Shown: in pieces, positions 1 to 36,471 of the stretch
Numbering within the stretch: the first letter of the stretch is position 1
Layout: each line of letters starts with the position of its first letter
Assembly: GCA_017540355.1 (NCBI GenBank)
Contig: JAFYBE010000067.1
Location: forward strand, 1-36,471
Source: Lachnospiraceae bacterium
GTDB lineage: Bacteria; Bacillota; Clostridia; Lachnospirales; Lachnospiraceae
DNA: 36,471 bases
Reading direction: 5' to 3'
Notes under the pieces: model-generated
What the model was told of the DNA's origin: nothing
What the model saw: only the letters and a program-made list of their open reading frames with translations
Database searches by the model: none
Translations under genes and position numbers: made by a program

Positions 1-580
<580 letters not shown>

Positions 581-622
581 CTATTATAGTGATGTCATAA
601 TAACTTACATATTAAAAAACAT

Positions 623-654
623 AAAAAAGGGCGCCAAATATCACATTTGACGCC
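623..654 (-). terminator. Rho-independent terminator after the SH3-domain gene
   Basis: On the minus strand the arms GGCGTCAAAT and ATTTGGCGCC form a 10-bp stem (one G-T pair) with a 5-nt loop, followed by C and six T. It lies about 95 nt past the stop codon at 750 and before gdhA. Confidence 0.8.
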
Positions 655-749
655 TTTGTCTTAACGATAATAACATATTGTATACAATTATGCAACACTA
701 AAATTCAATTATTTTTCTAAGATAATCTATGAATAAATAAGGCCTGTTT

Positions 750-2123
750 TTACCTCAGATACTCACTCTTGACGTATCCTACGGTGTTCTTGTACTTAAC
801 CTTTGTCCAGCCGTCAGACTGCTTCTCGACTATCTCAAGCTTCTCACCGCCGTATACAACACCAAGTTTATTGGAATCGGTTGAAGGCTTCTCTCTTACC
901 TTAACCGTATCCGTAGCCGTACCGGTTCCTGATGAAGGTGAATTCTTAGCAGCTTCGCTGTTAGTTGAAGATGACGAAGACGATGAAGAACTGTCTGTTT
1001 TCTTCGTGTTGTCTGCAGTATCTGTTTTATTATCCGTACTCTTGGTATTGTTATCGTTATCGTTATCGTTGCCGTTATTGTCATCGGCAGCATTATCATC
1101 ATTATCTTCCGTTGCTTCGGCAACTTCCGTTGCGGCGGGCTCTAAGAACTCGGACTTTATAAATGCTTCCTTATCTTCATACTGGATCTTCGACCAGCCG
1201 TTAGCCTTCTCCTCCAAAAGCGTGAACTCCTGTCCCACTTCTGCTTTGCCGACCTTATCAGCCTTCTCGGAATCGGATGCTCTGACATTAACCACCGTTA
1301 TGGCCTTAACCGTCTTAACAACCTCCTCAGGCTCTTCAGTCTCGGATTCGGTCTCAGACTCGGCTTCCGTTGATTCCTGCTCGGGAAGCTCGGCCTTTGC
1401 AAGTTCTTCTCCGACATCAACCTTCATCTGCACACCGAGTTCATCCATGAACTTTGCAAGCTCTGTGTTGGCTTCCATTATCTCGTTATACTTAACATTA
1501 ACCGTATTGCTTAAGTCCTGTACATCGTCCTGTACGGATACAATCTTACAATACTCGATTATCTTGTCATCCTGAGGATCTTCGTTGATATAGTATCTTC
1601 CGCTTTCATCGGCACATACATACCATACGTTCATACCCGGAACAAGTTCCTCAAACTCCTTAAGCTTTACTTCATAATGAACAAAAGCAAGATAAGACTT
1701 GTCTATCGGACCCGGCTTTGTATAGCAGATTATATTGGGATAGCTCTCAACATACTCCGACTTCTTCTGTATGACGATCTTCTCTTTGTCATCAAGTCCG
1801 CTTCTAAGTGACTCAATGGCCTCTATATCGCCGTCCGCCATAGCGGCATAATACTTCTTCATCAGGTTGTTGACTTCGGGATATGCATCCTTTTTAAGTG
1901 CCTCATCCGTGATGGCATATTCTTCGGTTACCTCGCTTGACTCTTCCGTAAGCACATTAACGGCTTCCTTGGATCTCTTGGCAATCTTCGAAGAAACGGT
2001 AACTGCCGTCACCAAAAGCACTATAAATGCCAGAACCGTAATGATTATCCTCTTATTATCTTTAACGAGTTCAACAACATCCTTTATCCATTCAACGAAC
2101 CCGTTTGCCTTCTTATTGTCCAC
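750..2123 (-). CDS. Membrane-anchored protein with two bacterial SH3 domains
   Basis: 457-residue protein. A short cytoplasmic N-terminus is followed by one membrane segment (about residues 25-43, IIITVLAFIVLLVTAVTV), then an extracellular alpha-helical region, an acidic linker, SH3b domain 1 (about 285-345), a low-complexity Asp/Asn/Ser/Thr linker and SH3b domain 2 at the very C-terminus (ends VGYVKSEYLR). SH3b domains usually bind peptidoglycan peptides, so a cell-wall attachment or sensing role is inferred; no catalytic domain is visible. The longest reading frame begins at 2171 inside tRNA-Arg and is rejected. The GTG at 2123 has AAGGAG 9 nt upstream and is chosen. The tRNA ends only 21 nt before this start, so both genes are probably on one transcript. 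A terminator follows at 623-654. Confidence 0.85.
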   Translation of the reverse strand: MDNKKANGFVEWIKDVVELVKDNKRIIITVLAFIVLLVTAVTVSSKIAKRSKEAVNVLTEESSEVTEEYAITDEALKKDAYPEVNNLMKKYYAAMADGDIEAIESLRSGLDDKEKIVIQKKSEYVESYPNIICYTKPGPIDKSYLAFVHYEVKLKEFEELVPGMNVWYVCADESGRYYINEDPQDDKIIEYCKIVSVQDDVQDLSNTVNVKYNEIMEANTELAKFMDELGVQMKVDVGEELAKAELPEQESTEAESETESETEEPEEVVKTVKAITVVNVRASDSEKADKVGKAEVGQEFTLLEEKANGWSKIQYEDKEAFIKSEFLEPAATEVAEATEDNDDNAADDNNGNDNDNDNNTKSTDNKTDTADNTKKTDSSSSSSSSSTNSEAAKNSPSSGTGTATDTVKVREKPSTDSNKLGVVYGGEKLEIVEKQSDGWTKVKYKNTVGYVKSEYLR

Positions 2124-2144
2124 GATACTACTCTCCTTAAAAAA

Positions 2145-2216
2145 TGTGCCCGACAGGAATCGAACCTGCATTAAAGGCGTCGGAGGCCTTCGTTCTATCC
2201 ATTAGACTACGGGCAC
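2145..2216 (-). tRNA. tRNA-Arg (anticodon CCG)
   Basis: The 7-bp acceptor stem (GTGCCCG with CGGGCAC), D arm, anticodon arm with AAGGC/GCCTT and loop CTCCGAC, and T arm with TTCGATTC all fold. The anticodon CCG reads the rare CGG arginine codon. The discriminator base is A and CCA is not encoded. Six T follow the 3' end at once, but they run into the SD of the SH3 gene with no hairpin other than the tRNA itself. Confidence 0.95.
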
Positions 2217-2244
2217 AGTGTAACATCTAATGGCGTTTCTCATT

Positions 2245-2264
2245 AATTGTTACGAAATTGTTAC
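2245..2264 (-). repeat. Direct repeat GTAACAATT with 11-bp period upstream of tRNA-Arg
   Basis: Minus strand: GTAACAATT, TC, GTAACAATT. Read as GTAACA-N5-GTAACA it resembles the paired hexamers bound by OmpR/PhoP-type regulators (B. subtilis PhoP favours TTAACA-N5-TTAACA). It lies just past the predicted start of the tRNA transcript. Function is unproven. Confidence 0.35.
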
Positions 2265-2273
2265 AGCCTATCT

Positions 2274-2302
2274 ATACTACCATATAACACTTCTATTGTC
2301 TA
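2274..2302 (-). promoter_or_regulatory. Candidate sigma-A promoter for tRNA-Arg and the SH3 gene
   Basis: TAGACA (-35, overlapping the stop of the upstream glycosyltransferase gene), 17-bp spacer, TAGTAT (-10). The start would be near 2267, leaving about 50 nt before the tRNA. The -10 is only a moderate match. Confidence 0.4.
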
Positions 2303-3846
2303 GCATATATGGTATAGCCTTCATCTTCCGCAAGCTCAGTCATCTTCTCTTCCACATACTTAAGTCGTGCCACATGATAACTGTAAAGCACCGGCCATTT
2401 CGCTTCATTGTACTTGCTGTCCCTAAGCTCCGGACATATCATGACATAATTACAGTCCTCGATATTCTCACACTCCTCAGGCACAACATCATGGTAGAAC
2501 TTAAGCACGTACTTCTGATAATCATCCGTATAATACATCTTATCTATCTTTGATGTATCTATCTTTGCAAAAACAGCCTCTATCTTATTCTCTCTGTCCG
2601 CAAAAGGCTCATTATAATAACTGCCGAACACTTTAACGAACGTCACAAAGAGGAAGATGCACATAAAGAATACACCGAAAACCGCCTTAACCTTATCAAC
2701 CGCATATGTCTCGAAGAATGAATAGAGTATATGCATAAGTCCGAACGATATTGGAATCATCAAAAAGCTTAAGACTCTCTGATACGGATGTACGCTCTGT
2801 ATGATAAGCATAATCGGAACAACAAGAAGTGATACCGATACGAATACACTCACAAACACCCTCGTCCTCTTATAATACAGCTGCTTCATCGCATTCATTG
2901 CATTCCACAGTATAAGCAGCACCGAAAGGCTTATAAGCATAATTCCCGAATAGCTGTAAAAATTCCCGAACAGTCCCGAAAAATACTGCGGAAGTGTATG
3001 GAAACATACCGATCTGTCGATGCTCTGTATATAAGGCGTCGCAAGCATATATTTCATACCGGTCGAAATCGACGCAAACGGATGCTTAAGCGCAATAACT
3101 GCCTGATGTACTCCGAACATCGCGCTTTCTGCATCTTTGCTTATAAGGTTGGCACCGATAGCCATCCATATTATGCTGTACATGGCAAAAGTCACCGCAC
3201 CTGCAGCTACGGCAGCCACGATAAGTCTCTTAAGCCTGTCGATGTATCTTTTCATAAGAAGATATACACCGCCGGTTACGCATGTGGGTATTACCCAATA
3301 TAAAGAACTCGGAACTATATACATACCCAACGCCAGCGCTGCAGCAAAGATTATATAGTTACGCTTTTTGTTCATTCCGATACCGATATGATAAATCTCA
3401 AAAATCGCCACAAGATAGCATGTCGTCGCAAGCGTATATCCTCTTCCCTGTACGGAGAGTCTGTATACCAGATATGCACCGGCATACATTGCGGTTGCGG
3501 CTGTCGCATAATACTTGTTCATAAATCTGGTGGAAATTTGATAAATAAGTATAAGATTGGCCACGGCAGCTATACAAGACACGCTTCTTAAGCCGATGTA
3601 TGGATTGCCAAAAAAATCAAATACCGCAGATATAACCGAATAACCCACATGATTGTTCGGAACAGGCCAGTGAATGGCCGCATATATCGGTCCTCTGCTT
3701 ATGAAATAATAGTAAGTATAGAGTTCGTCATACCACGGCTTGTTGGTAAACATCATTCGGATGTACTCTACGGCCATTATGACGATAAATACCGTTACGA
3801 CTATATTCTCTTTTAAAATCTGTGCTGTTTTTTTGATATTATTCAT
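2293..3846 (-). CDS. GT-C fold membrane glycosyltransferase (GT39/ArnT-like), second of pair
   Basis: 517-residue integral membrane protein with around ten hydrophobic segments. The first extracytoplasmic loop carries NKPWYDELYTYYY followed by a conserved-looking NNHVGYSV, the acidic plus His layout of GT-C (GT39/GT83-like) transferases that move sugars from polyprenyl-phosphate donors at the outer membrane face. Acceptor and sugar are unknown. The C-terminal soluble tail ends ARQ. The ATG at 3846 overlaps the TGA of the upstream gene (TGATG), so translation is probably coupled. The two proteins share layout but not close sequence, suggesting an old duplication or two steps of one glycan pathway. 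A role in cell-wall polymer decoration is inferred. Confidence 0.8.
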   Translation of the reverse strand: MNNIKKTAQILKENIVVTVFIVIMAVEYIRMMFTNKPWYDELYTYYYFISRGPIYAAIHWPVPNNHVGYSVISAVFDFFGNPYIGLRSVSCIAAVANLILIYQISTRFMNKYYATAATAMYAGAYLVYRLSVQGRGYTLATTCYLVAIFEIYHIGIGMNKKRNYIIFAAALALGMYIVPSSLYWVIPTCVTGGVYLLMKRYIDRLKRLIVAAVAAGAVTFAMYSIIWMAIGANLISKDAESAMFGVHQAVIALKHPFASISTGMKYMLATPYIQSIDRSVCFHTLPQYFSGLFGNFYSYSGIMLISLSVLLILWNAMNAMKQLYYKRTRVFVSVFVSVSLLVVPIMLIIQSVHPYQRVLSFLMIPISFGLMHILYSFFETYAVDKVKAVFGVFFMCIFLFVTFVKVFGSYYNEPFADRENKIEAVFAKIDTSKIDKMYYTDDYQKYVLKFYHDVVPEECENIEDCNYVMICPELRDSKYNEAKWPVLYSYHVARLKYVEEKMTELAEDEGYTIYARQ

Positions 3847-5384
3847 CAGTTTAATCCGTATATGTTTATCCAGTATCTCTCAATAAGACAGCTGTCAATA
3901 AGTTCTGAATCAACGCCCATTTCCTTCCAGTCAGCCACAATATCCTCTCTTGAATTGAAGCTTCCGAAAAAAAATACGTCCGGCTCATTCTTCGCAAGTC
4001 TTAAGACATCCTCATCGCTTAGCGAATCACTTACGTTATCATACATTTCAGGTATCAGTCTGTCAATCTCGGCATCATACAGATATACAGACACATCCGG
4101 CCTGTAGTAACCCATTATCGCAGTTACATGATCAAAATTGGTGATAACTGACGCTCCTGAAGGAATGAGTGTCATGGCTTCAGCCGCATGATCCATCTGG
4201 ATAATCTTCTTCCCCTCTTCTGCCTCAAATCCCGACATCGAAAGAACTCCGGTCAAAACAAACGGGCATAGCAAAACGACCGCCATTCTGCCTGAAAATA
4301 CTCTGCTTATCATGATTGCGACACCAAGCCACAATCCGCCCAGTGCAGGAATCATATATCTGTATACAAAGATCGGAGTACCCGCAATTGAAAGTATGAA
4401 TCCGCTCAAAACAACGATTGCAAGCGGGCTTATACATATGATGAGGTCAACGACATTATCACCCTCGTCGCTGTCCTTTCCCGCAGCTCTGCACTTTAAT
4501 ACAAACATCACAAAAGCCGCGCCCAGTGCAAGTACCGTTAGTCCCACAGCTATGTAAGGCATATATCTTATATAAGTCACCGGAAGCAATATAAACTTTA
4601 TGCACCCGGGAATACTGCGCATGGTAAGCGGTTGAATCCAGTAATTGCCGCTTATATTGCCCATCTGCGCCTTAAGCACGGGAAGCCATGGCGCATATGA
4701 CACCGCAGAAACCAGCATGCAGATAATCAGATGTATAAGCGCCTTCTTTTCAGTCGCCCTGTTTTTTATCATGATACAGAATAACGCCACATAGATTCCT
4801 GCAACGGCGATACACGCATAGTACTGCGTATAAGCCGTCAGTATTCCAAGCATCGTGAATATGATCCATGTCCCGTTTCCAGTCTCAGTCTCCTTATCGC
4901 ACATCCTAAGCGCAGTTAATACCTCTGCAGTTATAAGAAGCAACGCAAGCGAATACATCCTGATCTCTGTATAATATGTGTCAAGCTGCGGCATCAGGCT
5001 GATTAACAGCATAAAAAAGCCTGCAACAAAGACTCCGTATCTCTTCCTTATATACGTCAGTGCCAGGACGAACAGTCCGACCCATGGTAATATCGAGGCA
5101 GCTTTGGCTCCCTGTACCAGAGCACCTTTGCCCAAAAGCGCGGTATATACACTTGTGAAGGCCTTAAGATACATATAGTAAAAAGGCGGATGAACATCCT
5201 TGGCCGTGAGGCTTATGATATCAGCAAACCCACCCCTGATAAAGCCCATGGAAAAAGTCTCATCATACCATATGTCATTGCCGGATATAAAACGGCATAC
5301 AGAAAGTATCGCGATCAGGCTGACCGCGAAACAAATTATTCCTGCAATATTCAAAACCTTATCATCCGACCTGTTATCACGCAT
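3846..5384 (-). CDS. GT-C fold membrane glycosyltransferase (GT39-like), leaderless
   Basis: 512-residue multi-pass membrane protein. The GT39-type signature is clear near the N-terminus: NDIWYDETFS in the first external loop, then AKDVHPPFYYMYLKAF about 30 residues later, supplying the catalytic Asp/Glu and the HPP motif. It probably transfers a sugar from a lipid-phosphate carrier outside the membrane; the acceptor is unknown. There is no SD before the ATG at 5384. Instead a near-consensus promoter TTTACA-N17-TATACT ends 6 nt before the ATG, which puts the transcript start on the A of ATG. It is divergent from the plus-strand gene at 5437 and overlaps the downstream GT gene by 1 nt. Confidence 0.85.
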   Translation of the reverse strand: MRDNRSDDKVLNIAGIICFAVSLIAILSVCRFISGNDIWYDETFSMGFIRGGFADIISLTAKDVHPPFYYMYLKAFTSVYTALLGKGALVQGAKAASILPWVGLFVLALTYIRKRYGVFVAGFFMLLISLMPQLDTYYTEIRMYSLALLLITAEVLTALRMCDKETETGNGTWIIFTMLGILTAYTQYYACIAVAGIYVALFCIMIKNRATEKKALIHLIICMLVSAVSYAPWLPVLKAQMGNISGNYWIQPLTMRSIPGCIKFILLPVTYIRYMPYIAVGLTVLALGAAFVMFVLKCRAAGKDSDEGDNVVDLIICISPLAIVVLSGFILSIAGTPIFVYRYMIPALGGLWLGVAIMISRVFSGRMAVVLLCPFVLTGVLSMSGFEAEEGKKIIQMDHAAEAMTLIPSGASVITNFDHVTAIMGYYRPDVSVYLYDAEIDRLIPEMYDNVSDSLSDEDVLRLAKNEPDVFFFGSFNSREDIVADWKEMGVDSELIDSCLIERYWINIYGLN

Positions 5385-5390
5385 ATAATC

Positions 5391-5419
5391 AGTATATCAT
5401 TTGCCCACTTGTATGTAAA
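5391..5419 (-). promoter_or_regulatory. Sigma-A promoter giving a leaderless GT-C transcript (minus)
   Basis: TTTACA (5419-5414), 17-bp spacer, TATACT (5396-5391), then GATTAT and the ATG at 5384. Standard geometry puts +1 on the A of the start codon. It is interleaved with the opposite promoter at 5401-5429. Confidence 0.75.
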
Positions 5420-5429
5420 ATGCTATACT
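5401..5429 (+). promoter_or_regulatory. Sigma-A promoter giving a leaderless GT-C transcript (plus)
   Basis: TTGCCC (5401-5406), 17-bp spacer, TATACT (5424-5429), then 7 nt to the ATG at 5437. +1 is expected at 5436-5437. No SD exists upstream of the ATG. It occupies nearly the same DNA as the opposite promoter, so the two cannot readily be bound by polymerase at once. Confidence 0.7.
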
Positions 5430-5436
5430 TATCTTC

Positions 5437-6723
5437 ATGAAGAAGAGCAAAGACGATATAATCTGTACTTTAACGATCGTCCTGTCCTGGATGGTCAGGA
5501 TCATATATGTGCTTACTACAACCGTCGGCGAAAGGCAGCATGATCTGGGCTATGCCACCTTGTTAAGTGACGATAAAGTCAATCCCGGACATCTCGGATA
5601 CGTGGAATACATCGCAAAATTTCACCATCTTCCCGATTTTGATCCCTTTTCAATATTTTCATACTATCATCCTCCCGTTCATCATATAATAGCGGGAACG
5701 GTTGTTGATATCGCGCACAGGTTGGGTATAAGCGAGCCCTATGTATATGAGTTCATTCAGCTTCCGACCTGTATATACGGTTGTATTACCGTCTTTATCG
5801 CATACAGAATACTTAAGCTTTTATGCAGCGATTCACGTTATATCTGTATACCGCTTGCACTTATCGCCTTCCATCCCGGGCTTATATATATGTGCGGTAC
5901 GGTCAACAACGATATGCTTGCCGCAATGATAAGTTTTATATGCATATATAACAGCCTTTTATGGATCAATCGCGGATACAGAACAAAGGAACTTGTCTAT
6001 ATGGCTTTAAGTATTGGTATGGGCCTTATATCCAAGCTTAATGTCGCGGTTTTGATCTTCCCGATGGGCATGGTAATGCTGTCACACTTTATCAAAAGTA
6101 TTAAAGAGGGCCGACTTATAAGTTGCATAAAGCAATACCTGCTATTTGCCGTCATCTCCCTTCCCATAGGTCTGTCATGGACGGTACGCAACTTAATCCG
6201 CTTTGCTTCAAAGCCCGGTATTTCTTCGGCAACTCCGGAGTCCAATCAGTACCTCGGTTCCTATCCTCTATCGGAGATAATAGGTCTTCCCGTAAAGTCA
6301 TCGATATCATTCCCCTTCCATTCGGAGAATGCCGTATACTGTCACAATGCCTGGTCCATCCTTTTTAAGACTTCTCTTTTCAGTGAGATGTTTCCTGAGG
6401 ATATAACAGCACCGGCGCTTATGTTCTGCCGTCTGGCCTTCATAATTGCGGTACTGCTCGGCTTTGTATGTGCGATATTATCGCTTACACTTCCTATAGT
6501 CAGAATAAAGAAAGGTGACAAGGATACAGGACTGTTCCTTTTGGCAGGATATGCCTCTGTCCTCATCACCTATGTTCTTTTTGTAATAAAGTACCCTTAT
6601 ACCTGCAGTTGTGACTTCAGATACGTTCCTACCGCACTTCTGTATGCGGCCGTATCACTTATACCGCTGAGGGCATCTCTGTCAAGTGAGCCTGCGGTTC
6701 AGTCAGAGGTTCAAGCCAGTTAG
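5437..6723 (+). CDS. GT-C fold membrane glycosyltransferase, the only plus-strand gene
   Basis: 428-residue polytopic membrane protein. After the first membrane segment come ERQHDLGYA, GHLGYVEYIAKFHHLPD and FSYYHPPVHHIIAG, a GT-C layout with an acidic residue, a His-rich YHPPVHH motif and repeated hydrophobic helices. It is likely an ArnT/PMT-like transferase using a polyprenyl-phosphate sugar. The start at 5437 has no SD but sits 7 nt past a TATACT -10 element, so the mRNA is predicted to be leaderless. Its last 65 bp overlap, tail to tail, the end of the DUF5688 gene. I see no terminator after the stop. Acceptor and sugar are unknown; it may act with the two divergent GT-C genes. Confidence 0.8.
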   Translation: MKKSKDDIICTLTIVLSWMVRIIYVLTTTVGERQHDLGYATLLSDDKVNPGHLGYVEYIAKFHHLPDFDPFSIFSYYHPPVHHIIAGTVVDIAHRLGISEPYVYEFIQLPTCIYGCITVFIAYRILKLLCSDSRYICIPLALIAFHPGLIYMCGTVNNDMLAAMISFICIYNSLLWINRGYRTKELVYMALSIGMGLISKLNVAVLIFPMGMVMLSHFIKSIKEGRLISCIKQYLLFAVISLPIGLSWTVRNLIRFASKPGISSATPESNQYLGSYPLSEIIGLPVKSSISFPFHSENAVYCHNAWSILFKTSLFSEMFPEDITAPALMFCRLAFIIAVLLGFVCAILSLTLPIVRIKKGDKDTGLFLLAGYASVLITYVLFVIKYPYTCSCDFRYVPTALLYAAVSLIPLRASLSSEPAVQSEVQAS

Positions 6724-7642
6724 TGCTTCTGTGATATCTGTACGCATGGTCCGTCAGTACCTCTTCGGGTGTTAAATTCGTCGCATTTATCTCTTTTACC
6801 ATTTCAGAAAGATGCAATCCGTTTTCAGCCGCATCGTTTATCGCAACAACTATAACTTCATTTACCGAACTTGGAAGAAGATAAAAATCACAACCCAAAG
6901 TCTCGCCCACATCATGAAGCATACCCGGATAGGCTATTACGGCAGCGCCGTTGCTTTTTGACTGATTGGTGATGACATACATCATGGGATTAACGTCAAA
7001 GGTGTCTCTTAACATTTCTTCGATTCTTTGCTTTTCAGCGCTTTCATCTTCACCTTCATATCTTTCTTCAACCATCTCCATAAGTACGCTTACTATGTCT
7101 TTCATAATCGGCGGAGATTTGCGTGTTACCGAATTGATTGCATCCGTATAGAGTTTCTTTACGTTGATGGCCCACTCATCCATATGTTCATTCCTGATCA
7201 TAATTGATCCTTTTCCTATGCTGTCTTCCTCGATATCCACATAGAATACTACTGCCATATCATAAAACTCCACATGCGGAACTTCCTTAAGCTGCCTTCC
7301 GTTCTTATCCTTATCTATAAGTTTGATTGAAAGCCTTCTTCTCACCCACTCATAGTCCAAAAATCTATCCGCATCAAACTCAATTTCATCCCTGCACTCT
7401 GCTCTTGCAGCGATTATTCCCGTTGTAATATCCTGCAGGCTTTTGCCGTTTACATAGTCCTCATAGGCATCATCCAGATATATGTTGGGTGCCATTCTTG
7501 AACCCTTTTTTCTTATCGTCAGTCCGTTTTTTACGGTCGAATTGTTCTTCGTGACTTTATTGATCTTAACCGTATACTCATCCCCGTAATATTCATCAAG
7601 CTTCTCCCTTATGCTCTCCAAAAAATCATTGATATTGTTCAT
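6659..7642 (-). CDS. DUF5688 family protein
   Basis: 327-residue soluble protein without signal peptide or membrane segment. The whole-length pattern (N-terminal MNNINDFLESIREKL, a central NQSKSNGAAVIAYPG, then CDFYLLPSSVNEVIVV and a C-terminal NLTPEEVLTD) fits DUF5688, an uncharacterised family frequent in Lachnospiraceae, often in several copies per genome. No enzyme motif is recognisable. The start ATG at 7642 has an AAAGGAG SD. The efp terminator ends only 27 nt before this start, so the promoter is not obvious and expression may depend on read-through. The last 65 bp overlap the opposite GT-C gene. Function is unknown. Confidence 0.75.
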   Translation of the reverse strand: MNNINDFLESIREKLDEYYGDEYTVKINKVTKNNSTVKNGLTIRKKGSRMAPNIYLDDAYEDYVNGKSLQDITTGIIAARAECRDEIEFDADRFLDYEWVRRRLSIKLIDKDKNGRQLKEVPHVEFYDMAVVFYVDIEEDSIGKGSIMIRNEHMDEWAINVKKLYTDAINSVTRKSPPIMKDIVSVLMEMVEERYEGEDESAEKQRIEEMLRDTFDVNPMMYVITNQSKSNGAAVIAYPGMLHDVGETLGCDFYLLPSSVNEVIVVAINDAAENGLHLSEMVKEINATNLTPEEVLTDHAYRYHRSTNWLEPLTEPQAHLTEMPSAV

Positions 7643-7668
7643 TTACTTCTCCTTTCGTTTTTGCACAC

Positions 7669-7697
7669 AAAAAAGGCAACGATATGATCGTTGCCTT
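7669..7697 (-). terminator. Rho-independent terminator of efp
   Basis: A perfect 11-bp stem (minus strand AAGGCAACGAT with its complement) and a 3-nt loop, followed by a T run. It lies 23 nt past the efp stop and just before the DUF5688 SD. Confidence 0.9.
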
Positions 7698-7719
7698 AAT
7701 AAGTATTCTGCAGAAAAAA

Positions 7720-8277
7720 TTAAACTCTTGACAGATATTCTCCCGTACGTGTATCGATCTTGATTGTCTCACCCTGATCTACGAAGAGAGGAACCTGTAC
7801 CATTGCACCTGTCTCAACGGTAGCCGGCTTGGTAGCACCTGTAGCCGTATCACCCTTGAAGCCGGGCTCTGTCTCTGTGATGACCAACTCTACAAATAAC
7901 GGAGGCTCAACCGAGAATACCTCTCCCTTATGTGAGCAGACCTTACATACTTCATTCTCCTTAACGAACTTGAGCGCATCGCCGACTGCGTCCTGATTAA
8001 GCGCTACCTGCTCGTATGTCTCCTGATCCATGAAGTAGTACAGATCTCCGTCATTATACAGATACTGCATATCTTTTCTATCCACATGAGCCTTGGGGCA
8101 CTTCTCAGTAGGTCTGAATGTCTTCTCTACCACACCACCTGACTTGATGTTCTTAAGCTTTGTTCTGACAAAGGCTGCACCTTTACCGGGCTTAACATGC
8201 TGGAACTCAATAATCTGGTATACATTACCCTCAAGCTCTATAGTAACTCCATTTCTGAAATCACCTGCTGCTATCAT
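7720..8277 (-). CDS. efp: Elongation factor P
   Basis: 185 residues, the normal length for EF-P, which binds between the ribosomal P and E sites and rescues stalls at polyproline. The KOW-like N-terminal domain holds the loop [11 protein letters not shown]; Lys32 at its tip is the residue that some Firmicutes modify. The two OB domains end with the conserved [17 protein letters not shown]. The start at 8277 has AGGAGG 7 nt upstream. It sits 41 bp after yqeG. A weak promoter-like pair TTGAAA-N17-TAAACT (8344-8316) overlaps the end of yqeG. A strong terminator follows, so the transcript ends here. Confidence 0.97.
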
Positions 8278-8318
8278 ACATAATCCTCCTAATATTCGAC
8301 AAATAATTCCCTACTAGT

Positions 8319-8846
8319 TTATACTAAGTCAGAGCGTTTTTCAATACTCTTTTTCAACCTTTTTCTGTATTCTTTAAGGACAAAGTATTCGAGTCTTCTC
8401 TTAAGTATTATCTGTATCTCTTCATGCGGATCGATATACTTTACCATATATGACTTTATTCCCGCTCTTTTGGCTCCCCATACATCGGTAAATATCTGGT
8501 CTCCGACAGATATCGTATTATCAGTGTTCGTACCCATCATCTCACAGGCCTTTAAATAACCGCCGATTGCAGGCTTGCCGGCTTTATATATGGTATATAC
8601 ATTTACGTCCTTATTGAACAAGTCCACTCTTTCTTTCTTGTTATTGGATAAGAGTGTACATGCAAAACCGATCGCTTTAAGTCTTTTAAACAGCTCAATA
8701 CTTTTGTCATCTGCCGGAGCACCGTGAGTGACAAGGGTGTTGTCTATATCGTATATGATTCCTCTGACACCGGACTCATATAGTTTCTCATACGGTATCT
8801 CATATGCCGATTCATAGTATTCATCAGGATATAATCTTTCAAACAT
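8319..8846 (-). CDS. yqeG: YqeG-family HAD phosphatase, start moved to second ATG
   Basis: HAD-superfamily hydrolase of the YqeG (IIIA) family, 175 residues. Motif I is YDIDNTL with nucleophile Asp33 and Asp35; motif II is LLSNN; the motif III Lys is in GKPAIGG; motif IV is GDQIFTDV. YqeG is a widely conserved Firmicute protein, usually near ribosome or translation genes; the physiological substrate is not settled. The longest frame starts at 8852, but that ATG lies inside the promoter. TTGATT-N17-TATTAT puts +1 exactly at 8846, the A of the second ATG, and the protein then begins MFERLYPDEY, like B. subtilis YqeG. There is no SD, so the mRNA is predicted leaderless. It lies upstream of efp. 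Confidence 0.88.
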   Translation of the reverse strand: MFERLYPDEYYESAYEIPYEKLYESGVRGIIYDIDNTLVTHGAPADDKSIELFKRLKAIGFACTLLSNNKKERVDLFNKDVNVYTIYKAGKPAIGGYLKACEMMGTNTDNTISVGDQIFTDVWGAKRAGIKSYMVKYIDPHEEIQIILKRRLEYFVLKEYRKRLKKSIEKRSDLV

Positions 8847-8852
8847 AGTCAT

Positions 8853-8881
8853 ATAATATCAGAGTTGCATAAGAAAATCAA
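8853..8881 (-). promoter_or_regulatory. Sigma-A promoter giving leaderless yqeG mRNA
   Basis: TTGATT (8881-8876), 17-bp spacer, TATTAT (8858-8853), then ATGACT and the ATG at 8846. The -35 lies inside the T run of the preceding terminator. Confidence 0.65.
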
Positions 8882-8907
8882 AATACCCACTGCATATGCA
8901 ATGGGTA
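8876..8907 (-). terminator. Rho-independent terminator of the small gene at 8955
   Basis: Minus strand: arms TACCCATTGCA and TGCAGTGGGTA form a hairpin whose innermost pairs are closed by a short TATG-type loop, followed by TTTTGATTTT. Confidence 0.75.
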
Positions 8908-8954
8908 CTTTAAAGAGGGAGGAGAAAATGAAAAATGTATGTTTCGTGTAATCT

Positions 8955-9335
8955 TTATTTTGCAATTACGACACCGTCTTCCGAACTGAATATCTTATCT
9001 GCACTTCCTACGAAGTAATTGTATTCCTGTAAAACGCTGTCCTGCTGCATCGCAGATATTGCCTTAGCCACGTCGAGCTTTTCAATATCCTTGGTGCTTC
9101 CGATGTAGGAGTGGTCATCGCCTTTGTTAAACTCAAGTGAAACGCTGTTGGGATCTGTAGTCCTGGGGCGATTGTCTACCTCAACGATGTCAAGGGCCTT
9201 GGGCTGCTGCTCCTTAGGCTCAATGGGCTTAACCTCTTCTACGGGCTTAACCTGCTCTACCTTGGGTATATTTTCTATTCTGAAGTTGTTCTGAAAGGCA
9301 CCGAAGCCGCCGTATCCAACATCATATATACTCAT
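8955..9335 (-). CDS. Small protein of unknown function
   Basis: 126-residue soluble protein that I do not recognise as a named family. It starts MSIYDVGYGGFGAFQNNF, has a proline/glutamate/lysine-rich central linker (KVEQVKPVEEVKPIEPKEQ), and ends with a more conserved-looking segment, LDVAKAISAMQQDSVLQEY followed by NYFVGS. There is no signal peptide, membrane segment or cysteine. The start at 9335 has TTTAGGAGC as SD. It is flanked by its own terminator and by a long upstream region with a TATAAT (9428-9423) and a sigma-28-like element, so it is probably monocistronic. The linker-plus-short-domain layout suggests a scaffold or adaptor, but that is only an inference. Confidence 0.7.
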   Translation of the reverse strand: MSIYDVGYGGFGAFQNNFRIENIPKVEQVKPVEEVKPIEPKEQQPKALDIVEVDNRPRTTDPNSVSLEFNKGDDHSYIGSTKDIEKLDVAKAISAMQQDSVLQEYNYFVGSADKIFSSEDGVVIAK

Positions 9336-9385
9336 CGTTTGCTCCTAAAGCTGTAAGTGAATGTTTCTTACTGCTTACACTTAAT

Positions 9386-9412
9386 ATATCGAACAGGTTC
9401 GGCTAATACTTA
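9386..9412 (-). promoter_or_regulatory. Possible sigma-28 (SigD/FliA)-type promoter
   Basis: TAAG, 15-bp spacer, TTCGATAT on the minus strand, close to the flagellar sigma consensus TAAA-N15-GCCGATAT (3 of 4 and 6 of 8 bases). It lies 51-77 bp before the start of the small gene. A sigma-A -10 TATAAT without a good -35 also exists at 9428-9423. Confidence 0.3.
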
Positions 9413-9464
9413 ATACCTAAAGATTATATTATTTTGACTCTTTGATTAAGTACACATCGTGTTA

Positions 9465-10208
9465 CTATTGTATTATTCCCGATGCCTTCAAAAGCTGCTT
9501 TGTATATTCATGCTGCGGATTTCTGTATACTCGGTCAATCTCTCCCTGCTCTACTATTATTCCGTTCTTCATGACCATCACTCTGTCACAAAGCTGATAT
9601 ACGACTCTTAAATCATGTGAAATGAATAAAATCGACAGTCCGAGGCTTTCCTGCAAATCATCAAGCAGCTTAAGTATCTGTGCCTGTATCGTAACATCGA
9701 GCGCCGATACGGGTTCATCCGCAAGCAAAAGCTTGGGATCCATCATAAGACTCTCTGCTATACATACTCTCTGTCTCTGCCCTCCCGACAGTTCGGACGG
9801 CTTATGCGTTAAGTATTTCTCATCAAGTCCCGCCTGGCCGAGTCTTTCTTTTGCCTTGACAAGACGCTGCTCTGCCGATAAGTTCGTCAGATTCTTAAGC
9901 GGTTCTTCAAGTATAAACTGCACGGTCTTTGCGGGATTTAAACTGCTGTACGGATCCTGGAATATCATCTGAGGATGGGTACTTCCGTGAATAACTTCAC
10001 CGGAATCGGGCTTTATAAGTCCGAGTATAACCTTGGCCAGTGTTGATTTACCGCAGCCGGACTCACCGACAAGCCCCACTATCTCGCCTTCCTTAATCTC
10101 AAAACTTATACCTTTTAATACCTCTATTCTGTTACGCTTATCGAAGATTGTGTGTCTTTCTTTCAGAAAAGAGACGTGCACATCCTTCACTTCCAGTATG
10201 TTACTCAT
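9465..10208 (-). CDS. Peptide/nickel-type ABC transporter ATPase (second ATPase, OppF/NikE-like)
   Basis: 247-residue ATPase. Walker A is GESGCGKST; the ABC signature is LSGGQRQRV; Walker B is LLLADEPVSALD; the H-loop is FISHD. It is shorter than typical OppF (about 310-330) because it lacks the C-terminal oligopeptide/Fe-S extension, so it is closer in size to NikE or CntF. The first in-frame start (TTG at 10211) is less likely than the ATG at 10208, which has AAGGTG upstream inside oppD; the genes overlap by 8 nt. It is the last gene of the SBP-permease-permease-ATPase-ATPase operon. It supplies energy for import; the substrate is set by the binding protein. Confidence 0.92.
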   Translation of the reverse strand: MSNILEVKDVHVSFLKERHTIFDKRNRIEVLKGISFEIKEGEIVGLVGESGCGKSTLAKVILGLIKPDSGEVIHGSTHPQMIFQDPYSSLNPAKTVQFILEEPLKNLTNLSAEQRLVKAKERLGQAGLDEKYLTHKPSELSGGQRQRVCIAESLMMDPKLLLADEPVSALDVTIQAQILKLLDDLQESLGLSILFISHDLRVVYQLCDRVMVMKNGIIVEQGEIDRVYRNPQHEYTKQLLKASGIIQ

Positions 10209-10992
10209 CAAGATTCACCTTAGGTATCGAATCAATTAAGTGCTTAGTATAATCTTCCTTGGGGTTATTGAATATCTCCTCTGTATTGCCGCTTTCCACG
10301 ACATAGCCACCCTTCATCACAAGCACTCTTCCGCATAACTGCCTTACCAGACTTAAGTCATGGGATATGAAAAGTATTGCCGTGTTGTGCTTTTTGTTGA
10401 TGTGCTTAAGCAGCTTGACTATCTCGGCCTGCACGGTCACATCCAAAGCCGTTGTAGGCTCATCCGCAATAAGAAGCTTCGGGGTGTTTATCATGGCTGC
10501 AGCAATCATCACACGCTGCCTCATTCCGCCCGAAAGCTGATGAGGATAGGAATTATAGACTCGCTCGGGGTCGTCAAGATCCACATGGCTTAGAACCTCC
10601 AAAGCCCTTCTTTTTCTCTCTTCGGGCGTAGCCTTCGTATGTATCCTCATGGCTTCCTCTACCTGCCAGCCTATCTTCTTGACCGGATTAAGACTCGTCA
10701 TGGGCTCCTGGAACACCATGCTTATCTCATCACCCTGAAGACCTCGCAGCGTCTCTCTGGGGCAGCCCAAAATATCCGTTCCCTCAAAGAGTATCTGCCC
10801 TCTTTTCTTGGCATCGTGACGGCTTAAAAGCCCCGCAATCGCAAGAGCCGACATGGATTTGCCCGAACCGGATTCACCCACGAGTCCTACTATCTCGCCC
10901 TCTTCCATATCAAGGTCGAAATCATAAACTACCGTCTCGGGAACTATATGATCATGAAATTCTATATTCAGATCTTCAACATGTAAAAGCAT
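10201..10992 (-). CDS. Peptide/nickel-type ABC transporter ATPase (first ATPase, OppD/NikD-like)
   Basis: 263-residue ATPase with Walker A GESGSGKSM, signature LSGGMRQRV, Walker B LLIADEPTTALD and switch His in FISHDL. OppD proteins usually run to about 330-350 residues with a C-terminal extension; this one stops soon after the D-loop and regulatory helix, as NikD does. The start at 10992 has AGGTGAG as SD, 8 bp after the permease stop. It overlaps the next ATPase gene, consistent with a heterodimeric ATPase pair made in equal amounts. Confidence 0.92.
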   Translation of the reverse strand: MLLHVEDLNIEFHDHIVPETVVYDFDLDMEEGEIVGLVGESGSGKSMSALAIAGLLSRHDAKKRGQILFEGTDILGCPRETLRGLQGDEISMVFQEPMTSLNPVKKIGWQVEEAMRIHTKATPEERKRRALEVLSHVDLDDPERVYNSYPHQLSGGMRQRVMIAAAMINTPKLLIADEPTTALDVTVQAEIVKLLKHINKKHNTAILFISHDLSLVRQLCGRVLVMKGGYVVESGNTEEIFNNPKEDYTKHLIDSIPKVNLDE

Positions 10993-11000
10993 ATTCTCAC

Positions 11001-11804
11001 CTATCTGTCGGTTATCACTTTACTCTTGCCGAGTAAAGATATGCCAAGTACCATCACTATGAGTGTAAGACCGGGAGCCAGTGCCATTCCCGGCGCATTA
11101 AACAGGTATGTCTGTGCATCCGAAAGCATTCTTCCAAGCGAAGCTACGGGCGGCTGCACGCCTATACCCAAAAAGCTTAAACCGGCTTCTGCCAGAACCG
11201 CATTATTAAAGCCGATAAGGATTGAATTGATCAACACCTTAACGATATTCGGAAGTATATGCACAAACATTATTCTTAAATCACTTGCTCCTGCCAAAGA
11301 AGCGCTCTTAACATAGTCGAGATTCCTCGCTCTTACGTATTCGGCTCTTACTATTCTGACATAGCTGGGAATAAACGCTATTCCGAGTGCTATCAAAAGC
11401 TGTATTCTTCCCGAACCCATGATTGCAACAAATACAAGTGCAAGCAAAAGGCTTGGGAAAGAGAACATCACATCATTAAAACGCATGAATATGTCATCGA
11501 CAAGTCCGCCGTAATATCCTGTAAATGCCCCGATTATCGTTCCGATTAACGTACCGATAAAAACCGTTCCGAGGCCGATTATCAACGTGGTGCCCGTACC
11601 CGCCATTACACGGCTAAGTATATCCCTTCCGAAGTTGTCGCATCCGAAAGGATGAGAAAGACTTGCACCGGCCATTTTCATGGCATTGTCCATTGTCTCT
11701 GTACTGTACGGCGTCCAGAATATGCCTATGATTGCGGGAATCAGCACGATTGCCGTAAGGATAAGTCCCAATGTGAAGTTAAAATCCTTAAATGCTCTCT
11801 TCAT
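11001..11804 (-). CDS. Peptide/nickel-type ABC permease (DppC/OppC/NikC-like)
   Basis: 267-residue inner-membrane permease with an N-terminal membrane segment and a core BPD_transp_1 domain. The EAA-type cytoplasmic loop (EAGLSFLGIGVQPPVASLG) that docks the ATPase is clear. HPFGCDNFGRDILSRV near residue 50 is typical of DppC-type subunits. The frame can open at a GTG (11807), but the ATG at 11804 overlaps the upstream TGA by one base (TGATG) and has GGAGGGGG before it, so it is chosen. It pairs with the permease encoded upstream to form the channel. Confidence 0.93.
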   Translation of the reverse strand: MKRAFKDFNFTLGLILTAIVLIPAIIGIFWTPYSTETMDNAMKMAGASLSHPFGCDNFGRDILSRVMAGTGTTLIIGLGTVFIGTLIGTIIGAFTGYYGGLVDDIFMRFNDVMFSFPSLLLALVFVAIMGSGRIQLLIALGIAFIPSYVRIVRAEYVRARNLDYVKSASLAGASDLRIMFVHILPNIVKVLINSILIGFNNAVLAEAGLSFLGIGVQPPVASLGRMLSDAQTYLFNAPGMALAPGLTLIVMVLGISLLGKSKVITDR

Positions 11805-12757
11805 CACTTATCCCCCTCCGCTACGGCTGTTCTGGGGTCGATAATCCTGTATAAAACATCCACCAAAAGGTTGGATACTATTACAAGAATAGCTATACAT
11901 ACGATTATTGCTTCTACAACGGGATAGTCCCTGTTCTGTATGGATGTTAACAGTATTCTGCCAAGTCCCGGTATTCCGAAAACCTGCTCAATGACAATTG
12001 AGCCGGCAATCATATCCGCAAGTGCCATTCCGAAGAAAGTCACAACGGGAATGCAGGCATTCTTAAGAAGATGCTTATAGAAAACATCCTTGGTACTGTT
12101 ACCTCTGCTGTATGCGGTTCTCGCATAGTCCTTTTTCTTTTCAGTTATCAGTCCTCCGTAAAGAAGGCTGAATGCCATTGCACTTTTGGGGAGAGCTATG
12201 GCCAGAGCCGGCCAGAACATATATCCCATAAATCTGCCCATATTTATATCATAAGAAACATATCCTCCGGGCGCAAAAAGATGAAGCCCCAGGCCGAATA
12301 TGAGCGTTAATATGATACCGCCGAAAAAGGGCGGAACAGACATTATGACCTGATTGATTATCTGTATGACCTTATCGACATGACTGTTCTCATATCTGGC
12401 GGCCAGAATCGCAATAAAAACAGACATTACTATCATCAGTATAAATGAATATAATGTCAGGATTACGGTAACAGGCAGCTTCCCTGCTATAAGTCCCGTT
12501 ACCGGGACATTATAGCTGTAGGAAGTACCGAAATCACCTTTTAATACACCGCCGATCCATTCCATGAACCTGACGGCTACAGGTTTGTTAAGCCCCATAG
12601 ACTCTCTGAGAGCCTGAAGCTTTTCGGGCGTGGCCTGTGTTCCGAGCTTAGCCACTGCCGGATCACCCGGTATAAGCGAAAAAGCAAAGAACACCAAACA
12701 TGCCACTACCAGAATTGTCAGTATGCTGCTGACGATCTTTTTGATTACAACATTCAT
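11804..12757 (-). CDS. Peptide/nickel-type ABC permease (DppB/OppB/NikB-like)
   Basis: 317-residue permease with six predicted helices. The N-terminal helix is followed by SLIPGDPAVAKLG, the family signature of DppB-type subunits, and the EAA loop ARTAYSRGNS is followed later by IEQVFGIPGLGRILL. Length matches DppB/NikB (about 310-340). The start at 12757 lies 8 nt past the stop of the binding-protein gene with no clear SD, so translation is probably coupled. Confidence 0.92.
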   Translation of the reverse strand: MNVVIKKIVSSILTILVVACLVFFAFSLIPGDPAVAKLGTQATPEKLQALRESMGLNKPVAVRFMEWIGGVLKGDFGTSYSYNVPVTGLIAGKLPVTVILTLYSFILMIVMSVFIAILAARYENSHVDKVIQIINQVIMSVPPFFGGIILTLIFGLGLHLFAPGGYVSYDINMGRFMGYMFWPALAIALPKSAMAFSLLYGGLITEKKKDYARTAYSRGNSTKDVFYKHLLKNACIPVVTFFGMALADMIAGSIVIEQVFGIPGLGRILLTSIQNRDYPVVEAIIVCIAILVIVSNLLVDVLYRIIDPRTAVAEGDK

Positions 12758-12765
12758 CTGTCTGT

Positions 12766-14274
12766 CTATTTAACAGGCTTAATCTTACTTATATCCTGTG
12801 CATATAAGGGATAGAATTCATATCCCGTAAACTTCTTGTTGATTGCAACAAGCTCTGCAGGGTCCTGTATATATACATTCGCTGCTTCTTTTGCCAAGAT
12901 TTCTTCGCACTTCTTGTAGTATTCGGTCTGAGTTGCATCATCAGTGCTGTTGATTGCGGCATTATATGCCTCATCATACTCTTTACTGTTGAAGTTAACA
13001 AAGTTATTGCCCGCATCAGATACAAATCTTCCAAGCAATGCTCTGGGGCTTAATGTCGATGCATCAACTCCGATAACCGTTGCCTCATAATCTCTTCCGG
13101 TGTATACATCGGAAAGCCATGAGCTCCACTCTATAAGTTCGATATTGGCTGTTACGCCTATAGCCTTGAACTCTTCCTTAAGTACCTGAGCCGTATCAAC
13201 ATGCTGTGTATAGTTGGACGGAACCTTGATTGTAAATTCAAATCCGTCCGGATAACCTGCCTCTGCCAAAAGAGCCTTGGCCTTTTCAACATCGGTATTG
13301 TATGTGTCGTTAAGCTCCGGCATATAGTACTTGCCGAATGAAGGGAACATACTGCTTCCTATCTCGGTTCCTCTTCCGTCGAACGCATAATCCATTATCT
13401 CCTTGGGACTTATGGCATAGCAAAGTGCCTGACGTACCTTTACATCGTTAAAAGGTTCAGCGGCATTGTTAAGATACAAAGCCTGAACAAGGTTCATAGT
13501 ACCTTCTTCAATCTTAAAATTATCGGAAAGCTGCTCAGCCTGTGCGGTCGTAACTCTGGGGAACATATCAACCGCACCGCCTTCAAGGTTCATGACGATG
13601 GTGTCGGGATTGGATATGATCTTGAATGTAACATTCTCGATATATGCCTTCTCACCCCAGTAACCGTCATATCGCTTGAGTATGATATTCTCCTGAGGGC
13701 TTCTTGATACGTACATATACGGACCTGTTCCGATAGGCTCATTAGCCGTATTGTCGATATTTGAAGCCGGCAGTATAGCCGTTGTCATATTGCTGATGAA
13801 GTCAGTATCGGGTGTGACGAGCGTAATCACCACATGCTTATCATCAGATTTTGTAACACTCTCAATATTAGAAAATGCCGCTACCAGCGGGTCTCCGCTA
13901 CCGGTATCGGCACATCTTTCAATGGATGCTATAATGTCCTCTACCGTAACAGGTTCTCCGTTATGGAATGTGATACCGTCACGTAATGTGAAGGTATAGG
14001 TCTTACCCTCATCATCGACAGTGTACTCGCTTGCTACTGCAGGGACTAAGTCTCCGTTACTATTTGGTTTTACAAGGCCCTCGAAAATATTGAACAATAC
14101 TTCTCTGGTTCCTGCCGCCATAGCTAAATGGGGGTCAAGACTGTCTTCAATATCCTGAGGAATACCAACAGTAATCGTCTCTCCATCGCCTGCCTTGTCA
14201 CCTCCGCATCCGCACAGTGCAACAGTCAGCATGAGTACAAGTGCCGATACAAGGAGGTTTTTGAATCTTCTCAT
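12766..14274 (-). CDS. Family 5 extracellular solute-binding lipoprotein of the ABC importer
   Basis: 502-residue binding protein. The signal peptide (residues 1-22) ends in a lipobox LCGC, with Cys23 the likely lipidated residue. The mature part matches SBP_bac_5: VPAVASEYTVDDEGKTYTFT, LRDGITFHNGEPVTVEDI, GTGPYMY and VRQALCYAI. Such proteins capture peptides, nickel complexes or metallophores outside the membrane and deliver them to the permease pair. The short ATPases recall Nik/Cnt systems, but the binding-site residues do not let me choose a ligand. The start at 14274 has AGAGGAGAC as SD. The 58-bp gap to nrdR contains an inverted repeat, and no terminator is seen there. Confidence 0.92.
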   Translation of the reverse strand: MRRFKNLLVSALVLMLTVALCGCGGDKAGDGETITVGIPQDIEDSLDPHLAMAAGTREVLFNIFEGLVKPNSNGDLVPAVASEYTVDDEGKTYTFTLRDGITFHNGEPVTVEDIIASIERCADTGSGDPLVAAFSNIESVTKSDDKHVVITLVTPDTDFISNMTTAILPASNIDNTANEPIGTGPYMYVSRSPQENIILKRYDGYWGEKAYIENVTFKIISNPDTIVMNLEGGAVDMFPRVTTAQAEQLSDNFKIEEGTMNLVQALYLNNAAEPFNDVKVRQALCYAISPKEIMDYAFDGRGTEIGSSMFPSFGKYYMPELNDTYNTDVEKAKALLAEAGYPDGFEFTIKVPSNYTQHVDTAQVLKEEFKAIGVTANIELIEWSSWLSDVYTGRDYEATVIGVDASTLSPRALLGRFVSDAGNNFVNFNSKEYDEAYNAAINSTDDATQTEYYKKCEEILAKEAANVYIQDPAELVAINKKFTGYEFYPLYAQDISKIKPVK

Positions 14275-14289
14275 AATTGTCTCCTCTCT

Positions 14290-14308
14290 CGTTCACTTGT
14301 ATTGAACG
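14290..14308. promoter_or_regulatory. Inverted repeat upstream of the ABC operon
   Basis: CGTTCA-N7-TGAACG, perfect 6-bp arms, 16-34 nt before the start codon of the binding-protein gene. It could be an operator or an mRNA hairpin near the SD. No named regulator can be assigned. Confidence 0.35.
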
Positions 14309-14331
14309 ATTATGATTGAAAAATATTATCT

Positions 14332-14787
14332 TTAATTACCTGACATTACCTTCTTAAGCTCGTCCATGAAGGTGTTCAGGTCCTTAAATTCTCTGTAAAC
14401 TGAGGCAAATCTTACGTATGCAACCTCATCAAGTGCCTTAAGCTTGGTCATGAGAATCTCACCAATCTTATCACTGGGAATCTCTTTCTCTTCGAGATTG
14501 AATATCTCAAGTTCGACCTCATCCACAAGTTTGGTAATATCAGCCGCACTTACAGGCCTCTTATGGCATGCGCGTAATACGCCGCTCTCTATCTTGGCTC
14601 TGTCATATGCTTCTCTGTTATTATCCTTCTTGATGATGATAAGCGGTATAGTCTCTACCTTCTCATATGTGGTAAATCTCTTACCGCACTCATCGCAGAC
14701 TCTTCTTCTTCTGATTGAGTTATTCTCATCAGCCGGTCTGGAATCGATTACTCGTGTGTTCTCGTGACTGCAAAACGGACACTTCAT
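14332..14787 (-). CDS. nrdR: Transcriptional repressor NrdR
   Basis: 151 residues, the normal size. The zinc ribbon has Cys3, Cys6, Cys31 and Cys34 (MKCPFC and CDECGKRF); the ATP-cone domain follows (about 49-139: IIIKKDNNREAYDRAKI onward). NrdR senses ATP/dATP and represses ribonucleotide reductase operons by binding paired NrdR boxes. The start at 14787 has AGAGGGGT as SD. Its promoter is a perfect sigma-A consensus and a good NrdR-box match overlaps its -35 side, so autoregulation is likely. No ribonucleotide reductase gene lies in the window. The neighbours (rnpB upstream, an ABC importer downstream) look unrelated. Confidence 0.97.
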   Translation of the reverse strand: MKCPFCSHENTRVIDSRPADENNSIRRRRVCDECGKRFTTYEKVETIPLIIIKKDNNREAYDRAKIESGVLRACHKRPVSAADITKLVDEVELEIFNLEEKEIPSDKIGEILMTKLKALDEVAYVRFASVYREFKDLNTFMDELKKVMSGN

Positions 14788-14819
14788 AGTGCTACCCCTC
14801 TATCTACTAAATATATTGC

Positions 14820-14835
14820 TCATGTATACACATGA
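14820..14835. promoter_or_regulatory. Perfect inverted repeat in the nrdR leader
   Basis: TCATGT-GTAT-ACATGA within the 5' untranslated region, about 33 nt before the start. It may be a protein site or a small hairpin; function unknown. Confidence 0.3.
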
Positions 14836-14849
14836 ATCCATCATCTAGT

Positions 14850-14878
14850 ATTATATCGGCAGAATAGCATTATGTCAA
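14850..14878 (-). promoter_or_regulatory. Perfect consensus sigma-A promoter of nrdR
   Basis: TTGACA (14878-14873), 17-bp spacer, TATAAT (14855-14850). Every hexamer base matches consensus. The start is expected near 14843, about 55 nt before the ATG. The -35 lies 5 nt beyond the end of the rnpB P1 stem. Confidence 0.9.
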
Positions 14879-14891
14879 CTATATATTGTGG
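14876..14891. promoter_or_regulatory. Candidate NrdR box overlapping the rnpB 3' end and the nrdR -35
   Basis: CCACAATATATAGTTG matches the NrdR-box consensus acaCwAtATaTwGtgt at about 13 of 16 positions, including the core CAATATATAG. A weak partner 30 bp away would overlap the -10 element. The same bases form the 3' arm of rnpB P1, so part of the match may be coincidental. Confidence 0.45.
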
Positions 14892-15226
14892 AGCTGTAAG
14901 CCGGGTTCTGTCATTTAAGATGATCATCTATCTAGGACGATCGTTACCGACCGCCTCAAGCAACCTACCCGGAGACGAGACGGGCAGCCTCATGGTCTCC
15001 TTATTTGGTCTTGCTTCGGATGGGGTTTACACGGCTGCATCCGTTACCGGATACACGGTGGTCTCTTACACCGCCTTTTCACCCTTACGCCGCATAAGCG
15101 ACGCGGTTCTTTTCTGTTGCACTGTCCCGGGAGTCACCTCCGCCGGACGTTATCCGGCATCCTGCCCTTCGAAGCCCGGACTTTCCTCGTACCTGTTAAG
15201 GTCCGCGATCATCCGCCCCACAATAT
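14883..15226 (-). ncRNA. rnpB: RNase P RNA (type A)
   Basis: Catalytic RNA that matures tRNA 5' ends. The universally conserved blocks are present in order: GAGGAAAGTCCGGGC, GGGCAGGATGCCGG, GTGCAACAGAAA, AAGGGTGAAAAGG, GTAAGAGACCACC, GGTAGGTTGCTTGAG, CCTAGATAGATGA and ACAGAACCCGGCTTA. The layout follows the E. coli-like type A fold rather than Bacillus type B. P1 is ATATTGTGG at the 5' end paired with CCACAATAT at the 3' end, which sets the bounds (344 nt, edges good to a few bases). The 5' end overlaps the TAA of the upstream gene. A possible -10 TATAAC lies at 15243-15238 inside that gene, without a good -35. No terminator hairpin follows before the nrdR promoter. Confidence 0.96.
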
Positions 15227-16116
15227 TACTTTTTCCTGTTATAGTAATCCTTCAGTTCATCAAGACTGGCCTGGAACTTCTTGGATACCATTCTCGGATT
15301 GCCTTTTATGATAAGCTTGTTAAGTTTCTCACGAAAACTGAATAATTGCAATACCCTGTCTTTCATCATACCGGCTTTGGTACGAAGTTCGATAAGCTCT
15401 TCCTTTGCTGCTTCAGGTATCGGTATCATATCCTTTGCACTGTTAAGTGCATTCTCAACCGACGTCAGCATATCAGTAATCTGAGCCGTACGTCTGTCTA
15501 CCCACTTATCTTTCTCATCAGTGGCCACTGCCAGTATAACATCAACACGTTTCTGCATACGCTCGGCTTCCGCCTTGATACTCTCCATCCTGACAAGAAT
15601 GTCTCTTAGATCAAGAGCCGCCTTGAATGATAAAGAAAAATCAGCCACAAACGCAATGGTTACGAAAAATAAAAGCCACTGCTCAACCCTGCCCGGAACG
15701 GCTTTTTCAAACATTTCAACAGGAATATGGATGAACTTGTTAAGTAATACCGCAGCCAGTCCCCATCCCAAAGAAGCCCAGAGGCAGACATAGCCGTGAA
15801 TGTTAAGCGGAATATGAGAATAGTCCCAATATCTGACTTTAAACAATGCTTCCATTAATGCACCGGTTACAAGCTCAAGTAACGAAGCACCTATCATTCC
15901 CGCCAGAAACGTCAGTACAATGTTGCTCTTAAACGGGGCACCGGCAATTAACATCACCGTCGTTCCACATCCGTATATGGGTATCATGGGTCCACGCATA
16001 AAGCCTCTGTTGGTCAGATGTCTTTCTATTATGGAACAATATGTACACTCCCATATCCATCCGATAAAACAATATGTATAGAAAAAAAACATCCACTGAG
16101 TAATCGTATATCCCAT
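15226..16116 (-). CDS. PF06541 'putative ABC-transporter type IV' membrane protein
   Basis: 296 residues. About five membrane helices fill the first 175 residues, starting MGYTITQWMFFFYTYCFIGW and containing WECTYCSIIE, NRGFMRGPMIPIYGCG and WDYSHIPLNIHGYVCLW, the conserved blocks of PF06541. The C-terminal 120 residues are a soluble, charged, helical tail, probably coiled-coil. Function is unknown; the ABC label is historical and there is no ATPase partner here. The ATG at 16116 has no SD. A TAATAT sits 11 nt upstream, so the leader could be as short as 5 nt. The TAA stop is also the first bases of rnpB. Its start is 75 bp from the stop of the chemoreceptor gene. Confidence 0.8.
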   Translation of the reverse strand: MGYTITQWMFFFYTYCFIGWIWECTYCSIIERHLTNRGFMRGPMIPIYGCGTTVMLIAGAPFKSNIVLTFLAGMIGASLLELVTGALMEALFKVRYWDYSHIPLNIHGYVCLWASLGWGLAAVLLNKFIHIPVEMFEKAVPGRVEQWLLFFVTIAFVADFSLSFKAALDLRDILVRMESIKAEAERMQKRVDVILAVATDEKDKWVDRRTAQITDMLTSVENALNSAKDMIPIPEAAKEELIELRTKAGMMKDRVLQLFSFREKLNKLIIKGNPRMVSKKFQASLDELKDYYNRKK

Positions 16117-16190
16117 TTCAGCACACCATATTATGACTCATTACACGAGTACACCCATTCATTTAATTTTCAGCCTGCAATATTAATCTG

Positions 16191-17900
16191 CTATTCCAGC
16201 TTAAACTTGCCGACCTCGGCCTCAAGCTTATCGGATATCTCACTGCTTGCCATAGCCTCTTCATCAATAAGAAACATGTTGTTGGACATCTCGATAGACC
16301 TTTCAGCTGTCTTCGTAACACCGTTGGCAGCTGTCTCCACCGCATCGTTAACCGAATTCGTCGACTTCTTGATAAGATCGATATTGCCCTGAATCTGTCC
16401 TGAGGCTTCGGCGAAACGCTCCATCATATCCGTTATTCGCTCAGCCGACTGTATATATTCATCACTGATCGTTACAAGATTCGTAAAGCCTCCGATTGTT
16501 GTCTCATTGACAAAATCTATCATGCTCTCAGCTTCTGCGGAAAGCTCGTTAACCGCAGATATAACTTCGGCGGATACTGTCTGTATTTCTGTTGCGGCTG
16601 CCTGCGAATTCTTGGCAAGTTCACCAATCTCTGTAGCCACGACTGCGAAGCCTCTTCCCGCTTCTCCGGCACGTGCTGCCTCTATCGAGGCATTAAGTGC
16701 AAGGAGATTGGTCTGATCTGAAATTGCAATAATATTGCCCGTCAGATCCTCTATGCGCTTAACAGCCTTGGATCTTTCAATCTTATCATTAACCGATTCT
16801 GCCATCGAAGCCACTTTAACTTCAGCCGAATCACGTTCTCTCTTGGCATCCTGTCCGATCTTGGAGGCCGAACCTCTTACTTCATGAGCAAAGCTCCTTC
16901 CGCCGTCGATCTCTTCAACGATTCCGTTAAATGAAGTCGTTATATCCGACATAAGACCGTTGATCTCATTGATAGATGCAGCCGTCTCCTGCATGGTCGC
17001 ACTCATATCGGTCATTGTCTCGGAAATCGCCTCGGCATCACCGCGTGCACCGCGGACATTATCCGCAATACCTGATGATGATCTGTTAAGATCGTTTGAT
17101 TCTCTGTGTATCGAAAGGAGGATTTCACGTATTAAGCCAATAAGCTTATTGATATTACCGCCTATAACTTCAAATTCATCTCCCGAATTGATCTCTATCT
17201 GTCTTGTAAGGTCCCCGTCACCCTTGGTAAGCTCCACAACCTTATCATTAAGCAACCTAAACTTTTTGCTTAAAACACGAAGAATTACAACAAGGAGCAC
17301 AATGCCCACAACCAGAATAGCCAGGCACATGAAGACAATGGAACGCATAAGTCCGGAGGTCTGTTCCTTGACCCATTCCATACTTACATCAACACCAACT
17401 GCAGCAACAACCTTGCCATCCGAATAAATAGGACTGTATGCCGATATGTGTGTTCCCCAGTCATCGGTATAAGGCTCACTGCTTGACACAACCTGACCCG
17501 ACAAAGCCGGCAGAGCTTCATCATCATCAAATTCGTCACCTATAGGGGCAAAATCCTCAGTCTGAGAATCTACGGCATATTCCATTCCGCCGCCTGCCGC
17601 AGGACGAACTGTATATACATATTCAACTCCGGTTCTGTCCAGATAATCCGTAAGATAATAACTTACCTCCAGATATTCCTCGGTATTCTCCTCTCCGGGC
17701 TGAACGGCTGTTATAGTACTTCCGTCGGCATTGATCGCAACACATGAAGCAATGCTCTCCGCAGTATACTTGATCTGATCCACAAGTGCGGAATACGACT
17801 TGTTATATGCAATCAAACCCAAAGCCGCATCAGATACCAAAAAAAGCAATACTACACCTATGATGATCTTATTAGTGACACTTATTCTTCTGACCTTCAT
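16191..17900 (-). CDS. Methyl-accepting chemotaxis protein
   Basis: 569-residue transmembrane chemoreceptor. TM1 spans about residues 11-31; a single-Cache-like external sensor domain follows (about 35-185, with [20 protein letters not shown] at its end); TM2 is about 188-207; then HAMP, and a long coiled-coil signalling domain whose hairpin tip is [21 protein letters not shown]. It signals to CheA/CheW; no che or flagellar genes are in this window. There is no C-terminal CheR/CheB docking pentapeptide. The start at 17900 has AAAGGAG as SD. A sigma-A promoter (TTGAAG-N17-TATAAT) lies about 75 bp upstream. The ligand is unknown. Confidence 0.95.
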
Positions 17901-17976
17901 CGCAACTCTCCTTTACCCTCACAAAAACTACTACACTACTCTTTATCAGTCTTTGACGTGTCATCAGTCACTTTTG

Positions 17977-18005
17977 ATTATATCTTTATTCAATTGGTAC
18001 TTCAA
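17977..18005 (-). promoter_or_regulatory. Sigma-A promoter of the chemoreceptor gene
   Basis: TTGAAG (18005-18000), 17-bp spacer, TATAAT (17982-17977). The start is near 17970, giving a leader of about 70 nt. Confidence 0.7.
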
Positions 18006-18036
18006 GCAAAATTCGCATACATTTTTCGCAAAATAG

Positions 18037-18972
18037 TTATATTTTGCTGAAATCTATTATAGGCTCTTTCGGCTCTTTTACCGTTTGTACGCTCTTGGCA
18101 TATAATACGGGACCTAAGCCCTGATAAGCCTCTTCTGCCTCAAGATGTATGGTGGCCTGCACTCTTACCCACTCTTTTTCGGGAATGCTCATTGCATCCT
18201 TCCACTTGCATATAAATCCCAAAAATGCCATATCATCCGCACAGCAGGTCATCGCCATACGTCCCGGAACAAACACATCCGCAGGCATATTCGGAGGTTT
18301 TATTACATTACCTATATACTCTATGGTCTTACCGTCATAACGTTCCATATTGTCCATAATGTCAATATACCATATGGCATATCCGGTATCGTCGAGCTTT
18401 ATAACGTCGGCATCAAGATCATATGGCAGTTCTTCCGCCAGACTGACATTTATCTCTCCGTCCTTGTCCTCGAATATAATCTCAGCTGCCGTATTGACAG
18501 CCTTGACGTTGCGCTTGTAATTGGCAAGATCGTCTATTCCGTCGCAGCGATTGAATATTATCATCTCGCTGTTACGTACATGTTCAGCCACAAGCGAACG
18601 CATATTGGTAAAATACGTCGGGAATGTCGCTGCATTTATTATCGTAATCTGCTGCTCCAGTTTCCAGTCTTTCGGAAGCACGATATTCTTGGGATTCCAC
18701 ATTCCGTTAAACTCAATTATTATTCTTTCGGGATTGTTCTTTTTTACAAGATAATTGAGTGCATCAACCGTAAAGTCATCTTCGTCCTCGATAAGTTCCA
18801 CTGTCGTTCTCGTACGTTTAAGCAGAACATCATCATATTCCTCTTCACCCTCTTCACAAAGAATAAGAAGCGTTCTTCCCATAGTCTGGAAGTACGGCTG
18901 CGCAAGCGTGTAATTGATGAATTCTGTTTTTCCGCTTTCCAAAAAGCCGTTGATCATATATACAGGTATCAT
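18037..18972 (-). CDS. G3E GTPase-like protein fused to a YcgQ/TIGR03943-like C-terminal domain
   Basis: 311 residues. The N-terminal part (about 1-190) is a G3E GTPase fold with an altered Walker A, NGFLESGKTEF, in place of the usual GFLGAGKTT. EFNGMW stands where EPSGVG is usual, and FNRCDG serves as an NKxD-like element. The CxCC metal site of CobW proteins is absent. Residues about 198-305 instead resemble the C-terminal domain of YcgQ/TIGR03943 proteins: RYDGKTIEYIGNV, VPGRMAMTCCADDMAFLGF and EKEWVRVQATIH. The start ATG overlaps the stop of the upstream GTPase gene (ATGA). It may act with that GTPase in metal (perhaps zinc) handling; this is inference. The altered P-loop may change nucleotide use. 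Confidence 0.8.
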   Translation of the reverse strand: MIPVYMINGFLESGKTEFINYTLAQPYFQTMGRTLLILCEEGEEEYDDVLLKRTRTTVELIEDEDDFTVDALNYLVKKNNPERIIIEFNGMWNPKNIVLPKDWKLEQQITIINAATFPTYFTNMRSLVAEHVRNSEMIIFNRCDGIDDLANYKRNVKAVNTAAEIIFEDKDGEINVSLAEELPYDLDADVIKLDDTGYAIWYIDIMDNMERYDGKTIEYIGNVIKPPNMPADVFVPGRMAMTCCADDMAFLGFICKWKDAMSIPEKEWVRVQATIHLEAEEAYQGLGPVLYAKSVQTVKEPKEPIIDFSKI

Positions 18973-20093
18973 GCGAACAACTCCTTAATCGCTTCTTCCT
19001 CAATCTGTGCACCGATGACAACAATCTTTCCGGTAACATCAGCCTTACCGTATCTTACATTAACTTCACCGGGTGTATAGTCAAAGTGTATCCATTCATC
19101 CGAATCCGTACTTGCAACTATACCCTTGCTTCTTAATACCATTCCGTACTTATCGTCATCTTCAAGATCCTCTAAGAATCTCTCAATGTCTGCCTTGCTG
19201 TATGCCTTGGTTGTCTCAAATCCTATGCTGTCAAATACCTCATCTGCATGATGATGTCCCTCATGACCGTGATCGTGACCACATCCGCAGCTGCAATGAT
19301 TGCCGTGCTCGTGTTCGTGATCATGTTCCTCATGGTCGTGGTGATGGTGTTCATGCTCATCATGGTCATGGTGATGGTGTTCATGCTCATCATGATCGTG
19401 ATGATGTTCATGCTCGTGATCATGGTCATGGTGATGGTGTTCATGTTCATGTTCCGCATGATGCTTCATAACTTCTTCAAGAAGTTCCTTCTCAAGATCC
19501 TTGGCTCCTTCAATAGTCTCAAGAATCGCCTTGCCTTCAACCAATTCCCAGGGAGTGGTCACTATCGTAGCCTTGGCATTATGCTCTCTTATAAGTTCAA
19601 TTGCTTTATTTAACTTTTCCTCGGATATATTGCCCGTACGGCTTAGTATTATTGTTCCCGCATGCTCAATCTGATTGATAAAGAACTCTCCGAAGTTCTT
19701 GATATACATCTTGGCTTTCGACGCATCCACAACGGCAACCGCGCTGTTAAGAGCAGCATCCTCAAGACCAGCATTCTGTATGGCAGCCATAACATCGGAC
19801 AGTTTTCCGACACCCGAAGGCTCAATAAGAATTCTCTCGGGATGATACTTCTGCAGCACTTCTTTAAGAGCCGTCGCAAAGTCTCCGACAAGAGAACAGC
19901 ATATGCATCCCGAATTCATCTCGGTTATCTCTATACCGGCCTCTTTTAAAAATCCGCCGTCCACTCCGATTTCGCCGAACTCGTTCTCTATAAGAACTAC
20001 CTGCTCACCTTTTAAAGCTTCAGAAAGAAGTTTCTTGATAAGTGTAGTTTTTCCCGCCCCCAAAAAGCCTGAAACAATGTCAATTTTTGTCAT
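18969..20093 (-). CDS. CobW/ZNG-type G3E GTPase with long His-rich metal-binding insert
   Basis: 374 residues. Walker A SGFLGAGKT (8-16), ENEFGEIGVDG, the metal-binding GCICC (62-66) and EPSGVG are canonical; SRTGN replaces NKxD. Residues 211-282 are an extraordinary His/Asp/Glu tract, ending in HCSCGCGHDHGHEGHHH. The C-terminal CobW_C-like domain follows. G3E GTPases insert or store metals such as Zn, Ni or Co; the histidines imply buffering of such a metal. The track could open at 20150, but the ATG at 20093 directly precedes the P-loop and has GAGGAG upstream. It lies 16 bp after the nucleoside kinase gene and overlaps the next GTPase gene by 4 nt. Confidence 0.92.
   Translation of the reverse strand: MTKIDIVSGFLGAGKTTLIKKLLSEALKGEQVVLIENEFGEIGVDGGFLKEAGIEITEMNSGCICCSLVGDFATALKEVLQKYHPERILIEPSGVGKLSDVMAAIQNAGLEDAALNSAVAVVDASKAKMYIKNFGEFFINQIEHAGTIILSRTGNISEEKLNKAIELIREHNAKATIVTTPWELVEGKAILETIEGAKDLEKELLEEVMKHHAEHEHEHHHHDHDHEHEHHHDHDEHEHHHHDHDEHEHHHHDHEEHDHEHEHGNHCSCGCGHDHGHEGHHHADEVFDSIGFETTKAYSKADIERFLEDLEDDDKYGMVLRSKGIVASTDSDEWIHFDYTPGEVNVRYGKADVTGKIVVIGAQIEEEAIKELFA
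19331..19450 (-). repeat. Four tandem 30-bp units encoding the His-rich tract
   Basis: Four 30-bp units at 19331, 19361, 19391 and 19421. Units 1, 2 and 4 are almost identical and unit 3 is diverged. Each encodes ten residues of the DEHEHHHHDH type. Copy number is likely to vary between strains, always in frame. Confidence 0.8.
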
Positions 20094-20109
20094 TTTTAAA
20101 ATCTCCTCT

Positions 20110-21765
20110 CTATACCGGGAAGCATGATCCGCCGACAAATTCTCTTGCAATTGAATTGTTCGGCAGGCTGTCCGTCGGGATACTTAAGAAGTAACCTAAG
20201 AACTTAAGAAGTCTCTTTGCCTCGTAGTATTCCGGCTCACCCGGCTTAATACTGTATAATATCGGCTCCGCATACTGCTTAAGCGCAGCCAGTTCATATA
20301 TGAGCACCGAATTGAACATAACATCCGCTTCTTCCTGGAAGGGGAATATGTTCTCTTCCTCACCCTTACGTACATTGGGCCACATCTGAATGGTACGCTT
20401 TGCAGAAGCGCCTCTTGTACGATAGTCTCTGACCATACGACGCAGCAGTCTTCCGTCTGTTGTAGGAATTCTGTTGTGTCCGTCTATATTGATTGTTGTA
20501 AGCGCACTGATGAATATCTTAAACTTACTCTCATCAGGAAGCGCATAACTCATCTTGGGGTTGAGTCCGTGTATACCCTCGATTACAAGGATATCATCAG
20601 GCTCAAGCTGCAATGTATTGCCCTTATACTCTCTCGTTCCCGTCTTGAAATTATATGTAGGCATCTCGACTTCCTCACCCGCCAAAAGCCTGAGCATATC
20701 TTTGTTAAACTGCTCAACATCTATGGCTCCGAGGCACTCGAAATCATAATCTCCGTTTGCATCCCTGGGAGTTATACTCCTGTCAACAAAGTAATTGTCA
20801 AGCGCAATGGGATGAGGCTTAAGTCCGTGTGTCTTAAGCTGGATTGAAAGTCTGTGTGAGAAAGAGGTCTTACCTGATGATGAAGGACCCGCAATCATAA
20901 CAAACTTTACACCGCCCTTTGTTACTATCTCTGTTGCGATCTCACCTATACGTCTCTCCTGTAAAGATTCCTGAACAAGAATTATCTCTTCCATATTGCC
21001 TGCGCAGATCTGATCGTTAAGATCACCGACCGTTGCAACATTCATCTGTATGCTCCAGTCCGTTGTACGCTTAAGTGCTGCAAAAAGCTTCTCTCTGGGT
21101 TCGAATGTACGAAGTTTTTCGGGTGACTTTCTGTCGGGCAGAAGCAACAGGAAACCTTCCTCATAAGGGAGAACTTCATAATACTTTACATATCCGGTAC
21201 TCGGGAACATATATCCGTAATAGTAGTCATGATATCCGTCAATCGTATATACATTAACCGATGAACTCTGCCTGTATCTGAACAGTTCAACCTTATCATT
21301 CATTCCCTGTGCGTTAAATAGTTCAACCGCACGGTCTATCGGGTAGCTCTTCTTTGTAATGGGTATATTCGCATCCGTGATTTCACGCATGCGTTTATTA
21401 ACGGCTTTTATAAGAGCATCATCCGCCTTGTAATCACCCTGAACGGAAATATAAGCTCCGTCACCTATAACGAATTCAACTTTTGCTCCGGCTTTAACGG
21501 GATCTCCCACTACATCTGCCAAAGCCTTCATGAATATCATCGTGGCGGTTCTTTCATAAGTCTTATGACCGATTGTATCCGTCAAAAGAATGAACTCTAC
21601 CGCAGCATCTCCCGAAACAGTCTTATACAGTTCCCTGATCTTGCCGTCTTCCGTCACAAGAGCGATTCTGTTATCATACCGATTCTGATAGTCATTGGCC
21701 ACTTCTTCAAAAGTTATGCCTTCTTTGTACTCTTTAACCTCACCGTTGATTGTCAGTTTTGCCAT
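20110..21765 (-). CDS. TGS-domain nucleoside kinase (uridine kinase/phosphoribulokinase-like)
   Basis: 551 residues. An N-terminal TGS domain (AKLTINGEVKEYKEG onward) and a threonyl-tRNA-synthetase-like second domain precede a kinase domain with P-loop GPSSSGKTSF (about 293-302) and the uridine-kinase-like LDNYFVDR, then VIEGIHGLN. This fusion family is common in Clostridia and is annotated as nucleoside or uridine kinase; substrate preference is not proven. The ATG at 21765 is chosen over 21777: GGAG lies 6 nt upstream and the codon begins 1 nt after the trmK stop (TGATATG), so translation is coupled. The first G3E GTPase gene follows 16 bp downstream in the same operon. Confidence 0.88.
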   Translation of the reverse strand: MAKLTINGEVKEYKEGITFEEVANDYQNRYDNRIALVTEDGKIRELYKTVSGDAAVEFILLTDTIGHKTYERTATMIFMKALADVVGDPVKAGAKVEFVIGDGAYISVQGDYKADDALIKAVNKRMREITDANIPITKKSYPIDRAVELFNAQGMNDKVELFRYRQSSSVNVYTIDGYHDYYYGYMFPSTGYVKYYEVLPYEEGFLLLLPDRKSPEKLRTFEPREKLFAALKRTTDWSIQMNVATVGDLNDQICAGNMEEIILVQESLQERRIGEIATEIVTKGGVKFVMIAGPSSSGKTSFSHRLSIQLKTHGLKPHPIALDNYFVDRSITPRDANGDYDFECLGAIDVEQFNKDMLRLLAGEEVEMPTYNFKTGTREYKGNTLQLEPDDILVIEGIHGLNPKMSYALPDESKFKIFISALTTINIDGHNRIPTTDGRLLRRMVRDYRTRGASAKRTIQMWPNVRKGEEENIFPFQEEADVMFNSVLIYELAALKQYAEPILYSIKPGEPEYYEAKRLLKFLGYFLSIPTDSLPNNSIAREFVGGSCFPV

Positions 21766-21766
21766 A

Positions 21767-22537
21767 TCATTCTCCATTCCCTGTTGATTCTGACAACAGT
21801 CTAATCATATCCTGTCTGTCTTTAAGTTCCTTAAGTCTGCTTATTTTTCTTTCGTCCGTATCCGGGTTGGCGCTTCCGTTCTCTGTCAATTGCTTTGTAA
21901 GCCTTTGACAAAGTTCTGATTCAAACTGCAGATAATCTTCAAACACTTCCCCGCGCTTTTTGATCATCACCGGGCCGAATATGCACTCACATTCATTAAG
22001 CATCCTGCCCGGTTTTTTTTCACTTCCCGAATCACCTGACACATGTGTCACATCTGTCAGCTTCATGGATGAATAAAACTTACCGTCCTCATACTCCATA
22101 TCCTCATCGATGATGACAAACCCCATTTCATTCATCACCTTTCGAACGATATCAAGATTTGACTGTGCCTGTATTATGAAGCAATCCATGCCGCGGAACT
22201 TATCTTCATTCTTTTTTACTATGTCTATCGCAAGCATCCCGCCGATACCGGCCATTACCGCCACATCGGCTTCAACCTTCCCATCCTCGCTTACGCAAAG
22301 TTCATCTGCACCGTCGGATAATCTGCATTCAATCTTATCTTCCAGTCCGACAGCTTTGATATTCTCCTTGGCTCTTTTAAGCGGGCCTTCCCCTATATCC
22401 ATCGCAATCGCCTTTACGGCTATATCGCTTTGAACAAGGTATATAGACAGTTTTGCGTGATCACAGCCTATGTCTGCGACCACATGTCCGGGCGGGATCA
22501 GCCTTGCGTTCATAAGCATTCTTTTACTTAAATTCAT
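21767..22537 (-). CDS. trmK: tRNA (adenine-22-N1)-methyltransferase
   Basis: 256 residues. Class I methyltransferase of the TrmK (DUF633) family, which makes m1A22 in tRNA. NLSKRM near the start is followed by VADIGCDHAKLSIYLV (SAM-binding motif I), AMDIGEGPLKRAKEN, AVMAGIGGML and FIIQAQSN, with a C-terminal coiled-coil. A longer frame opens with a GTG at 22576 inside rpoD; the ATG at 22537 fits family N-termini better. No SD precedes it. A TATATT ends 13 nt upstream, so a very short leader is possible, though no -35 is convincing; otherwise it is read from the rpoD transcript. rpoD-trmK order is common in Firmicutes. Confidence 0.92.
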   Translation of the reverse strand: MNLSKRMLMNARLIPPGHVVADIGCDHAKLSIYLVQSDIAVKAIAMDIGEGPLKRAKENIKAVGLEDKIECRLSDGADELCVSEDGKVEADVAVMAGIGGMLAIDIVKKNEDKFRGMDCFIIQAQSNLDIVRKVMNEMGFVIIDEDMEYEDGKFYSSMKLTDVTHVSGDSGSEKKPGRMLNECECIFGPVMIKKRGEVFEDYLQFESELCQRLTKQLTENGSANPDTDERKISRLKELKDRQDMIRLLSESTGNGE

Positions 22538-22559
22538 ATACTTAAGTTGAATATACCTA

Positions 22560-23783
22560 TTAGTCGAGATAATCACGCAGTTTGCGGCTTCTGGTGGGAT
22601 GACGCAGCTTACGCAATGCCTTGGCCTCTATCTGTCTGATACGCTCTCTTGTGACATTGAATTCTCTTCCCACTTCTTCAAGCGTTCTTCCTCTTCCGTC
22701 TTCAAGGCCGAATCTTAAGCTCAATACCTTCTTCTCACGCTCGGTAAGTGTATTTAACACTTCCTCAAGCTGCTCTCTTAAGAGTGTATATGCTGCGGCA
22801 TCAACCGGTACAGGAACATTGTCATCCTGAATGAAATCACCAAGATGGCTGTCTTCCTCTTCACCGATCGGAGTCTCAAGCGATACGGGCTCCTGAGATA
22901 TCTTAAGGATCTCTCTTACCCTCTCAACCGGCATACTCATCTCCGCTGCAATCTCTTCGGGGGTAGGTTCGCGACCAAGCTCCTGAAGCAGCTGTCTTGA
23001 AACACGGATAAGCTTGTTGATTGTCTCAACCATATGCACGGGTATACGTATCGTACGTGCCTGATCCGCTATTGCTCTTGTAATTGCCTGTCTTATCCAC
23101 CATGTAGCATATGTTGAGAACTTATAACCCTTTCTGTAGTCAAACTTCTCAACAGCCTTGATAAGACCGAGATTACCCTCCTGGATAAGGTCAAGGAAAA
23201 GCATTCCTCTTCCCACATATCTCTTGGCTATGCTTACAACAAGTCGAAGGTTTGCTTCGGCAAGCTTCTTCTTGGCTTCCTCATCACCCTTCTCCATCTT
23301 CTTTGCAAGTTCTATCTCTTCTTCGGCACTTAACAAAGGCACCTTACCGATTTCCTTAAGGTACATCCTTACGGGATCTTCAATGCTCACGCCATCCGGA
23401 ACCGAGAGATCGATATTCTCTACATCAACCTCATCATCATCCGTAAGTACGACATCCTCATCTTCATCCATAAGATCGTCATCGATGTCGGATGATTCCT
23501 TCTTCTTGGCTCCGCCTAAAAGCTTTAACTTGTCATCAAACTTATTCATGTCAAGTTCTTCGTCGGAGAAGTCATCATCAAGCAGGCTGTCGCCTTCCTC
23601 AAGTTCCTCATCGGTCGGCTCAAGATCGTCAAGTTCGGGTTCATCATCTTCTTCATCTTCGAGCTCTTCTTCAAGCTCCTCGTCGTATTCATCGACGTCC
23701 TCAAGATCTTCAACCTCGACTTCTTCGATCTCAACCTCCTGAATTACTTCTTCCGCCTCTTTTGTTACTTTCTTTCTTGGCAT
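22560..23783 (-). CDS. rpoD: Primary sigma factor RpoD (sigma-A), acidic N-terminus
   Basis: 407 residues. Regions 1.2 to 4.2 are fully conserved: [65 protein letters not shown] and the final helix-turn-helix [20 protein letters not shown]. It directs RNA polymerase to the TTGACA/TATAAT promoters seen here. The first roughly 120 residues are unusual: nearly half Asp/Glu, with runs such as [18 protein letters not shown], in place of a typical region 1.1. The start at 23783 has GAGAGG as SD. It follows dnaG by 23 bp, in the classical macromolecular synthesis operon. Confidence 0.98.
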
Positions 23784-23806
23784 CCTTTTTACCTCTCTAT
23801 CCTTCT

Positions 23807-25606
23807 TTATTCAGTATATGTAAATGTTATTCCTCTGAGTTTTTCAAGCAGTTTCTTGCCTTTGATCACTTCATCGAGCGCCGCGACATCGCTTGCCAGA
23901 TTCTTCGAGTAATAATCATAACTGTTTTCTTTGACCTTAAGAACTATATCCTTAAGTGCTCTTGCTTTTTCCGCTGCGGACTCGTTCTCAAGCGGCATAC
24001 CGTCAAGTCCCGATATCCTTGTGTTGAACATGCTCGCAACTTCGCGTTGTTCCTGCTCATCATCAAATTCCGAAATCAAAGCCGCGGGTACAAGCTTATC
24101 CGCCTCAATACCCTCTATGACTCTCTTTGCGACCCTTCCGTACAGTTCGTCGGTAAAATCGCCGGCACTGATATATTCCTTGATCTCCTTATATATCCAC
24201 GGCTCCTCGGTAAGCCATGTGATGAGTATTCGCTGAGCCTTTTTGATTCCTTCTTCGGGTGTGCTCTTTTTAGCTTCACCGGACTTTGGCTTGGGCTTAA
24301 GCGGTGCCAGAAGTCCCGTCTGATTGACCACCGTCCCGACAAGCTTACGCATGCTCTCCGCATTTATCGAATACTCCCTGCAGATTCCCTCAAGATAATT
24401 GTTACGCTCGACATCATCGGGAAAGGCACATAACATCCTCGCAATCTCTCTGTGGAATCTCGTCTTTTCCTCCGGATCGTTAAGGTCATATTCCTTAGCC
24501 TCGGCATCTACCTCAAAATAGAATCCGTTACGGGCATTCTTAATCCTTTGCTCAAATTCCTCGGCTCCGAGATTCTTGATAAATTCATCGGGATCCTTAT
24601 ACGGCTTTAAGTCCAAGACCTTACCGCTCATCCCGCATTCTCTTAATATCTTTATTGCACGAAGCGCCGCCTTTGTTCCCGCTCCGTCACTGTCATATGA
24701 TAAAATCACATTCTCCGTGAATCTCTTAAGTATATTGGCCTGCCCCGAAGTAAAAGCCGTTCCGAGCGAAGCAACCGCTTCAGTAAAGCCCGCCTGGTGC
24801 ATCGCAATAACATCCATATATCCTTCACACAGAATAATATGATTTTTCTTGGATGACCTTGCGTAATTGAGTCCGTACAGATTCCTGCTCTTGTCAAAAA
24901 CGGGAGTCTCGGGACTGTTTAAATATTTGGGTTCTCCCTCGCCCATAACACGACCGCCGAATCCTATGACTCTGTGATTAGCATCCTGTATCGGGAACAT
25001 CACCCTGTTCCAGAACTTATCGTGTGTACCGCGCTTCTCATCGTGACTTGCAAGTCCCGACTTGACTATCATCTCATCCGAATAACCTTTGGTGCGAAGA
25101 TATTTGACCAGATCATCCGCATACATATTGGAATAACCCAGTCCCCATGCCTTCATGGTCTCATCGGATAACTTTCCGTTTTTAAAGTAATCGTATCCGT
25201 TCTTCCCCGCCGGACTTCTTAAGGCATAATAGAAATATTTGGCAGCTTCTTTGTTGATCTCAAGCAAAACCTGCTTCTCGCTTGCCGCCTTTTTCATCTC
25301 ATCGGTAAGCTCAATCTCCGGAAGCTTTATACCTGCCCTGTCGGCCAAAGTCTTGATCGCTTCCTGGAAGGTTGCATTCTCATACTGCATAAGAAATGAA
25401 TAGACATTGCCTCCTGCTCCGCAGCCGAAACAATAAAACATCTGCTTGTTCGGCGACACAGAGAATGAAGGAGTCTTCTCATTATGGAACGGACAAAGTC
25501 CGAAATAAGTCGAACCCTTCTTCTGCAGTCTGACGTGCTCCGAGACCACGTCCACTATGTTATTCCTGGATCTTACCTCTTCTACTATATCCTCGGGATA
25601 ATACAT
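23807..25606 (-). CDS. dnaG: DNA primase DnaG
   Basis: 599 residues, the normal length for Firmicutes. The N-terminal CHC2 zinc finger ([13 protein letters not shown] ending YCFGCGAGG) is intact. The catalytic core has GFGGRVMG and the TOPRIM acidic motif [15 protein letters not shown] followed by [12 protein letters not shown]. The C-terminal DnaB-binding region (from about 450) is less conserved. It makes RNA primers at the replication fork. The start ATG at 25606 has AGAGGG as SD, and the gene lies 30 bp after dgt. It is the second gene of the dgt-dnaG-rpoD operon. Confidence 0.98.
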
Positions 25607-25636
25607 ACTTACCCTCTGTTATCTCCCCATCGGTGT

Positions 25637-26656
25637 TTAAATCTTTGTCACCGGCCATGATTTCGGTATGAACAGTTCCTCATACAAGGCAATTGCATAC
25701 CTGTCTGTCATCGATGATATGTAATCACATACCACTCTGTCCTTACTCTCGCCCTTATCAAGCATAAGCTTCATCTCATCGGGTATGTCGTCTATATTGT
25801 TGAAATAATGCTTATAAAGCGTAATTATGAGTTCTTCGGCCTTCTTCTCTTCGCTCTTGACCTTAGGATTGGTATATACCTGGTCAAACATAAACTGACG
25901 AAGATCCTTCATGGCTTTTTCAACAGGCTCCGACATCCTTATCTCAGGTTTATTCATACTTGTTACGACAACATCATGAATAAACGTATCAAGTCTCTGT
26001 CCCGTTGTGTTGCCTGCCACTTCTCTGATGCTTTTCGGAACATCCTCTTCTTTAAGTATTCCGCCTCTTATGGCGTCATCCATATCATGATGGATATATG
26101 CGATCTTATCGGATATCCTGACTATCTTACCTTCAAGAGTAAAAGGATTGCCGCTGGTCTGATGGTTAAGTATACCGTCTCTGACCTCTATCGTCAGATT
26201 CAAACCCTGCCCGTCCTTTTCAAGAACATCGACAAGTCTTAAACTCTGCTCATTATGTTCAAACTTCTCTTCGCTGATTTCGTTAAGTGCACGCTCTCCC
26301 GCATGTCCGAAAGGAGTATGTCCCAGATCATGCCCCAAAGCGATGGCTTCAACCAGATCTTCATTCATCTGTAAAGCCTTGGCTATTGTTCTGGCATTCT
26401 GACTCACTTCAAGGGTATGCGTAAGTCTTGTCCTGTAGTGATCTCCTTCGGGTGTAAGAAAGACCTGTGTCTTATCCTTAAGCCTTCTGAAAGACTTACT
26501 GTGCAATATCCTGTCCCTGTCTCTTTGGAATACAGGTCTTATATCACACTGTTCTTCTTCCCGTAATCTTCCTTTTGAGTTAACGCTCAAGGTGGCGTAC
26601 GGGCTCAAATACTCTTTTTCCCATTCTTCAAGTTTTATCCTTACACTTGTATCCAT
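25637..26656 (-). CDS. dgt: dGTPase-like HD-domain phosphohydrolase
   Basis: 339 residues, the class of shorter dGTPase-like proteins (dNTP triphosphohydrolases). The HD domain is clear: RTRLTHTLEVSQNARTIA supplies the first His, and GHDLGHTPFGHAGE the HD pair; HHDMDDAIRGG lies further on. It probably hydrolyses dNTPs to nucleosides and triphosphate. Two ATGs are possible (26662 and 26656); GGGGGTGA sits 9 nt before 26656 but too near 26662, so 26656 is preferred. This gene commonly precedes dnaG in Clostridia, linking dNTP pools to priming. It appears to be the first gene of the long operon. Confidence 0.93.
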   Translation of the reverse strand: MDTSVRIKLEEWEKEYLSPYATLSVNSKGRLREEEQCDIRPVFQRDRDRILHSKSFRRLKDKTQVFLTPEGDHYRTRLTHTLEVSQNARTIAKALQMNEDLVEAIALGHDLGHTPFGHAGERALNEISEEKFEHNEQSLRLVDVLEKDGQGLNLTIEVRDGILNHQTSGNPFTLEGKIVRISDKIAYIHHDMDDAIRGGILKEEDVPKSIREVAGNTTGQRLDTFIHDVVVTSMNKPEIRMSEPVEKAMKDLRQFMFDQVYTNPKVKSEEKKAEELIITLYKHYFNNIDDIPDEMKLMLDKGESKDRVVCDYISSMTDRYAIALYEELFIPKSWPVTKI

Positions 26657-26748
26657 TATCATTCACCCCCGCTTTACGGACCATCCGTCCATATGCGTCC
26701 ACTTATAGTATTCCACATTGCAGTACAATATCCTTTTTTATTTTTCGC

Positions 26749-26760
26749 ATATTGCAATAT
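26749..26760. repeat. Perfect 12-bp palindrome upstream of dgt
   Basis: ATATTGCAATAT. Related sequences ATATTGTACTGCA (minus strand of 26719-26731) and ATATTGCA (26801-26808) lie nearby. A TATAAG (26707-26702) may be the dgt -10. A DNA-binding site is possible. Confidence 0.25.
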
Positions 26761-26789
26761 AAAAGGCGGTGACAACGAATCACCGCCTT
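26757..26789 (-). terminator. Rho-independent terminator of the lipoprotein gene
   Basis: Stem AAGGCGGTGA/TCACCGCCTT, 7-nt loop, then a T-rich tail, 22 nt past the stop codon at 26811. Confidence 0.9.
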
Positions 26790-26810
26790 GCTTATTCCTT
26801 ATATTGCATT

Positions 26811-27632
26811 CTACTGAAGGTTCATCGTACCTTTAACGCCTTCGGCATTCTTAGCCTGAAGCGATAACGAGCTTACGCTTCCGACATCCTCGGGAATTTC
26901 AAATATAAGCACCCTCTCTATCGTCTCACCCGCAGCCACAGGATCGTTGCTTGCAGCCATATCATCGAGCAGAAGCGTATACTGGTGATGTACCTTTTCG
27001 CCTCCGTTGATGCTCAGGTAAAAATTCGGGCTTCTGTAGAACATGTCAAACGTCGCATCCGCTCCCGAACTGTTGGTTACATTAAACTTAAGAACACATA
27101 AAGTCTTCCCTGCGGTTGCATCCATGGCCATAAGCATATCCTCTCCCGATGTGGGATAAGAATCCGATATCTCAAATCCGCTGTAGCTTATGTCAAAGCC
27201 GTCCATTCCATAAAAGTCTGCAAGATCTCCGACTGTCTGCTCGGTCGGTGCCTTCGCAGAAGAATCCGATGAAGAATCGCTGTCCGACTTATTCTTTTTA
27301 TCCTTACCGGCATTGGCTTTCTTGGCAAGATAATCTTCAGCCGCAGCCTTGGCATCACGCTCTCTCTGTCTCTGTTGAGCCTCAAGCATCTCATTCTGTG
27401 CAAGTTCTTCGGGAGTAAGCAGCTTGCCGTCAACAGCCGTAAGGTCATACTTAAGTATAAGTCCTGCAGCATATTCCGTAACAAGTTCCGTCTGCTCTTC
27501 CGTAAGTTCGGGCATCGGAACCAAAGATCCGCATCCCGTAAGAACCGAACCCGCAAGTATTCCGGCCGCACACAGGATGATCCCCTTTGAAAGCCTGTAT
27601 GATGTTGTCTTGCCTTTGCCGTTAATTCTCAT
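26811..27632 (-). CDS. Lipoprotein with DUF4352-like Ig-fold domain
   Basis: 273 residues. The signal peptide ends in lipobox LTGC (Cys34), so it is anchored to the outer membrane face. A helical region rich in Gln, Arg and Glu (EMLEAQQRQRERDAKAAAED) and a Lys/Ser/Asp linker lead to a C-terminal beta domain (about 150-273). LCVLKFNVTNSSGADATF and TIERVLIFEIPEDVGSVSSL resemble DUF4352/telokin-like Ig folds common in clostridial lipoproteins. Molecular role is unknown. The ATG at 27632 (SD AAGGAA) is preferred to a TTG at 27635. It has its own promoter and follows the two-component genes, so it may be a target or accessory of that system. Confidence 0.8.
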   Translation of the reverse strand: MRINGKGKTTSYRLSKGIILCAAGILAGSVLTGCGSLVPMPELTEEQTELVTEYAAGLILKYDLTAVDGKLLTPEELAQNEMLEAQQRQRERDAKAAAEDYLAKKANAGKDKKNKSDSDSSSDSSAKAPTEQTVGDLADFYGMDGFDISYSGFEISDSYPTSGEDMLMAMDATAGKTLCVLKFNVTNSSGADATFDMFYRSPNFYLSINGGEKVHHQYTLLLDDMAASNDPVAAGETIERVLIFEIPEDVGSVSSLSLQAKNAEGVKGTMNLQ

Positions 27633-27657
27633 CAAAATGTTCCTTAATCATATATTC

Positions 27658-27675
27658 GGCCGACATTATGTCGCC
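27658..27675. promoter_or_regulatory. Inverted repeat at the lipoprotein transcript start
   Basis: GGC-GACAT/ATGTC-GGCC, 8 bp with a one-base bulge, a few nt after the predicted +1 (27679). It could be an operator or a 5'-stabilising hairpin. Confidence 0.35.
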
Positions 27676-27685
27676 TAACATTATT

Positions 27686-27715
27686 AATATACCATTTTCA
27701 CCTATGCTTTATCAA
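27686..27715 (-). promoter_or_regulatory. Sigma-A promoter of the lipoprotein gene
   Basis: TTGATA (27715-27710, inside the last codons of the kinase gene), 18-bp spacer, TATATT (27691-27686). Start near 27679. Confidence 0.6.
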
Positions 27716-29261
27716 GTGTGAAGTAGAAGGCGACACCGTTGTCAAAATTCTCAACTCCGTATTCCTGATTCATGGACTTGCATATGGCCGCAACGATGGA
27801 TAATCCGACTCCGCTTCCGCCGTATGCCCTGGTTCTTGCCTTGTCCACCTTATAAAACTTCTCCCAAAGATGCGATATGCTCTCCTCCGGTATCGGTTCG
27901 CCGGTATTAAATACCGAAATCTTAACCTTTCCGCTTTCAGGCACATCCTCGATTCTGATATCGATATTCTTTTCATTGTCACAATGGTTCATCGCATTCG
28001 ACAGATAGTTTGTAATGACTTCTTCCGTCATGAATTCGTCTCCCCATACATATATCGGTTCTCCCGCGGGAAATCTTACGGTTATTCCGTTTTGTTTTGT
28101 CAGAATCTCCGTAGTCTGAATATGTCCCTTTATAAGGTCGACTATATTAAAGCGCTCGATATTAACTGTATCCGCACCGAATTCAAGTTCATTAAGCGTA
28201 AGAAGTTTTTTGACCATCTCATTCATCTTGCCCGCTTCGTCGCTTATAACGTTACAGTAATACTTCATGTTCTCGGGATCATCAATTATTCCCTCGGACA
28301 ACCCTTCCGCATATCCCTGTATAAGCGCGATCGGAGTCTTAAGTTCGTGAGATACGTTTGATAAAAATTCCTTACGCATCTGGTCTATCTCGGTCTTTTC
28401 CTCTAAATCTTTCCTAAGCCTTGCATTGGCACTCTTAAGTTCGGATATATTGCTTTCCAAAGATTCCGAAAGTTTATTGATGTTATTGCCAAGCAGAGTG
28501 ATTTCATTGTGTCCGCTGGGCTCGTATTTTGCATCAAAATCAAGCTTTGTCATTCGATCCGAAATCTCAGCAAGCTTAAGTATCGGTCTTGTTATACCCT
28601 TGGAAAGAACCATTATCAAAATCGCACAAAACAGCGTCACAAATATCGATACATATAACAAAAACCTGTTGGTGATCGCAACATTGTTCTCTATACTCTC
28701 CATGGCCGAGCGGATAAGAAATATATTCCCGCTTTCAAGCGTTCCCCACATTTCAAGGTATTCGTCGCCCGTTCTGTTATCTTTTGTAAGACTTAAACCG
28801 TAGTTTTCTTCCGATTGCAGAAGTTCCTCAGGATCTTTGGGAATCGGTCTGGGAAGACCTATCTGCGACTCATTTGAGTCATCAGCATAATCCTGCGCAA
28901 ATATTCTCTCCCACAAACGCATCTTTAATATATTCGCATCTTTTCCGGTAAACTTGATCATCTGCGAATTCGTATCCATAATAAGCAGATCAAGCGAATA
29001 CTTCTCACATATATGAAGAAGCTGCGCATCAAATTCTTCGGTATCGAAAGCATTCTCTTTTTCAGCCGCATTTATACTGTTATATGCAGACACGATGGCC
29101 CTCTGCTTATTCTCCGTATAAAAACGCTTAAGCAGCAGATTGTTCGCCAAAAACAGCAGTCCCATGGCCACCGCTATAACAGCTATAAAGATGGCCGCAA
29201 ACTGCCTGCTTATTGAATGTCTGTATTCTCTTTTTGCGGAATCGGAATTATGCCTGCTCAT
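27702..29261 (-). CDS. Sensor histidine kinase
   Basis: 519 residues. TM1 about 21-44, an external sensor region of about 155 residues (45-199), TM2 about 200-220, HAMP about 221-275, then HisKA with His305 in SNVSHELKTPIALIQGYAEG. The ATPase domain has the N box (YLSNAMNHCDN), G1/F boxes (VFNTGEPIPEE, LWEKFYKVDKAR) and GGSGVGLSIV. Layout matches class I PhoR/ResE-type kinases. It phosphorylates the regulator encoded just upstream; the start at 29261 overlaps that gene by 14 nt. The stimulus is unknown; the sensor region shows no clear named domain to my eye. Confidence 0.96.
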   Translation of the reverse strand: MSRHNSDSAKREYRHSISRQFAAIFIAVIAVAMGLLFLANNLLLKRFYTENKQRAIVSAYNSINAAEKENAFDTEEFDAQLLHICEKYSLDLLIMDTNSQMIKFTGKDANILKMRLWERIFAQDYADDSNESQIGLPRPIPKDPEELLQSEENYGLSLTKDNRTGDEYLEMWGTLESGNIFLIRSAMESIENNVAITNRFLLYVSIFVTLFCAILIMVLSKGITRPILKLAEISDRMTKLDFDAKYEPSGHNEITLLGNNINKLSESLESNISELKSANARLRKDLEEKTEIDQMRKEFLSNVSHELKTPIALIQGYAEGLSEGIIDDPENMKYYCNVISDEAGKMNEMVKKLLTLNELEFGADTVNIERFNIVDLIKGHIQTTEILTKQNGITVRFPAGEPIYVWGDEFMTEEVITNYLSNAMNHCDNEKNIDIRIEDVPESGKVKISVFNTGEPIPEESISHLWEKFYKVDKARTRAYGGSGVGLSIVAAICKSMNQEYGVENFDNGVAFYFTLDKA

Positions 29262-29928
29262 CCAGCTTATACCCCATGCCCCAGATTGTCTTTATCATAT
29301 CTCCGGCGCTGCCCAGCTTGCTTCGAAGCTTCTTGACATGCGTGTCGATTGTTCTTGCATCACCGAAATAGTCGTAGTTCCACACGTGGTTAAGTATCAT
29401 CTCACGCGAGAGCGCAATGCCCTTGTTCTCCATGAAAAAAACAAGCAGCTCAAATTCCTTAAAGCTTAAGTCTATGCTCTGCCCGCCGACCGCCACGGTG
29501 TGAGCCGTCTTATCCACAGTGATGTCGCCGACATTTAATGTATCCGAACCGCCCTCACCCGTGGTCCTTCGAAGTATTGCCTCCACACGGGCAACCAAAA
29601 CCTTGGGGCTGAACGGCTTTGTAACATATTCGTCAACGCCGAGATTAAAACCCATAAGTTCGTCATTCTCACCGGCTTTGGCCGTGAGCATAATAATCGG
29701 AACCTTGGAATACTGTCTTATCTCTTTAACCGCAGTCCATCCGTCCATCTTCGGCATCATCACATCCAATATAATAAGGGCGATATCCCTATGTTCCAAA
29801 AACAAGTCTACCGCCTCTTCACCGTCGGAAGCCTCCATAACCGCATAACCCTTTATGGTTAAGAAATCAGCCACAAGCCTCCGCATTCTTTCTTCATCAT
29901 CAACTACCAAAATCGTAATCTTATCCAT
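29248..29928 (-). CDS. OmpR/PhoB-type response regulator
   Basis: 226 residues. Receiver domain with acidic pocket VVDDEE, phospho-acceptor Asp55 (LIILDVMMP) and the TKPF lysine near 105. The C-terminal winged helix is typical (FKEFELLVFFMENKG, then RTIDTHVKKLRSKL). It binds DNA as a dimer, usually at direct repeats with 11-bp period. The frame can open at 29973, but the ATG at 29928 matches family N-termini (MDKITILVVDDEE) and has GGAGATTGAGAG upstream. It is co-transcribed with the kinase. Two inverted repeats lie in the upstream region. Confidence 0.97.
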   Translation of the reverse strand: MDKITILVVDDEERMRRLVADFLTIKGYAVMEASDGEEAVDLFLEHRDIALIILDVMMPKMDGWTAVKEIRQYSKVPIIMLTAKAGENDELMGFNLGVDEYVTKPFSPKVLVARVEAILRRTTGEGGSDTLNVGDITVDKTAHTVAVGGQSIDLSFKEFELLVFFMENKGIALSREMILNHVWNYDYFGDARTIDTHVKKLRSKLGSAGDMIKTIWGMGYKLDEQA

Positions 29929-29949
29929 GTCTCTCAATCTCCGCAAATC

Positions 29950-29966
29950 ATGTGCCCCTTGCACAT
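29950..29966. promoter_or_regulatory. Inverted repeat in the response-regulator upstream region
   Basis: ATGTGC-N5-GCACAT, perfect 6-bp arms, 22-38 bp before the ATG; a second one, CACA-AA-TGTG, is at 29985-29994. A TATACT (29979-29974 region) lies between them but lacks a good -35. Possible autoregulatory or leader structure. Confidence 0.3.
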
Positions 29967-30015
29967 CATACACGCAGTATATCGCACAAATGTGTAAATT
30001 CTGTGTCCGTTTTGC

Positions 30016-30591
30016 CTATTCGTTATTGACAATGTTCAGTTCTCTCTCTTTTTCCCTTACCGCATTCTCTCTTTCTTTAAGTTCCTGCTCCCACGAAGCA
30101 TATTCATTCTCAATGGCATATTTATAGTTAAGTACGGTAGGTGTTGATCCCTTGATGTTGATTACAAACAAAGCGATTATAAGCAGAATGAGTATGATAT
30201 TGACCATGATAAGAGTCCTGTTCATCCTGATTATCGCGCTCTTTTTCTTGCGCTTGGGAATGGTTATCGTTCTTCTTTGAGTGACTTCCTCGCTTAAATT
30301 ATTGTTATAAATCTGATACAGGGGAACACCGGGGATATCTTCCCTTCTTACTCCCATGGCAGCCATCTTCTTCTGAAGATCGTGCATATAGGCATAGCCT
30401 ACCGGGGTCCTGAACATCTTACGCTCAATGGCCCCTTTGTACACGGACATAATCGTGTCACTTCCTCTGTTCTGTATTCTGCCCTCTATGTATTTTACGG
30501 TCGACAGTTCCTGCTCTGCCAGTTCCACATCTTCCTTGGAACCGAACTGGAATCCGTTGACCGTAAGTTCTCTTTTAGCCTCTTCGTCCAT
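30016..30591 (-). CDS. Single-pass membrane protein of unknown function
   Basis: 191 residues, family not recognised. About 115 cytoplasmic residues come first, including YIEGRIQNRGSDTIMSVY and a stretch ending GVPLYQIYNNNLS. A basic KRKKK (113-117) precedes one membrane helix (about 126-146). A short external tail is strongly charged and helical (ASWEQELKERENAVREKERE), probably coiled-coil. The N-in topology follows from the basic cluster. The start at 30591 has GGAGG as SD. It follows the PilZ gene by 30 bp, so the two are probably co-transcribed; a c-di-GMP-linked membrane partner is an inference only. Confidence 0.75.
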   Translation of the reverse strand: MDEEAKRELTVNGFQFGSKEDVELAEQELSTVKYIEGRIQNRGSDTIMSVYKGAIERKMFRTPVGYAYMHDLQKKMAAMGVRREDIPGVPLYQIYNNNLSEEVTQRRTITIPKRKKKSAIIRMNRTLIMVNIILILLIIALFVINIKGSTPTVLNYKYAIENEYASWEQELKERENAVREKERELNIVNNE

Positions 30592-30621
30592 ATATCCTCC
30601 GTACCGTATTCGGTGCGCTTA

Positions 30622-31317
30622 TCATTTATCCTTAAGCTTATTGGCCTCCTGAACAAAGGCATTCAGATTGGACTGCCTGTTAGCCTTAAGCTTCTCTCTC
30701 TGCTTGTCATTGACAAACTTGGCGATTGTATTGCTCTCCTGATTGAGCTTGCAGCCGTACATAATCCTGCTTCTTTCCATGTCCATGCTTCTGACGATTA
30801 TCGCTGCCAGCGAGAATGTAGTATTTGTTGTCTCATCCACAAAATTGATATGTACGATAGACCCCTCAGGTATATCCTGATCTCTTGAGCATATGAATGC
30901 TATTCCGCTTACGCTTATATCTTTGACTGTTATGGGGAAAGACGGATTGCCCAGACCGCACGAAGCCATGCCTTCCTCGCCAAGCCAGACGCGACATGCG
31001 CCGCGACGGTTGATGGCTTTACCGTCGGTATTGCATCTTACTTCATGATATATCTTCTCTTCTTTGGGAGTTTTGATTGTACGGACTTTGACGTTGGAGA
31101 ATTTATATGCGCGTTCCGTTTCCGCATCCGTTACGATAAGGTCAAGCATAAGGCCCTTTGTAGAGAACCCGACAAGCTTGTCATCCTGCATAATAGGATC
31201 AATATAGATGCAGTCATCATAGATTTCCTGTGCATTGGAATAGAATTCAAGAGTCTGCTGTCCTATGGTGACCAACAATTGGACGCCCGTTCCGGGCTTG
31301 ATCTCATTTAATCGCAT
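30622..31317 (-). CDS. PilZ-domain c-di-GMP receptor (YcgR-like)
   Basis: 231 residues. An N-terminal YcgR-N-like beta domain (1-95) is followed by a PilZ domain with the c-di-GMP-binding arginine motif RRGACR (104-109) and the second motif DISVSG (133-138). Such proteins transmit c-di-GMP level, classically as flagellar brakes. The basic C-terminal helix (KQREKLKANRQSNLN) may contact a partner. The start at 31317 has GGGTGG at a long 10-nt spacing. A TATAAT only 3 nt before the ATG cannot serve this start. It is 58 bp after ssrA, with no terminator seen between, so read-through from ssrA is possible. Confidence 0.9.
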   Translation of the reverse strand: MRLNEIKPGTGVQLLVTIGQQTLEFYSNAQEIYDDCIYIDPIMQDDKLVGFSTKGLMLDLIVTDAETERAYKFSNVKVRTIKTPKEEKIYHEVRCNTDGKAINRRGACRVWLGEEGMASCGLGNPSFPITVKDISVSGIAFICSRDQDIPEGSIVHINFVDETTNTTFSLAAIIVRSMDMERSRIMYGCKLNQESNTIAKFVNDKQREKLKANRQSNLNAFVQEANKLKDK

Positions 31318-31375
31318 AGTATTATATCCACCCGTATAAAGATGACCCCTTAACCCATACAGGTCTAATGGTAAG

Positions 31376-31708
31376 TGGACCAGACGGGAGTTGAACCCGT
31401 GTCCGAAATCATTTCCATCGTACTTCTACAAGCTTAGCTTACCGATTGGCATTCCCTCCTGCGACCGGTGATAAGCGCCCTATCACATTCGGTAGCTTCA
31501 TGGTACGCCCATACCCGCAAAGCTTTGGGTATGTCGTTTCTCACATAGATGATACTCCTTGTCTTAAGTGTGAGTGCCTAAGGGGAGCAGCTGCAAACTA
31601 GGCAGCGTATGCTAAATTTTTGTTAGCGTTTATTTTATTTTGCAATTTACGTGTTGCAACGGCTTGCTTCTCCGACTTCCACAACCCCGTCGAAACCATT
31701 ACTGGCCC
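31376..31708 (-). ncRNA. ssrA: tmRNA (SsrA)
   Basis: The tRNA-like ends pair: 5' GGGCCAG with 3' CTGGTCC (one G-T), followed by discriminator A; CCA is not encoded. The 5' block AATGGTTTCGACGGGG and the T arm GGGTTCAACTCCC are diagnostic. The resume frame lies about 82 nt from the 5' end. With SmpB, encoded 133 bp upstream, it rescues stalled ribosomes and tags the unfinished peptide. 333 nt is within the usual size. The reading frame crossing its 5' half is not a gene. Confidence 0.96.
31598..31627 (-). other. tmRNA proteolysis-tag reading frame
   Basis: From a GCT resume codon (31627) to TAG (31598): Ala-Asn-Lys-Asn-Leu-Ala-Tyr-Ala-Ala, stop. The resume codon is inferred from tag-length and Ala-start conventions. 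The end -AYAA departs from the common -ALAA. Confidence 0.65.
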
Positions 31709-31802
31709 TGGATGAAGTAAAACCGTTCGGCTCAAAGCACAGGCTCTTTCGCCGGGTTTTACCAATATCCTAACCGTTTGCCCTTCGTGCAAACGGAAGG
31801 TT
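31709..31802 (-). ncRNA. Structured leader upstream of ssrA
   Basis: Between the predicted start and mature tmRNA the minus strand forms two hairpins. One is 31796-31774, with arms CCGTTTGC/GCAAACGG and loop ACGAAGG. The other is 31762-31717, with outer arms GTAAAACC/GGTTTTAC, an inner CGGC/GCCG and a further GAAAG/CTTT pairing. It would be removed when RNase P makes the tmRNA 5' end. It matches no riboswitch class that I know. Confidence 0.5.
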
Positions 31803-31808
31803 ATTTAT

Positions 31809-31838
31809 AATATAACACTTAAACAGTGCTACATACAA
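31809..31838 (-). promoter_or_regulatory. Candidate sigma-A promoter of ssrA
   Basis: TTGTAT (31838-31833), 18-bp spacer, TATATT (31814-31809); TTATAT gives 17 bp. It follows the smpB stop directly. Start near 31802. Confidence 0.5.
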
Positions 31839-31840
31839 TA

Positions 31841-32305
31841 CTATCGTAAGTTCCTTATCTTGAAATCACGCTCGGCCTCACGCTGCATATCCTTCTTGGC
31901 TATATCCGCCCTCTTGTCATACAGCTTCTTGCCTCGGCAAAGGCCTATCTCTACCTTGGCCTTACCCTGTGAAAAATATACCTGTAAAGGTATGAGCGTA
32001 TATCCTTTTTCTTTAGTCCTGCCAATAAGCTTTCTGATCTCGCTTTTATGCATCAGAAGTTTCTTGGGTCTGTCCGGATCTTTGTTAAAGATATTGCCCT
32101 TTTCATAAGGACTTACATGCATACCGTATATCCAGACTTCTTCGTTCTCTATACGTACGAATGCTTCCTTGATACTGCAGTGTCCCATCCTGATGGACTT
32201 AACCTCAGTACCGTGAAGCACTATACCCGTCTCGTATTTCTCATCGACGAAGTAGTCGTGATATGCTTTTTTGTTGTTGGCTATAAGTTTTATCTTATCC
32301 GACAT
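31841..32305 (-). CDS. smpB: SsrA-binding protein SmpB
   Basis: 154 residues, normal length. The N-terminal beta barrel with [20 protein letters not shown] and [19 protein letters not shown], and the basic C-terminal tail ([19 protein letters not shown]) that lies in the mRNA channel, are intact. It binds the tRNA-like part of tmRNA in trans-translation. The start at 32305 has GGAG as SD, 21 bp after rnr. The rnr-smpB-ssrA order is conserved in Firmicutes and groups RNA quality control. Confidence 0.98.
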
Positions 32306-32326
32306 TGTTATACTCCGCCCGAAATA

Positions 32327-34525
32327 TTATTCAGGCTCAACCATGGAAAAATCTATTGTTCTTAAGAAAGTATCGACACTGTCGACCTTAACCTTAACCT
32401 CTTGTCCCAGGATAAATCTCTTACCGTGTGCGGTTCCTTTCATCTCATAGGCCGCCTCATCATATACATATCTGTCTCCCGGAAGCTTGCTGATATGTAC
32501 AAGGCCTTCGACTGTATTGGGCAGTTCGACATATACGCCCCACTCCGTAACGCCTGATATGACGCCCGTGAATTCTTCTCCGATGCGTTCTTCCATATAC
32601 TGAGCTTTCTTAAGCTTTACAGTCTCACGCTCTGCTTCTTCCGCACGTCTTTCAAGTTTGGATGACTTATCTGACACGAGTGTCAGGATTCCGTTGTAAT
32701 GCTCAATTCTGTTCTGCTTCATCTTACCGTGAAGCTCATCTTTGATTATACGATGAATCTGAAGATCCGGATAGCGTCTTATGGGCGAAGTAAAGTGGCA
32801 GTAATACTTGCATGCCAGGCCGAAATGGCCGGTGCAGTCCACAGTATATTTTGCCTGTTTCATGCTTCTTAACGCCATTCTTGATATCAAAGCCTCCTCA
32901 GGCGTGTCCTCAACCTGAGTTAAAAGCTTCTGTATCTCTTTTGGATGTATCTCTTCCCTGCCGCCTTTTAAGTGGTAACCGTGATTATTGATAAATGCGG
33001 CAAGCTTCTCTATCTTCTCGGGATCCGGTGTATCATGTGTCCTGTATACGAAAGGAAGTTCTAAGAAGTAATAATGTGCCGCAACCGTCTCATTCGCCAT
33101 AAGCATGAAGTCTTCTATAAGCTTTGTCGCGGCATTCCTTTCATAAGGATGTATGTCGATAGGGCGTCCGTCCTTATCAAGCTCTATCTTGCTCTCTTCG
33201 AAATCAAAGTCGATTGAGCCTCTTTTCCTTCTGTTCTCACGTATGAGCTTTGACAGTTCATACATTTTATCAAGCATATCCGTAACATCCGGATACTTGC
33301 TTCTTTCTTCCTCGTCTTTTAAGTATATCATCTTATTGACCGAGGTGTAATTCATCCTGTGGTTAACATTGATCACGGATTCTGTAATCTTATAATCCGC
33401 TACCTTGCCCGTCTTATCGATACTCATGATACAGCTTAAAGCAAGCCTGTCTTCACCCGCGTTAAGTGAGCAGATTCCGTTGGATAATCTGTGCGGAAGC
33501 ATAGGAATAACTCTGTCAACCAGATATACGCTCGTACCGCGACCAAGTGCCTCTTTGTCAAGCGCCGAGCCTTCCTTAACATAGTTGCTTACATCCGCTA
33601 TATGAACGCCTAATGTGTACATATCGTTTTCACAAGACAGAGAAACGGCATCATCAAGGTCTTTGGCATCCTCTCCGTCTATAGTAACCATAAGGACGTT
33701 TCTTAAATCCTCCCTGCCGGAGAGTTCGCCTTCGTCTATGGTCTCACTTACTTTTTCGACCTGCTTCATCACGGCATCGGGGAACTCCACATTAAAGCCG
33801 TATCCCTTGACTATGGACATTATATCCACACCGGGATCGTTCACATGGCCCAAAATCTCCGTAATCTTACCTTCGGGACTGTGTCTTTCGTCTCCGTAAC
33901 TGATCATCTCCACAACAACCTTATGGCCGTCCATTGCGCCCATACTGTCCTCGGATCTGATATATATGTCACTTGAGAGCTTGTTGTTATCCGGTATTAC
34001 AAAGCCGAAACTCTTGTTGGATTTTTCGTAGGTACCGACAACCTGCGAAGTGCCTCTTTCAACTATGGCAACTATTTTGCCCACGGTTCTTCCGCCGCCG
34101 TTTTTAGCTGACTTACCGTAGCTTTTTGCCGGTCTTCTGTCTGCCGTTAGTTTGACCTTGACCGTATCAAGGTGGAAAGCACCTCCGGTGTTTTTCTCAG
34201 GGATAAAGATATCCTCTTCCCTTCCGTCAACTTCAACAAAGCCGAAGCCCTTCTGATTGCTTATAAATGTACCGATCAGTACATTCTCATCTGAATTTGA
34301 AGTTAAAACGGTCTGGCCTTTACCCACAAGGCTGTATCTGCCGCGCTTGTTTACTTCAATCTTGCCGGCAAGTATAAGCTCCTCTAAGATTGAAGACAGT
34401 TCTTCCCTGTCCTCGCTTCTTACCTGTAATATGATGGCAAGTTCCTTCTCTTTCATAGGGACATACTGCTTGTCATCCATCAAAGAAAGGATAACCTTTT
34501 TTCTTTCATCTCTGCTCTTCTTCAT
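32327..34525 (-). CDS. rnr: Ribonuclease R
   Basis: 732-residue 3'-5' exoribonuclease. An N-terminal winged-helix region (1-70), two cold-shock OB domains (about 80-240), the RNB catalytic domain with the metal-binding GEDAKDLDDAVSL and HIADVSNYV, and a C-terminal S1 domain (EEFTGVISGVTEWGVYVELP) are in order. The Lys-rich tail of E. coli RNase R is absent. It degrades structured RNA and mRNA released by trans-translation, matching its neighbours smpB and ssrA. The start at 34525 has AGGAT as SD. The secG terminator ends only about 20 nt upstream, so rnr expression probably needs read-through or a promoter inside that hairpin region. Confidence 0.97.
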   Translation of the reverse strand: MKKSRDERKKVILSLMDDKQYVPMKEKELAIILQVRSEDREELSSILEELILAGKIEVNKRGRYSLVGKGQTVLTSNSDENVLIGTFISNQKGFGFVEVDGREEDIFIPEKNTGGAFHLDTVKVKLTADRRPAKSYGKSAKNGGGRTVGKIVAIVERGTSQVVGTYEKSNKSFGFVIPDNNKLSSDIYIRSEDSMGAMDGHKVVVEMISYGDERHSPEGKITEILGHVNDPGVDIMSIVKGYGFNVEFPDAVMKQVEKVSETIDEGELSGREDLRNVLMVTIDGEDAKDLDDAVSLSCENDMYTLGVHIADVSNYVKEGSALDKEALGRGTSVYLVDRVIPMLPHRLSNGICSLNAGEDRLALSCIMSIDKTGKVADYKITESVINVNHRMNYTSVNKMIYLKDEEERSKYPDVTDMLDKMYELSKLIRENRRKRGSIDFDFEESKIELDKDGRPIDIHPYERNAATKLIEDFMLMANETVAAHYYFLELPFVYRTHDTPDPEKIEKLAAFINNHGYHLKGGREEIHPKEIQKLLTQVEDTPEEALISRMALRSMKQAKYTVDCTGHFGLACKYYCHFTSPIRRYPDLQIHRIIKDELHGKMKQNRIEHYNGILTLVSDKSSKLERRAEEAERETVKLKKAQYMEERIGEEFTGVISGVTEWGVYVELPNTVEGLVHISKLPGDRYVYDEAAYEMKGTAHGKRFILGQEVKVKVDSVDTFLRTIDFSMVEPE

Positions 34526-34544
34526 AATATCCTGTCACTTATAC

Positions 34545-34582
34545 AAAAACACCCTGCGTCATATTGTATCATAACGCAGGGT
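34545..34582 (-). terminator. Rho-independent terminator between secG and rnr
   Basis: ACCCTGCGT and ACGCAGGGT pair (9 bp) around a 14-nt AT-rich loop, followed by GTTTTTG. It lies 25 nt past the secG stop and about 20 nt before the rnr start. Confidence 0.8.
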
Positions 34583-34607
34583 TAATCTTCACAAAACAGC
34601 TGAAATA

Positions 34608-34847
34608 TCAGAATCTCTTGATATCCAGAACTATTGCTATAACAAGGAACGCTACCGTAAGCCACCTTGTGATTTTAACCAAGGCACCTTCCATTGAACG
34701 TCCTTTGTTCTTGCCCCAGTAACTCTCAGCCGCACCGCTTATTGCTCCGAGTCCTGCAGACTTACCTTCCTGCATCAGCACTATAGCTGCCAGTACTATA
34801 CTTACTATTATAAAAATTATTGTTAAAGCTGTTCTTAAAGCTGCCAT
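34608..34847 (-). CDS. secG: Protein-export membrane protein SecG
   Basis: 79 residues with two membrane helices (about 6-24 and 58-76) and the conserved cytoplasmic loop VLMQEGKSAGLGAISG followed by WGKNKGRSMEG. It is the accessory third subunit of the SecYEG translocon. The start at 34847 has GGAAGGTGAG at a 9-nt spacing. A terminator follows. secG sits between gpmI and rnr, as in many Firmicutes. Confidence 0.97.
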   Translation of the reverse strand: MAALRTALTIIFIIVSIVLAAIVLMQEGKSAGLGAISGAAESYWGKNKGRSMEGALVKITRWLTVAFLVIAIVLDIKRF

Positions 34848-34897
34848 TTACGTTTACTCACCTTCCTGATAATCACGTTTTTTGACCACGCTTATCA

Positions 34898-34926
34898 AGT
34901 CTATCATAAGGTATATGATTTTTCAA
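34898..34926 (-). promoter_or_regulatory. Candidate sigma-A promoter of secG
   Basis: TTGAAA (34926-34921), 17-bp spacer, TAGACT (34903-34898). It lies 9 nt past the gpmI stop; the start near 34891 gives a leader of about 44 nt. No gpmI terminator is seen. Confidence 0.45.
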
Positions 34927-34934
34927 CTAGTTTT

Positions 34935-36471
34935 TTATCTTATAAGCAGGCTGTGACCTGTCATCTCTGCGGGCTGCTGCTCACCCATAATGTCTATAAG
35001 CGTAGGAACGATGTCTGCAAGTACTCCGTCCTCTGCAAGCTTAGCACCCTCAGGACCGTTAACAAGGATAAACGGAACAGGGTTTGTTGTATGAGCCGTG
35101 AAGGGCTCACCTGTCTCATAATCAATAAGCATCTCAGCATTACCATGATCGGCGCAGATGAACATGCATCCGTCAACTTCCTTAATGAACTCAACAAGCT
35201 CGCCTACACACTTATCTATTACTTCGATTGCCTCAATTGCTGCGGGAAGAACTCCTGTATGGCCTACCATATCGGGATTAGCGAAATTACAGATGATAAC
35301 ATCATATACTCCGTTGCCGTCCTCATCCTTAGCCGTTATTGCCTTAGAAAGCTCATCACATACGGTATAAGCGCTCATTCTGGGCTTCTTATCATATGTA
35401 GGTACATACTTGGGTGAATTAACAAGGATTCTGTCCTCGCCCTTATTAGGCTCCTCTATTCCACCGTTAAAGAAGAATGTAACATGAGCATACTTCTCTG
35501 TCTCTGCGATTCTCGCCTGCTTTAAGCCCTTGGCTGCAAGCCACTCACCGAATGTATTGGTGATCTCCACCTTATGGAATGCTACAGACTTATTGGGTAT
35601 TGTAGGATCGTATTCTGTGAAGCATACATACTTAACATCAAGTCTCTTTCTGTCAAATCCCTTGAAATCATCATCACAGAATGCTCTGGTTATCTCTCTT
35701 GCTCTGTCGGGACGGAAGTTAAAGAATATGATTGAATCTCCATCCTTAATTGTTGCTACGGGTGCACCGTTTTCCTCGACAACAATAGGTACCACAAACT
35801 CATCCGTAACACCGTCATCATATGACTTCTGGATTCCTTCTGTAGCTGATGTTGCCTTAACGCCCTCACCCTTAGTAAGTGCTACATATGCCTTCTCTAC
35901 TCTGTCGTAGTTATTATCTCTGTCCATTGCGTAGTATCTTCCGTGTACGCTTGCCACCTTACCTACGCCGATCTTAGCCATCTCTGCCTCAAGATCTTCT
36001 ACATAGCCCTTGCCGCTTGCCGGAGGTGTATCTCTTCCGTCAAGGAATGCATGTACATACACCTTATCAAGACCGTTACGCTTAGCAAGCTCCAAAAGAC
36101 CGTACAGATGTGTGTTGTGGCTGTGTACACCACCGTCACTCAACAGTCCGTACATATGCAGCGAACTGTTATTCTTCTTGCAGTTCTCGATAGCCTCTAA
36201 CAGTCCGGGGTTCTCAAAGAACGTACCGTCCTGAATCTCCTTGGTTATACGTGTAAGCTCCTGATATACGATCCTTCCTGCACCCATGTTAAGGTGTCCG
36301 ACTTCGGAGTTACCCATCTGTCCGTCGGGAAGACCTACTGCCATTCCGCTTGCATATCCCTTAACAAAAGGGTATTCCTTCATAAGTCTGTCCATAACGG
36401 GAGTCTTGGCCTGCGCGATCGCATTGCCTTCGGTCTTCTCGTTAAGTCCGTATCCGTCAAGTATCAGTAAA
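34935..36471 (-). CDS. gpmI: Phosphoglycerate mutase, 2,3-BPG-independent (5' end outside window)
   Basis: About 511 residues are visible; the frame stays open to the window edge, where it begins [19 protein letters not shown], so only a few N-terminal residues are missing. It interconverts 3- and 2-phosphoglycerate in glycolysis with two Mn ions. The first metal Asp (LDGYG), phospho-acceptor Ser in [17 protein letters not shown], the DGRDTPP loop, [10 protein letters not shown], and the metal sites NPDMVGHTG and CADHGNAE are all present. The internal ATG at 36395 is not the start. The C-terminus is MTGHSLLIR. It leads the gpmI-secG-rnr-smpB-ssrA series. Confidence 0.97.

Follow-up and report, generated by a model that had tools for sequence, protein, structure and literature searches.

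Two interlocked extended -10 promoters with predicted leaderless transcripts between divergent genes of a Lachnospiraceae bacterium

The 52-bp gap (5385-5436) between two opposed, presumptive membrane-protein genes of a gut bacterium of the Lachnospiraceae holds two extended -10 promoters whose cores are interlocked, and this arrangement is conserved in eight genomes of the genus. We read it as a compact unit, presumably served by the housekeeping sigma factor, from which both mRNAs would be leaderless or nearly so and would be made at a low, steady level; we put the probability of this reading at about 0.8. The prediction of two mRNAs that either lack a leader or carry one of up to 4 nt (0-4 nt) is well supported. 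The window, by which we mean the whole 36,471-nt stretch of DNA that was analysed, belongs to an assembly of 1.9 Mb that is about 80% complete.

Architecture of the divergent gap

The positions of the genes, the promoter elements and the predicted start sites are compiled in Table 1. The first-pass annotation had described TTTACA-N17-TATACT on the minus strand and TTGCCC-N17-TATACT on the plus strand of the gap, and both are present, each with a spacer of 17 nt and with a TGn motif before its TATACT box. It had also placed each -10 in or beside the other spacer, which is wrong: it is the -35 boxes that occupy each other's spacers. The -10 boxes lie outermost, each 4 bp outside the opposite -35 and with 27 bp between them. 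The two 29-bp core promoters, 5391-5419 and 5401-5429, have 19 bp in common (5401-5419), and an inverted repeat with 15-nt arms, 87% complementary and 15 nt apart, runs across them and renders the region pseudo-symmetric. TTGCCC is only a 4/6 match to the -35 box.

Between the -10 boxes and the start codons there are 6 nt on the minus strand (GATTAT, up to the ATG at 5384) and 7 nt on the plus strand (TATCTTC, up to the ATG at 5437). For the plus gene the A of the ATG is the preferred predicted start, since the seventh base after the -10 is a C. The predicted divergent starts are 52-53 bp apart.

Table 1. Genes, promoter elements and predicted transcription starts in and around the divergent gap.
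Feature	Position	Strand	Remarks
P0003, next minus-strand gene	2293..3846	-	Pfam PMT_2; start overlaps the P0001 stop as TGATG
P0001, minus gene	3846..5384	-	512 aa, hydrophobic by eye; no named family
Predicted minus transcription start	5384	-	A of ATG, 7th base after the -10
Interlocked promoter core AGTATAnCATTTGCC-n9-GTAAAATGnTATACT	5391..5429		39 bp; 28/39 columns invariant in the 8 carrier genomes
Minus extended -10 TGATATACT	5391..5399	-	TATACT (5396-5391) preceded by TGA
Plus -35 box TTGCCC	5401-5406	+	inside the spacer of the minus promoter
Minus -35 box TTTACA	5419-5414	-	inside the spacer of the plus promoter
Plus extended -10 TGCTATACT	5421..5429	+	TATACT (5424-5429) preceded by TGC
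Predicted plus transcription start	5436..5437	+	A of ATG (8th base after the -10) preferred
P0002, plus gene	5437..6723	+	428 aa; Pfam PMT_2, E 9e-9

Conservation among relatives

Judged by consensus alone, the promoter match is weak, as a scan of 12 kb returned 36 such promoter-like sites against 29.9 +/- 5.6 in shuffled sequence, which is near chance. The conservation of the promoters, however, goes well beyond chance. Matches to the plus gene were found in 18 of 20 genomes of the genus and matches to the minus gene in 17 of 20, and among the 17 plus-gene loci inspected (L002-L018) the two genes are divergent neighbours in 10. Conservation of the gap in related genomes had been proposed as a check by the first-pass annotation, and the 39-bp core is kept at eight of these ten divergent loci (G000, G005, G014, G019, G001, G002, G004 and G010), in the same orientation every time. 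In G006 and G008 the divergent pair lacks the core, with the minus gene still at the leaderless distance. Because the eight genomes are the carriers among ten divergent loci of the genus, the invariance of the core columns describes carriers.

Pairwise identity among the eight carriers is 0.93 and 0.94 in the extended -10 boxes and 0.89 and 0.93 in the -35 boxes. For the 7-nt middle it is 0.39, for the 6 nt that separate the minus -10 from its ATG 0.38 and for the 7 nt that separate the plus -10 from its ATG 0.31, while third codon positions give 0.39 in the plus gene and 0.36 in the minus gene; with identity so low in the third positions, the middle and the stretches before the ATGs, unconstrained sequence is near saturation. 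Over 88 loci, gathered by two gene searches and a GTDB scan, the core pattern occurred only at the loci of the eight genus genomes and at seven scan loci, whose contigs correspond to those same eight genomes. On a 32-row protein tree, for which we assigned the state labels ourselves and left out G009 and G017, the interlocked state needs four changes, two of them forced by well-supported branches, and its history appears compatible with one gain and several losses.

The plus promoter decays where the plus gene does not adjoin the minus gene. Genome G018, which the protein tree places as sister to the interlocked G005 (support 100/100), has no plus-gene match; another gene ends 45 nt before P0001 with no plus gene between them, and the plus -10 and -35 are gone, with the minus TTTACA and TATACT kept. 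The plus-gene match of G012 lies on another contig, and there too the plus -10 is gone and the minus TTTACA and TATACT are kept.

Start spacing and Shine-Dalgarno signals

The distance from the minus -10 to the ATG is 6 nt in all eight carriers. G019 has two in-frame ATGs, and the count there runs to the second, because the first adjoins the -10 directly and would lie upstream of the predicted start site. The corresponding plus distances are 7, 7, 10, 9, 9, 7, 7 and 7 nt (G000, G005, G014, G019, G001, G002, G004 and G010, respectively), so that three of the eight plus genes, those at 9-10 nt, are predicted to have leaders of 2-4 nt. For the minus gene, 16 genomes of the genus gave a readable start, G015 (29% identity, internal stop) not among them, and 15 of the 16, including the eight interlocked genomes and G018 with the same minus promoter, have 6-7 nt from a TGn-type -10 to the ATG. 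Four of these genes carry TGn-TAGAAT (G006, G008, G016 and G007) and two carry TGA-TAAAAT (G009 and G017), in each case 7 nt from the ATG. As six of the 15 minus genes at the leaderless distance thus use TAGAAT or TAAAAT and not TATACT, the leaderless spacing outlives the promoter sequence. The single exception is G012, in which the minus promoter is present and the start lies ~34 nt downstream with AGGA, so that leaderlessness is not obligatory.

Outside the genus set, among 36 loci, a TGn-type -10 at 6-7 nt was seen in L101, L111 and L126, and L096 has TAAAAT without TGn at 8 nt. SD-like starts occur in L098, L099, L117, L120 and L122, and most other loci outside the genus gave no readable start. 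The plus gene of L111 is divergent yet, by eye, apparently leadered with a Shine-Dalgarno (SD) sequence; the double-leaderless state therefore seems confined to the interlocked form.

As the first-pass annotation had it, no SD-like 4-mer precedes either ATG in the window. Such a 4-mer is likewise missing at the first codon of 12 of 13 minus orthologues and of all 8 plus orthologues, the exception again being G012, and neither the minus gene of G010 nor the plus gene of G001 has an alternative in-frame start before the conserved motif. An SD-like 4-mer precedes a later in-frame start in three genes (G000 plus, codon 25; G004 minus, codon 27; G010 plus, codon 28), at no shared position.

The base directly before the ATG is a pyrimidine at 31 of 31 tabulated leaderless-type sites, a set of related sites chosen by their spacing (17 from the minus gene, 5 from the plus gene and 9 from YqeG) that leaves out the three plus genes at 9-10 nt; in SD-led genes the fraction is 0.64 (G010) and 0.55 (G000). 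Since a pyrimidine at this place is the expectation for a Y(-1)A(+1) initiator, it supports a start at the A of the ATG, as support and not as proof. Invariance of M1 in the orthologue alignments is no evidence, the starts having been picked by their distance from the -10. The earlier prediction of leaderless mRNAs, widened here to leaders of 0-4 nt, thus finds backing in the conserved elements, the fixed minus spacing, the pyrimidine before the ATG and the decay of the plus promoter.

The genus is mostly SD-led, with an ATG and an SD-like 4-mer at -16 to -5 in 187 of 284 and 95 of 145 ORFs, the control window for the 4-mer giving 65 and 32 ORFs. No strong genome-wide positional peak of extended -10 boxes was visible in the samples of G010 and G000. 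In the G010 sample 3 of 312 ORFs have a strict TGn box 6-7 nt from the ATG, and in the G000 sample 4 of 169 have one; across gaps of 8-59 the average is 0.69 and 0.31 per position, respectively. With so few strict boxes at 6-7 nt, leaderless genes are few. That leaderless mRNAs are rare in Firmicutes, as had been supposed, is consistent with these two samples and with the accessible parts of two maps of transcription start sites: in C. phytofermentans 4% of the InterS class is potentially leaderless, generally with another start and a ribosome-binding site (RBS) (PMC5171806), and in C. difficile 15 genes are potentially leaderless (PMC7438776). YqeG showed ten leaderless-type starts.

Proposed mode of expression and alternatives

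RNA polymerase bound in one orientation would transcribe the minus operon (P0001-P0003) from the A of the P0001 ATG; in the opposite orientation it would begin the plus transcript at the A of the P0002 ATG, or ~2-4 nt before the ATG in three relatives. The resulting mRNAs would lack an SD and carry at most a very short leader, and their first genes would thus be read by leaderless initiation. The size of RNA polymerase makes it very unlikely that two 29-bp cores with such an overlap are occupied together. Mutual exclusion of the two promoters is sterically likely, and one DNA copy would serve one direction at a time because of the 19 bp that the cores have in common. What exclusion leads to may depend on promoter strength, and the modest strength expected of these promoters would keep two envelope genes, presumably linked in function, expressed at a low and steady level, and would not make a switch.

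The promoters in the gap might instead be minor, with the main starts within the opposite gene and real leaders on the mRNAs. This would resemble C. phytofermentans, where, in the accessible part of the report, a gene that is potentially leaderless generally also has a start further upstream and keeps a typical RBS (PMC5171806). We consider it unlikely, however, given that codon 1 lacks an SD-like 4-mer in nearly all orthologues of both genes and that what is conserved in the gap is the promoter core itself, 6-10 nt from the ATGs. Some transcription may nevertheless enter from further upstream.

The symmetry of the region, with its long and largely complementary arms, would also suit an operator, in which the imperfect inverted repeat mainly serves a dimeric repressor of both genes. 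Yet the extended -10 and -35 boxes account for nearly all of the conserved symmetric positions, and the centre of the repeat varies as much as third codon positions do. A search for the exact symmetric pattern gave no second site in the source genome and none in the 199 others of a sample of 200 genomes, one per genus; this sample holds no other member of the genus and tests only a wider regulon with the exact site, of which none is visible. An operator is thus a quite improbable main role. We are similarly sceptical of a regulator-free 39-bp core in which the orientation of the polymerase alone would decide in what ratio two envelope glycosylation activities are produced, or which of them a given cell produces, a choice that leaderless translation would pass on without SD control.

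The first-pass annotation had suggested an on/off switch of surface glycosylation, in which strong competition between the promoters would make a cell express one gene or the other, and this we regard as very unlikely. Double occupancy is indeed sterically disfavoured by the 19-bp overlap of the cores, and at E. coli bidirectional promoters one direction can be repressed when the other is strongly activated, according to the accessible text of PMC12825309. Nevertheless, none of the eight window proteins scanned matches a regulator family (two have no match of any kind), the core has one orientation in 8/8 genomes, and G018 and G012 have kept the minus promoter while the plus promoter is gone. 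In the same text, five E. coli bidirectional promoters were too weak at basal activity to compete, and interference lowered noise at the one bidirectional promoter tested for noise (PMC12825309). With these five E. coli promoters too weak at the basal level to compete, a compact low-level promoter is favoured over a switch. An invertible, phase-variable promoter was considered separately and rejected, there being a single orientation in 8/8 genomes and no flanking recombination-site repeats; the inverted repeats found in 5300-5520 were only the promoter arms and one pair of 73%. Finally, although single matches of such quality come near the shuffled rate, it is barely conceivable that the promoter-like matches arose by chance in AT-rich sequence, for they are conserved in eight genomes despite third-position saturation and the plus promoter alone has decayed in G018 and G012.

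Comparison with known systems

The tetR gene of Tn1721 has a leaderless mRNA and a compact divergent promoter region, which contains Tet operators and in which one of the two genes is the repressor. The pair described here is alike in its predicted leaderless mRNAs from a compact divergent region, and has no regulator match among the window proteins scanned.

The bidirectional promoters of E. coli and Salmonella reported by Warman, Grainger and colleagues share with the present region, as far as the accessible parts of the reports go, a pseudo-symmetric DNA, divergent transcription and opposite polymerases that cannot co-bind (PMC12825309, PMC10268837). Their start sites, however, lie 7-25 bp apart around a shared -10, whereas here the predicted starts are separated by 52-53 bp, each promoter has a -10 of its own at the outer edge, and the -35 boxes are interlocked; the word 'leaderless' is absent from the accessible text of PMC12825309. 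In the EcoRV and CfrBI restriction-modification systems overlapping divergent core promoters likewise let one polymerase exclude the other, and for EcoRV the accessible account describes a C-protein regulator whose C transcript is not leaderless (PMC5333194). In contrast, no regulator match was obtained for either of the two genes studied here, and both seem to be transcribed without a leader.

TA-led leaderless genes of bacteria have a -10-like TANNNT box ~12 bp upstream of the start codon (PMC3160421), and in the window the -10 lies 6 nt (minus) and 7 nt (plus) from an ATG that lacks an SD. Here, two such genes use one interlocked promoter, a kind of pair not dealt with in the accessible part of that paper. 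Leaderless genes and the position of their -10 are thus known already, as are overlapping divergent promoters. What a limited literature search, mostly without full texts, did not bring up is the conserved union of both, in which an interlocked promoter pair serves two leaderless mRNAs. Clostridia seem to have few leaderless mRNAs, and this pair has no visible back-up start and is held by selection amid otherwise saturated sequence. It opens two testable questions, namely whether the Lachnospiraceae ribosome uses leaderless mRNAs efficiently, and what effect polymerase competition has at a naturally conserved interlocked promoter.

The divergent gene products

Both genes had been taken at first for GT-C enzymes. 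This holds for the plus gene, whose product matches PMT_2 (PF13231) with 36.2 bits at a cut-off of 26.1. For the minus gene no GT-C family was found: P0001 by itself drew no match from Pfam (E up to 0.01), NCBIfam or PDB sequences. A comparison of 13 P0001 orthologues with Pfam at E up to 1 returned only four single weak matches, and the P0001 profile shows no significant similarity to P0002 or P0003. The motifs DIWYDE and DVHPP are conserved in the orthologues. The hydrophobic make-up of P0001 and its overlap with P0003 suggest a role in the envelope, and the neighbourhood of the two divergent genes hints at a functional link between them. A distant P0001 homologue, at L126, matches DUF6541 below the cut-off.

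Candidate leaderless starts beyond the divergent gap

The YqeG-family phosphatase gene is preceded by TGn-TATTAT, 6 nt before its ATG, a layout that matches the type predicted to be leaderless at P0001 and P0002, the two genes flanking the divergent gap. When its start was tallied over the 20 genomes of the genus, a TGn-type -10 box at 6-7 nt was found in 10 (L130-L133, L135-L137, L139-L141), and an SD-like 4-mer in four (L145, L147-L149), one of which, L149, also has two -10-like matches lacking TGn. The script returned neither feature in 5/20 (L134, L142-L144, L146), and in the remaining genome the start (L138) was not visible.

An additional leaderless start in the window's own genome is possible from the sequence at about 17081 of locus L056, where an ATG inside an ORF follows TTGAAA-N17-TATGAT with TGn at a distance of 7 nt. 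A further short divergent gap, of 27 nt, occurs at L043 (G010:C21, about 365168-365196), with TATACT 6 nt before the plus ATG.

P0001 matched no Pfam or NCBIfam model. Its family is conserved, with 36 loci recorded, almost all of them under the names Lachnospiraceae or Butyrivibrio, and shares the motifs DIWYDE, DVHPP and EIRMYS.

Features of the window
Feature	Position	Strand	Remark
P0001	3846-5384	-	
YqeG-family HAD phosphatase gene	8319-8846	-	TIGR01668 match above cut-off
RNase P RNA gene, class A	14881-15224		ordinary
tmRNA gene	31373-31708		ordinary

Strain An861 (L113 and L025-L043) is filed under Lacrimispora saccharolytica; it appears to be a member of the window's genus, and that species name may be wrong.
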